Shown here in pieces: positions 1-32,929 of a stretch of 32,929 nucleotides of DNA; position 1 is the first letter of the stretch, and every line of letters begins with the position of its first letter. The stretch comes from a virus. A program made the position numbers and the translations under genes. The stretch spans positions 1 to 32,929 of IMG/VR virus record IMGVR_UViG_3300032278_000063, one strand, 5' to 3'. The notes below the pieces were generated by a model, which worked only from the letters and a program-made list of their open reading frames with translations, was not told the origin of the DNA and made no database searches.

Positions 1-79
1 TTTTTAGAGCAATAGAAAAATCTGGTAGAGGGATTTGTGAAATCCTAAAACTGAATATTGGCAATCGAATCTTCCACAT
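1..79 (-). CDS. 5' end of large membrane-anchored protein (continues at 32929)
   Basis: This is the first 26 codons of a gene that runs off the window at base 1. The ATG at 79 lies one base after the TGA (83-81) of the upstream membrane-protein gene. The frame stays open to base 1. If the TTTTT at both window ends is counted once, it joins in frame to the open frame entering from 32929 and gives a 484-aa protein. The N-terminal stretch is basic and hydrophobic and leads into the first membrane segment encoded at the other end. Without the junction this frame is only an open end, so the call depends on the circular or permuted reading of the window. Confidence 0.6.
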   Translation of the reverse strand, partial: MWKIRLPIFSFRISQIPLPDFSIALK

Positions 80-80
80 T

Positions 81-278
81 TCAGCACCATCCCTTTTCGT
101 ATAACTTCCACCAGATGAATCCACCCACAACCAAAGCAGACGCACCTAATGTAACTCCTACAATTGCAACCTGCTTCGTTTTCATTAACGTATTCTCCAA
201 ACGCCTTATTCTTGGTATCTCTATTCTTCTAATGTCATCGACAAAGTTTTTATATCTTTGATTATTTTCATCAACCAA
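81..278 (-). CDS. Small single-pass membrane protein, holin/XhlA-like
   Basis: A 65-aa protein with a charged N-terminal half (about residues 1-35, likely helical or coiled coil), one strong hydrophobic segment at about 37-58 (VAIVGVTLGASALVVGGFIW) and a short Lys/Glu/Cys tail. The start is TTG, preceded by GAGGTG at a suitable distance; no ATG occurs before residue 32. It lies after the tail fibre genes and just before a large membrane protein, where lysis or envelope genes often sit. The architecture resembles XhlA-type haemolysin/holin accessory proteins, but no family signature proves it. Any small anchor protein would look the same. Confidence 0.6.
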   Translation of the reverse strand: MVDENNQRYKNFVDDIRRIEIPRIRRLENTLMKTKQVAIVGVTLGASALVVGGFIWWKLYEKGWC

Positions 279-288
279 TAATTACACC

Positions 289-1089
289 TCAAACTGTCAC
301 ATATGCTTCGGTGATGTTCCCTTTTGTAAACGCATACATGATTGTGTTAATTCCATTCCCGTCATCTGCAGGAGAGTCTGGTTGAACTGTCCATTCATAG
401 TTAATCGCACTCGTACTTGGAGCAATAATATGATGGGCATTTACATTGGTAGCTGTGTACCAACTGTTTAGTCCTGAAACCGTCTTAACTGTTGAGCCGT
501 TATATTTCAATCGTGCTGTGAATGCGAAGGATATCTGGGCAATACCACCAAAGTTCTTTTGAGCAGTTAGCATCCATGAAAAGCTGAGAAGATTATTGGC
601 ATTTGTTGCTGTGTATGTCTGAACTCCAGAGGTGCTTTGCTTTTCATCTTGGGTGTTATACCCCCAAGCTCCATAAGTGCCAGCCACGATTGTATTTGCA
701 ACTTCTGTCTGGGAGATTTGATGCTGATGATTCCCTGCCGCCGCACTAGTTCCTGTTGACCCTAAACTTCTAAGAGATGGAGTCCCTGCCACTTGGTCTG
801 CGAGGGTTAAATCAATAACGACAGAACCGTTGTGATACTTCAACGCTGTTCCGTTTCGCATCATCTCACCAGCAGATGTTGGGTCTGCACTCTGGTCGCT
901 CAAAACAACCGTGTTTAATTGTCCAAGAGATACAGCAGATAGGGCATCTGAACCATCCCCTGCTGAACCGCTGTGAGCATGAACTGATAGAGCATTCAGA
1001 TTATCTCGGAGTTGTTCGTTTAACGAGCCAACACCGTCAGCTAGAACGACTTCCCCATCAACCCAATCTTTTAGAGTTGTCCAAGCCAT
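289..1089 (-). CDS. Tail fibre / receptor-binding-like protein
   Basis: A 266-aa protein. The N-terminal 120 residues are colinear with the 115-aa protein encoded at 1326-1673 (shared MAWT start, LRDN, HxH and RN motifs) and end in a GNHQH motif. The remaining 145 residues are beta-rich and aromatic with no paralogue here. Proteins of this layout (short attachment module, HxH metal-binding turns, distal beta domain) are usual for fibre tips in tailed phages. The start follows directly on the stop of the 78-aa gene (TAA-ATG adjacent). It is probably the outermost fibre or adhesin of the tail. Receptor specificity cannot be read from the sequence. Confidence 0.7.
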   Translation of the reverse strand: MAWTTLKDWVDGEVVLADGVGSLNEQLRDNLNALSVHAHSGSAGDGSDALSAVSLGQLNTVVLSDQSADPTSAGEMMRNGTALKYHNGSVVIDLTLADQVAGTPSLRSLGSTGTSAAAGNHQHQISQTEVANTIVAGTYGAWGYNTQDEKQSTSGVQTYTATNANNLLSFSWMLTAQKNFGGIAQISFAFTARLKYNGSTVKTVSGLNSWYTATNVNAHHIIAPSTSAINYEWTVQPDSPADDGNGINTIMYAFTKGNITEAYVTV

Positions 1090-1326
1090 TTATAAACTCC
1101 AACCAGAACATTCAGAACATCCTGTTTTATGGGCGTTCCACTTAGTTATTAAATCGTTTTGAGTAATTGAACCATCATCCTTATGGATATCAAATTCTAA
1201 TTTGCCATTTTCATCAGATGCAATCACCAAATATTCATATTTGCTAATATCAATTCCTTCGACTTCCGTAGCAAAGACAGTCCCTCTTAAATGGATATTA
1301 ACTGCTTCAACTTGTTCTGTATTCAT
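1090..1326 (-). CDS. Hypothetical protein between fibre paralogues
   Basis: A 78-aa acidic protein. Its ATG at 1326 overlaps the upstream stop in a TAATG junction, indicating translational coupling. The C-terminus carries a Cys pair (GCSECSGWSL) that could bind metal or form a disulfide. It sits between two related tail proteins and is probably structural or an assembly factor, but I recognise no family. Confidence 0.65.
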   Translation of the reverse strand: MNTEQVEAVNIHLRGTVFATEVEGIDISKYEYLVIASDENGKLEFDIHKDDGSITQNDLITKWNAHKTGCSECSGWSL

Positions 1327-1673
1327 TAGTGAGTGTGATCTCCTGTTGCCGCTTGGAGTGCGCCTAACCCTAATGTCCGAATTGATGCTCCTGTTGAATC
1401 CCCTGTAAGTCCTAGAACATCCGTGCCATCATAGAACTCCAAAACCAGAGCATTCCTTTGCATTCCACCTGCAAGAGAGGGAGCTGTCTCTTGGTCAACA
1501 AATGGTAAATTAGTCGTGGTTAAAGTCGGTATTTGTAAACTGGTAGCACCATTACCTTCCGTGCCGTCATGACTATGTGTAGACAAATAAGCCATGTTGT
1601 CTCTTAGATACGTGTTTAAGTCCGATGCAGTTATCATCTCAGGTTTCCAAGTTTTTGAAGATGTCCAAGCCAT
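1326..1673 (-). CDS. Short tail protein, truncated paralogue of the fibre protein
   Basis: A 115-aa protein that aligns over its whole length with the first 120 residues of the product of 289-1089: MAWT start, W, LRDNM, HSHDG, GGMQRN, then TGDHTH at the very end. The HxH motifs resemble the metal-binding turns known from trimeric phage fibres such as T4 gp37. It stops exactly where the longer paralogue goes on into its distal domain. It may be an anchor or adaptor lacking a binding domain, or a remnant of a duplication. The coupled TAATG junction to the next gene and the intact frame favour a working gene. Confidence 0.65.
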   Translation of the reverse strand: MAWTSSKTWKPEMITASDLNTYLRDNMAYLSTHSHDGTEGNGATSLQIPTLTTTNLPFVDQETAPSLAGGMQRNALVLEFYDGTDVLGLTGDSTGASIRTLGLGALQAATGDHTH

Positions 1674-1682
1674 CTGAATCTC

Positions 1683-3269
1683 CTAATATGCAGGGACTGT
1701 TGAAGTTCCCAATACTCCAGAATTTAAAACCCAAAATTGAGAATACCCACCAGACGCAGGTGATAATTTGTATGTTACACGATGGTCAGTTCCACCCTTT
1801 GCTACTCTTTGGCGAACAGACTCAATGAAGAAATCAGCATCAATGCCCAAACCTGCATTATTGTCCGCCTCTACCGTAATCCTGTCTGAAATATCTCTTG
1901 CCATGATTTGCAGTTGAATTGCATCACTTTGATTCGCATTGATCTCCATTGTCAAAATAGGTAATGGAGATCCAAATATAGAATTGTAATAGTCGCACCA
2001 GAGTTGGGCATTATTCGATGAAGGAAAAAATTCAGATTGAGACGCATATTTCCGCTCTCCAAATTTGGCTTGGGAAACCGTATCTATAGAACGCACCTTG
2101 ACAGGGTCGTTGGATAAAACGGCTGTCCCCCTAGCTTCAATTTTTGTTAAATATGCTCCATAAAGAGTATTGGTGTTCTTTATCGTGATAAGCATTCGAG
2201 TAGCTGTTTTGTCTGATGCGCCGACTGTAATAGTTAAATCTGAAGTTAAATCAGTACCACCTCCATCTGCTTGAGTGTTTCCAGTTACATCAGTAGAGAT
2301 AATAGGAGTAGTCCACTCTGAAACTTCCAAAGCGTTGATTGCTGAACTTGGATTTGGGTAGACAGCCTCATAGGTTTTTTCTTCATTCGGCTGTAATAGT
2401 GGCGAATTTGCTCCTGATTCTGGGTGAGTCCACAAAACTGCTAGTGGCTGAACAGCATAAGTTCTTGACGATGCTTCCACATGATTAGTAATCGTAGAAA
2501 GAGGGTCTTCTTGATTTAGAGTAGTGTAACTGTTCGTTGCACTAGAAGAATCGCTAAAAGAGGCTTGTGGGGTATCGTATGGAGGTAAAATACGAGTCAG
2601 TCGATTCTCAAATATAATCTTTCCATCTTTGCCTTCTTTAATGAACCCCCCTTCAGTCTCCTCAATCGTTCTTAAAGCATCTAAAGTTTTTGGTCCATCT
2701 GTCCAGTATCTTGTGAGAGTTGTTTGTCCTTGAGCAAGTGTTCTTTTTGTAGAATCCCAACCAACATCATCGAGTATTGCCCCAACGACCTCATCAGTTC
2801 TTTTATCTATTTGAGTTTCAAGAGTTGGTCTGAAATCATTTAGATACCCAAGTGAACCGTAAGCTGTTAAGGTGCACGACTTTAATCCATGAACAGCAGG
2901 GGTTGGAGTTATCCGCTCAAGATATCCTGTCCATGTGACATTCGGTTCTGCGTCAAAAGCGAATGGAAAAGTGTAAGGAAAATTCTCTATGACACCAACC
3001 CTCATATCAAGCTGTACTGGTCGGGCAGGTAGCATGTTCCCTGCTAGAACTGAAGAAGCATTAGAAGGAGAATATTTACCGTCATTGTTTGCAATTCGTG
3101 CAGTTAGAGTTCCAGAGATTGAATTGCCTGATAATTGGGAAGCGTAGTCTCTACCACGAGTAAAAGAAACCTCTAGGACATCTGAGGTGATATTGTCGTA
3201 TGTCCCTACATAATCACCGTTATTGTCCCAATCTACAAATAGCCTTGTTTCAAGCCTTTGTGTCGGCAT
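1683..3269 (-). CDS. Large minor tail / baseplate-like protein
   Basis: A 528-aa protein. The N-terminus (residues 1-120) has the pattern LFVDWDNNGDY ... VSFTRGRD ... GTLTARIANNDGKYSP, typical of minor tail proteins that begin with a hub-like beta domain in siphoviruses. The middle and end are Ser/Thr-rich beta domains. It lies between small tail genes and the fibre module, as expected for a distal tail or baseplate component. The start overlaps the end of a 49-aa gene by 20 bases. Confident as a tail protein; the exact position in the tail tip is inferred. Confidence 0.75.
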   Translation of the reverse strand: MPTQRLETRLFVDWDNNGDYVGTYDNITSDVLEVSFTRGRDYASQLSGNSISGTLTARIANNDGKYSPSNASSVLAGNMLPARPVQLDMRVGVIENFPYTFPFAFDAEPNVTWTGYLERITPTPAVHGLKSCTLTAYGSLGYLNDFRPTLETQIDKRTDEVVGAILDDVGWDSTKRTLAQGQTTLTRYWTDGPKTLDALRTIEETEGGFIKEGKDGKIIFENRLTRILPPYDTPQASFSDSSSATNSYTTLNQEDPLSTITNHVEASSRTYAVQPLAVLWTHPESGANSPLLQPNEEKTYEAVYPNPSSAINALEVSEWTTPIISTDVTGNTQADGGGTDLTSDLTITVGASDKTATRMLITIKNTNTLYGAYLTKIEARGTAVLSNDPVKVRSIDTVSQAKFGERKYASQSEFFPSSNNAQLWCDYYNSIFGSPLPILTMEINANQSDAIQLQIMARDISDRITVEADNNAGLGIDADFFIESVRQRVAKGGTDHRVTYKLSPASGGYSQFWVLNSGVLGTSTVPAY

Positions 3270-3399
3270 CTAGTTCATCAACCTTTGCTTGCAGTTCTCT
3301 TACTTGACGCTCTGCCCTGATTCTCCTGAGTTGCTCATTCGCAACAGGATTCTCTTTGCAAAGCTGTTCTATATCGTCTTGAGTAATTCCCTCTTCCAT
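3250..3399 (-). CDS. 49-aa charged helical protein overlapping both neighbours
   Basis: A short frame starting with ATG at 3399 (MEEGITQDDIEQLCKENPVA...) and ending with TGA at 3250. It overlaps the stop of the upstream 87-aa gene by 31 bases and the start of the 528-aa tail gene by 20 bases. An AGAGGAAG stretch precedes the start. The product is highly charged and predicted helical (long EQLRRIRAERQ-type run). Without it there would be about 100 bases between its neighbours in an otherwise gapless operon, which supports it as real. Function unknown. Confidence 0.55.
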   Translation of the reverse strand: MEEGITQDDIEQLCKENPVANEQLRRIRAERQVRELQAKVDELDADTKA

Positions 3400-3632
3400 T
3401 CTTCTTCTTCCTCTAAACTTTTAAATGGTTTAACATTTCCAGTCCCACCCTTCTGCATATCTTCCATTTGCATGGAGACCCATCTCTTATGGAGTGCAAA
3501 CCCTAATTTGTCTTCCTGTTCTCTTGTCGGTTGTCCCGAATCCTTTAACTCCTCTTTGACAACTTCACGAATTAAATCCTTCAATTCGTTTTTATCAATA
3601 CCGCCACCCTTCAAGAAATCAAAATAACTCAT
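3369..3632 (-). CDS. Hypothetical charged tail-operon protein
   Basis: An 87-aa protein starting MSYFDFLKGG. I chose the ATG at 3632 because it forms an ATGA overlap with the upstream stop and is preceded by AGGAGCAACAGAGGT; a longer frame begins at 3656 but overlaps more. It is rich in Glu and Lys, ends in a run of Glu, and is probably helical. Its place in the tail operon suggests a structural or chaperone role; no family recognised. Confidence 0.6.
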   Translation of the reverse strand: MSYFDFLKGGGIDKNELKDLIREVVKEELKDSGQPTREQEDKLGFALHKRWVSMQMEDMQKGGTGNVKPFKSLEEEEEWKRELLKTI

Positions 3633-3973
3633 ACCTCTGTTGCTCCTGTTGTCCAATTAACTCCGTTGGCAGTATCGTTCTGAAGTTTCAGATATGTGTA
3701 TGCCTGTTCAATTGGTGATTTTGTATCTTCCGCTAAAACAGAATCGGCAAAGTAAGTTGCAGAATCTGCATCACTTAGAATATAGAGGATTGATTTTTTA
3801 GGTGGTTCAATCTTGGTAAAATCGCTTTTACTTCTTGCGGTTGCGTTCTCATAAATTAAAACTTCAAATGACGTAGAGAATGTACCTCGATTAGTCATAC
3901 CTATCTGTGTCACCTGAGAGTAGGATTCAGCATAGGTTGTGCCACTAATATCAATGCTTTTTTGGATTGCCAT
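3629..3973 (-). CDS. Hypothetical tail-region protein
   Basis: A 114-aa protein of mostly beta-type sequence starting MAIQKSIDISGTTYAESYSQ. It contains one KIEPPKKSILYIL stretch and no Cys. It starts 9 bases after the upstream stop and overlaps the next gene by an ATGA junction. It is likely a small virion protein because every neighbour is a tail protein. No motif allows a closer call. Confidence 0.6.
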   Translation of the reverse strand: MAIQKSIDISGTTYAESYSQVTQIGMTNRGTFSTSFEVLIYENATARSKSDFTKIEPPKKSILYILSDADSATYFADSVLAEDTKSPIEQAYTYLKLQNDTANGVNWTTGATEV

Positions 3974-3981
3974 ATGCTCTC

Positions 3982-4590
3982 CTAATAATATTCTGTGTAA
4001 GTGAATGTCGCAGTAGGATAATGATAATCTCCTGCACCGTAATAATCGTTACCGTAATAACTGCTGTAACTGTTACTGGCAAAGATATAAATTGCGTCAT
4101 TTGGCTGAAGCCATAATCCCGCATGATTTTCACCGCTGTCCCCATCATCATTTATCAGCATATTCAACGTTTCCCCATGTCCCATATTCTGGCTGATAGT
4201 CCAAAGATATCTTGGGGCATTAATGGTAGAGGTGGCAGAATCATACTTGGGCGCATTCTGAGTATCGTTCATACCTTGTTGCCAATCGTAATAATGGTCT
4301 TCCTGCCATTCAGTTTGTGCTATATACCCACTTTCATCAGGGTCACCACTGACACTTCTCCAATAAGCACCGTTCATTGTTCTTGCGATAGCCACAGTCC
4401 AAGAACTCATTGGAACCTGACCAGTTTCAGAAAGTCCTATACTGTGCATCTGAACGTGTCTGCCGTACGGAACTTTGAACGTTTCACTTCTTCCTAATTC
4501 GGTTTTTCCCCAAGTGCTACTGCCATGCAACGTTATAACCATGAAATCTGTCTTGGTGACTTCAAATTCTATGTCTCTTTTATTGACCAT
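3982..4590 (-). CDS. Hypothetical virion protein with Tyr-rich tail
   Basis: A 202-aa, beta-rich protein. The C-terminal 35 residues are dense in Tyr, Ser and Gly (SNSYSSYYGNDYYGAGDYHY), a composition often seen in surface-exposed tail or adhesin parts. The start at 4590 is preceded by AAGGAGTTGGA. It sits directly after the 418-aa protein, with which it may form a fibre complex. I do not recognise a family. Confidence 0.6.
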   Translation of the reverse strand: MVNKRDIEFEVTKTDFMVITLHGSSTWGKTELGRSETFKVPYGRHVQMHSIGLSETGQVPMSSWTVAIARTMNGAYWRSVSGDPDESGYIAQTEWQEDHYYDWQQGMNDTQNAPKYDSATSTINAPRYLWTISQNMGHGETLNMLINDDGDSGENHAGLWLQPNDAIYIFASNSYSSYYGNDYYGAGDYHYPTATFTYTEYY

Positions 4591-4599
4591 TCCAACTCC

Positions 4600-5856
4600 T
4601 TATTGGACTACTTCAAAGTCTGCAACAATTTGAGCAGTTTCAGAAAGTAAATATGGGTAATTTTCATCACAAACAACCTTTGCAGATACTGACATTCCCT
4701 CTGTTAAAAATAACGGTTGCTCTAATGCAGAAACCTTTCCCATGCTTTTGGCTCTTAACTGCTGAGCGATTGGAACAGTTGCTACAGATGCCGTACCATC
4801 CGCACCAGTCAAATCAATAACCGCAGAACCAGAAGAATCTAATATTCCTCCAGTACCAGAAGGCAATCCCTCAATATCTATCGAGGCAAACATTCCGCTG
4901 ACTGTTGGATTAGCAATCCAGAGATTGTTCAGCTTAATTATTTTTCCTGATGGCACAGTAAATAATTTTGTTTTAGTTCTTGGGGATTGAAGATTAAGAA
5001 TAGTCCAAGCGGACTGGCTTGCATAATATGACCAATAATTAGCACCACCGACTTCATATGTTGCAGTATGTAGTGAAGGTGCTATGAATTCGCTATATGA
5101 TTTTGGGGTTTTATAGTGCATTGCATTCGTGGTCATATGGTAATACGTCACATTCATATCCAAGAATTCTGCAATGCTATGCATTCCCATGTGTCCAAGG
5201 TTTACCCTATTGAAGTGAGAACCCGCAAAACATAAAAGAATACAATCACCAATCTGAGTTGGAATAGAGTGGTGAGGCTGTACTGATTGCAAAGCCTCAT
5301 TTGCAGTTGACCACCACGGATATCCTGCATGTACTGTGCCGAAAGGAGTTGTCTGGTCTACGTTTCCAAAATACCCTGTGACTGCCCCAACGTTTTGGTC
5401 CATTGAGTTGCCATCATCAGGTTTGAAATACACCCTGTTATCTTCAGTCGAGTAATTAGTAAAGTCAGCGTCTTTCCAGTAATGAAGAAAGTTATGAGCA
5501 TAATTCGATGAAGACCATTTCTGGACACAGTATTCGCCTGTGTTGCTGTCTTGAAGTAACGTGGCGTCATCACCCGAACTTCCCGGATATTTACAGACTG
5601 AATCATCTATTGGGTAATCGCTACCGTCATGACCACTCCCCCAATTTACTAGAAGTTGATTGGGAACGACCGTGGTTTTTCCTGAACGAGAATTGTAAGT
5701 ATTGGAAGTTCTAACATCAGGGCGAGCCTCTTCATATCCACCAGCACCCCTCTGCCATGCAGTTCCCCACATAACAGCTACTTGGTCAGCAGTAATTGTC
5801 CACGCAAGAGTTCCAATTGTTAATTCCGACATTGCTGATACGTTTGGATTCGCCAT
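4600..5856 (-). CDS. Hypothetical tail / adhesin-like protein, 418 aa
   Basis: A 418-aa protein with many aromatic residues, His and Gly in the first 280 residues and a beta-rich C-terminal domain (from about 290, TKLFTVPSGKIIKLNNLWIANPT) of the kind that recurs in phage tail proteins. The start is preceded by AGGAG (GATAGGAGAACAGT). No peptidase or glycosidase motif is visible. The location after the tape measure and repeat-fibre genes makes a baseplate or host-binding role likely. No family name is justified. Confidence 0.6.
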   Translation of the reverse strand: MANPNVSAMSELTIGTLAWTITADQVAVMWGTAWQRGAGGYEEARPDVRTSNTYNSRSGKTTVVPNQLLVNWGSGHDGSDYPIDDSVCKYPGSSGDDATLLQDSNTGEYCVQKWSSSNYAHNFLHYWKDADFTNYSTEDNRVYFKPDDGNSMDQNVGAVTGYFGNVDQTTPFGTVHAGYPWWSTANEALQSVQPHHSIPTQIGDCILLCFAGSHFNRVNLGHMGMHSIAEFLDMNVTYYHMTTNAMHYKTPKSYSEFIAPSLHTATYEVGGANYWSYYASQSAWTILNLQSPRTKTKLFTVPSGKIIKLNNLWIANPTVSGMFASIDIEGLPSGTGGILDSSGSAVIDLTGADGTASVATVPIAQQLRAKSMGKVSALEQPLFLTEGMSVSAKVVCDENYPYLLSETAQIVADFEVVQ

Positions 5857-5865
5857 ACTGTTCTC

Positions 5866-6399
5866 CTATCTTTTACCGAATAATAAATTAACTGCGTATG
5901 AAGTACCAAATCCACCACCGCCACCAGCTGAACTTTTCCATTCTAACTGAGTCCCTGCCGAGTTAACTGTTAGAAGTTTGTCAGCATCACCCAATGCTAA
6001 TTTAGACAAAGTGTTAACTCCAGACGCATACAGCAAATCGCCTTGTGCATATGTAGATTGACCAGTTCCCCCGTAACCATCTGCGACTACATCAGCAGTC
6101 CATGTTCCTGTCGTAACAGTTCCAAGAGCCGTTAGGGATGAAGTGACAACGCTCGACGCAAGAACTGTTCCAGTTAAATTATTCGCATCATAATCTTCAC
6201 TAGCCCACTCTGGAACACCCCCCACAACCTTCAAAACGTGATTCGTAGAGCCAATCCCTAGCCTAGATAATTGAGTTGCAGATATGGCATAAATAAGATC
6301 ACCAGTAGCTTGAGAGTCTAACTCGTGTCCATCAATGGCAACCCATTCATTTTCTGTCAGAGATGCTCCAACACTTTTATGTTTAAATTCATCTGCCAT
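5866..6399 (-). CDS. Repeat-containing tail fibre protein
   Basis: A 177-aa protein with two copies of a tail-fibre repeat: GDLIYAISATQLSRLGIG ... VPEWAS at about residues 33-67 and GDLLYASGVNTLSKLALG ... QLEWKSS at about 121-157. This GDLLYA-x-LxxLxxG-x-LxxxxGxPxW pattern is widespread in phage fibres. A Gly-rich stretch (GGGGG) precedes the end. Its ATG overlaps the tape measure stop in a TAATG junction, so the two are translationally coupled. Confidence 0.75.
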   Translation of the reverse strand: MADEFKHKSVGASLTENEWVAIDGHELDSQATGDLIYAISATQLSRLGIGSTNHVLKVVGGVPEWASEDYDANNLTGTVLASSVVTSSLTALGTVTTGTWTADVVADGYGGTGQSTYAQGDLLYASGVNTLSKLALGDADKLLTVNSAGTQLEWKSSAGGGGGFGTSYAVNLLFGKR

Positions 6400-8051
6400 T
6401 AACTGAACACTCCTCTAAAAGCACCACGCCTTGCTCCATCTCTAACAGCCATGAAGACACGATCCTCAAAGTCATCGAATCCGTAAGTCGGCCCTGAGAA
6501 TTCCATATTCATGCCACTTCCACCCTTTGCTGACTGAGCCTGTTGGTTCGCCATCATCCTTAATGTCATTAGAATCTCATTTAATATTTTTGCAGATGCG
6601 CCACCATTATATTGATTTAATGGAATAACAGCTTCGGGACCCGATTCTCCGATATTTGCAATGGTTGAGCCCTTAACAATCCCCCCTTTTGCTAGTTTGG
6701 GAATTTCATCAATAGCAAACCCAAACCCCTTTCCCCCAAGACCCGGAACCCAATCAGGAACATCGAAACTAATCTTGTTCAATCCTTTAATTAGGATATT
6801 AAAGCCACCAATCCAGAGGTTGATATAAGTTTTAATGACTCCCCAAATACCATCTAATACGCTTGAGATGGTATTTTTAAGTCCTTCCCAAATCTTCTTA
6901 CTACCATCAACGATAGTATCCCAGTTTTTCCATATTAGAATGGCCGCTCCAATAGCTAATGCGATTGCTCCAATAGCTATAAGAACTGGTCCCATTGAAA
7001 GGTTCAACATTGCCATACCTGCAGACAGTCCACTCACTGCTGTCGTAAGACCAGGAATTATGACAATAAGAGGTCCAACTGCACCTGCCATTTCTCCGAC
7101 AGGAGCTAATGCCCCCTTCAATTTATTTTTCATGATGTCGAACTTGTCACTTGTGGTGAGTGTAGTAGCACCAAGTTCAGCAAGAGTGCCGTCAGAATTT
7201 TGCATAGCAACAAGCAAATCATCAAATTCCATCTTGCCACTTCTAATGGCATCATTGAAACGAATACCTGCTGAACTTCCAAATTGATCCATTGCAATCG
7301 CAAGTCCATCAGTATCAGACTCTGCATTTTTAATGGAATCAATCACAGCATTCAACCCTGCGCTCATATCGGTCACGCCTTCTTTGGCGAGCTTTCCCAT
7401 GACAGTATTGAGTCCGGGCATCATACGAGTAGTCTCAAGACCTGCCGCTTCCATCGTAGCGAACAAGGCTGTAGATTCCTCTAGGTTCAATCCTAGTTGT
7501 TGAAGTTGGGGAGCAAACTTAACGACACTATCTGATAATTTGGTTACTGGAACACCAACTGCTTGAGACGCAACGGTCAACTTGTCCAATTGAGACTCAA
7601 CATTTTCAGCAGGTTCACCGAATGCAATCAAGCTATCAGCTACAGACTTAATAGCACCGCTTGCATCATCCCCCATAGTTCTTGACAAAATAAGGAACTT
7701 CTCAGTAGCTGATTGGAGTTCCTCTCCTTGAAAGCCAAGTTCAGTATTGACGTCTGCTATAGCAGTTGCAACTTCTGCCGATGAGTTTGGGACACCTGCA
7801 AAAACAGATTCAAAGTCTTCCTTTAGGAGTTCTAAATCTTTTCCTGTTGCGCCTGTACCTGCTCGAATAGTATTTTCGGCTTCTTTAAATTCGTCACCGA
7901 GTTTGACAGCGGCCATTGCAAAGCCTGTCGTAGCGGCTGACCCTATTGCTATAGGTTTGGCAAGGCTCTTGACCTTACCTCCAAGACCACCAATGTTCTT
8001 TTCAGCCGATTTAGTATCAGCTGAAACCTCTATGTTTACGACATTAGCCAT
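6399..8051 (-). CDS. Tail tape measure protein
   Basis: A 550-aa protein starting MANVVNIEVSADTKSAEKNI. The N-terminal 250 residues have the TP901-type tape measure pattern (GTGATGKDLELL, NTELGFQGEEL, NLEESTALFATMEAAG). A hydrophobic, Gly/Ala-rich stretch lies at about 320-385. The C-terminus has the conserved GGIVKGSTIANIGESGPEAVIPL motif. An in-frame TTG at 8060 would add three residues. It directly follows the frameshifted chaperone gene, the standard arrangement. By the usual rule of about 1.5 angstrom per residue the tail would be roughly 80 nm, a short siphovirus tail. Confidence 0.9.
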   Translation of the reverse strand: MANVVNIEVSADTKSAEKNIGGLGGKVKSLAKPIAIGSAATTGFAMAAVKLGDEFKEAENTIRAGTGATGKDLELLKEDFESVFAGVPNSSAEVATAIADVNTELGFQGEELQSATEKFLILSRTMGDDASGAIKSVADSLIAFGEPAENVESQLDKLTVASQAVGVPVTKLSDSVVKFAPQLQQLGLNLEESTALFATMEAAGLETTRMMPGLNTVMGKLAKEGVTDMSAGLNAVIDSIKNAESDTDGLAIAMDQFGSSAGIRFNDAIRSGKMEFDDLLVAMQNSDGTLAELGATTLTTSDKFDIMKNKLKGALAPVGEMAGAVGPLIVIIPGLTTAVSGLSAGMAMLNLSMGPVLIAIGAIALAIGAAILIWKNWDTIVDGSKKIWEGLKNTISSVLDGIWGVIKTYINLWIGGFNILIKGLNKISFDVPDWVPGLGGKGFGFAIDEIPKLAKGGIVKGSTIANIGESGPEAVIPLNQYNGGASAKILNEILMTLRMMANQQAQSAKGGSGMNMEFSGPTYGFDDFEDRVFMAVRDGARRGAFRGVFS

Positions 8052-8600
8052 CGGATTCAATCCGCCCTTTATTGACTATATCTAACATTTTCAACAGACT
8101 TATATCCTCAGCAAACACTTCCGATGGTAATTTTCCGTACTTCTCACAAATTGAGTCCAACAGTTCTGCTGTCACTAACTCACTGGGCTTTTGAACCGTG
8201 TTACCATCTCGGTCTGTCCCACCTCCGACAGTTTTCCATCGAAGTATGTCTGCCTCTAACCTTTTCCCGAAGTAGTTGCCGAATCTGCCCACGCTCCAAT
8301 AACTGCTGTACAAAATGAAGGAGGCAGAGTCATAAACCCTGCACCTGTTGGTGGAACTGGATCTCCATCATCATCTTCCAAGTTCCAGTCGATAATGACA
8401 CTATCTCCAAATAACAAGAAGGCACTTCTTAATTCTTCAGCAGAAGCCCCATCATTGATACCTTGAAATTCCAAGAACATTGCCACATTAACATCTAATT
8501 TCGCAGTTATCTCAGCGCCGAAATATTCACTTGTATCAGGAAAGGTTAATAGGGCATCCCTTCGGGCTACCCTAAAACCTTTTTTATTCGCTATTACCAT
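8044..8600 (-). CDS. Tail assembly chaperone GT, -1 frameshift product
   Basis: The reading is frame 0 from ATG 8600 to 8262, then a -1 slip on GGGAAAA (8268-8262) and continuation to TAA at 8044. It gives 185 aa: 113 shared with the short form and 72 new, beginning RLEADILRWK. The heptamer is in the correct X XXY YYZ phase and lies two codons before the frame-0 TAG at 8258-8256. Lambda G/GT and many siphoviruses make a chaperone pair this way immediately before the tape measure gene. The -1 frame overlaps the tape measure ATG by 8 bases. The slip is read from sequence and known biology, not demonstrated. Confidence 0.8.
8256..8600 (-). CDS. Tail assembly chaperone G, frame-0 product
   Basis: A 114-aa protein starting MVIANKKGFRVARRD. 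The ATG at 8600 forms an ATGA overlap with the stop of the upstream tail tube gene. The C-terminal part, WNLEDDDGDPVPPTGAGFMT, matches the pattern W-LE-D-DG-PVP-T found in many G-type chaperones, followed by an ALA/W-type helix. It would keep the tape measure protein soluble and recruit tail tube subunits. A minority of ribosomes are expected to shift before its stop. Confidence 0.8.
   Translation of the reverse strand: MVIANKKGFRVARRDALLTFPDTSEYFGAEITAKLDVNVAMFLEFQGINDGASAEELRSAFLLFGDSVIIDWNLEDDDGDPVPPTGAGFMTLPPSFCTAVIGAWADSATTSGKG
8262..8268 (-). promoter_or_regulatory. Slippery heptamer GGGAAAA for programmed -1 frameshift
   Basis: On the minus strand the frame-0 codons are TCG GGA AAA GGT TAG, so G GGA AAA fits the X XXY YYZ rule exactly; lambda uses GGGAAAG. 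Slipping gives GGG AAA AGG TTA. I see no strong pseudoknot by eye just downstream. Confidence 0.8.
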
Positions 8601-9019
8601 CAGGGAACTGTGTCCCAAGTTGGATCAGTACCGCTCTCCAATGAAAGCTCAGCAGAACAGGTTACGCTACCATCAGCTCCTTGTGAAAGATTTGAGCCGA
8701 GGAGAATCATTTCTGCCTGTAAGCGTGGGTTTCCAGTAGTGTCTCCTCCAATGCGAACATCAAAAGTTCTGACACCTGTTCGTGTTCCAAAAACGTCATG
8801 CCACTTATTACTAGCGGCATCGAATACCCCACTTATTGAAACGGTCAAGTCACCTAACCCGATCAGCCTTTCCATTGCAGATTTGCTAATCGTTGTGACA
8901 TCAATAGAGTTTTGAGCAATATTGATATCGTAGTTAGTTATATCATCGCTGATATCTCTAGGTGTTCCCCCAGAGTCATCCACTTGAATAACTGTCCCTA
9001 TACCGGTCTGTTTAGCCAT
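8600..9019 (-). CDS. Major tail tube-like protein, short paralogue
   Basis: A 139-aa protein beginning MAKQTGIGTVIQVDD. It has the pattern of siphovirus tail tube proteins: DVTTISKSAMERLIGL, then SISGVFDAASNKWHDVF, then a strand with SVTCSAELS. It shares this layout with the next protein upstream (DVTTLDKSSIARIAGR, FFDPASTHVHAV). It overlaps the chaperone gene by ATGA. Probably the major tail tube subunit because it directly precedes the chaperones; the upstream paralogue is the alternative. Confidence 0.75.
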   Translation of the reverse strand: MAKQTGIGTVIQVDDSGGTPRDISDDITNYDINIAQNSIDVTTISKSAMERLIGLGDLTVSISGVFDAASNKWHDVFGTRTGVRTFDVRIGGDTTGNPRLQAEMILLGSNLSQGADGSVTCSAELSLESGTDPTWDTVP

Positions 9020-9028
9020 GTTGACCTC

Positions 9029-9742
9029 CTAGTCTCTGACTATTGCGCAAGCTACTTTGGCATCGGTAAAAGTTCCAGATGCCGTAATTCGAACATATCT
9101 ATCTATCGTGCCACTTATAGTGACTCTTTCTGAAGACGAACCTGTTGCTGAAGTAAAAGATACTAAGTCTGCCCAAGTTGCATCGTCAGGAGAATCTTCA
9201 ATTTTAAAATCTACTGTTCCAGTAGCAACAGAGAAAACCTGCAACATTGCTGAACCACCACTCGAAGAAGAAGTAGTGTTATCTAAAGATGAATTAGAAC
9301 TTGCAGAAGCAAATGTGTCATCATGAGCCGTCAACATCTTTCCGACCATCTCAGCAACTGCATTGATACTGTAAGAAACTGACACAGTCTGTGGAGAACC
9401 TGATGCTCCAGAAGTTGAATAATCGGATTCTTTAGCAATAAACCCCATAGCAGGTGAGCCAATATCAGCACCAAATGGAATCAATACCTCTTGGTCAGCA
9501 GTTGGAAGTTTCCCACTATTAGCTGTCGCAACTGCATGAACATGAGTGCTTGCAGGGTCAAAAAAAGCGCCGAACCCAACAGTCGCATCTGTGCGCCCTG
9601 CTATTCGAGCAATAGAGGATTTATCGAGTGTAGTCACGTCATATGCTTCTGTACTGGTTGAAATATCAAAGGTATTAGCATCACCGCTTAAATCATTACC
9701 TTCAACATATAACCGTGAATTTAATCCACTTTGTTTCGCCAT
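9029..9742 (-). CDS. Tail tube-like protein, long paralogue with extra domain
   Basis: A 237-aa protein. Residues 1-135 form a tail tube-like domain related to the product of 8600-9019. After a Ser/Thr-rich linker (about 140-165, SSNSSLDNTTSSSSGGSAML) comes an extra beta domain of about 75 residues of the type often displayed outside phage tails. It could be the major tube protein with a surface domain, or a minor tube protein. Ten bases separate it from the next gene and about nine from the previous one. Confidence 0.75.
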   Translation of the reverse strand: MAKQSGLNSRLYVEGNDLSGDANTFDISTSTEAYDVTTLDKSSIARIAGRTDATVGFGAFFDPASTHVHAVATANSGKLPTADQEVLIPFGADIGSPAMGFIAKESDYSTSGASGSPQTVSVSYSINAVAEMVGKMLTAHDDTFASASSNSSLDNTTSSSSGGSAMLQVFSVATGTVDFKIEDSPDDATWADLVSFTSATGSSSERVTISGTIDRYVRITASGTFTDAKVACAIVRD

Positions 9743-9751
9743 TTGAATCTC

Positions 9752-10186
9752 CTACGGTGCAATTGCTACTTCGCCCATAATTTCAATTGTTAGAGGAACA
9801 TCAAGAGTTCTGAATGCCAACCCACCTATTTCAGTATATCCAGTTGTCGCACTCCCAATTGATAAGTCAGCCACATTCCCATTTAAGGTTGAATCTCCTC
9901 TCAATGCTGAAGGTATATTGACTGATGCATTCCATACATCGAGTTCTATATCCTCACGCATATCTTGAGATGCTTGGATTCTCCAATAGGCACGAATAAG
10001 AAAATCAGTAGTGGTGCTCACATCTGTTAAAGTCTCAAAAGCTATGTTTCTGGAGATTAACCAGAAAGCTACTACTGGAGTCGCACTTATTGAAAAGGGC
10101 TCACCTCGTACCACATAGTCAAATGTAGGACTGGACACAGTCCCCAAAAGGGTGTCAATACGATCTAATGCTCCTGTCCGACTCAC
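9752..10186 (-). CDS. Tail terminator-like protein
   Basis: A 144-aa protein in the slot between the gp10-like neck protein and the tail tube, normally occupied by the tail terminator (lambda gpU type). The sequence is mixed alpha/beta with a central WLISRNIAFETLTDVSTTTDFLIRAYWRI stretch (written here in part for its aromatic core). It overlaps its upstream neighbour by four bases (ATGA). The assignment rests on gene order more than on motifs. Confidence 0.55.
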   Translation of the reverse strand: MSRTGALDRIDTLLGTVSSPTFDYVVRGEPFSISATPVVAFWLISRNIAFETLTDVSTTTDFLIRAYWRIQASQDMREDIELDVWNASVNIPSALRGDSTLNGNVADLSIGSATTGYTEIGGLAFRTLDVPLTIEIMGEVAIAP

Positions 10187-10548
10187 CTTAAATTTTCCTT
10201 AATGTGGTATTCAATAATGTCATCAACTTCCTTCGGTTTTTGGTTCAAGCTATGAAAAGTATTTTTAAACATGGTATACCGAGCCTCAACCTTACTTGCA
10301 TAATGAACATTGACTCCTTTTGTTTGCTCACCTGCATCAATCTGAGCATGGAAGTTCTTAACTAAGCCACCATGAACTGAACTTTTTAAGTAACCAGTTT
10401 TAACTCCATGCCCTCTATATAGTTGATCTTTCACCCAACCAGAACCTAATACTGCTATATCTAGTAGGGAATCATTAAATGCCTTCGCTAAGTTTTCTTG
10501 AGTATCATCGAACAATGGTCCACTAATGTTTTTTATTTTGATTGGCAT
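10183..10548 (-). CDS. HK97 gp10-like neck protein
   Basis: A 121-aa protein. The central GYLKSSVHGG and VHYASKVEARYTMFKNTF segments match the T-G-xL-xxS ... YA-xxVExG pattern of gp10/HK97-type head-tail joining proteins. It stands between the connector and the terminator and overlaps both, by 1 and 4 bases. Its expected role is closing the neck between head and tail. Confidence 0.7.
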   Translation of the reverse strand: MPIKIKNISGPLFDDTQENLAKAFNDSLLDIAVLGSGWVKDQLYRGHGVKTGYLKSSVHGGLVKNFHAQIDAGEQTKGVNVHYASKVEARYTMFKNTFHSLNQKPKEVDDIIEYHIKENLR

Positions 10549-11465
10549 TAGAAAAAGACCACACTATTAGGGGCTTGCGCCCTATACTCATCAAGTGAAT
10601 GCAAGATACCTCTTTGCTCATTTGATGCAGTTGTAATTGGAACATCACCCCCAAGAGTATTGGTGACTCCTAAATCTCTATCTCGATAATAAATCTTTGC
10701 GATATCTAGACATGCTTGGACAACTAGAGATGGATATGTAAATGTTTCAACTGTCACTCCAGTTAAATGAATTGCCGCCGTTGTTCCATTTACACCTCGA
10801 ACAACTGTCAAATCATTTGTCGAAATCCCTGTGATATACATTTGCTCATCAGCAACTAGAACAGTCTGTGATGCGCTTAATCCCGAGGCACTCGTAACAG
10901 AGACTGTCGTATCGGATGCAGAAATACCTCCATCTAGCGTTGTTTGCTCAACTGTTTCCTTGGAGTAACCCCACTCACCAGTTATGGAAAGGGTTTGCTG
11001 TCCTGAGTAAAGACTCTTAGATGTGTCTTCATTTAAGGTCATTTGAACTTTGGGATACTGATTATATGGAAGCAACCAATAATCAGCGTTGTAACCTTCT
11101 GTGAGAGTCTCACTTTCTGTTCTATCTGTTTGCTTATAAGCTGTCACAGTTGTTGGATTGTAAAGCCAATCATCAAATACTATTGAATTCATCATAGAAC
11201 TTGATGGTCCTAGCGCATACGTGCCTGATGTGTCATAGAAATTTTGTTGTGATTGCTTTAATGCACCTGTACCGATATCAAAAAATCGAGTGTCTATCCG
11301 AATTCCAAAACTACGCATTCCCATATAGGCATCAATTCGCTTAGAAGATGTCTCAAGGATTCTAGCAATAATGTTCGTATCTGAAGACCAGTTTGAACTA
11401 TAAGACGTTCCTGCTAGGTATTCTCTTAGATCATCATTGCTTGCATAGGTATGATATATCGCCAC
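10548..11465 (-). CDS. Head-tail connector protein with inserted beta domain
   Basis: A 305-aa protein starting at GTG (11465), which shares its first G with the upstream TAG; GAGGAAAATAAATA precedes it. The N-terminal half has the helical connector look (NDDLREYLAG ... ILETSSKRIDAYMGMR), and the C-terminal helix VVQACLDIAKIYYRDRD completes it. Between them lies a beta module (about residues 185-235: ISASDTTVSVTSASGLS, then ADEQMYITGIS) often inserted in phage virion proteins. It is longer than ordinary gp6-like adaptors (about 100-200 aa) because of the insert. Confidence 0.7.
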   Translation of the reverse strand: MAIYHTYASNDDLREYLAGTSYSSNWSSDTNIIARILETSSKRIDAYMGMRSFGIRIDTRFFDIGTGALKQSQQNFYDTSGTYALGPSSSMMNSIVFDDWLYNPTTVTAYKQTDRTESETLTEGYNADYWLLPYNQYPKVQMTLNEDTSKSLYSGQQTLSITGEWGYSKETVEQTTLDGGISASDTTVSVTSASGLSASQTVLVADEQMYITGISTNDLTVVRGVNGTTAAIHLTGVTVETFTYPSLVVQACLDIAKIYYRDRDLGVTNTLGGDVPITTASNEQRGILHSLDEYRAQAPNSVVFF

Positions 11466-11650
11466 TATTTATTTTCCTCTGTAGATGCTTCTTTATTTGC
11501 CTCTGTAGTAGCTTTCTTTTTTGTGCTGTCCTTCTTGAAATATTCAGCATAGGCAGTTGCGTCTTTCGCAGGGATGTCATATTGCATCCCTTCCTCAAAC
11601 TGCCCACCTAGTGAAGTGATGGTCACATTTTTTATACAAGTAACTTTCAT
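11465..11650 (-). CDS. Small head-region protein
   Basis: A 61-aa protein starting MKVTCIKNVTITSLGGQFEE. I chose the ATG at 11650 because GGAG lies six bases before it; a TTG at 11662 would place that GGAG inside the gene. A beta-hairpin-like N-terminus with FEEGMQYDIP is common in small proteins next to capsid genes. The Lys/Glu/Thr-rich tail looks disordered. Perhaps a decoration or connector accessory; not proven. Confidence 0.6.
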   Translation of the reverse strand: MKVTCIKNVTITSLGGQFEEGMQYDIPAKDATAYAEYFKKDSTKKKATTEANKEASTEENK

Positions 11651-11665
11651 ATCAATCTCCAAATG

Positions 11666-11691
11666 GGGGAGGTGGGATTTCCCACCTCCCC
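11666..11691 (-). terminator. Strong hairpin directly after the capsid gene
   Basis: A perfect 11-bp stem (GGGGAGGTGGG with CCCACCTCCCC) and a 4-base loop, between the capsid stop and the next start. There is no U-run after it on the minus strand, so it is more likely an attenuator or a 3'-end stabiliser of capsid mRNA than a full intrinsic terminator. One arm also carries a GGAGGT that could be masked as a ribosome site. Confidence 0.65.
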
Positions 11692-11703
11692 TCTACTTTA
11701 CGA

Positions 11704-13023
11704 CTAGGAAGCCGCCGCTTTCAAAATCTTGAATGCGTCTGTTTGACCTATCTGACCATCTCCACGACGAGTTCCGAAAAATCCTATCTGATCGGACTCC
11801 ATGTATAGAGAGTCATTCCTACGAATACTGAATCCAACACGATCCATTATGTAGTAGTTTCGGAAATCTCCGAATACCGCTATCTCAGCGTTTGCTGTTA
11901 TGGCAGTAGCAAGACCGTTTCCTGTGACATCGTTGTTGATTGCAGGGCGTCCCAAAATGAAACTAGCAGGTGGAGCAGTAATGTCTGCTGTTCCCTGCAC
12001 TCCTGCACTTGAAGCATTTATGGACATGATTTCTTTAGAAATCAATGACGGTAGTACCCAAGTTGAGTTTCCTCGGAACTGCGCTCCAAGGGTTGCCCAC
12101 ATTCCTGAGACATCAGCAAAGCCTACGGCTGTCGCTGATGCCATCACGTAATCAGCCGCTGAAGACGGAAGTATACCTGCGTAGTTTGTGGTGTCGTTAC
12201 CGTTAAGGATTCCAACATCTTCAAATCTTCCGCTTGCCTCTGCAAATATCTGCGACAGTATTTGTGGCAGGTTAATAGCAGAGTCGTCTAGCAGTTCACG
12301 TGAAGTTCGTACCATTCCACCAGATTTTTCAATTGCATACTGCACCTGTCCAACTGTTGGAGTGCTTTCCTGACCTGTATAAGCGGCCTCTTCAGCAATT
12401 GCTCCCCAAGTAGCTGACGCTATGGTTGGGATATATCCGTCTTTTCCAGATACTCGTATGACAGTTGAAATTCGGCGTAATGCTCCAGAAGGCGCACCTG
12501 TGTCATGGATTACCTGATTTATGTACTCTTCTGGAACGAAGAAGCCTCCTTCAGCATCGGTGTCCTCTTGCATGGCTTTGAGTTCATCAGGAGTTGCCGT
12601 CATTCGCCACATCTGATCGGAAGGAGCAGTAGCCCACTTCGTAAATGTGTTTACATAAAATTCTGCTTCTTCTTTTTCACGAACTCCCATCTTTTCCTGT
12701 ACCCATAGAGGTTGAGCGGCAGGGGGCAATCCCTTTACCCATGAGGCAGGTTTGTAACTCGCCTTCATTTTAGCTCCACCTTCATCAAGGTTATCCAGAG
12801 CAACGTGTGTCGATGCTACAGGAACCGTATTCTTAGGGGTTGCAAAGTCACCTTTTATTCGGGCAAGCTGAGCTTGAGCCTCATCTTTCGCATCTGCGTC
12901 TGCGATTTCTTTCTGTGCTTCTACCATCATTTCGGTGGCTTCAGTCACTTTTCCTTCGCCAAGAGATGTTTCTGCCTTTTCAAGCAGAAAATTTGCGTGT
13001 GTTCTCATTTCTGAGGTTTCCAC
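11704..13023 (-). CDS. Major capsid protein, HK97 fold
   Basis: A 439-aa protein starting at GTG with AGGAGG seven bases upstream. Residues 1-115 are helical and charged (LLEKAETSLGEGKVTEATEM), resembling the cleaved scaffold-like delta region of HK97 gp5. From about residue 155 the HK97-family pattern follows: EGGFFVPEEYINQVI, LRRISTVIRVSG, WGAIAEEAAYTGQES, VRTSRELLDDS, ASGRFEDVGILNG and near the end FGDFRNYYIMDR with SIRRNDSLY. It lies just after the S78 protease, as expected for a capsid that is proteolytically matured. Confidence 0.92.
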   Translation of the reverse strand: METSEMRTHANFLLEKAETSLGEGKVTEATEMMVEAQKEIADADAKDEAQAQLARIKGDFATPKNTVPVASTHVALDNLDEGGAKMKASYKPASWVKGLPPAAQPLWVQEKMGVREKEEAEFYVNTFTKWATAPSDQMWRMTATPDELKAMQEDTDAEGGFFVPEEYINQVIHDTGAPSGALRRISTVIRVSGKDGYIPTIASATWGAIAEEAAYTGQESTPTVGQVQYAIEKSGGMVRTSRELLDDSAINLPQILSQIFAEASGRFEDVGILNGNDTTNYAGILPSSAADYVMASATAVGFADVSGMWATLGAQFRGNSTWVLPSLISKEIMSINASSAGVQGTADITAPPASFILGRPAINNDVTGNGLATAITANAEIAVFGDFRNYYIMDRVGFSIRRNDSLYMESDQIGFFGTRRGDGQIGQTDAFKILKAAAS

Positions 13024-13034
13024 TTTGATTCCTC

Positions 13035-13691
13035 CTACCTTTTAGGTTTGCGTTTCTTATATAACTCTAACTTCGTCTTTTCCAATTCGATTCTAGCTTG
13101 AAGCATTTCGGTGTCTGAGGCATCTGTGGATACTTCCACTTTTGTGTCAGAGGCTATATCTTCTACGCTGTCATCAGTAAAAACTTCCAACAATGGCTTG
13201 GCGTCATTGTCAGTTTTTGCAGAAATAGTTGCTGTCTGAGGAGATGCACCTCTAATGACTGTGCTTACCTCAACCCAATCAAGTTCCTTGATCCTACGAG
13301 TGGCTGATTTACCACGACCTTCTATTTCCCAACCTTCTTCGGGAACATTAAATCCCACAGACCACTCTCGGACAAAATTACCACTTACATTGCTGAAAGC
13401 ATCACGACCACCTTCAGTTTCCATATTCATCTGGATTAGAGTGTATAGCTTATATTCATCGTCATCTATGTGGACAGGGCGAGCAGATAACACCTTACCT
13501 ACTACGGACTGAGAATCATGTCCTGATAAAACTGGTATAGGCAGATTCTTGGCAATTGAACTATTGAAAGCTATCGGGTCGATGACATCTCCATCCTTAT
13601 CAATAACTCCCATAGTATTAGTGAATGCCTCCACTAATCCCTGTTGGCTATCAACAGCTTTTGCATCGGAAATATGAGACTTCTTTATCAT
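13035..13691 (-). CDS. Prohead protease, peptidase S78 family
   Basis: A 218-aa protein. The ATG at 13691 overlaps the portal stop (ATGA) and has AAGGAG seven bases upstream, so I reject an in-frame start further up. The expected catalytic set of HK97-type proteases is visible: His58 in PVLSGHDSQ, Ser111 in REWSVGFN and Glu141 in LDWVEVSTV, with spacing close to HK97 gp4 (H65, S114, E148). The C-terminus has a charged helix. It would cut the delta region from capsid subunits and then itself. Confidence 0.9.
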   Translation of the reverse strand: MIKKSHISDAKAVDSQQGLVEAFTNTMGVIDKDGDVIDPIAFNSSIAKNLPIPVLSGHDSQSVVGKVLSARPVHIDDDEYKLYTLIQMNMETEGGRDAFSNVSGNFVREWSVGFNVPEEGWEIEGRGKSATRRIKELDWVEVSTVIRGASPQTATISAKTDNDAKPLLEVFTDDSVEDIASDTKVEVSTDASDTEMLQARIELEKTKLELYKKRKPKR

Positions 13692-15748
13692 ACTGTCACT
13701 CCTTCGGGTTGGTAATTTCTTGGCATTGGAACCCATGAAAGAGTCCCATTCGGATGATCTTCAATATTAACGGCATCATCAATTTGATAAATTTGACCAT
13801 TACGTTCTATGCAGGTGCGACCATATGGATCTCCACTTGGAACAAATGTGTCGTTGGGATCGCCATCCTCATCATAGGCTCTAACGTATTCAAACCCTTG
13901 AGCCTTGTAGACTTCACCAGTTGTTTTATTCTGTGAGCGCATTGTTTCAGTTCGAGCAACCAGTATTGCTCTTTTTTCTGATTCGTTCATAAGGGACTTT
14001 AACCCTGCAAATTTTTCATCAGGAACTCCAGATGCTAACTGGTCTAAACCATACCCACGCTCAAAAGCAGTTGACATCATTTGGGCAACATTTTTCTGGA
14101 CAGTATTGTGAACAAGTTGCGCTCGAATAGGTGCTTGGGATGTTAATTTAGACACAAATGGAGCAGTTTCGCTGAAGATTATCTCCCCTGCTACGCCACT
14201 ATCATTGATAATTCCCACCGTACTCTTGGCAACATCAACGAACATTCGATAAAAAAGCTCACTCAAGTCACCAATTTGGCTATCAGGAATCAGTTCACCT
14301 GCTGAAAACCCGAAACCTGCTTTAGTTATTTCCGTATTGCGCTCTAAATTTCTTCCAATAATCCCATTTACTCGGGATTTTAAAGAGCGATAATAACTCT
14401 GTAGCTTGGGTTCATACTTTTCAGCTAGACGATTTCGCTCTTTTATAAGAGCATCACCCATCTTTCTACCTCTAGGAGTAACAGGTTCTGCCTTTGCGGA
14501 AAGCACCCCTGCAAATCCAGCAGGTAATTCTGCGCCTATGCTTGCTATTGAAGATTCGATAATGCTTGTAGGCATTCGCCTCACATCACCATCAGGCAAA
14601 GCCGATTCTCCAACCAGTTCTCTAGCCTCATTAAGGGTTATGATCCCTGCTCCAAATAAAGCAGTTGCTCTGGAATTATCGGAATCCTTATCATTTAAAA
14701 ACGCTCTCATTTCTGCAAAATCTACCGCAATTGAATCCTCAAACTCATAACCTACGCAGTAATTTAAAAAACGGACTACTTTATTGATTAGAGGCTCAAG
14801 AGTTTCACTATGGAATGAGAGTCTTGCTTCCTTATAGTTCGAAAAAGTAGACCGTGCCAAGCCAACATTGGCAGAAATTAAGATCGGTGGCACTCCCAAT
14901 ACAGAACATATTCTTGACTCTGTGTGATTATGCAATTCAGTTAGTGCCATGTCTGACGGCGATGATGCCATTTGTTGGTATTCTGCATCGTCATCGAGTA
15001 TTGCAACTCGGTGAAAGTTTGTAGTTCCACCAAAACTGGAGCGCCACCTGCTTCTAATGCGATTAGCTTCTTCTTGATTCGTCAACCTTCTTTTTACTTT
15101 CAACAATCCAGAAGGAACTCCTGCATTTTGAAAATATGTTTTAGCAAAATCCGTCATGGACATATCTAGGTTTACTGTTCTAGATAAAACATGCAAAGGG
15201 GATAATCCATAAAGGTCACCATTAGGATTTGGAAATGATAAATGTCCAACATCTTCTGGAGCTAGGAAATATTCTTTGCCGTCAATTTCATATGTGTATC
15301 CCTTAACCCCTTCTCCTGACGGCATTATTGAAACCCTGTCAGGACGTAGGAGATAAAGCGATGTAATAGCATTACCTCTGGAGCGTTCCTTTAGAACGTA
15401 GACGTTTCCAGAAACGTAAAGGTATGTCACAAGACGTTCAATCCAAGTATAAAAATCTTGAGTTCCATTCGGGAATGCGATCAGTTGAGATAATGGAGTA
15501 TTAGTAGTTTCCACAGCACCGTCAGGATTTTGAGTCTCTGAGTAATATCTTGCTGTGGCCGCTCCTGTAGATAACTCTCTTATACAAGCATTAACAATAG
15601 CTGATCTGGAGTAACCTTCTTGAGCAAAATTCCTATAGTTGTCATCTGGATAAACGACCGATGACAGGTCATTGACCAAAGGAACTGCAGATGCAATTGA
15701 AAACTCTGCTTCTGCTTTTTGGAAAACGTTGGAAAACCAATTCGGCAT
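13688..15748 (-). CDS. Portal protein fused to MuF-like minor head domain
   Basis: A 686-aa protein, much longer than HK97-type portals (about 400 aa). Residues 1-400 are portal-like: GYSRSAIVNACIRELSTGAA, then WIERLVTYLYVSGNVYVLK, LSFPNPNGDLYGLSPL and LGVPPILISANVG. After about residue 430 a helical region leads into a Mu gpF-type domain, with VARTETMRSQNKTTGEVYK at about 590-610 and TCIERNGQIYQ ... HPNGTLSWVPMP near the end. AAGGGGG precedes the ATG. Known MuF-containing portals exist in some phages, so the fusion is unusual rather than unique. The MuF part should sit inside the head or be ejected. Confidence 0.88.
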   Translation of the reverse strand: MPNWFSNVFQKAEAEFSIASAVPLVNDLSSVVYPDDNYRNFAQEGYSRSAIVNACIRELSTGAATARYYSETQNPDGAVETTNTPLSQLIAFPNGTQDFYTWIERLVTYLYVSGNVYVLKERSRGNAITSLYLLRPDRVSIMPSGEGVKGYTYEIDGKEYFLAPEDVGHLSFPNPNGDLYGLSPLHVLSRTVNLDMSMTDFAKTYFQNAGVPSGLLKVKRRLTNQEEANRIRSRWRSSFGGTTNFHRVAILDDDAEYQQMASSPSDMALTELHNHTESRICSVLGVPPILISANVGLARSTFSNYKEARLSFHSETLEPLINKVVRFLNYCVGYEFEDSIAVDFAEMRAFLNDKDSDNSRATALFGAGIITLNEARELVGESALPDGDVRRMPTSIIESSIASIGAELPAGFAGVLSAKAEPVTPRGRKMGDALIKERNRLAEKYEPKLQSYYRSLKSRVNGIIGRNLERNTEITKAGFGFSAGELIPDSQIGDLSELFYRMFVDVAKSTVGIINDSGVAGEIIFSETAPFVSKLTSQAPIRAQLVHNTVQKNVAQMMSTAFERGYGLDQLASGVPDEKFAGLKSLMNESEKRAILVARTETMRSQNKTTGEVYKAQGFEYVRAYDEDGDPNDTFVPSGDPYGRTCIERNGQIYQIDDAVNIEDHPNGTLSWVPMPRNYQPEGVTV

Positions 15749-15784
15749 GTAGCCCCCTTCGGCTTGGGGAACTTGCCTAGTCCA

Positions 15785-15800
15785 CTAATCTAAAGATTAG
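15785..15800. repeat. Short inverted repeat upstream of portal
   Basis: CTAATCT-AA-AGATTAG, a 7-bp perfect inverted repeat about 40 bases ahead of the portal start, in a 129-base gap. It is AT-rich and could be a protein-binding site. No convincing -35/-10 pair is evident beside it. Confidence 0.4.
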
Positions 15801-15836
15801 CATCTTTTAAAAAACTTTTCTAGTTTTATTTATTGA

Positions 15837-15873
15837 TTAACAATACTGACCCCCTTTAGGGGTCAGTTGTTAA
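15837..15873 (-). terminator. Bulged hairpin between accessory gene and portal
   Basis: Arms TTAACAA-ta-CTGACCCC and GGGGTCAGTTGTTAA form a 15-bp stem with a 2-base bulge and a 5-base loop. The minus-strand 3' side is TATTGTTAAT rather than a clean U-run. A related hairpin with the same TTAACAATACTG lies at 24721-24756. It could terminate or attenuate transcription before the head genes. Confidence 0.55.
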
Positions 15874-15877
15874 TAGG

Positions 15878-16198
15878 TTAATACTCACTAGGAAATAGTA
15901 TCGTGGTGCAAGAACCATCCCAAATGATCCAGAACTTTGTTCTTTTATAGAAGGGCATTTTACCGATACCGTAATATTGTCCAATGACCGATCCTGTCTT
16001 GCTTTTCATTCGTCTGAAATTGGTAGCTTTGTCTTCCTCATCAATGTCTCCCCAATCTTGATTATGAAAAGCCTTTAGACCAATTCGGCAACAGACTGTC
16101 CAAGCCTCATCTCCATCGCACCGATCCGTAATTCCTGTTGACTCGTATGTTTTTCCTTGCCAAAGGATGTTCTGCCAAGATTCTAAGTTCATTCCCAT
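15878..16198 (-). CDS. Conserved mobile-element protein of unknown function
   Basis: A 106-aa protein. The pattern WGDIDEEDKATN ... FWIIWDGSCTTILFPSEY matches a family I recall from plasmids, integrative elements and phages (GDWGD-x-EED-x-xN ... IWIITE-x-DRS-x-TT-x-LLPEEY). It is often mislabelled as a restriction subunit but has no known activity. The start at 16198 has CAGGAA upstream; ATG 16192 forms an ATGA overlap with the previous gene and is an alternative. The Cys pair CC at about 35-36 is unexplained. Confidence 0.65.
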   Translation of the reverse strand: MGMNLESWQNILWQGKTYESTGITDRCDGDEAWTVCCRIGLKAFHNQDWGDIDEEDKATNFRRMKSKTGSVIGQYYGIGKMPFYKRTKFWIIWDGSCTTILFPSEY

Positions 16199-16419
16199 AC
16201 AACAATTCCTGATGACTCTATTTCTGGGATAGGCTCATTCGGAGTTTTAACAAAACTGTATTCCATACCTGCAATGGTCAAAGTGAGTTCTGTAAAATCT
16301 CCGAAGTGGTCATTTAGGTTTTCAAGACCATCTCTTAATTCTGGGAACGCATTTATGAATGCCTGTACATCCATGAATTTATGCGTAGCATCTTGATATC
16401 GTATTTGCCCTCTAGCCAT
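16189..16419 (-). CDS. Hypothetical acidic protein
   Basis: A 76-aa acidic protein with a central helix (AFINAFPELRDGLENLNDHF). AAGGAG lies nine bases before the ATG. It is coupled by overlap to the gene after it. No family recognised. Confidence 0.6.
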   Translation of the reverse strand: MARGQIRYQDATHKFMDVQAFINAFPELRDGLENLNDHFGDFTELTLTIAGMEYSFVKTPNEPIPEIESSGIVVWE

Positions 16420-16434
16420 TATGATTCACTCCTT

Positions 16435-16469
16435 TCCCCTGCCTTCGGTAATTCCGTATCAGCAGGGGA
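16435..16469 (-). terminator. Hairpin between two small genes
   Basis: TCCCCTGC and GCAGGGGA pair as an 8-bp stem around a 19-base loop that itself contains CGGTAATTCCG. It lies between the genes ending at 16483 and starting at 16419, next to the AAGGAG of the latter. No U-run follows, so it may control translation or mRNA stability. Confidence 0.45.
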
Positions 16470-16482
16470 CACTATTGGTTTC

Positions 16483-16902
16483 TTATGCAAATTGTAATTT
16501 TTCAAAAACTGTTTCGTTACACTCGGGACAACCAGATTCACCCATAAGCATCATGGCTTTGAAAAGGTCATCTTCTACATGAGCGCCCATCATCAAAGTG
16601 TGAACTCTCTGTGGGGTGCATTTCTCATGCATCCAGATTATTGCCATCGTGTCATTATGTTCGGGATCATGATTGTCCAATATCTCAAATTCGCTGACAT
16701 CCTCAACGTTAATTGGATAATGTCGAAACATTTCACCATTATGATTCTTGGCTAAGTAGTCAACCGTGAGAGCCATAGCGTTGGCAGGGCGGTCATCCGT
16801 CCCAATCACTATCACATTCCCCCCGAACTTGAACTTCCAGTAATCCTGATTTTCACTATCGTCTGCGTAGTTCTCAATTCTCTGTAATGTAACTCGTAGC
16901 AT
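16483..16902 (-). CDS. Hypothetical protein with C-terminal CxxC
   Basis: A 139-aa acidic protein with His-, Met- and Asp-rich segments and a C-terminal GCPECNETVFEKL that could bind zinc. The leader just before its ATG reads GGAGCGACCAA, an element shared with other early genes here. It has its own operator-containing promoter at about 16946-16974. No family recognised. Confidence 0.65.
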   Translation of the reverse strand: MLRVTLQRIENYADDSENQDYWKFKFGGNVIVIGTDDRPANAMALTVDYLAKNHNGEMFRHYPINVEDVSEFEILDNHDPEHNDTMAIIWMHEKCTPQRVHTLMMGAHVEDDLFKAMMLMGESGCPECNETVFEKLQFA

Positions 16903-16945
16903 TTGGTCGCTCCTATTAACTGGTTTCTAATTAACTTATCCTGAT

Positions 16946-16973
16946 TCTATACTAAAGGGTTAACCGTTGTCAA
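16946..16973 (-). promoter_or_regulatory. Promoter for the 139-aa gene
   Basis: On the minus strand, TTGACA (16973-16968) and TATAGA (16951-16946) are separated by 16 bases. TAGAAT two bases further is an alternative -10 with 18-base spacing. The GTTGAC-N4-GTTAAC operator covers the -35. Confidence 0.7.
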
Positions 16974-16974
16974 C
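16959..16974. promoter_or_regulatory. Operator copy 1
   Basis: Plus strand GTTAAC-CGTT-GTCAAC: two 6-bp arms with one mismatch and a 4-base centre. It overlaps the -35 of the minus promoter. Confidence 0.65.
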
Positions 16975-17021
16975 AGGGTTTCTATACTAATTTACTGTAA
17001 TCTCAAATTGCCTTGATTAGT

Positions 17022-17348
17022 TTATAAACCTACGCTTTTTAAGTGACCGTCAATTACTGCTGTGACTGCTAACTCGTCTTGATCAAAGTCATAAACACTT
17101 TGTCTTTCATCTAGTTTGGAGGCTCTTTTCCACATTGGAGCAACCAGCTCAGTCTTCTTGAAATTGGGTTCTAATGAACTTGGCTCTTGTAGGATTCGGG
17201 CAATTGGTCTATCGCCTACCATGAGGACAATAGCCTCATCGCCTGTCTTTGTGTCTTGAGCCATCATCAAATTGAGTAACTCATGATTGCGCTTTGCCAT
17301 CTCAAGTTTCTCATATGCCTTCTGAGCAAAATCTTTATCTTGTGCCAT
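17022..17348 (-). CDS. Hypothetical protein, first gene of minus unit 2
   Basis: A 108-aa protein: a helical N-terminus (MAQDKDFAQKAYEKLEMAKR) followed by a mixed region. AAGGAGTGAGAG precedes the ATG. It has a strong operator-controlled promoter and a leader of about 75 bases. No family recognised; it is separated from the next gene by a second promoter. Confidence 0.65.
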   Translation of the reverse strand: MAQDKDFAQKAYEKLEMAKRNHELLNLMMAQDTKTGDEAIVLMVGDRPIARILQEPSSLEPNFKKTELVAPMWKRASKLDERQSVYDFDQDELAVTAVIDGHLKSVGL

Positions 17349-17424
17349 CTCTCACTCCTTACATTAAGGAACTTGAGATTACAGCTTCAAGTTATTCAGT
17401 TGTTAAAGTGCTGTCTACATCTCC

Positions 17425-17453
17425 ATGATACTAAAACGGTTGACCGTTGTCAA
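17425..17453 (-). promoter_or_regulatory. Strong promoter for the 108-aa gene
   Basis: Minus-strand TTGACA (17453-17448), 17-base spacer, TATCAT (17430-17425). It diverges from the plus promoter at 17508-17536. Confidence 0.8.
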
Positions 17454-17454
17454 C
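17439..17454. promoter_or_regulatory. Operator copy 2, fully symmetrical arms
   Basis: GTTGAC-CGTT-GTCAAC: both arms are perfect inverted copies. It covers the -35 and start of the spacer of the minus promoter. Confidence 0.7.
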
Positions 17455-17506
17455 TATTGTATCCAGAAAGCAATTTTAGAAATAGGCTAAATTGAGTATA
17501 TATACT

Positions 17507-17522
17507 GTTGACAATGGTTAAT
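17507..17522. promoter_or_regulatory. Operator copy 3
   Basis: GTTGAC-AATG-GTTAAT. It overlaps the plus -35 and lies 52 bases after copy 2, close to five helical turns, so the pair could be bridged by one repressor assembly. Confidence 0.65.
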
Positions 17523-17536
17523 AGATACGTTATCAT
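17508..17536 (+). promoter_or_regulatory. Strong promoter for the 17576 plus operon
   Basis: TTGACA (17508-17513), 17-base spacer, TATCAT (17531-17536). The leader continues TATAGAAAATAAC and ends in GTAAGGAGAAACCAA before the ATG. Confidence 0.85.
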
Positions 17537-17575
17537 AAGAGTATAGAAAATAACAAAACGGTAAGGAGAAACCAA

Positions 17576-17737
17576 ATGACCAAAGTCCGAATAACTGCAA
17601 AAAGCGAAAATGGAATGGATGTAGATTTCACCATAACCATAGACACCGCAGAAAAGTATGCGACATTCTTCCAGACCGTTGAAGGGATGAAGACAAACTT
17701 TAATTGGACAAATGTTGGAATAGAGGTCATAAGTTAA
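17576..17737 (+). CDS. Hypothetical 53-aa protein
   Basis: The first gene after the promoter, starting MTKVRITAKSENGMDVDFTI. GTAAGGAG lies at the right distance. The stop TAA overlaps the next ATG (TAATG). The sequence suggests a small beta-alpha fold (IT-strand repeats, then EKYATFFQTVEGMKTNF helix, then a strand). Role unknown; promoter strength suggests early expression. Confidence 0.7.
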   Translation: MTKVRITAKSENGMDVDFTITIDTAEKYATFFQTVEGMKTNFNWTNVGIEVIS

Positions 17738-17964
17738 TGCCTTACAACAACAAGATGGCGCAAGTAGAAATCAAACATAAAGCCCAAGACCTGCTAATGG
17801 ACTCAATGATTACCGCAGGATACAAACTTTTTGAAAGCATTAGTGACGATGAAATCTCACCAGAAGACAAAGATTTAGTATTCCAAGAAATGAAAGTTCA
17901 AGCAGTAAGAGTTTATAAATATCTTGGATATGAGATGACCCTAGAAGAAGTGAGTTTAAGTTAA
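17737..17964 (+). CDS. Hypothetical 75-aa helical protein
   Basis: Starts MPYNNKMAQVEIKHKAQDLL at the ATG overlapping the upstream stop (TAATG); a longer in-frame start would overlap the 53-aa gene by 33 bases. The protein is helical and acidic, ending KYLGYEMTLEEVSLS. No family recognised. Confidence 0.65.
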   Translation: MPYNNKMAQVEIKHKAQDLLMDSMITAGYKLFESISDDEISPEDKDLVFQEMKVQAVRVYKYLGYEMTLEEVSLS

Positions 17965-17974
17965 GGAGTGAATC

Positions 17975-18208
17975 GTGAAGACCTACAAAATAGAACAAAG
18001 AGTCATATTAATAACAGAAACCCTAATTGAAGCCAAGAACATGAAAGATGCATTGGAAAGGGTCAATGATGGGGAAGGCGATTTTAATGAATATATGTCA
18101 ACAACTCATCACGGTGGCTACAAGGTCACAAAAATAATGACCCCAGAAGAAGTCGAGGAGTGGTCACAAGAACATTATTCGACACGAGGAATTTACAATC
18201 AACCTTAA
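17975..18208 (+). CDS. Hypothetical 77-aa protein
   Basis: Starts at GTG with AAGGAG six bases upstream. The N-terminus reads MKTYKIEQRVILITETLIEA, then a helix and a DGEGDFNEYMSTTHHGGYKV segment. The beta-alpha-beta look and the pattern T-x-x-ea-xn-x-x-da resemble small DpnD/PcfM-like proteins, but that is only an impression. It belongs to the early plus operon. Confidence 0.65.
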   Translation: MKTYKIEQRVILITETLIEAKNMKDALERVNDGEGDFNEYMSTTHHGGYKVTKIMTPEEVEEWSQEHYSTRGIYNQP

Positions 18209-18219
18209 GGAGTTTGAGT

Positions 18220-18327
18220 ATGTGTAAAGAATGTGGAATGGCTTACAGCTTTGTTTTTGGAGTGCAGTTCCATAAAAAGGATTGCTCTCAAGGAAAGGGA
18301 GGATTTTATGTCTCATCGAGGAAATGA
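18220..18327 (+). CDS. 35-aa zinc-ribbon-like microprotein
   Basis: ATG at 18220, preceded by TTAAGGAGTTTGAGT. The product starts MCKECGMAYSFVFGVQFHKK. Cys2, Cys5, His18 and Cys22 make a C-x2-C-x12-H-x3-C set that could hold one zinc. It overlaps the next gene by 20 bases. The good ribosome site and operon position support it; role unknown. Confidence 0.5.
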   Translation: MCKECGMAYSFVFGVQFHKKDCSQGKGGFYVSSRK

Positions 18328-18604
18328 AAATGCAATTGACAGGCTGAGAGATCAGCATCAGGAAATGGGATTCTTATCCCCGAAAGACAAGTCGGATCGA
18401 CAGCGCAGAATAATGAACAAATTTGTTCATTGCTATAATCTCATTCGGGAAGAATGGTTTCCAATGCCAGTTGAGTATCCAATCTATATGACTACAGAAC
18501 AGGCAGAAATCTTTGGAGCTTTGAATGCTCTATATCTAGAGTGCATGAAAGAAATCAAAGACTTGGAAATCAAGGAGCAAATGCTCCATGAATATACTGC
18601 CTAA
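18308..18604 (+). CDS. Hypothetical 98-aa protein
   Basis: Starts MSHRGNENAIDRLRDQHQEM; AAGGGAGG lies five bases before the ATG at 18308. A longer frame exists upstream but would read through the microprotein gene without a ribosome site. The C-terminal half is helical (QAEIFGALNALYLECMKEIK). Last gene of the unit, followed by a hairpin overlapping its stop. Confidence 0.65.
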   Translation: MSHRGNENAIDRLRDQHQEMGFLSPKDKSDRQRRIMNKFVHCYNLIREEWFPMPVEYPIYMTTEQAEIFGALNALYLECMKEIKDLEIKEQMLHEYTA

Positions 18605-18628
18605 ATCCATTTTACCGGTTTTAGGCAG
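18597..18628 (+). terminator. Hairpin over the stop codon of the 98-aa gene
   Basis: CTGCCTAAA and TTTAGGCAG form a 9-bp stem with a 14-base loop. The left arm includes the TAA stop. No U-run follows, so termination may be partial. Confidence 0.5.
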
Positions 18629-18654
18629 GTCATATGATAGGGGGTGAGTATACT

Positions 18655-18670
18655 GTTGACAACCGTTAAC
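18655..18670. promoter_or_regulatory. Operator copy 4
   Basis: GTTGAC-AACC-GTTAAC, covering the -35 of the promoter for the 143-aa gene. Confidence 0.7.
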
Positions 18671-18684
18671 AGTTCTGTTATTCT
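18656..18684 (+). promoter_or_regulatory. Strong promoter for the 143-aa gene
   Basis: TTGACA (18656-18661), 17-base spacer, TATTCT (18679-18684), then a TATAGAAAA initial transcribed stretch and AAGGAGAAGCCA before the ATG, as in the 17508 promoter. Confidence 0.8.
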
Positions 18685-18717
18685 ATAAATATAGAAAACA
18701 GGAACAAGGAGAAGCCA

Positions 18718-19149
18718 ATGTTAGACCAGTACGACCAAGATAAAGTTGATTACTTTAGCCAGTTCGATGGGATGCCCGAAACTGAGAAAGTTAGCCAGAA
18801 TGCTATCAGGAGATATGTTGGGACTAGAGGGCTTGCAGTCTGGATTGACCTATATTGGGACAAGACAGGTTGGGGAAAGAACATTAGAACTAACGGAATT
18901 TGGACAGCCATCCTAAGAGATGTTGATGGCAATCAAGTTGATAGCGCAACCTACTATGGAGACTATCAGAAGTACGCAGTTGAAGAAACCAAGAAACTTG
19001 CTGATACCCTCAGAATTGATGAAATTCGGTTAGAGCGCAAGAACTCAAATGGGAATTTTCAATACTTGGTTAGGAGTAGGCACATTATTTCAGCAGACCG
19101 TAGTGGGGACAAACTCACTGATTGGACAACTGCAAAGTGGGTGAACTAA
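18718..19149 (+). CDS. Hypothetical 143-aa protein, single-gene unit
   Basis: Starts MLDQYDQDKVDYFSQFDGMP. The middle has IRTNGIWTAILRDVDGNQVDSATYYGDYQ, a beta segment that may bind a partner, and the end is LVRSRHIISADRSGDKL. It has its own strong operator-controlled promoter, so it is likely an early host-takeover or regulatory protein. Its stop overlaps the end of the convergent Com-like gene by two bases. No family recognised. Confidence 0.7.
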   Translation: MLDQYDQDKVDYFSQFDGMPETEKVSQNAIRRYVGTRGLAVWIDLYWDKTGWGKNIRTNGIWTAILRDVDGNQVDSATYYGDYQKYAVEETKKLADTLRIDEIRLERKNSNGNFQYLVRSRHIISADRSGDKLTDWTTAKWVN

Positions 19150-19256
19150 CCAACCGTATTGCGGTGCTTGCATCTTGAGCAAACTATGACGGTTCCTTTG
19201 GATGCAAGTTCCGCTAGTTTTTTGTTGCAGTTACGACAGCGCAATTCCTTAGTCAT
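19146..19256 (-). CDS. Com-like zinc-ribbon microprotein
   Basis: A 36-aa protein, MTKELRCRNCNKKLAELASK followed by a second Cys pair. Cys7/Cys10 and Cys26/Cys29 form CxxC-x15-CxxC, and RCRNCNKKLAE ... CSRCKHRNTV matches the phage Mu Com family (zinc-finger mRNA-binding proteins that switch on mom translation). The ATG shares bases with the terminase stop (TGATG); an in-frame ATG at 19262 would add two residues. It lies last in an operon that also encodes a GNAT protein, the fold class of Mom, although they are not adjacent as in Mu. Com-like proteins of unrelated role are common near terminases. Confidence 0.7.
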   Translation of the reverse strand: MTKELRCRNCNKKLAELASKGTVIVCSRCKHRNTVG

Positions 19257-20575
19257 CACCATATGCCATATCCTGCCATCGGGATAAAAGTCATCGCAAG
19301 AGCATCTGCCTCGTCAGGAGATTTGCTGAGTTCCTTTTTGGATTGAAGTATTAACCTTCGATCTGACTGTATTGAATATCCACGAGTGGTAAGCTGACCA
19401 ATTAAGGAATCCTCATTTGGGATTTGACCATTTTCGCCTAACCACTCACGAAGCATCCACCATGATTCTGTTATCGCATTAGAAAACCTATCATGCTGAT
19501 CTGCTCTTGAGCCACCCTTGAAGGGAACAAGGTGACAGTTAACCCCAATCTCTCCAAGACGATCCGTGACTCCACCACCAAGACCAGTATCATCGACAAC
19601 CATGTAGTCAACATGATTGTCTTCAGCATACCTGCCGAGCCACCCTGCAATCTCCATGAGATTCCTACCCTGCACCTTATAGATAATGTCAGCGACATCA
19701 CCTTGTCTACGAAAAACTACTGTTGAATCTTCACCAAATCTAGCAACGTCACATGAAACAATCACTTCCCCCGAAGGTTGATTGATTCGTTGTTTAGCTT
19801 CCATGACTAGGCTTAAAGGAATCACAACATCATCCAAGTTATCAGGAAATTGTCCCAAGACTGACGCCTTGTACATCGCTGAATCTTCACCCCACTCCCT
19901 TTTCCTGTCCTCAATATCTTCAAGATTTATCATGCCTTCAACAACCTCACGCCCTGCTTGGACATTTGGAGTATCGAATGCACTAACCTGCAATGTGCCA
20001 TATAAGTCACGCATCGAATGATGAGAGTCGTAGAATTCTCCCTGTGTTGCAAAGGGGTTGCCAGTCAATAGAGTACATTTGGCATTAAGTCTTCTGAGTG
20101 CTTCAACATCTGGTTGCTTTACAGCATGAGCCTCAGTAATGACTACGAGTAAATTCGGCGAATGGAATCCCTGTAAGTTCATCGGGTCTGATGAAACAAC
20201 TCCAACAGCAAAATGTTGTTCATCGAACATCCATCGAGCAGATGACGGTAGCATCCTTCCACCTAATGGAACTTTTGCATTATTGAACGCAAACCTTGTT
20301 TCATTCCAGACTATGTCATTAACCTGCCGAGCAGTTGGACCTGTCACAATAACTTTTGCAGGATAATGAGTGAGCATCCACCAGAGGACTATTCTTCCAG
20401 AAGTCCAATCCTTACCAGAGCCGTTACAACCTGCAATTGAAACTCTGCGATGAGATTGAGTTAATTCAAATTGCTCAATCTGCTTGCTGTAAGGATTCGC
20501 TCCTAATACTTCCTTCAAGAAGAATCTTGGGTTCTTCATCGCTTTCGCTATACTGGACTGTTCCTTCGTTACCAT
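19256..20575 (-). CDS. Terminase large subunit
   Basis: A 439-aa packaging ATPase/nuclease. Walker A is GCNGSGK at residues 49-55. The Walker B position reads LLVVITEAH (142-150), with Thr147 where an Asp is normal and the catalytic Glu148 kept. The nuclease half has Asp276 (SCDVARFGEDST), Asp328/329 (VVDDTGLGGG) and Asp421/424 (SPDEADALA). The start ATG at 20575 (GCGGAG upstream) overlaps the small subunit by 101 bases; ATG 20539 has no ribosome site. It would cut and pump DNA into the prohead through the portal. Confidence 0.9.
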   Translation of the reverse strand: MVTKEQSSIAKAMKNPRFFLKEVLGANPYSKQIEQFELTQSHRRVSIAGCNGSGKDWTSGRIVLWWMLTHYPAKVIVTGPTARQVNDIVWNETRFAFNNAKVPLGGRMLPSSARWMFDEQHFAVGVVSSDPMNLQGFHSPNLLVVITEAHAVKQPDVEALRRLNAKCTLLTGNPFATQGEFYDSHHSMRDLYGTLQVSAFDTPNVQAGREVVEGMINLEDIEDRKREWGEDSAMYKASVLGQFPDNLDDVVIPLSLVMEAKQRINQPSGEVIVSCDVARFGEDSTVVFRRQGDVADIIYKVQGRNLMEIAGWLGRYAEDNHVDYMVVDDTGLGGGVTDRLGEIGVNCHLVPFKGGSRADQHDRFSNAITESWWMLREWLGENGQIPNEDSLIGQLTTRGYSIQSDRRLILQSKKELSKSPDEADALAMTFIPMAGYGIW

Positions 20576-21044
20576 ATCGCTCCGCTACTTTGGCTAATTC
20601 GATGATACTCATATGTAAAGGATTATCTTCAGTTCCCATATCAGGGTTAATATCCAGACCATTCATCTTTCTCATTTCACTAAGGATACGCAAAACTCTA
20701 TCGACAGCAAATTCGTCAGCAGGGATTTCGTCTTGTGAAACCTCACCACGTTCATTCCGCCTTGCAGGTGTACCGACTGCTCTTGCCCACATCCGCATTA
20801 AAAGACGCTCATATCGCTGATTAAAAATACCACGCAACATTTGAGCGCCCTCTTGATTACCTTCTGCCATTTCACCAAGAACAGTCTTAATATCTTTGGC
20901 AACTTGGACATGGCTGATCTTTTCGCCCCTTGCCGTAAGGCTTTGAGCAATTTGTCGGGTTGTTGCGCCACCAATTGCCATCTCAAGTATTTGCTGACGG
21001 CGTTTTCCTATCTCAAGCTGTCTTGCCCTAGATATTGGCGACAT
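20475..21044 (-). CDS. Terminase small subunit candidate
   Basis: A 189-aa protein directly upstream of and overlapping the large subunit. The N-terminus has an HTH of terminase small subunit type: IGKRRQQILEMAIGGATTRQ followed by QSLTARGEKISHVQVAKDI. The middle is helical with Arg-rich stretches (QRYERLLMRMWARAVG), and the end is acidic. GGGGAG lies upstream of the ATG, which overlaps the ParB-like gene by 17 bases. Assigned from position and HTH; the fold family is not certain. Confidence 0.7.
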   Translation of the reverse strand: MSPISRARQLEIGKRRQQILEMAIGGATTRQIAQSLTARGEKISHVQVAKDIKTVLGEMAEGNQEGAQMLRGIFNQRYERLLMRMWARAVGTPARRNERGEVSQDEIPADEFAVDRVLRILSEMRKMNGLDINPDMGTEDNPLHMSIIELAKVAERYGNEGTVQYSESDEEPKILLEGSIRSESLQQAD

Positions 21045-21810
21045 TATCTACTGCTCCCCTGCAAAGTGTTAGGAGGTTTTGAGCAGGGCTATCTCCTAAA
21101 ACCTGCTTAACAATCTCAGCTTCCGTTCCGCTAAACGTCATATTCAATCTAAATATGTCAGCATCTCTTCGAATCGCTTGTTTTTCCTCATCAGTTTTTG
21201 CCTGTTGAAGTTCTTCTTCCATTTTACGGACACGTTTAAGAGCGTCAATAGTTTGTGTACTAGAAGATGTTGCGTCTTCATGGTCATCGTCTGATGCTAC
21301 TGGTATCCATGCCTCTGCAAATTCCTCAGATGCCAAAGCCTCTGGTGCAGGTATGTCTTCCAGTAATAAATTTATCTCAGTATCGTCAAGCATTAGAGAA
21401 TCCTGCGCCCAATCTAGTGCGCCGAGTTCCTGTAGATCCCTGAGAACTTGTGCGGAAAGATCGACATCTTCTGAACCCCTTGCTCGATTATGACGTAGGG
21501 TTGCAATCTTCATTTGCTCTGGAGTCATTTGCACAAACACAACTGGAATTGGATCAATGTCTAATTCGCTTGCCGCTCTCCATCTATGTTCACCGTCCAC
21601 GATTTGTTTCGTGTCCCTGTGAACAATAATGGGCTGAGTAAAACCGTCTTCTTCCATAGATCGAAGCAACAGTTCAAAGTCATGGTCACTTTGCCGATTA
21701 GGATTGTAATCATTTGGGCGTATTGAATTATGTGAAACATACTCAATATTAAGTGCGCCAAGAACCTCGTTCTTTTTTTCTACTTGAGCCTTACCTTTTA
21801 TTCGTGCCAT
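21028..21810 (-). CDS. ParB/Srx-fold domain protein
   Basis: A 260-aa protein. Residues 20-110 hold a ParB N-terminal domain: IRPNDYNPNRQ, the FTQPIIVHRDTKQIVDGEHR core with GEHRWRAA (73-80), then PVVFVQMTPEQMKIATLRHN. After about 190 comes a charged coiled-coil-like helix and a short C-terminal domain. Phage ParB proteins without a ParA partner often lie next to PAPS reductase-like or methyltransferase genes and terminases, and can act as nucleases, CTPases or modification partners. No ParA is present. AAGGAATAAAT precedes the ATG. Confidence 0.85.
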   Translation of the reverse strand: MARIKGKAQVEKKNEVLGALNIEYVSHNSIRPNDYNPNRQSDHDFELLLRSMEEDGFTQPIIVHRDTKQIVDGEHRWRAASELDIDPIPVVFVQMTPEQMKIATLRHNRARGSEDVDLSAQVLRDLQELGALDWAQDSLMLDDTEINLLLEDIPAPEALASEEFAEAWIPVASDDDHEDATSSSTQTIDALKRVRKMEEELQQAKTDEEKQAIRRDADIFRLNMTFSGTEAEIVKQVLGDSPAQNLLTLCRGAVDNVANI

Positions 21811-21812
21811 AT

Positions 21813-22100
21813 TTATTCCTTATATATAGATTTCATGTCTCTTGGGGCATCCTCTTTTGCTCTATTGATTGAGGCGTTCCCACTTTTTGATTTATCAAAA
21901 ATCCAATATCTGAAACCCCCACGATTCCAATATTGATAATCATAACCTCTAAAATTTGACGTATATCCTTCCGCTTGGATAAGAGTTTTTAGAGTGTCAT
22001 GAAGGTCAGGGTTTTGAGGTTGCATGAAATATTCATGTTCCCCCGAATGTTTGGTGGGCTTCCAGTATTGTTGAGATATAAGTTCATCAATGTGTTCCAT
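21813..22100 (-). CDS. Hypothetical aromatic-rich 95-aa protein
   Basis: A compact protein with many Tyr/Trp: GYTSNFRGYDYQYWNRGG, then FRYWIFD and a conserved-looking SINRAKED. It overlaps the GNAT gene by 14 bases and ends two bases before the ParB-like gene. Such tight packing between a GNAT and a ParB gene suggests a shared task. I do not recognise a family. Confidence 0.7.
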   Translation of the reverse strand: MEHIDELISQQYWKPTKHSGEHEYFMQPQNPDLHDTLKTLIQAEGYTSNFRGYDYQYWNRGGFRYWIFDKSKSGNASINRAKEDAPRDMKSIYKE

Positions 22101-22515
22101 CCCATAACTCCTGTCTCAATTTATAATAACCACGACCATTAAAAGTTTTATATTCTTTACCATCCCAATGATAATTCAACCGCACAAAAATACGATGCTC
22201 AGCAGTCTTAACCGTAAACTTATCAGCCCCGAACTCAAGTGCCAGACGTTCTTGTTCTTTTACCAAGTAAGAACCCAGACCATTCCCCCGATAATCAGGA
22301 TGTACAAATAACCCTCTGCCATGTGCTGTTTTACCTCTCATTAAAATCCCGATACAACCGAGCAAATGTTCTGTTTCAGCATCAACACATTTATACCAAT
22401 GGATTGGAATCTTACCTTCAGAGATTTGGCTCGTATTATTAGATTCCATTTCATTGAAATGAGCAATCTCAGATAGTTGACATTTTTGTATTTTATAACC
22501 TCGTTTTGTCACCAT
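22087..22515 (-). CDS. GNAT-fold acyltransferase-like protein
   Basis: A 142-aa protein. The GNAT core is clear: GCIGILMRGKTAHGRGLFVH (strands 4-5) and PDYRGNGLGSYLVKEQERLA, whose RGNGLG is the Q/R-x-x-G-x-G/A acyl-CoA loop. The usual last K-x-GF motif is replaced by LNYHWDGKEYKTF. I chose ATG 22515 (GGAGGT upstream) over a TTG at 22536. It overlaps the PAPS reductase-like gene by 7 bases. Phage Mu Mom is a GNAT-like DNA-modifying enzyme, but ordinary acetyltransferases look alike at this resolution. Confidence 0.8.
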   Translation of the reverse strand: MVTKRGYKIQKCQLSEIAHFNEMESNNTSQISEGKIPIHWYKCVDAETEHLLGCIGILMRGKTAHGRGLFVHPDYRGNGLGSYLVKEQERLALEFGADKFTVKTAEHRIFVRLNYHWDGKEYKTFNGRGYYKLRQELWDGTH

Positions 22516-23672
22516 GCAGGTTTCCCACCTCCCCAAGTCCCTGCACCTTCTCTGAAAAATGAAGGTTCTACATAGGGAAGGTTCGTCTTGAAGGCAAATG
22601 GGTCACCGTTGTACATAGCTTCCGCTAATTTTTTCCAACTTCCTATTGAACCTTGACAGGTTTTACAGGGATTTACTTCTGGAAAATCGGTAGTGCTATG
22701 TCTTGAGTGCGTTCCTGTATACGATTCCATCGCAGTAATCGCCCTCTGCTTGATCCAATCGGCAGGAGCTTCATCAATACATTCTCGTTTATAGGTTTGT
22801 TCCCACCCTTCACCCTTTTGTCTTTGCGGAGTTATGGCACGTTTTCCAAACATTGCCGCAGTTCTTGTTCCCTCACAACGGTCAGCAACTAGATCAAACC
22901 ATTTAGGCCATGCTTTTGAAGCAAGCGTCAAATGGTCAACACCTGCTGAGGTCATAGTTGGGGGACCTATTCTCAACCTGCTTGGTGTAACTCCAAGCCT
23001 CCGCATAGTGTCATATGCCTTGCAGTAATCGAGATCAAATTCATGGATCATCCTAAAGACATCCCCATGACGCCAATCATAAATTGGTCGTGCATTTCGA
23101 ACACCGCTTTTATTAGCTTTCGTGATGTACCCTTTAGATGAAAATAAACCATACATCCTAGCTGTACTTTCCTGAGTTCTCAGACCAATAACCGCATAAG
23201 TATCTTTACCTTCTACAGCAGGGAACTTTTCTGAGGTAGTCATCTTTTCAATATTTAATTCTTTGATGGGCGTATACCATGATGGTGGTTTTCGAACCCA
23301 TTTGTCAGGGGACAGCTCTGGATCAAAAACCCAGAAGTATGGATTAATCCTATTAAAGACATTCAATATAGGTTGATTTGCTACGAGCCAAGTAAGGTCT
23401 ACCTCTGGTCTATTCGCTGTCCTTTCGCAGAATTCATATAAATCTGGAAAGGCTATCTCTTCGTCACGCATGACAACTTCTACAGGAAGCCTATTGGTTT
23501 TAGTTGCCGCTATGATGGCGCATTCTAAGACAACCGTAGAGTCCTTACCACCAGAAAATGAAACAACTAACCGATGCCCTTCAGCGTAGAGTTTTTCTAA
23601 TCGCTCAATTGCTGATGTTAAAACATTTTGACCTGTGGGTTGCTTGATCTGCCGAGCTTTAAGTAGTGCCAT
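22509..23672 (-). CDS. PAPS reductase / ATP pyrophosphatase family protein
   Basis: A 387-aa protein with the PP-loop SFSGGKDST at 38-46, a following VMRDEEIAFPDLYEFCERTA segment, GLRTQESTARMYG (the G-R-x-x-ES-x-x-R motif of PAPS reductase-like and DndC proteins) and ARPIYDWRHGDVFRMI. Cys336 and Cys339 (NPCKTC) could help hold metal. It is longer than CysH (about 240 aa). Such proteins activate a substrate by adenylation; in phages they often stand near ParB, GNAT and terminase genes and are suspected of nucleic-acid modification. There is no sulfate-assimilation context here. Confidence 0.85.
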   Translation of the reverse strand: MALLKARQIKQPTGQNVLTSAIERLEKLYAEGHRLVVSFSGGKDSTVVLECAIIAATKTNRLPVEVVMRDEEIAFPDLYEFCERTANRPEVDLTWLVANQPILNVFNRINPYFWVFDPELSPDKWVRKPPSWYTPIKELNIEKMTTSEKFPAVEGKDTYAVIGLRTQESTARMYGLFSSKGYITKANKSGVRNARPIYDWRHGDVFRMIHEFDLDYCKAYDTMRRLGVTPSRLRIGPPTMTSAGVDHLTLASKAWPKWFDLVADRCEGTRTAAMFGKRAITPQRQKGEGWEQTYKRECIDEAPADWIKQRAITAMESYTGTHSRHSTTDFPEVNPCKTCQGSIGSWKKLAEAMYNGDPFAFKTNLPYVEPSFFREGAGTWGGGKPAW

Positions 23673-23691
23673 TCTGAGTTTTACCTGATGT

Positions 23692-24375
23692 CTATTTTTT
23701 ACCCTTAATAATAAGAAACTCTTTCATCTTCCCAAATAAAAATACGTCTTGGATGGTCAGTCGATCTCCTAAGTTGTGAGCCTCGGTAGCTACCTCTGCC
23801 TCTGTCACAGGGAAGGTGATGTTATCGACCACTTGGTCGTGAAGTATTCGTGAGCTATGCCCATTAGCATATAGCATCACCATAAATCTACCTCGTGGGC
23901 TCAAGGTTCTGCTCAGGATATCGAAGGCATCTCCTAGCGGAACATATGACAGCGAACCGAATAGAGCCACGACATAATCGTAGTTCCCAAAGCCCATCAT
24001 CTGCCTGACGTCACAGTTGATAAAGTCATAGCTTGGATGCTTCTGCTGAGATACCTTCACCATTTCCCAACTGACATCTACCCCTATGTAATAAGGATGC
24101 ACGATACTTCCTGATAAATGATCGAGCAATAAGCCTGTTCCAGAACCTATGTCCAAGACGTTGCCGTCAACCCTGTTAGTGCCTTCCCTATAAGAGAAGA
24201 AACTCTTCTGCATATACGACATGAGTTCAGCATTTTCTTCCAGACAACGCTCATCTCCATAGAAGCTGTCGTAGTTTTGAGCTACTTGATCATAGACAGA
24301 GCGTACGTTAAGCGGTGATGGTGTTAACTCTTCACGCACTTTATTCGATTCATAGGAAGAAGCATTTCTATACAT
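23692..24375 (-). CDS. Class I SAM-dependent methyltransferase
   Basis: A 227-aa protein. VYDQVAQNYDSFYGDE precedes motif I, VLDIGSGTG (73-81). YIGVDVSWEMV, DFINCDVRQM and YDYVVALFGSLSYVP follow as motifs II-IV. The catalytic D/N-PP-Y/F motif of amino-methylating DNA methyltransferases is absent, so a small-molecule or modified-base substrate is more likely than direct DNA adenine methylation. It overlaps the nuclease gene by 8 bases and precedes the PAPS reductase-like gene by 20. Confidence 0.85.
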   Translation of the reverse strand: MYRNASSYESNKVREELTPSPLNVRSVYDQVAQNYDSFYGDERCLEENAELMSYMQKSFFSYREGTNRVDGNVLDIGSGTGLLLDHLSGSIVHPYYIGVDVSWEMVKVSQQKHPSYDFINCDVRQMMGFGNYDYVVALFGSLSYVPLGDAFDILSRTLSPRGRFMVMLYANGHSSRILHDQVVDNITFPVTEAEVATEAHNLGDRLTIQDVFLFGKMKEFLIIKGKK

Positions 24376-24691
24376 CGGTGTTATCCGTTAATTCTTGGAC
24401 TAAGAAAAATCGTGCCTTTGCTCCTCTAGTATAGACCTTGATAATACCTCCGAACTTCTTACCCGATTCTTTTGAGGCGTTTTCACCTTGTGCTACTGCG
24501 TTCCTGATCCATACTGGAACAGTTGTTTGAGTGCTCTTAATCTCGTAGACGTGAGTGTTATTTTCAACATCAGTATGAGGTCTAGACTTGTCTAAATTTC
24601 TCCAACCGTTGACTAATTCAGCTGATCTTTTTTCGTAGATTTTACCTCTAGCTCGGTTGTTTCTGTTTATCCTTTTTCTAGTATTGTCCAT
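24368..24691 (-). CDS. PD-(D/E)XK nuclease-like protein
   Basis: A 107-aa protein. I took ATG 24691; a longer TTG frame to 24727 would cover the operator. Glu20 in a helix (RARGKIYEKRSAEL), Asp41 and Glu50-Ile-Lys52 (THVYEIKST) make the active-site layout of Holliday-junction resolvase and restriction-like nucleases. A Lys/Gly-rich loop and a closing strand (KARFFLVQE) follow. A role in DNA branch resolution before packaging or in host DNA attack are both possible. An operator-like sequence overlaps its start codon. Confidence 0.7.
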   Translation of the reverse strand: MDNTRKRINRNNRARGKIYEKRSAELVNGWRNLDKSRPHTDVENNTHVYEIKSTQTTVPVWIRNAVAQGENASKESGKKFGGIIKVYTRGAKARFFLVQELTDNTDV

Positions 24692-24706
24692 TGACAATAG
24701 GTTAAC
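24690..24706. promoter_or_regulatory. Operator-like site over the nuclease start codon
   Basis: ATTGAC-AATAG-GTTAAC on the plus strand, i.e. the operator arms with a 5-base centre. It is followed by AGATACG as at 17523-17529, but no -10 follows in either direction. It could act as a transcription roadblock rather than a promoter operator. Confidence 0.5.
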
Positions 24707-24720
24707 AGATACGACACCCA

Positions 24721-24756
24721 TTAACAATACTGCCCCTGTTAAGGGGCGTATGTTAA
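24721..24756 (-). terminator. Bulged hairpin before the nuclease gene
   Basis: TTAACAATACTGCCCC pairs with GGGGCGTATGTTAA (14 bp, two single-base bulges, 6-base loop). It shares TTAACAATACTG with the hairpin at 15837-15873. It separates the replication block from the nuclease/modification/terminase block. Confidence 0.55.
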
Positions 24757-24774
24757 TGAGTATCTACAACCTTA

Positions 24775-25221
24775 TCAATTATCAGTTAATGAGTTCTCTA
24801 CTTTTTGCGTTCTGGTTGAGAACATCTTTTCAAATTGAGGGTATTCTTGAATCATCATCCTCACATAGAAAGCCTTGTGATTATTGTTTAGTTTTATCTT
24901 CATCCCTGCAATCGGTGTAGATCCTTGAACACCCATATCCATAGTCCAACGAGCAACTTCGTAGAGCATTGCTATTGAGCATCTAGCCTCAGCGCCTTTC
25001 TTGTTCTGCCAGTCAGACGCTAGGAAAATCAGGGTTTTATAGACCTGCGGATGTTCCCTGTGAAACTGGTAGAACTCCTGTTCTAGGGAGCGTTTATGTT
25101 GGGGTTGTGTACTGGATGCGCCCTTGTTTATTGCGTCCTGAGTATAAGGCATATCCATTACTGCCTGTTTCCCTAACGCTGATGCTTCTGTTTGAAATTC
25201 ACGGAACTTTTTCATGGTCAT
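24775..25221 (-). CDS. Conserved phage protein of unknown function
   Basis: A 148-aa protein. The core pattern EQEFYQFHREHPQVYKTLIF ... SIAMLYEVARWTM ... KLNNNHKAFYVRMMIQEYPQ ... FSTR belongs to a widespread phage family I recognise by pattern but cannot name functionally; members usually sit with replication genes. AAGGAG lies seven bases before the ATG. It follows the helicase-like ATPase by 12 bases. Confidence 0.75.
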   Translation of the reverse strand: MTMKKFREFQTEASALGKQAVMDMPYTQDAINKGASSTQPQHKRSLEQEFYQFHREHPQVYKTLIFLASDWQNKKGAEARCSIAMLYEVARWTMDMGVQGSTPIAGMKIKLNNNHKAFYVRMMIQEYPQFEKMFSTRTQKVENSLTDN

Positions 25222-25233
25222 TTTCTCACTCCT

Positions 25234-26532
25234 TTACCAAGTAACTAATTGCCACTTATTTAAGTCTCTATTAAAGCTGACCCTAGAGTCTCTTGAGAGG
25301 GTTGCCGATAAACTCTGCGCTTTTGTCTTATCAATTTCTAATTCCTCTAGGAGATCAATCGTAGTCATTCCATCTTTATAGAGTTCATGACCATCATCTC
25401 TGTATTCTTCTAGAATCTTGGTTACTTGTGCAGTTGCTCCCCCTTTGCGTTCCTTTGCTGTTCTTTTGTCTACTTTCAGCCCATTATTGAAGTCCATACT
25501 GAACCCCATAGCGTTCAAGAGCCTTCCTAAGTTCGTCTTTCGATGATGCAGGGTTAAGTCAATTTTAGAGTCCCCTGTTTTTTGGCTTTTTCTCAATTCC
25601 CAAGTAGAACGTGGATAATTAACCCAATATACCGATCCAAATGGTCCTGATTGTGCGCCTTGAAAACCCTTAGCAACGTGACCAATTGTTATCGTGGTCA
25701 ATGACTTATTTGCAGGTGCAATTGCTCTCAATGCTGAGAAATACGAAAGTGCTGAATTGGCATCTTCTGGAGTGCCTCCACATGCAGGTCCTGCGCTGTC
25801 TATAATTACGACTTGGATATTTTCTCTGGCTATTTGCTCTTGAAGTTCCTGTACATGGTTAACCAATGCGTGTCTGCCGTACCAGTATTTCACCATATGT
25901 TTCTCACGATCTTCTGCGGTTTCACTTGGTAAGCCCAAACCTTGCAGAACATCGTAAGAGCGCAACCAGTTGGTCTGCCAATTTGTCTCATAATCGACAT
26001 ATAGAACGTTTCCTTGAACCACGCTTTCTAAACCTGCAACATCTCCAATTCCATTATGGATGAGATGGGCAAAATACAGCACTAGCATGGATTTACCGAT
26101 TCCGCCTGTCCCATAGACCAATGTGGCTTCACCTTCATAGGCGACTGGAGCTAATCGGTGTCTTGGGGCGGTTGGTCTAGGTTGCGATCCTAAATTCATA
26201 ATTGGCTGTCCCTGCCGATAGTCTTTAAGCACCAGATATGAGATTTGTTTCATACGTTTGCTCCAATCATCTCGACTGGACTCTTCTTTTAAGTCATTTA
26301 GTAAGGCTCTAGGGGATTTGGTCAGGGAGAACCTTTGAGGTCCAAGAATATGTACGTTGGATTCATGATAATCGGTAATCGTGATTTCAGCGTCTATGTT
26401 TTTATCTCGGTGAGCATAAAATTGGTTGATTTTGACATGAATGCCTTCATCCCACTCAAGCTCATAAAGGTCATCCCCGATTTTGCTGATTTCGGGTACT
26501 GTTAATTGTTGAAAATTCTCTGTTTGCGTCAT
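25234..26532 (-). CDS. RecA-fold ATPase, RepA/DnaB-type helicase-like
   Basis: A 432-aa protein. After an N-terminal region of about 125 residues comes a RecA-like core: Walker A GTGGIGKS (141-148), NVLYVDYETNW, Walker B VVIIDSAGPACGG (Asp245), an ITIGHVAKG sensor and WELRKSQK. The last 65 residues look like a winged helix (LLEELEIDKTKAQSLSATLS). This is the RepA/AAA_25-type layout of plasmid and phage replication helicases. With no polymerase or primase present, it would load host replication enzymes. It overlaps the upstream gene by ATGA. Confidence 0.85.
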   Translation of the reverse strand: MTQTENFQQLTVPEISKIGDDLYELEWDEGIHVKINQFYAHRDKNIDAEITITDYHESNVHILGPQRFSLTKSPRALLNDLKEESSRDDWSKRMKQISYLVLKDYRQGQPIMNLGSQPRPTAPRHRLAPVAYEGEATLVYGTGGIGKSMLVLYFAHLIHNGIGDVAGLESVVQGNVLYVDYETNWQTNWLRSYDVLQGLGLPSETAEDREKHMVKYWYGRHALVNHVQELQEQIARENIQVVIIDSAGPACGGTPEDANSALSYFSALRAIAPANKSLTTITIGHVAKGFQGAQSGPFGSVYWVNYPRSTWELRKSQKTGDSKIDLTLHHRKTNLGRLLNAMGFSMDFNNGLKVDKRTAKERKGGATAQVTKILEEYRDDGHELYKDGMTTIDLLEELEIDKTKAQSLSATLSRDSRVSFNRDLNKWQLVTW

Positions 26533-26798
26533 AGTGGCACTCCACCCCCATTTGAAGATTTAGGACTCCTGATTAGTGGTTTCGGCGGTGGGTCAGGATC
26601 ATGATATTCAAAAACCTCTCCTTGAGAGAGTCTTTGCTCCAATTCTCTGAAACCGTCAAATTCCATCTGCTGTGGAGGTGGTTTTTTAATCATCTGCTCT
26701 TGTAACCACATGAAATCAACATAGGCGCAGACTCCCCCTGCGTTAACCTTGAAATCATGTGTATTACAGCCGTCAGTTCTACAATAAAGGTCTACCAC
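26529..26798 (-). CDS. Hypothetical Cys- and Pro-rich protein
   Basis: An 89-aa protein starting at GTG, overlapping the previous gene. The N-terminus has Cys6, Cys11 and Cys24 (YCRTDGCNTHDF, GGVCAYV), perhaps part of a metal site. The rest is Pro-rich and likely disordered (DPDPPPKPLIRSP). It sits between an SSB-like protein and the ATPase, so a replication accessory role is plausible. Confidence 0.6.
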   Translation of the reverse strand: MVDLYCRTDGCNTHDFKVNAGGVCAYVDFMWLQEQMIKKPPPQQMEFDGFRELEQRLSQGEVFEYHDPDPPPKPLIRSPKSSNGGGVPL

Positions 26799-27781
26799 GG
26801 AAGATCACCGCTTATAGCGGTGTTTTCCTTGATAATCTTAATTCCAAGTGTACGGACATTGTGGGGAGTCACTCCGCCGTTCTTTTTGAAGTAGTCTGCT
26901 GAATCTGAAAATCCTAAATTGCCCAAAATCATCTTAATTGAGTCCATCGTGATTTTACGGTCTTCAATTAAGTAAGTTGATAAGTCACCCATTGTTTCTA
27001 AGCCCTCTGGAACTTCACCTACAACACTTGCACCAAGACTTTCAGCATATTCCGTCATTGCGCTTTTCTGAGACTCCGTAATAGGCGCATTATTAGATTC
27101 TTGGGTAATTGGCTGTGATTTTACTGGTTCATCCGGTGTTGTGGGTTGCTGTAGCCAGTCAAAATACTGGTCAGCTACCACTAAGATGTCCCTTTCGTCT
27201 ATTTGAGTCTCTATCTGTCTGCCACGATTTAATCCATCGCACATTGCAACAGCTTGCATCAATGCTGTTCTGCGGTTCATTCCATAATCCCTAATGTCAC
27301 CCTGTGCTTTTACTGTAGCTCCAAGAGTGGTTTGTGTTTGTGGATTAGGTAAATTCACAGACGTGGTTGGTTCGACATTTCCAAGTATTTCATGAACATC
27401 CCAGAAATAACTCCACTTCAAATCTTTCTTGTCAGCCATTACTCGCTCGTAGCTGTTTCCCTGATCGTCAGTAATTGTCTCAGTAGCTGTATTTTTAGCA
27501 TTTCCACGAATTAAAACTGCACTCTTATTAAGAACAGGCACTTCATCGAGTTTGCCGTTGTCCATTGCTAATTTTGCCTTGAAAGCGTCTGGACATTGCT
27601 CCCTGATTTCTTCAATCTGTCCATCCAGTACAGCATTTTTTCTAATGGTGGATTTCATGGCATATTGTGACCACTCAGGTTTTATCAATAAGCGATATCC
27701 CCATGATGTTTCTTCTTCTATTCCTAGAATTGCAATATCGCAATTTTCTAAGTGAACTCCATCTTTTACTTCTTGAGTCAT
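26792..27781 (-). CDS. Putative ssDNA-binding / recombination accessory protein
   Basis: A 329-aa protein. Residues 1-230 look globular, with MNRRTALMQAVAMCDGLNRG at about 168-187 and VVADQYFDWLQ. A Pro/Gln linker follows. A small helical domain ends in ENTAISGDLPW, an acidic-aromatic tip reminiscent of SSB C-termini (DDDIPF). With its position just ahead of the helicase, an ssDNA-binding role is reasonable but not demonstrated. GAGGAATAAC precedes the ATG. Confidence 0.55.
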   Translation of the reverse strand: MTQEVKDGVHLENCDIAILGIEEETSWGYRLLIKPEWSQYAMKSTIRKNAVLDGQIEEIREQCPDAFKAKLAMDNGKLDEVPVLNKSAVLIRGNAKNTATETITDDQGNSYERVMADKKDLKWSYFWDVHEILGNVEPTTSVNLPNPQTQTTLGATVKAQGDIRDYGMNRRTALMQAVAMCDGLNRGRQIETQIDERDILVVADQYFDWLQQPTTPDEPVKSQPITQESNNAPITESQKSAMTEYAESLGASVVGEVPEGLETMGDLSTYLIEDRKITMDSIKMILGNLGFSDSADYFKKNGGVTPHNVRTLGIKIIKENTAISGDLPW

Positions 27782-27790
27782 GTTATTCCT

Positions 27791-28180
27791 CTACGATTTT
27801 CGATTGTGTTTGGTCGTTTTGATTCTTGACGGCAAAGCCATCACCCCTTCTTGTACAAGATCGTCTAATGCTCCTTTCATTACGTTCTTGATTATCAGTT
27901 TGTTCCTCTCAGAGTACATTTCGATGTTGGTCGGGGCTATTGCCACATCGTGAGTTTTCCCTTTGATTTTTTGACCTTCAGCAGTTTCTAAACGCTTGGT
28001 TAAGTGGTAATCCACTATGTCTCCAAGTTCGTAAAGTTTCTGATGGTGCTCACCTAATTCAACTTTCAATGCAATCAATTCTTGATCAGTAGCATCTGAT
28101 AGTAGTAAATCAGTCTCAGGGGTTAAGTCGTCTATCCTAGATGCGATATATCGACGCAGGTCGCTCTTTACATCAACCAC
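27791..28180 (-). CDS. Hypothetical helical protein, Gp157-like layout
   Basis: A 129-aa protein starting at GTG with AAGGAG seven bases upstream. It has a long helical N-terminal half (TDQELIALKVELGEHHQKLY), a central IKGKTHDVAIAPTNIEMYSE strand region and a basic C-terminus. The helix-then-strand layout recalls small recombination-region proteins such as Gp157, but no diagnostic motif is visible. It follows the HTH gene by two bases. Confidence 0.55.
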   Translation of the reverse strand: MVDVKSDLRRYIASRIDDLTPETDLLLSDATDQELIALKVELGEHHQKLYELGDIVDYHLTKRLETAEGQKIKGKTHDVAIAPTNIEMYSERNKLIIKNVMKGALDDLVQEGVMALPSRIKTTKHNRKS

Positions 28181-28182
28181 TC

Positions 28183-28416
28183 CTATACTCCTTGCAGTTT
28201 TTTGGGTCTGCCCCCTTTATCTGAATTTCGGGTTTCAATAACGAACGGTTTACGAATATACCACACGTTACCTCTAGGGGTTTCCACTAATTTGGACTTC
28301 CCTAACCTTCCGTCTTGTAAGAGTTTGAAAACACGTTGGCGAGTTAAAGTTCGCCCTTCTGTTTCAAAGAACTCTACGCATTCACGGATTGTTCCCCATA
28401 TCTTGGGATTCGGCAT
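28183..28416 (-). CDS. Small HTH DNA-binding protein, candidate repressor
   Basis: A 77-aa protein. I start at ATG 28416, with AAGGAGGT at the right distance; a longer open frame upstream crosses the promoter. TIRECVEFFETEGRTLTRQR and VFKLLQDGRLGKSKLVETPR form an HTH with a small wing (NVWYIRKPF), and the end GGRPKK is an AT-hook-like basic tip. It is the first gene of the long minus operon and faces the DUF932 gene across overlapping divergent promoters. This makes it the best local candidate for the protein that binds the repeated operators. Confidence 0.75.
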   Translation of the reverse strand: MPNPKIWGTIRECVEFFETEGRTLTRQRVFKLLQDGRLGKSKLVETPRGNVWYIRKPFVIETRNSDKGGRPKKLQGV

Positions 28417-28442
28417 TTTTACCTCCTTATTAAGTTCCTTTA

Positions 28443-28472
28443 ATGATACCCTAAACGGTTGCACTCCGTCAA
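28443..28472 (-). promoter_or_regulatory. Promoter of the long early minus operon
   Basis: Minus-strand TTGACG (28472-28467), 18-base spacer, TATCAT (28448-28443). The start of the HTH gene lies about 27 bases after it. The -35 lies inside the opposing promoter. Confidence 0.7.
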
Positions 28473-28473
28473 T
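28458..28473. promoter_or_regulatory. Operator copy 6, shared by two promoters
   Basis: GTTGCA-CTCC-GTCAAT: the 6-4-6 layout with one changed base in each arm relative to GTTGAC/GTCAAC. The left arm gives the plus -35 and the right arm gives the minus -35. Confidence 0.6.
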
Positions 28474-28487
28474 GGATAGTGTATCAT
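28459..28487 (+). promoter_or_regulatory. Promoter of the DUF932 gene
   Basis: TTGCAC (28459-28464), 17-base spacer, TATCAT (28482-28487), then TATATAGAGAAA as the early transcript. The leader of about 80 bases carries GAGCGACCAA and ends in AGGAGG before the ATG. Confidence 0.75.
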
Positions 28488-28574
28488 GGGTATATAGAGA
28501 AAAAACCAATAGACCGCCCAAATAGGAGTAGAAGCGGAACATACGAGCGACCAATAATCAACAGGAGGCATAAA

Positions 28575-29624
28575 ATGCCCGCAGAAATTACGATGACCGC
28601 AGATAAAGCAGAATTCGCATACAGTCAAGGCTCGGGAATTGAGCCGTGGCATGGACTAGGAAGTAAAGTTCCAGTTGAGGCGATGACAGCTGAAGAAGCC
28701 ATAGAAGCGTCTGGAATGGGTTGGGGCGTAGAGAGGAAGGAAGTCTACGTTATGGAATCCAAGAAACAGGGGCGCAAGAACATTGAAGTCCCTGTATCAG
28801 TTGCAGGTAAAAGAGCAATTGTTCGAGATGACACTCAACAGGTTTTTGCCATAATGGGCGAACACTACACTCCAGTCCAGAACATCGAAGCATTTAGCTT
28901 TTTTGATTCTGTGATAGGAAATACAGATGCGAAATATCATACCGTTGGAACACTCGGCGGTGGAAGACGAATCTGGTTGATGGTGAGACTACCAAATGAG
29001 TTGAAGTTAGATAATGGACATGAGATTGTTCAGAATATTTTGCTAACAAATTCTCATGATGGGACATCAGCCCTGAGAATTGACCACACTAGAGTCAATG
29101 TGGTTTGCGCCAATACCTTGAGCATGGCTCTAGCCAATGCAAGAGGAAATGATTTTAAGTTCCGTGCCAAGCACACTTCCATGATACTGGACAGGACTCT
29201 AGAGGCACGAAATCTTCTAGGATTACTGGATGCTACGAATGAGTTATTTATCAATGACTGCAACAGGTTAATTGATACGAAGTTCACGATTAGCGATATG
29301 GAAGAATTGGCTCGTGATATTTGGGCGCCGAAAGGCTACGATGCCGATAAGGAATTGAAAGGTGTTGCAAGAGTTGCAGTTGAAAAACTGACAGACCTGT
29401 TCACCGAAGGTGTCGGAGTTGAAGGTCAGAGCGCATTTGATGCTTACATGGCAATTACTGAATTCACCGACCACTACCGACCAATTGGAAGAAGCCTTGA
29501 CAGTCTTGAAGACACTTCTCCAGAGGCTATGGAATCCAGAGTTTTTAACTCTTGGTATGGTGGCGGACAGCGCATAAGACAAAGGGTTTTTGACAGCTTG
29601 CGTGAGAAGGCAGGAGTTCTGTAA
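28575..29624 (+). CDS. DUF932 family protein
   Basis: A 349-aa protein starting MPAEITMTADKAEFAYSQGS. AGGAGG precedes ATG 28575; a longer frame overlaps the promoter and is rejected. IEPWHGLGSKVP and MGWGVERKEVY, then FAIMGEHYTPVQNIEAFSFF and NILLTNSHDGTSALRIDHTR with VCANTL are the typical DUF932 (phage/plasmid-like protein, TIGR03299) pattern. The function is unknown; members are common in phages and plasmids. The position under an exposed divergent promoter suggests early, strong expression. Confidence 0.9.
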   Translation: MPAEITMTADKAEFAYSQGSGIEPWHGLGSKVPVEAMTAEEAIEASGMGWGVERKEVYVMESKKQGRKNIEVPVSVAGKRAIVRDDTQQVFAIMGEHYTPVQNIEAFSFFDSVIGNTDAKYHTVGTLGGGRRIWLMVRLPNELKLDNGHEIVQNILLTNSHDGTSALRIDHTRVNVVCANTLSMALANARGNDFKFRAKHTSMILDRTLEARNLLGLLDATNELFINDCNRLIDTKFTISDMEELARDIWAPKGYDADKELKGVARVAVEKLTDLFTEGVGVEGQSAFDAYMAITEFTDHYRPIGRSLDSLEDTSPEAMESRVFNSWYGGGQRIRQRVFDSLREKAGVL

Positions 29625-29635
29625 ACCACTTAATT

Positions 29636-29665
29636 GCAGGGGTCGGGAAACATCCTGACCCCTGC
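29636..29665 (+). terminator. Hairpin between DUF932 gene and next gene
   Basis: GCAGGGGTC and GACCCCTGC pair as a 9-bp stem, extendable inside by GG/CC. No U-run follows, and GAGGT of the next ribosome site lies seven bases on, so it may regulate downstream translation. Confidence 0.5.
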
Positions 29666-29680
29666 CTCAGAGGTAACACG

Positions 29681-30013
29681 ATGTATTCTAAGAACACAGA
29701 TTCAAATATTCGCAATGACCATACAATTAAATATATAGATTACAAGACTCTTTTAATTCTCAATGACAAGGCAATTAAAGCCAAGTTCAATAGAAGTCTA
29801 GTCCATGAAAAACTGGTAGAGATGTCTGATCGAATCAAGAAAAACTTGTATCCGCTAGTTCAGACCTTCGACCATAATGATTCTGAAATTCGATGCAGAA
29901 TTATTTTAGATGTTTCTCAAGACCCCCATCCTCAGACATTTGATGTCTGGCTTGATATGACTTATGAGGATTATAAAATTCTGCCATCAATGACACATAT
30001 CAATGTGGCTTAA
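29681..30013 (+). CDS. Hypothetical 110-aa protein
   Basis: Starts MYSKNTDSNIRNDHTIKYID; GAGGT lies about nine bases upstream. It is mixed alpha/beta with RCRIILDVSQDPHPQTFDVW near the end. It is the last gene of its unit and is followed by a strong terminator. No family recognised. Confidence 0.65.
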   Translation: MYSKNTDSNIRNDHTIKYIDYKTLLILNDKAIKAKFNRSLVHEKLVEMSDRIKKNLYPLVQTFDHNDSEIRCRIILDVSQDPHPQTFDVWLDMTYEDYKILPSMTHINVA

Positions 30014-30031
30014 CAGATGGTATGATCCAAT

Positions 30032-30073
30032 GGGTGGTCAATCCATAACCAATCCCTAAAAACTAGACCACCC
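30032..30073 (+). repeat. Inverted repeat before the terminator
   Basis: GGGTGGTC and GACCACCC (8 bp) enclose 26 bases. It lies ten bases ahead of the terminator hairpin and could form a tandem structure with it. Confidence 0.45.
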
Positions 30074-30082
30074 AGTCCTCCC

Positions 30083-30117
30083 AGACCCCCTAGATTGTCC
30101 CTAGGGGGTCTTTTTTT
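30083..30117 (+). terminator. Intrinsic terminator
   Basis: AGACCCCCTAG and CTAGGGGGTCT form an 11-bp stem with a 7-base loop, followed by T7 (30111-30117). This is the clearest intrinsic terminator in the window and ends the DUF932 unit. Confidence 0.92.
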
Positions 30118-30163
30118 ATGCCTCAAATTGCTCAAGAATTAGTGCTAATTAAGGTATAAAACT

Positions 30164-30179
30164 GTTGCATTTGGTTAAC
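30164..30179. promoter_or_regulatory. Operator copy 5
   Basis: GTTGCA-TTTG-GTTAAC, overlapping the -35 of the promoter at 30165. Confidence 0.6.
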
Positions 30180-30193
30180 CGTTTCTATATAAT
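30165..30193 (+). promoter_or_regulatory. Promoter of the 30234 operon
   Basis: TTGCAT (30165-30170), 17-base spacer, perfect TATAAT (30188-30193). The leader contains CATAGAGAAATAAG and TAAGGAGCGACCA directly before the ATG. Confidence 0.85.
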
Positions 30194-30233
30194 AGAACCA
30201 TAGAGAAATAAGAAAAGGAGTAAGGAGCGACCA

Positions 30234-30350
30234 ATGACCAAGAAGCAATTGAACCAGATATTCGGGGAGATCAAGAAAGTCCAGAAAGGCGGATGCGCCT
30301 TCTGCGGAAGCTCGAAGGGAATTCTTCACACCTGCAAAGGGGGAAACTAA
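30234..30350 (+). CDS. 38-aa zinc-ribbon-like microprotein
   Basis: Starts MTKKQLNQIFGEIKKVQKGG. Cys21 and Cys24 (CAFC), then His32 and Cys34 (HTC), could bind one zinc. The ribosome site TAAGGAGCGACCA and the strong promoter make it the first gene of the operon. Its stop is one base before the next ATG. Role unknown; it may bind nucleic acid or a host protein. Confidence 0.65.
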   Translation: MTKKQLNQIFGEIKKVQKGGCAFCGSSKGILHTCKGGN

Positions 30351-30351
30351 T

Positions 30352-30597
30352 ATGTTGAAGGCTCAAGATATGACAGAATTATTTGATGCGGTCGAGGAAC
30401 TAACAGGAACAGAACCTTCTGGGATCGACCTTAGAAGTGGAATCCATGCCATGATCACCAAGAACATGGACTTAGATGCCAGAACGTTGATTTACCGGAA
30501 GGTTGGGTCTACCGAGATTATGTTAAACATGGAGTATCTAGCAAGAAACTACGAAGCTTGCAGAGTCACATCGCAGACAATTGGAGGTGGGAACTAA
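30352..30597 (+). CDS. Hypothetical 81-aa protein
   Basis: Starts MLKAQDMTELFDAVEELTGT; helical and acidic in the first half, with a strand-turn segment later (TLIYRKVGSTEIMLNMEYLA). It is one base after the microprotein stop, with GGGGG in the upstream coding end. No family recognised. Confidence 0.65.
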   Translation: MLKAQDMTELFDAVEELTGTEPSGIDLRSGIHAMITKNMDLDARTLIYRKVGSTEIMLNMEYLARNYEACRVTSQTIGGGN

Positions 30598-30598
30598 G

Positions 30599-30940
30599 AT
30601 GACTCAAGAACAATCAACCAAAGCAAAAGCTGAAGCTGTTGAGATTACTCTAAGGCATGTAATGAGAGCGATGTCTAAGGTAGACAGGTATACGAATCAA
30701 TGGTGGAGTGATGATCTAAACCGTGTCCATGATGAACTATGGAAACTCCAGAATCAATTAAGGAATATACAGTTGGACAAGAGGGTTTATACCAATGACG
30801 CCAATCCTCATTACAACTTTGAGGTTATCCATACTGAGCAATGTACGGTAATGAACCACATGGCAAGCAGTAGATGCCCTCTCTATAGAAAGCAGAAAAT
30901 TCATGAACTAAAAAAAAGGGTGGAGGAAGAGATGAGATAA
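30599..30940 (+). CDS. Hypothetical 113-aa helical protein
   Basis: Starts MTQEQSTKAKAEAVEITLRH; GGAGGT lies ten bases before ATG 30599, one base after the upstream stop. It is mostly helical, with NQWWSDDLNRVHDELWKLQN and a basic end (KKRVEEEMR). His84, Cys88 and Cys99 might matter. It ends before an intrinsic terminator. Confidence 0.65.
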   Translation: MTQEQSTKAKAEAVEITLRHVMRAMSKVDRYTNQWWSDDLNRVHDELWKLQNQLRNIQLDKRVYTNDANPHYNFEVIHTEQCTVMNHMASSRCPLYRKQKIHELKKRVEEEMR

Positions 30941-30976
30941 TTACTCTAAGGATTAGCGAACCGAACAATCGCTCAG

Positions 30977-31003
30977 AACCCCTGCTTAACGGTGGGGGTT
31001 TTT
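30977..31003 (+). terminator. Intrinsic terminator of the 30234 operon
   Basis: AACCCC and GGGGTT pair around a 12-base loop and are followed by T5. It may also serve the convergent minus unit, which ends at 31140. Confidence 0.75.
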
Positions 31004-31022
31004 ATTTGTCCCTTGGAAGTGA

Positions 31023-31099
31023 GGAAATCTCGGTAAATAGAGAAACCAATAGAAGAAGATTTCCCCACTAATAAGGAGTGATTCGGGAGCGACCAAACT
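31023..31099 (+). other. Orphan leader-like region without a gene
   Basis: AATAGAGAAACCAATAG, AATAAGGAGTG and GGAGCGACCAAACTCAAC occur in the same order as in the leader of the DUF932 gene (28494-28563), but no convincing start follows. An 8-bp inverted repeat, GGAAATCT (31023-31030) with AGATTTCC (31057-31064), encloses part of it. There is no good promoter upstream. It may be a decayed duplicate, a small RNA or a binding site. Confidence 0.45.
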
Positions 31100-31139
31100 C
31101 AACGAACCGCCGAAACGATTATACCACTTTGATAGTTGA

Positions 31140-31325
31140 CTATTCGTTTTCAAGCACTTTAAGCGAAACTCCACCCAAGAAGCCAAATAAGCCACCGATG
31201 ATAGCGGTTATGACTTCTACAGCTTCCAATGCTACGCCGACCCATAATCCAATACAGCTGAACACAGTAGCGCAGAGTATCCCTATCAGGATTTGAGGTC
31301 TGATTTTTCCAATGTCGATATTCAT
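31140..31325 (-). CDS. Small two-pass membrane protein, holin candidate
   Basis: A 61-aa protein with two hydrophobic segments, about 10-34 (PQILIGILCATVFSCIGLWV) and 36-54 (VITAIIGGLFGFLGGVSL), joined by a short acidic turn. The N-terminus MNIDIGKIRP and the C-terminal charged tail VLENE fit small phage holins. Its ATG overlaps the stop of the zinc-protein gene (ATGA). No endolysin is adjacent, so a lysis role is only a suggestion. Confidence 0.6.
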   Translation of the reverse strand: MNIDIGKIRPQILIGILCATVFSCIGLWVGVALEAVEVITAIIGGLFGFLGGVSLKVLENE

Positions 31326-31531
31326 GATTGTCCTTTAACGAATCGTGCTACATTCGTCTTACAAACCTTACAAACTCCACGAAGTTGGCGTCTATTAGGA
31401 TTGTCCAGATGAATATAGGTAATTTGATACACCTCAGTCGTTGCCTTACAAGCAAAGCAATAAGCGGTTTCTACAGCGTCTTGACCATTTAACAACATCT
31501 TACTCCAATGTCGAATGCTACTTAAAAACAT
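31322..31531 (-). CDS. DUF5679-like zinc-binding protein
   Basis: A 69-aa protein. AYCFACKATTEV and LRGVCKVCKTNVARF give a CxxC ... CxxC zinc ribbon with the K-G-x-C-x-x-C-x-T ending of DUF5679. The start at 31531 has AGGA upstream; ATG 31498 with GGAG is an alternative and would give a more typical length. Function of the family is unknown. It lies between membrane-protein genes at the end of the late unit. Confidence 0.7.
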   Translation of the reverse strand: MFLSSIRHWSKMLLNGQDAVETAYCFACKATTEVYQITYIHLDNPNRRQLRGVCKVCKTNVARFVKGQS

Positions 31532-31548
31532 ATTTAATCCTAATAGAT

Positions 31549-32929
31549 TTACTCATTGGTCACGGTTACTGTTGGAGCACCAATAAGCACCTCAACATTG
31601 TCACTAACATTCCAGTTGGCTGCGGTGACGCTCTGGTTAATCTTAAATTCCTTAGTAGCAAATCCATCCGAAACACCTGCATTACCTCCGCCACCTACTT
31701 CATTAAGCTGAATAGTCAATGTTCCAATCTTCATTTTATCGAAGGAACAAGAACCTCCTTCGGTATATAGATTACTCAGGACTAACTTATCAATCTTTCC
31801 ATTTGTTGCGGTAGTTGGAGCATCAATATGGATTCGGTCATATGAACCTCCAGAAGTAACCATCGCTTCAGCCTGATGATGACCTCCACCGATTGCTCTC
31901 ATCCTAGAAGTTCCCGGAGTCTGGTTTATGCTTTGACCATCTGAAGCATTTCCAATGACATTGATAGTGTGAGCAGTAATATTATCAAAGTACATAAACG
32001 TACATCTGGACTTTTCAATTAGCATTTCACCTACTTCTAGGACAGTGTCAGTACCTCCAGAGACTACCGTTCCACCAATCAATATTGCTGTGGCACTAGC
32101 CGCAGTTCCTCCAGCAGAAGTATGAGCAGAAGACGGTATTGCTCCTCCAGTATAAATAGTTCCAACTGTGACATTTTCGATGCGAATCTCCCTGACAGGA
32201 GTAGTGCCAAGAACAATCCTCAACGTATTATCTTCTTTGCCTAATCCACTATTCTCCTGTCTCCATGCCATAGTCTGTTCAAGAGTAGGGTCTGGATGTT
32301 GTGCAGGGGCTGAATAAATACCTGAGTCTCCATTGCTAAAACTTCTTTCAGCCAAGATTGTTTCGTTGACTGCCACACCTGCTCCTGCCGTACCTCCGAC
32401 CGCTAATAATCCTATAGCCATCTGTGGGGATAGCCCCATCATTCTTAAAAAACTATATGGTGCTTTTGCAATATTGAATGCGGTTTTCCACTTGGCACTT
32501 TCTGCGTTTAAATACTCCACTTTGGAGATAACCCAATTTCTCCAAACAGTTATTTTTTTATAGGCGCTGATGGGACTTCTTACAAGTACCATTGGAGTAG
32601 CTTTAAGCGTTCTCCACCATGTTCTAAAGTTTCTAACATGGATAATGAATCCCAAAACTATCAAGCCGATTGAACCAGATATAGTCCAGACAAAATTCGC
32701 TTGAGCGGAAAGTATCGTATCGAATACAAACTGGTCAGTTATAACAAACCATGCTTCAGTTCCAAATATATTTTCCCATCGGAATGGCAAAACTGGAGAC
32801 AACCAATGAATGACATTGCCAATCTGATACTGGTCGATAAAGGAAATAGCTACGCCAATGACACCTGCAAGAACCAGAAGTACAGTCGTAATAGAGGCTA
32901 AAACCATCCCTATGACACGCAGGATTTTT
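31549..32929 (-). CDS. Large membrane-anchored beta-rich protein (5' end at 1..79)
   Basis: The frame is open to the window end; the first internal ATG is at 32907 with a poor ribosome site. Joined to 79..1 across the shared TTTTT it gives 484 aa. In the joined protein there are membrane segments at about 30-56 (VLASITTVLLVLAGVIGVAI), 100-122 (WTISGSIGLIVLGFIIHV) and 193-213 (IGLLAVGGTAGAGVAV). From about 255 on come short Gly/Thr/Ser-rich beta repeats (IRIENVTVGTIYTGGA, HTINVIGNASDGQS, IDKLVLSNLYTEGG) resembling a beta-solenoid. Unknown function; possibly an envelope-associated or virion surface protein. Confidence 0.7.
   Translation of the reverse strand, partial: KILRVIGMVLASITTVLLVLAGVIGVAISFIDQYQIGNVIHWLSPVLPFRWENIFGTEAWFVITDQFVFDTILSAQANFVWTISGSIGLIVLGFIIHVRNFRTWWRTLKATPMVLVRSPISAYKKITVWRNWVISKVEYLNAESAKWKTAFNIAKAPYSFLRMMGLSPQMAIGLLAVGGTAGAGVAVNETILAERSFSNGDSGIYSAPAQHPDPTLEQTMAWRQENSGLGKEDNTLRIVLGTTPVREIRIENVTVGTIYTGGAIPSSAHTSAGGTAASATAILIGGTVVSGGTDTVLEVGEMLIEKSRCTFMYFDNITAHTINVIGNASDGQSINQTPGTSRMRAIGGGHHQAEAMVTSGGSYDRIHIDAPTTATNGKIDKLVLSNLYTEGGSCSFDKMKIGTLTIQLNEVGGGGNAGVSDGFATKEFKINQSVTAANWNVSDNVEVLIGAPTVTVTNE

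Follow-up and report, generated by a model that had tools for sequence, protein, structure and literature searches.

The window analysed here, a stretch of 32,929 nucleotides corresponding to IMG/VR record IMGVR_UViG_3300032278_000063 (a fragment of 33 kb), carries the gene series MT1-PAPSR-GNAT-95aa-ParB, a single instance of a modular phage cassette that is widespread. This cassette probably hypermodifies phage DNA after replication, combining a PP-loop adenylating core with a swappable set of tailoring enzymes, and the function is supported by the conserved gene order, by the swapping of cargo, by fusions of the 95-aa domain to MT1 and of ParB to an N6/N4-type methyltransferase, and by a signal of common ancestry in PAPSR, ParB and MT1 that excludes the terminase. 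PAPSR, the best-known member of the cassette, is as a rule misread as a gene of sulfur metabolism. No description of the whole cassette was found in the open-access literature. Iyer et al. (NAR 2013) are said to have predicted lysidine-like pyrimidines in phage DNA by comparative genomics, and part of the present reading may already have been anticipated there.

Gene organization and conservation of the cassette

Seven tightly packed ORFs occupy positions 19146-23672 on the minus strand of the window, each abutting or overlapping the next (the extremes being a 101 bp overlap and a 2 bp gap; Table 1). The original prediction joined these seven genes in a single cluster, and all of them are present on that strand at those positions; its upstream limit did not hold, since MT1, which lies upstream of PAPSR across a gap of 19 bp, was left out despite belonging to the conserved unit. 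The conserved co-occurrence that the prediction proposed to look for is found, as the same gene order is repeated in dozens of other viral contigs, and the cluster is therefore not the product of chance. Taken as a whole, the prediction is supported as regards a conserved unit and its 95-aa component, and unsupported as regards the Mom/Com analogy, DndC sulfur chemistry and a functional coupling to packaging.

Table 1. Genes of the cassette and of its downstream neighbourhood in the window
Feature	Positions	Strand	Description	Basis
MT1	23692..24375	-	Class I SAM methyltransferase, first cassette gene	PF13649, E=1.2e-10
PAPSR	22509..23672	-	PP-loop ATP-pyrophosphatase of the PAPS-reductase/IbrA group, core enzyme	PF01507, E=2.6e-13; phrog_2302, E=1.3e-53
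GNAT	22087..22515	-	GNAT-fold acetyltransferase, one of the alternative cargo enzymes	PF00583, E=7.8e-11
95-aa protein	21813..22100	-	Member of the new 'HEYW' small-domain family (...H.Y...Y.YW...N...)	Alignment of PAPSR-neighbour ORFs
ParB	21028..21810	-	ParB/Srx-domain protein, always 3' of PAPSR in the loci surveyed	PF02195, E=1e-12
TerS	20475..21044	-	Probable small terminase subunit	Location immediately 5' of TerL
TerL	19256..20575	-	Large terminase subunit	phrog_2, E=5.9e-35
Com-like	19146..19256	-	Com-like zinc ribbon, 36 aa, probably outside the cassette	Similarity to Mu Com

The survey covered 47 non-redundant viral loci holding both PAPSR and ParB of the long branch, to which the window protein belongs, and 38 non-redundant loci of a short branch with an IbrA/IbrB-like PAPSR-ParB pair. 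PAPSR is located 5' of ParB on the same strand in every one of them (47/47 and 38/38), and an MT1 homologue lies immediately 5' of PAPSR in 29 of the 37 long-branch loci having upstream sequence. Where the PAPSR-ParB interval of the long branch measures at least 250 bp, it contains a recognised gene of the set in 31 of 33 cases: the 95-aa family in 16 loci (and in four of the short branch), an N6/N4-type DNA methyltransferase (N6MT) in 15, a glucosyltransferase-like protein (GT) in 15 and a GNAT in two, with a second ParB or a second MT1 as rare contents. The short-branch pairs are devoid of cargo in 32 of 38 loci, and PAPSR-ParB must therefore do something alone. The interval of the window is filled by the GNAT and the 95-aa protein, and no N6/N4-type DNA methyltransferase adjoins its cassette. 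Neither the window phage nor any close relative has been cultivated.

A large terminase is found no more than 3 kb downstream in at least 28 of 43 loci. The TerS named in the original prediction has the expected position, whereas its sole good profile match is to phrog_645 (labelled 'Rnase E'; E=7.8e-13), and it is therefore assigned by position only. The distances of PAPSR correlate with those of ParB (rho 0.34) and MT1 (rho 0.29) and not with those of TerL (rho 0.03; permutation sd about 0.07-0.10), in a test where shared phylogeny is handled by permutation only and some of the 'next ORFs' may not be TerL. Since PAPSR co-varies with ParB and MT1 and not with the terminase, the cassette travels as a unit. 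Its position beside the terminases is conserved, but these are unrelated to one another and their divergence is not tracked by that of PAPSR, which speaks against the functional coupling to packaging that had been proposed; on the best reading, the cassette lies beside the packaging genes without being tied to them.

The PP-loop core enzyme and its ParB partner

Throughout the PAPSR family, the motifs S-x-G-K-D-S and G-x-R-x-x-E-S-x-x-R are both invariant. The AlphaFold model of the window protein (pLDDT 90.8) is closest in fold to the PAPS-like domain of FAD synthase (Z 15.8); TilS and GMP synthetase are also among the adenylating enzymes with similar folds, and CysH and APS reductases give Z values of about 13-14. 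A search of PDB sequences with the PAPSR profile returned no significant match. Among the matches listed, the relatives from isolated phages are about 23-30% identical to the window PAPSR and about 34% identical to the window ParB. Isolated phages in which the pair occurs bare include Streptococcus phage CHPC1230, Pseudoalteromonas phage XCL1123 and Flavobacterium phage FPSV-F7.

The window ParB (260 aa) aligns with the ParB half of phrog_498, a family of ParB-DNA methyltransferases (E=7.1e-26, positions 21-187), and the Pfam scan detected no methyltransferase domain in it. The other half of phrog_498 matches the N6MT of the relatives, so that each domain of the fusion has a separate homologue in the cassette; they differ in that the cassette genes are not fused, the N6MT of the relatives being a gene of its own, while the window has a GNAT instead. 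ParB proteins also adjoin the CmoX/CmoY DNA modification-hypermodification genes of phages (PMC12783734), and DpdB, a ParB-like ATPase, acts in the insertion of deazaguanine into DNA (PMC12839542).

Cargo enzymes, MT1 and the 95-aa protein

The relatives fill the space that separates PAPSR from ParB with N6/N4 DNA methyltransferases (PF01555 N6_N4_Mtase, E=1.1e-6; phrog_498, E=3e-13), glucosyltransferase-like proteins (phrog_854 glucosyltransferase, E=4.7e-13) and other GNATs, and a 2OG-FeII oxygenase (PF13640, E=7.9e-8) is a further cargo. Homologues of the window GNAT occupy this space in loci L022 and L037 and adjoin ParB in L149; that of L037, placed between the 95-aa and N6MT genes, is a third GNAT beyond the two counted above. 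By its sequence the GNAT is of a generic kind; it is found in few loci, and searched alone it had no match among isolated phages.

The closest solved structures to MT1 are small-molecule and amine methyltransferases. The 95-aa protein has no family match in Pfam, NCBIfam or PHROG, and a single-sequence search returned nothing in IMG/VR or isolated phages, the latter being true also of two further members of its family. The family was revealed solely by alignment through the neighbours of PAPSR, and comprises 38 ORF matches, redundant contigs counted; the domain is joined to an MT1-type methyltransferase in locus L091 and in four bacterial genomes (L215-L218). The protein, which the original prediction had singled out as an uncharacterised component, recurs as a family in the cassettes of relatives and is a member of a new small-domain family. 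Its predicted model (pLDDT 86.5) found no clear match in the PDB, the best hit, to a DUF1480 protein at Z 4.7, not being interpretable, and the absence of a better match to a model does not show a new fold.

Proposed function

In the proposed mechanism, ParB would recruit the complex to DNA and control it through nucleotide binding. The PP-loop enzyme would use ATP to adenylate either a base or the small group destined for attachment, as do TilS, GMP synthetase and FAD synthase, and this adenylation would let a new side group be joined. The side group could then be tailored by the cargo, namely an N6/N4 methyltransferase, a glucosyltransferase, a 2OG-Fe(II) oxygenase or, in the window phage, the acetylating GNAT, and MT1 with its 95-aa partner may methylate the added group. 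Co-expression with the late packaging genes would allow DNA to be modified just before packaging, in which the motor itself need not participate, and the likely benefit would be evasion of host restriction.

A more specific version can be offered tentatively, as possible rather than probable: a sulfur-free PP-loop enzyme of PAPS-reductase fold and ParB would adenylate a base in the DNA and join to it a lysidine- or amide-like group, which the interchangeable GNAT, glucosyltransferase, N6/N4 methyltransferase and 2OG oxygenase, together with MT1 and the 95-aa protein, would decorate, and many viral 'cysH' (perhaps some 'ubiE/ubiG') auxiliary metabolic genes would be parts of such cassettes. If this PAPSR branch is the core of a DNA-hypermodification system, part of the viral 'cysH' literature needs re-reading, and a set of uncharacterised enzymes, along with a new 95-aa domain, could be tested for the making of new DNA bases, to the benefit of DNA chemistry and of research on how phages escape restriction.

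A close parallel is the phage CmoA/CmoX/CmoY modification-hypermodification system, which carboxymethylates cytosine and ligates glycine to it (PMC12783734) and shares with the cassette the two-step scheme, the use of ATP by one of its enzymes and the frequent presence of a ParB-domain protein next to it. It differs in relying on an asparagine synthetase-like ligase and a C5-methyltransferase, as opposed to the PP-loop PAPSR and an N6/N4 methyltransferase, GT or GNAT. MT1 did not match the NCBIfam CmoA model at E up to 0.1, and CmoX and CmoY homologues were not recognised among the scanned proteins of the window, whose record is a fragment.

Alternative explanations

Viral 'cysH' is reported to rank with the most frequent auxiliary metabolic genes and is interpreted as sulfur metabolism; sulfate assimilation is the standard reading in virome papers (PMC9301287, PMC10434257), and of the genes of this kind in Baltic sediments, cysH was described as the most abundant one 'not involved in DNA modification' (PMC9301287). 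That PAPSR merely boosts sulfate assimilation in the host, its neighbours being unrelated, is in accordance with its PF01507 match and CysH-like fold, but is very improbable given its cysteines, none of which is conserved across both branches. Its C-terminus reads GTWGGKP.W and lacks ECGLH, the C-terminal catalytic-cysteine motif of CysH; it scores 15.7 bits against the NCBIfam cysH model TIGR00434 (cut-off 165) and 21.3 bits against PRK02090 (cut-off 154); and sulfate assimilation leaves unexplained why PAPSR is tied to ParB wherever both are found. Phosphorothioation or another transfer of sulfur to DNA, with ParB replacing DndB, is unlikely, despite a likeness to the Dnd, Ssp and BREX type 4 systems: DndC, SspD and BrxP are PAPS reductase-fold enzymes, the pairing of PAPSR with a ParB-fold protein resembles that of DndC with the ParB-superfamily DndB, PAPSR weakly matches the profiles of BrxP and DndC, and in the long branch C298 (21/22), C336 (18/22) and C339 (19/22) are nearly conserved and could hold an Fe-S cluster. 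These three residues, however, are absent from all short-branch proteins, and the trio is incomplete in some long-branch members; in the scanned window genes, a subset of the ORFs of a fragment record, no cysteine desulfurase (DndA), DndD or DndE could be recognised. As to the DndC-like enzyme of the original prediction, PAPSR misses the cut-off of the DndC model TIGR03183 by far (17.4 against 290.4 bits), and the cysteine pattern appears to speak against CysH or DndC chemistry alike.

The remaining alternatives dispense with DNA modification. GT, MT1, GNAT and the oxygenase might decorate virion or host proteins, such as the capsid or RNA polymerase, PAPSR-ParB being a separate regulator that shares their transcript. 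The cassette does adjoin structural genes, and parallels exist in the methyl- and glycosyltransferases near the portal genes of mycobacteriophage Corndog, for which capsid modification was proposed (PMC4351075), and in phage GNATs such as phiKMV Rac, which acetylate RNA polymerase (PMC7824862); small-molecule targets are also conceivable. We consider such decoration rather unlikely, because the enzymes sit specifically between PAPSR and ParB (in the 31 of 33 larger intervals) and the cargo alternates with N6/N4 DNA methyltransferases, to one of which ParB is fused in phrog_498. Distinctly unlikely is an IbrA/IbrB-type transcriptional co-activator of late phage or prophage genes that binds DNA via ParB and leaves it unmodified, although phage homologues are annotated as IbrA and IbrB, 'co-activator of prophage gene expression', and many phages and prophages share the core gene pair (COG3969/DUF3440 and ParB), as a rule arranged alike. 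The window branch differs in its longer ParB, in MT1 upstream and in the cargo between the pair, and IbrA/IbrB are known as gene activators only; the invariant ATP-pyrophosphatase motif and the enzyme cargo point to catalysis, and the co-activator effect could itself result from DNA modification. The Pfam scan at E up to 1 did not report DUF3440 for the window PAPSR, HMMER filters dropping weak hits.

Comparison with Mu Mom and Com

The original prediction also invoked phage Mu, and the window does contain a GNAT-fold enzyme and a Com-like zinc ribbon on one probable transcript. The Com-like peptide shares 48% identity with Mu Com across 29 aa (pairwise E=2e-6) and matches phrog_6417 (E=3.8e-6), while its score against Pfam Com PF10122 (14.3 bits) lies under the cut-off of 22.9. 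No comparable ORF was found 3' of TerL in related loci, and the peptide is probably not part of the cassette. The GNAT was rejected as a Mom homologue, its best BLASTP segment to Mu Mom having E=0.17 and the segments being non-collinear; it fits the ordinary Acetyltransf_1 profile and keeps the CoA motif RGNGLG. With an ordinary GNAT and no Com-like peptide found near the cassettes of relatives, the analogy is not supported. In Mu, com (969-1157) is directly upstream of mom (1078-1803) and overlaps it, whereas the Com-like gene of the window follows TerL, about 2.8 kb from the GNAT gene and with no overlap. The GNAT ORF opens at a TTG at 22536, the ATG at 22515 being the better start.

Organization of the gene cluster

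The window, a 32,929-base virus fragment from IMG/VR, contains no tRNA genes, and its minus strand encodes tail, capsid, protease and portal proteins, upstream of which the cluster is located. The seven tightly packed genes of the original prediction, from a `PAPS reductase'-like PP-loop enzyme (PAPSR) to a Com-like peptide, are real and could be extended upstream by a class I SAM methyltransferase gene (MT1), giving the 5′–3′ order MT1, PAPSR, GNAT, the 95-aa protein, ParB, TerS (probable), TerL and Com-like peptide. Since adjacent genes range from a 101 bp overlap to a 19 bp gap, the genes from MT1 to the Com-like peptide are likely to share a single transcript. TerS was assigned by position because its sole good profile match carries the label `Rnase E', which may be wrong.

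Coordinates of the clustered genes and of fusions related to the 95-aa protein
Feature	Position	Strand	Basis
MT1	24375-23692	-	Profile searches
PAPSR	23672-22509	-	PAPS reductase by profile searches
GNAT	22515 or 22536 (alternative starts)-22087	-	Profile searches
95-aa protein	22100-21813	-	Family recovered from PAPSR neighbours
ParB	21810-21028	-	Profile searches
Probable TerS	21044-20475	-	Position; sole good match phrog_645 (`Rnase E')
TerL	20575-19256	-	Profile searches
Com-like zinc ribbon, 36 aa	19256-19146	-	Resembles Mu Com
95-aa–methyltransferase fusion, locus L091	3232-4083		
95-aa–methyltransferase fusion, locus L215	1462-2292		
95-aa–methyltransferase fusion, locus L216	907-1890	-	

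Conservation and cargo of the cassette

A search of IMG/VR with PAPSR and ParB profiles retrieved 126 loci, 97 of them non-redundant, including the window. In the long branch, to which the window belongs, ParB has about 260–300 residues and PAPSR is 45–58% identical to that of the window; the short branch is the counterpart of IbrA/IbrB, to which the window cassette is clearly related through its PAPSR–ParB gene pairing. The original prediction called for a check of conserved co-occurrence, and the gene order does recur: PAPSR lies 5′ of ParB on the same strand in all loci with a downstream ParB (47/47 long, 38/38 short), one further locus having ParB elsewhere only. MT1 directly precedes PAPSR in 29 of the 37 long-branch loci with enough sequence. 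The PAPSR–ParB interval measures at least 250 bp in 33/47 long-branch loci, and 31 of these 33 contain at least one recognised member of the set, namely the 95-aa family (16), an N6/N4 DNA methyltransferase (N6MT; 15), a glucosyltransferase-like protein (15), a GNAT (two, the window and viral locus L022) or, rarely, a second ParB or MT1. Another GNAT lies within the interval of locus L037, and one follows ParB in an Anaerolinea genome (L149); a 2OG-Fe(II) oxygenase occupies the interval in two long-branch loci (L071 and L080). These families were named through Pfam and PHROGs (PF01555, phrog_498, phrog_854 and PF13640). PAPSR and ParB adjoin in 32 of the 38 short-branch pairs, with the 95-aa protein between them in four. 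Two short-branch cassettes (L089 and L091) are far larger, PAPSR being surrounded by multiple glucosyltransferase-like and multiple ParB genes.

When bacterial and archaeal genomes were scanned, long-branch loci turned up in metagenome-assembled genomes with the labels Kapaibacterium, Bacteroidetes, Ignavibacteria, Planctomycetota and Gemmatimonadetes, the first three of which keep the order MT1–PAPSR–95-aa–N6MT–ParB, followed by a terminase-like gene. The short branch is more broadly spread; in Listeria genomes (L155, L158, L159 and L166) PAPSR–ParB is followed by an MT1-like methyltransferase. Distant PAPSR relatives occur in 215 of 50,697 isolated phage records (approximately 23–30% identity among the matches listed), all below 60% identity, and the collection therefore holds no close copy of the long cassette.

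Evidence for a probable role in DNA hypermodification

The AlphaFold model of PAPSR displays a PAPS-reductase fold (pLDDT 90.8), its best structural match being FAD synthase (Z = 15.8), followed by APS/PAPS reductases and CysD (13–14), TilS (11.5) and GMP synthetases (about 11). An S-x-G-K-D-S ATP site, E72, W125 and G-x-R-x-x-E-S-x-x-R are invariant across 33 PAPSR sequences, a conserved part that would fit adenylation followed by nucleophile attack. Sulfur chemistry is unlikely to be common to the family, because these sequences have no invariant cysteine in common, and C298 (21/22), C336 (18/22) and C339 (19/22) are confined to the long branch (none in the short), where an Fe–S or zinc site is possible. 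Identification as CysH failed on the criteria tested, and DndC missed the score cut-off.

The 95-aa protein gave no match to IMG/VR or isolated phages in a single-sequence search. In the family assembled from genes neighbouring PAPSR, H22, G45, Y65, W66 and N79 are invariant, and Y24 and Y57 nearly so; the confident model of the 95-aa protein (pLDDT 86.5) is a small α/β domain with no clear structural relatives (best Z = 4.7). Although rare in sampled bacterial genomes (6/296 and 1/291), the domain and a class I methyltransferase form one fusion protein in four of them and in viral locus L091, the methyltransferase part matching the MT1 profile in the four genomes, where stretches of about 3 kb scanned around the fusions contain neither PAPSR nor ParB. 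Such fusions point to a shared step for MT1 and the 95-aa protein.

The closest solved relatives of MT1 are small-molecule and amine methyltransferases, not DNA methyltransferases, and the top solved match of the GNAT is diamine acetyltransferase 2 (weak, E = 1.8e-4); both would fit the tailoring of a small group on a base. The window ParB and the N6MT of the relatives match the two halves of phrog_498, a fused ParB–DNA methyltransferase. ParB-domain neighbours accompany the experimentally demonstrated phage hypermodification genes CmoX/CmoY (PMC12783734), and DpdB, a ParB-like ATPase, works with DpdA in deazaguanine insertion (PMC12839542). The cluster belongs to a modular phage cassette whose most probable function is DNA hypermodification. 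Its proposed likeness to Mu Com/Mom was not supported: the 36-aa peptide resembles Mu Com (48% identical over 29 residues, E = 2e-6), but the GNAT has no meaningful match to Mom and failed the criteria tested for that identity, the gene arrangement differs from that of Mu, and a search past TerL in the relatives turned up no similar peptide.

Relation to the packaging genes

TerL starts within 3 kb after ParB in at least 28 of the 43 long-branch loci with at least 3.5 kb past ParB, with two more probable and five slightly farther, and in 27/35 short-branch loci. No terminase was found near PAPSR–ParB in the annotated stretch of several isolated phages (Microcystis, Streptococcus and Flavobacterium). 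In pairwise distances, PAPSR correlates with ParB (ρ = 0.34) and MT1 (0.29), not with TerL (0.03; permutations, mean 0, s.d. 0.07–0.10). On these comparisons, the cassette stays upstream of the packaging genes, yet moves among phages with different motors, since the adjacent terminases span several PHROG families and PAPSR distances follow ParB and MT1 rather than TerL. The position of the cassette fits late expression before packaging, but a physical part played by the motor is not supported.

Other genes of the window

A 119-aa protein (24368-24727, minus strand) overlapping the MT1 start contains VYEIKS, an E-x-K stretch resembling those of nucleases, and gives a weak RusA-like match; nuclease-like genes also precede MT1 in some relatives. 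Plus-strand genes 18233-18604 (no match in PHROGs) and 18718-19149 (none in Pfam, PHROGs, NCBIfam or PADLOC) converge on the cluster end. A 452-aa protein (31549-32907, minus strand) has hydrophobic segments in its N-terminal part, a C-terminal half that is repetitive and no PHROG match, and a 381-aa protein (28479-29624), encoded on the plus strand, opposite to most genes, matches phrog_1221 (unknown function; E = 3.9e-70). By clustering, the minus-strand tail region contains two pairs of related proteins, 8600-9019/9029-9742 and 289-1089/1326-1673, which are probably duplications.
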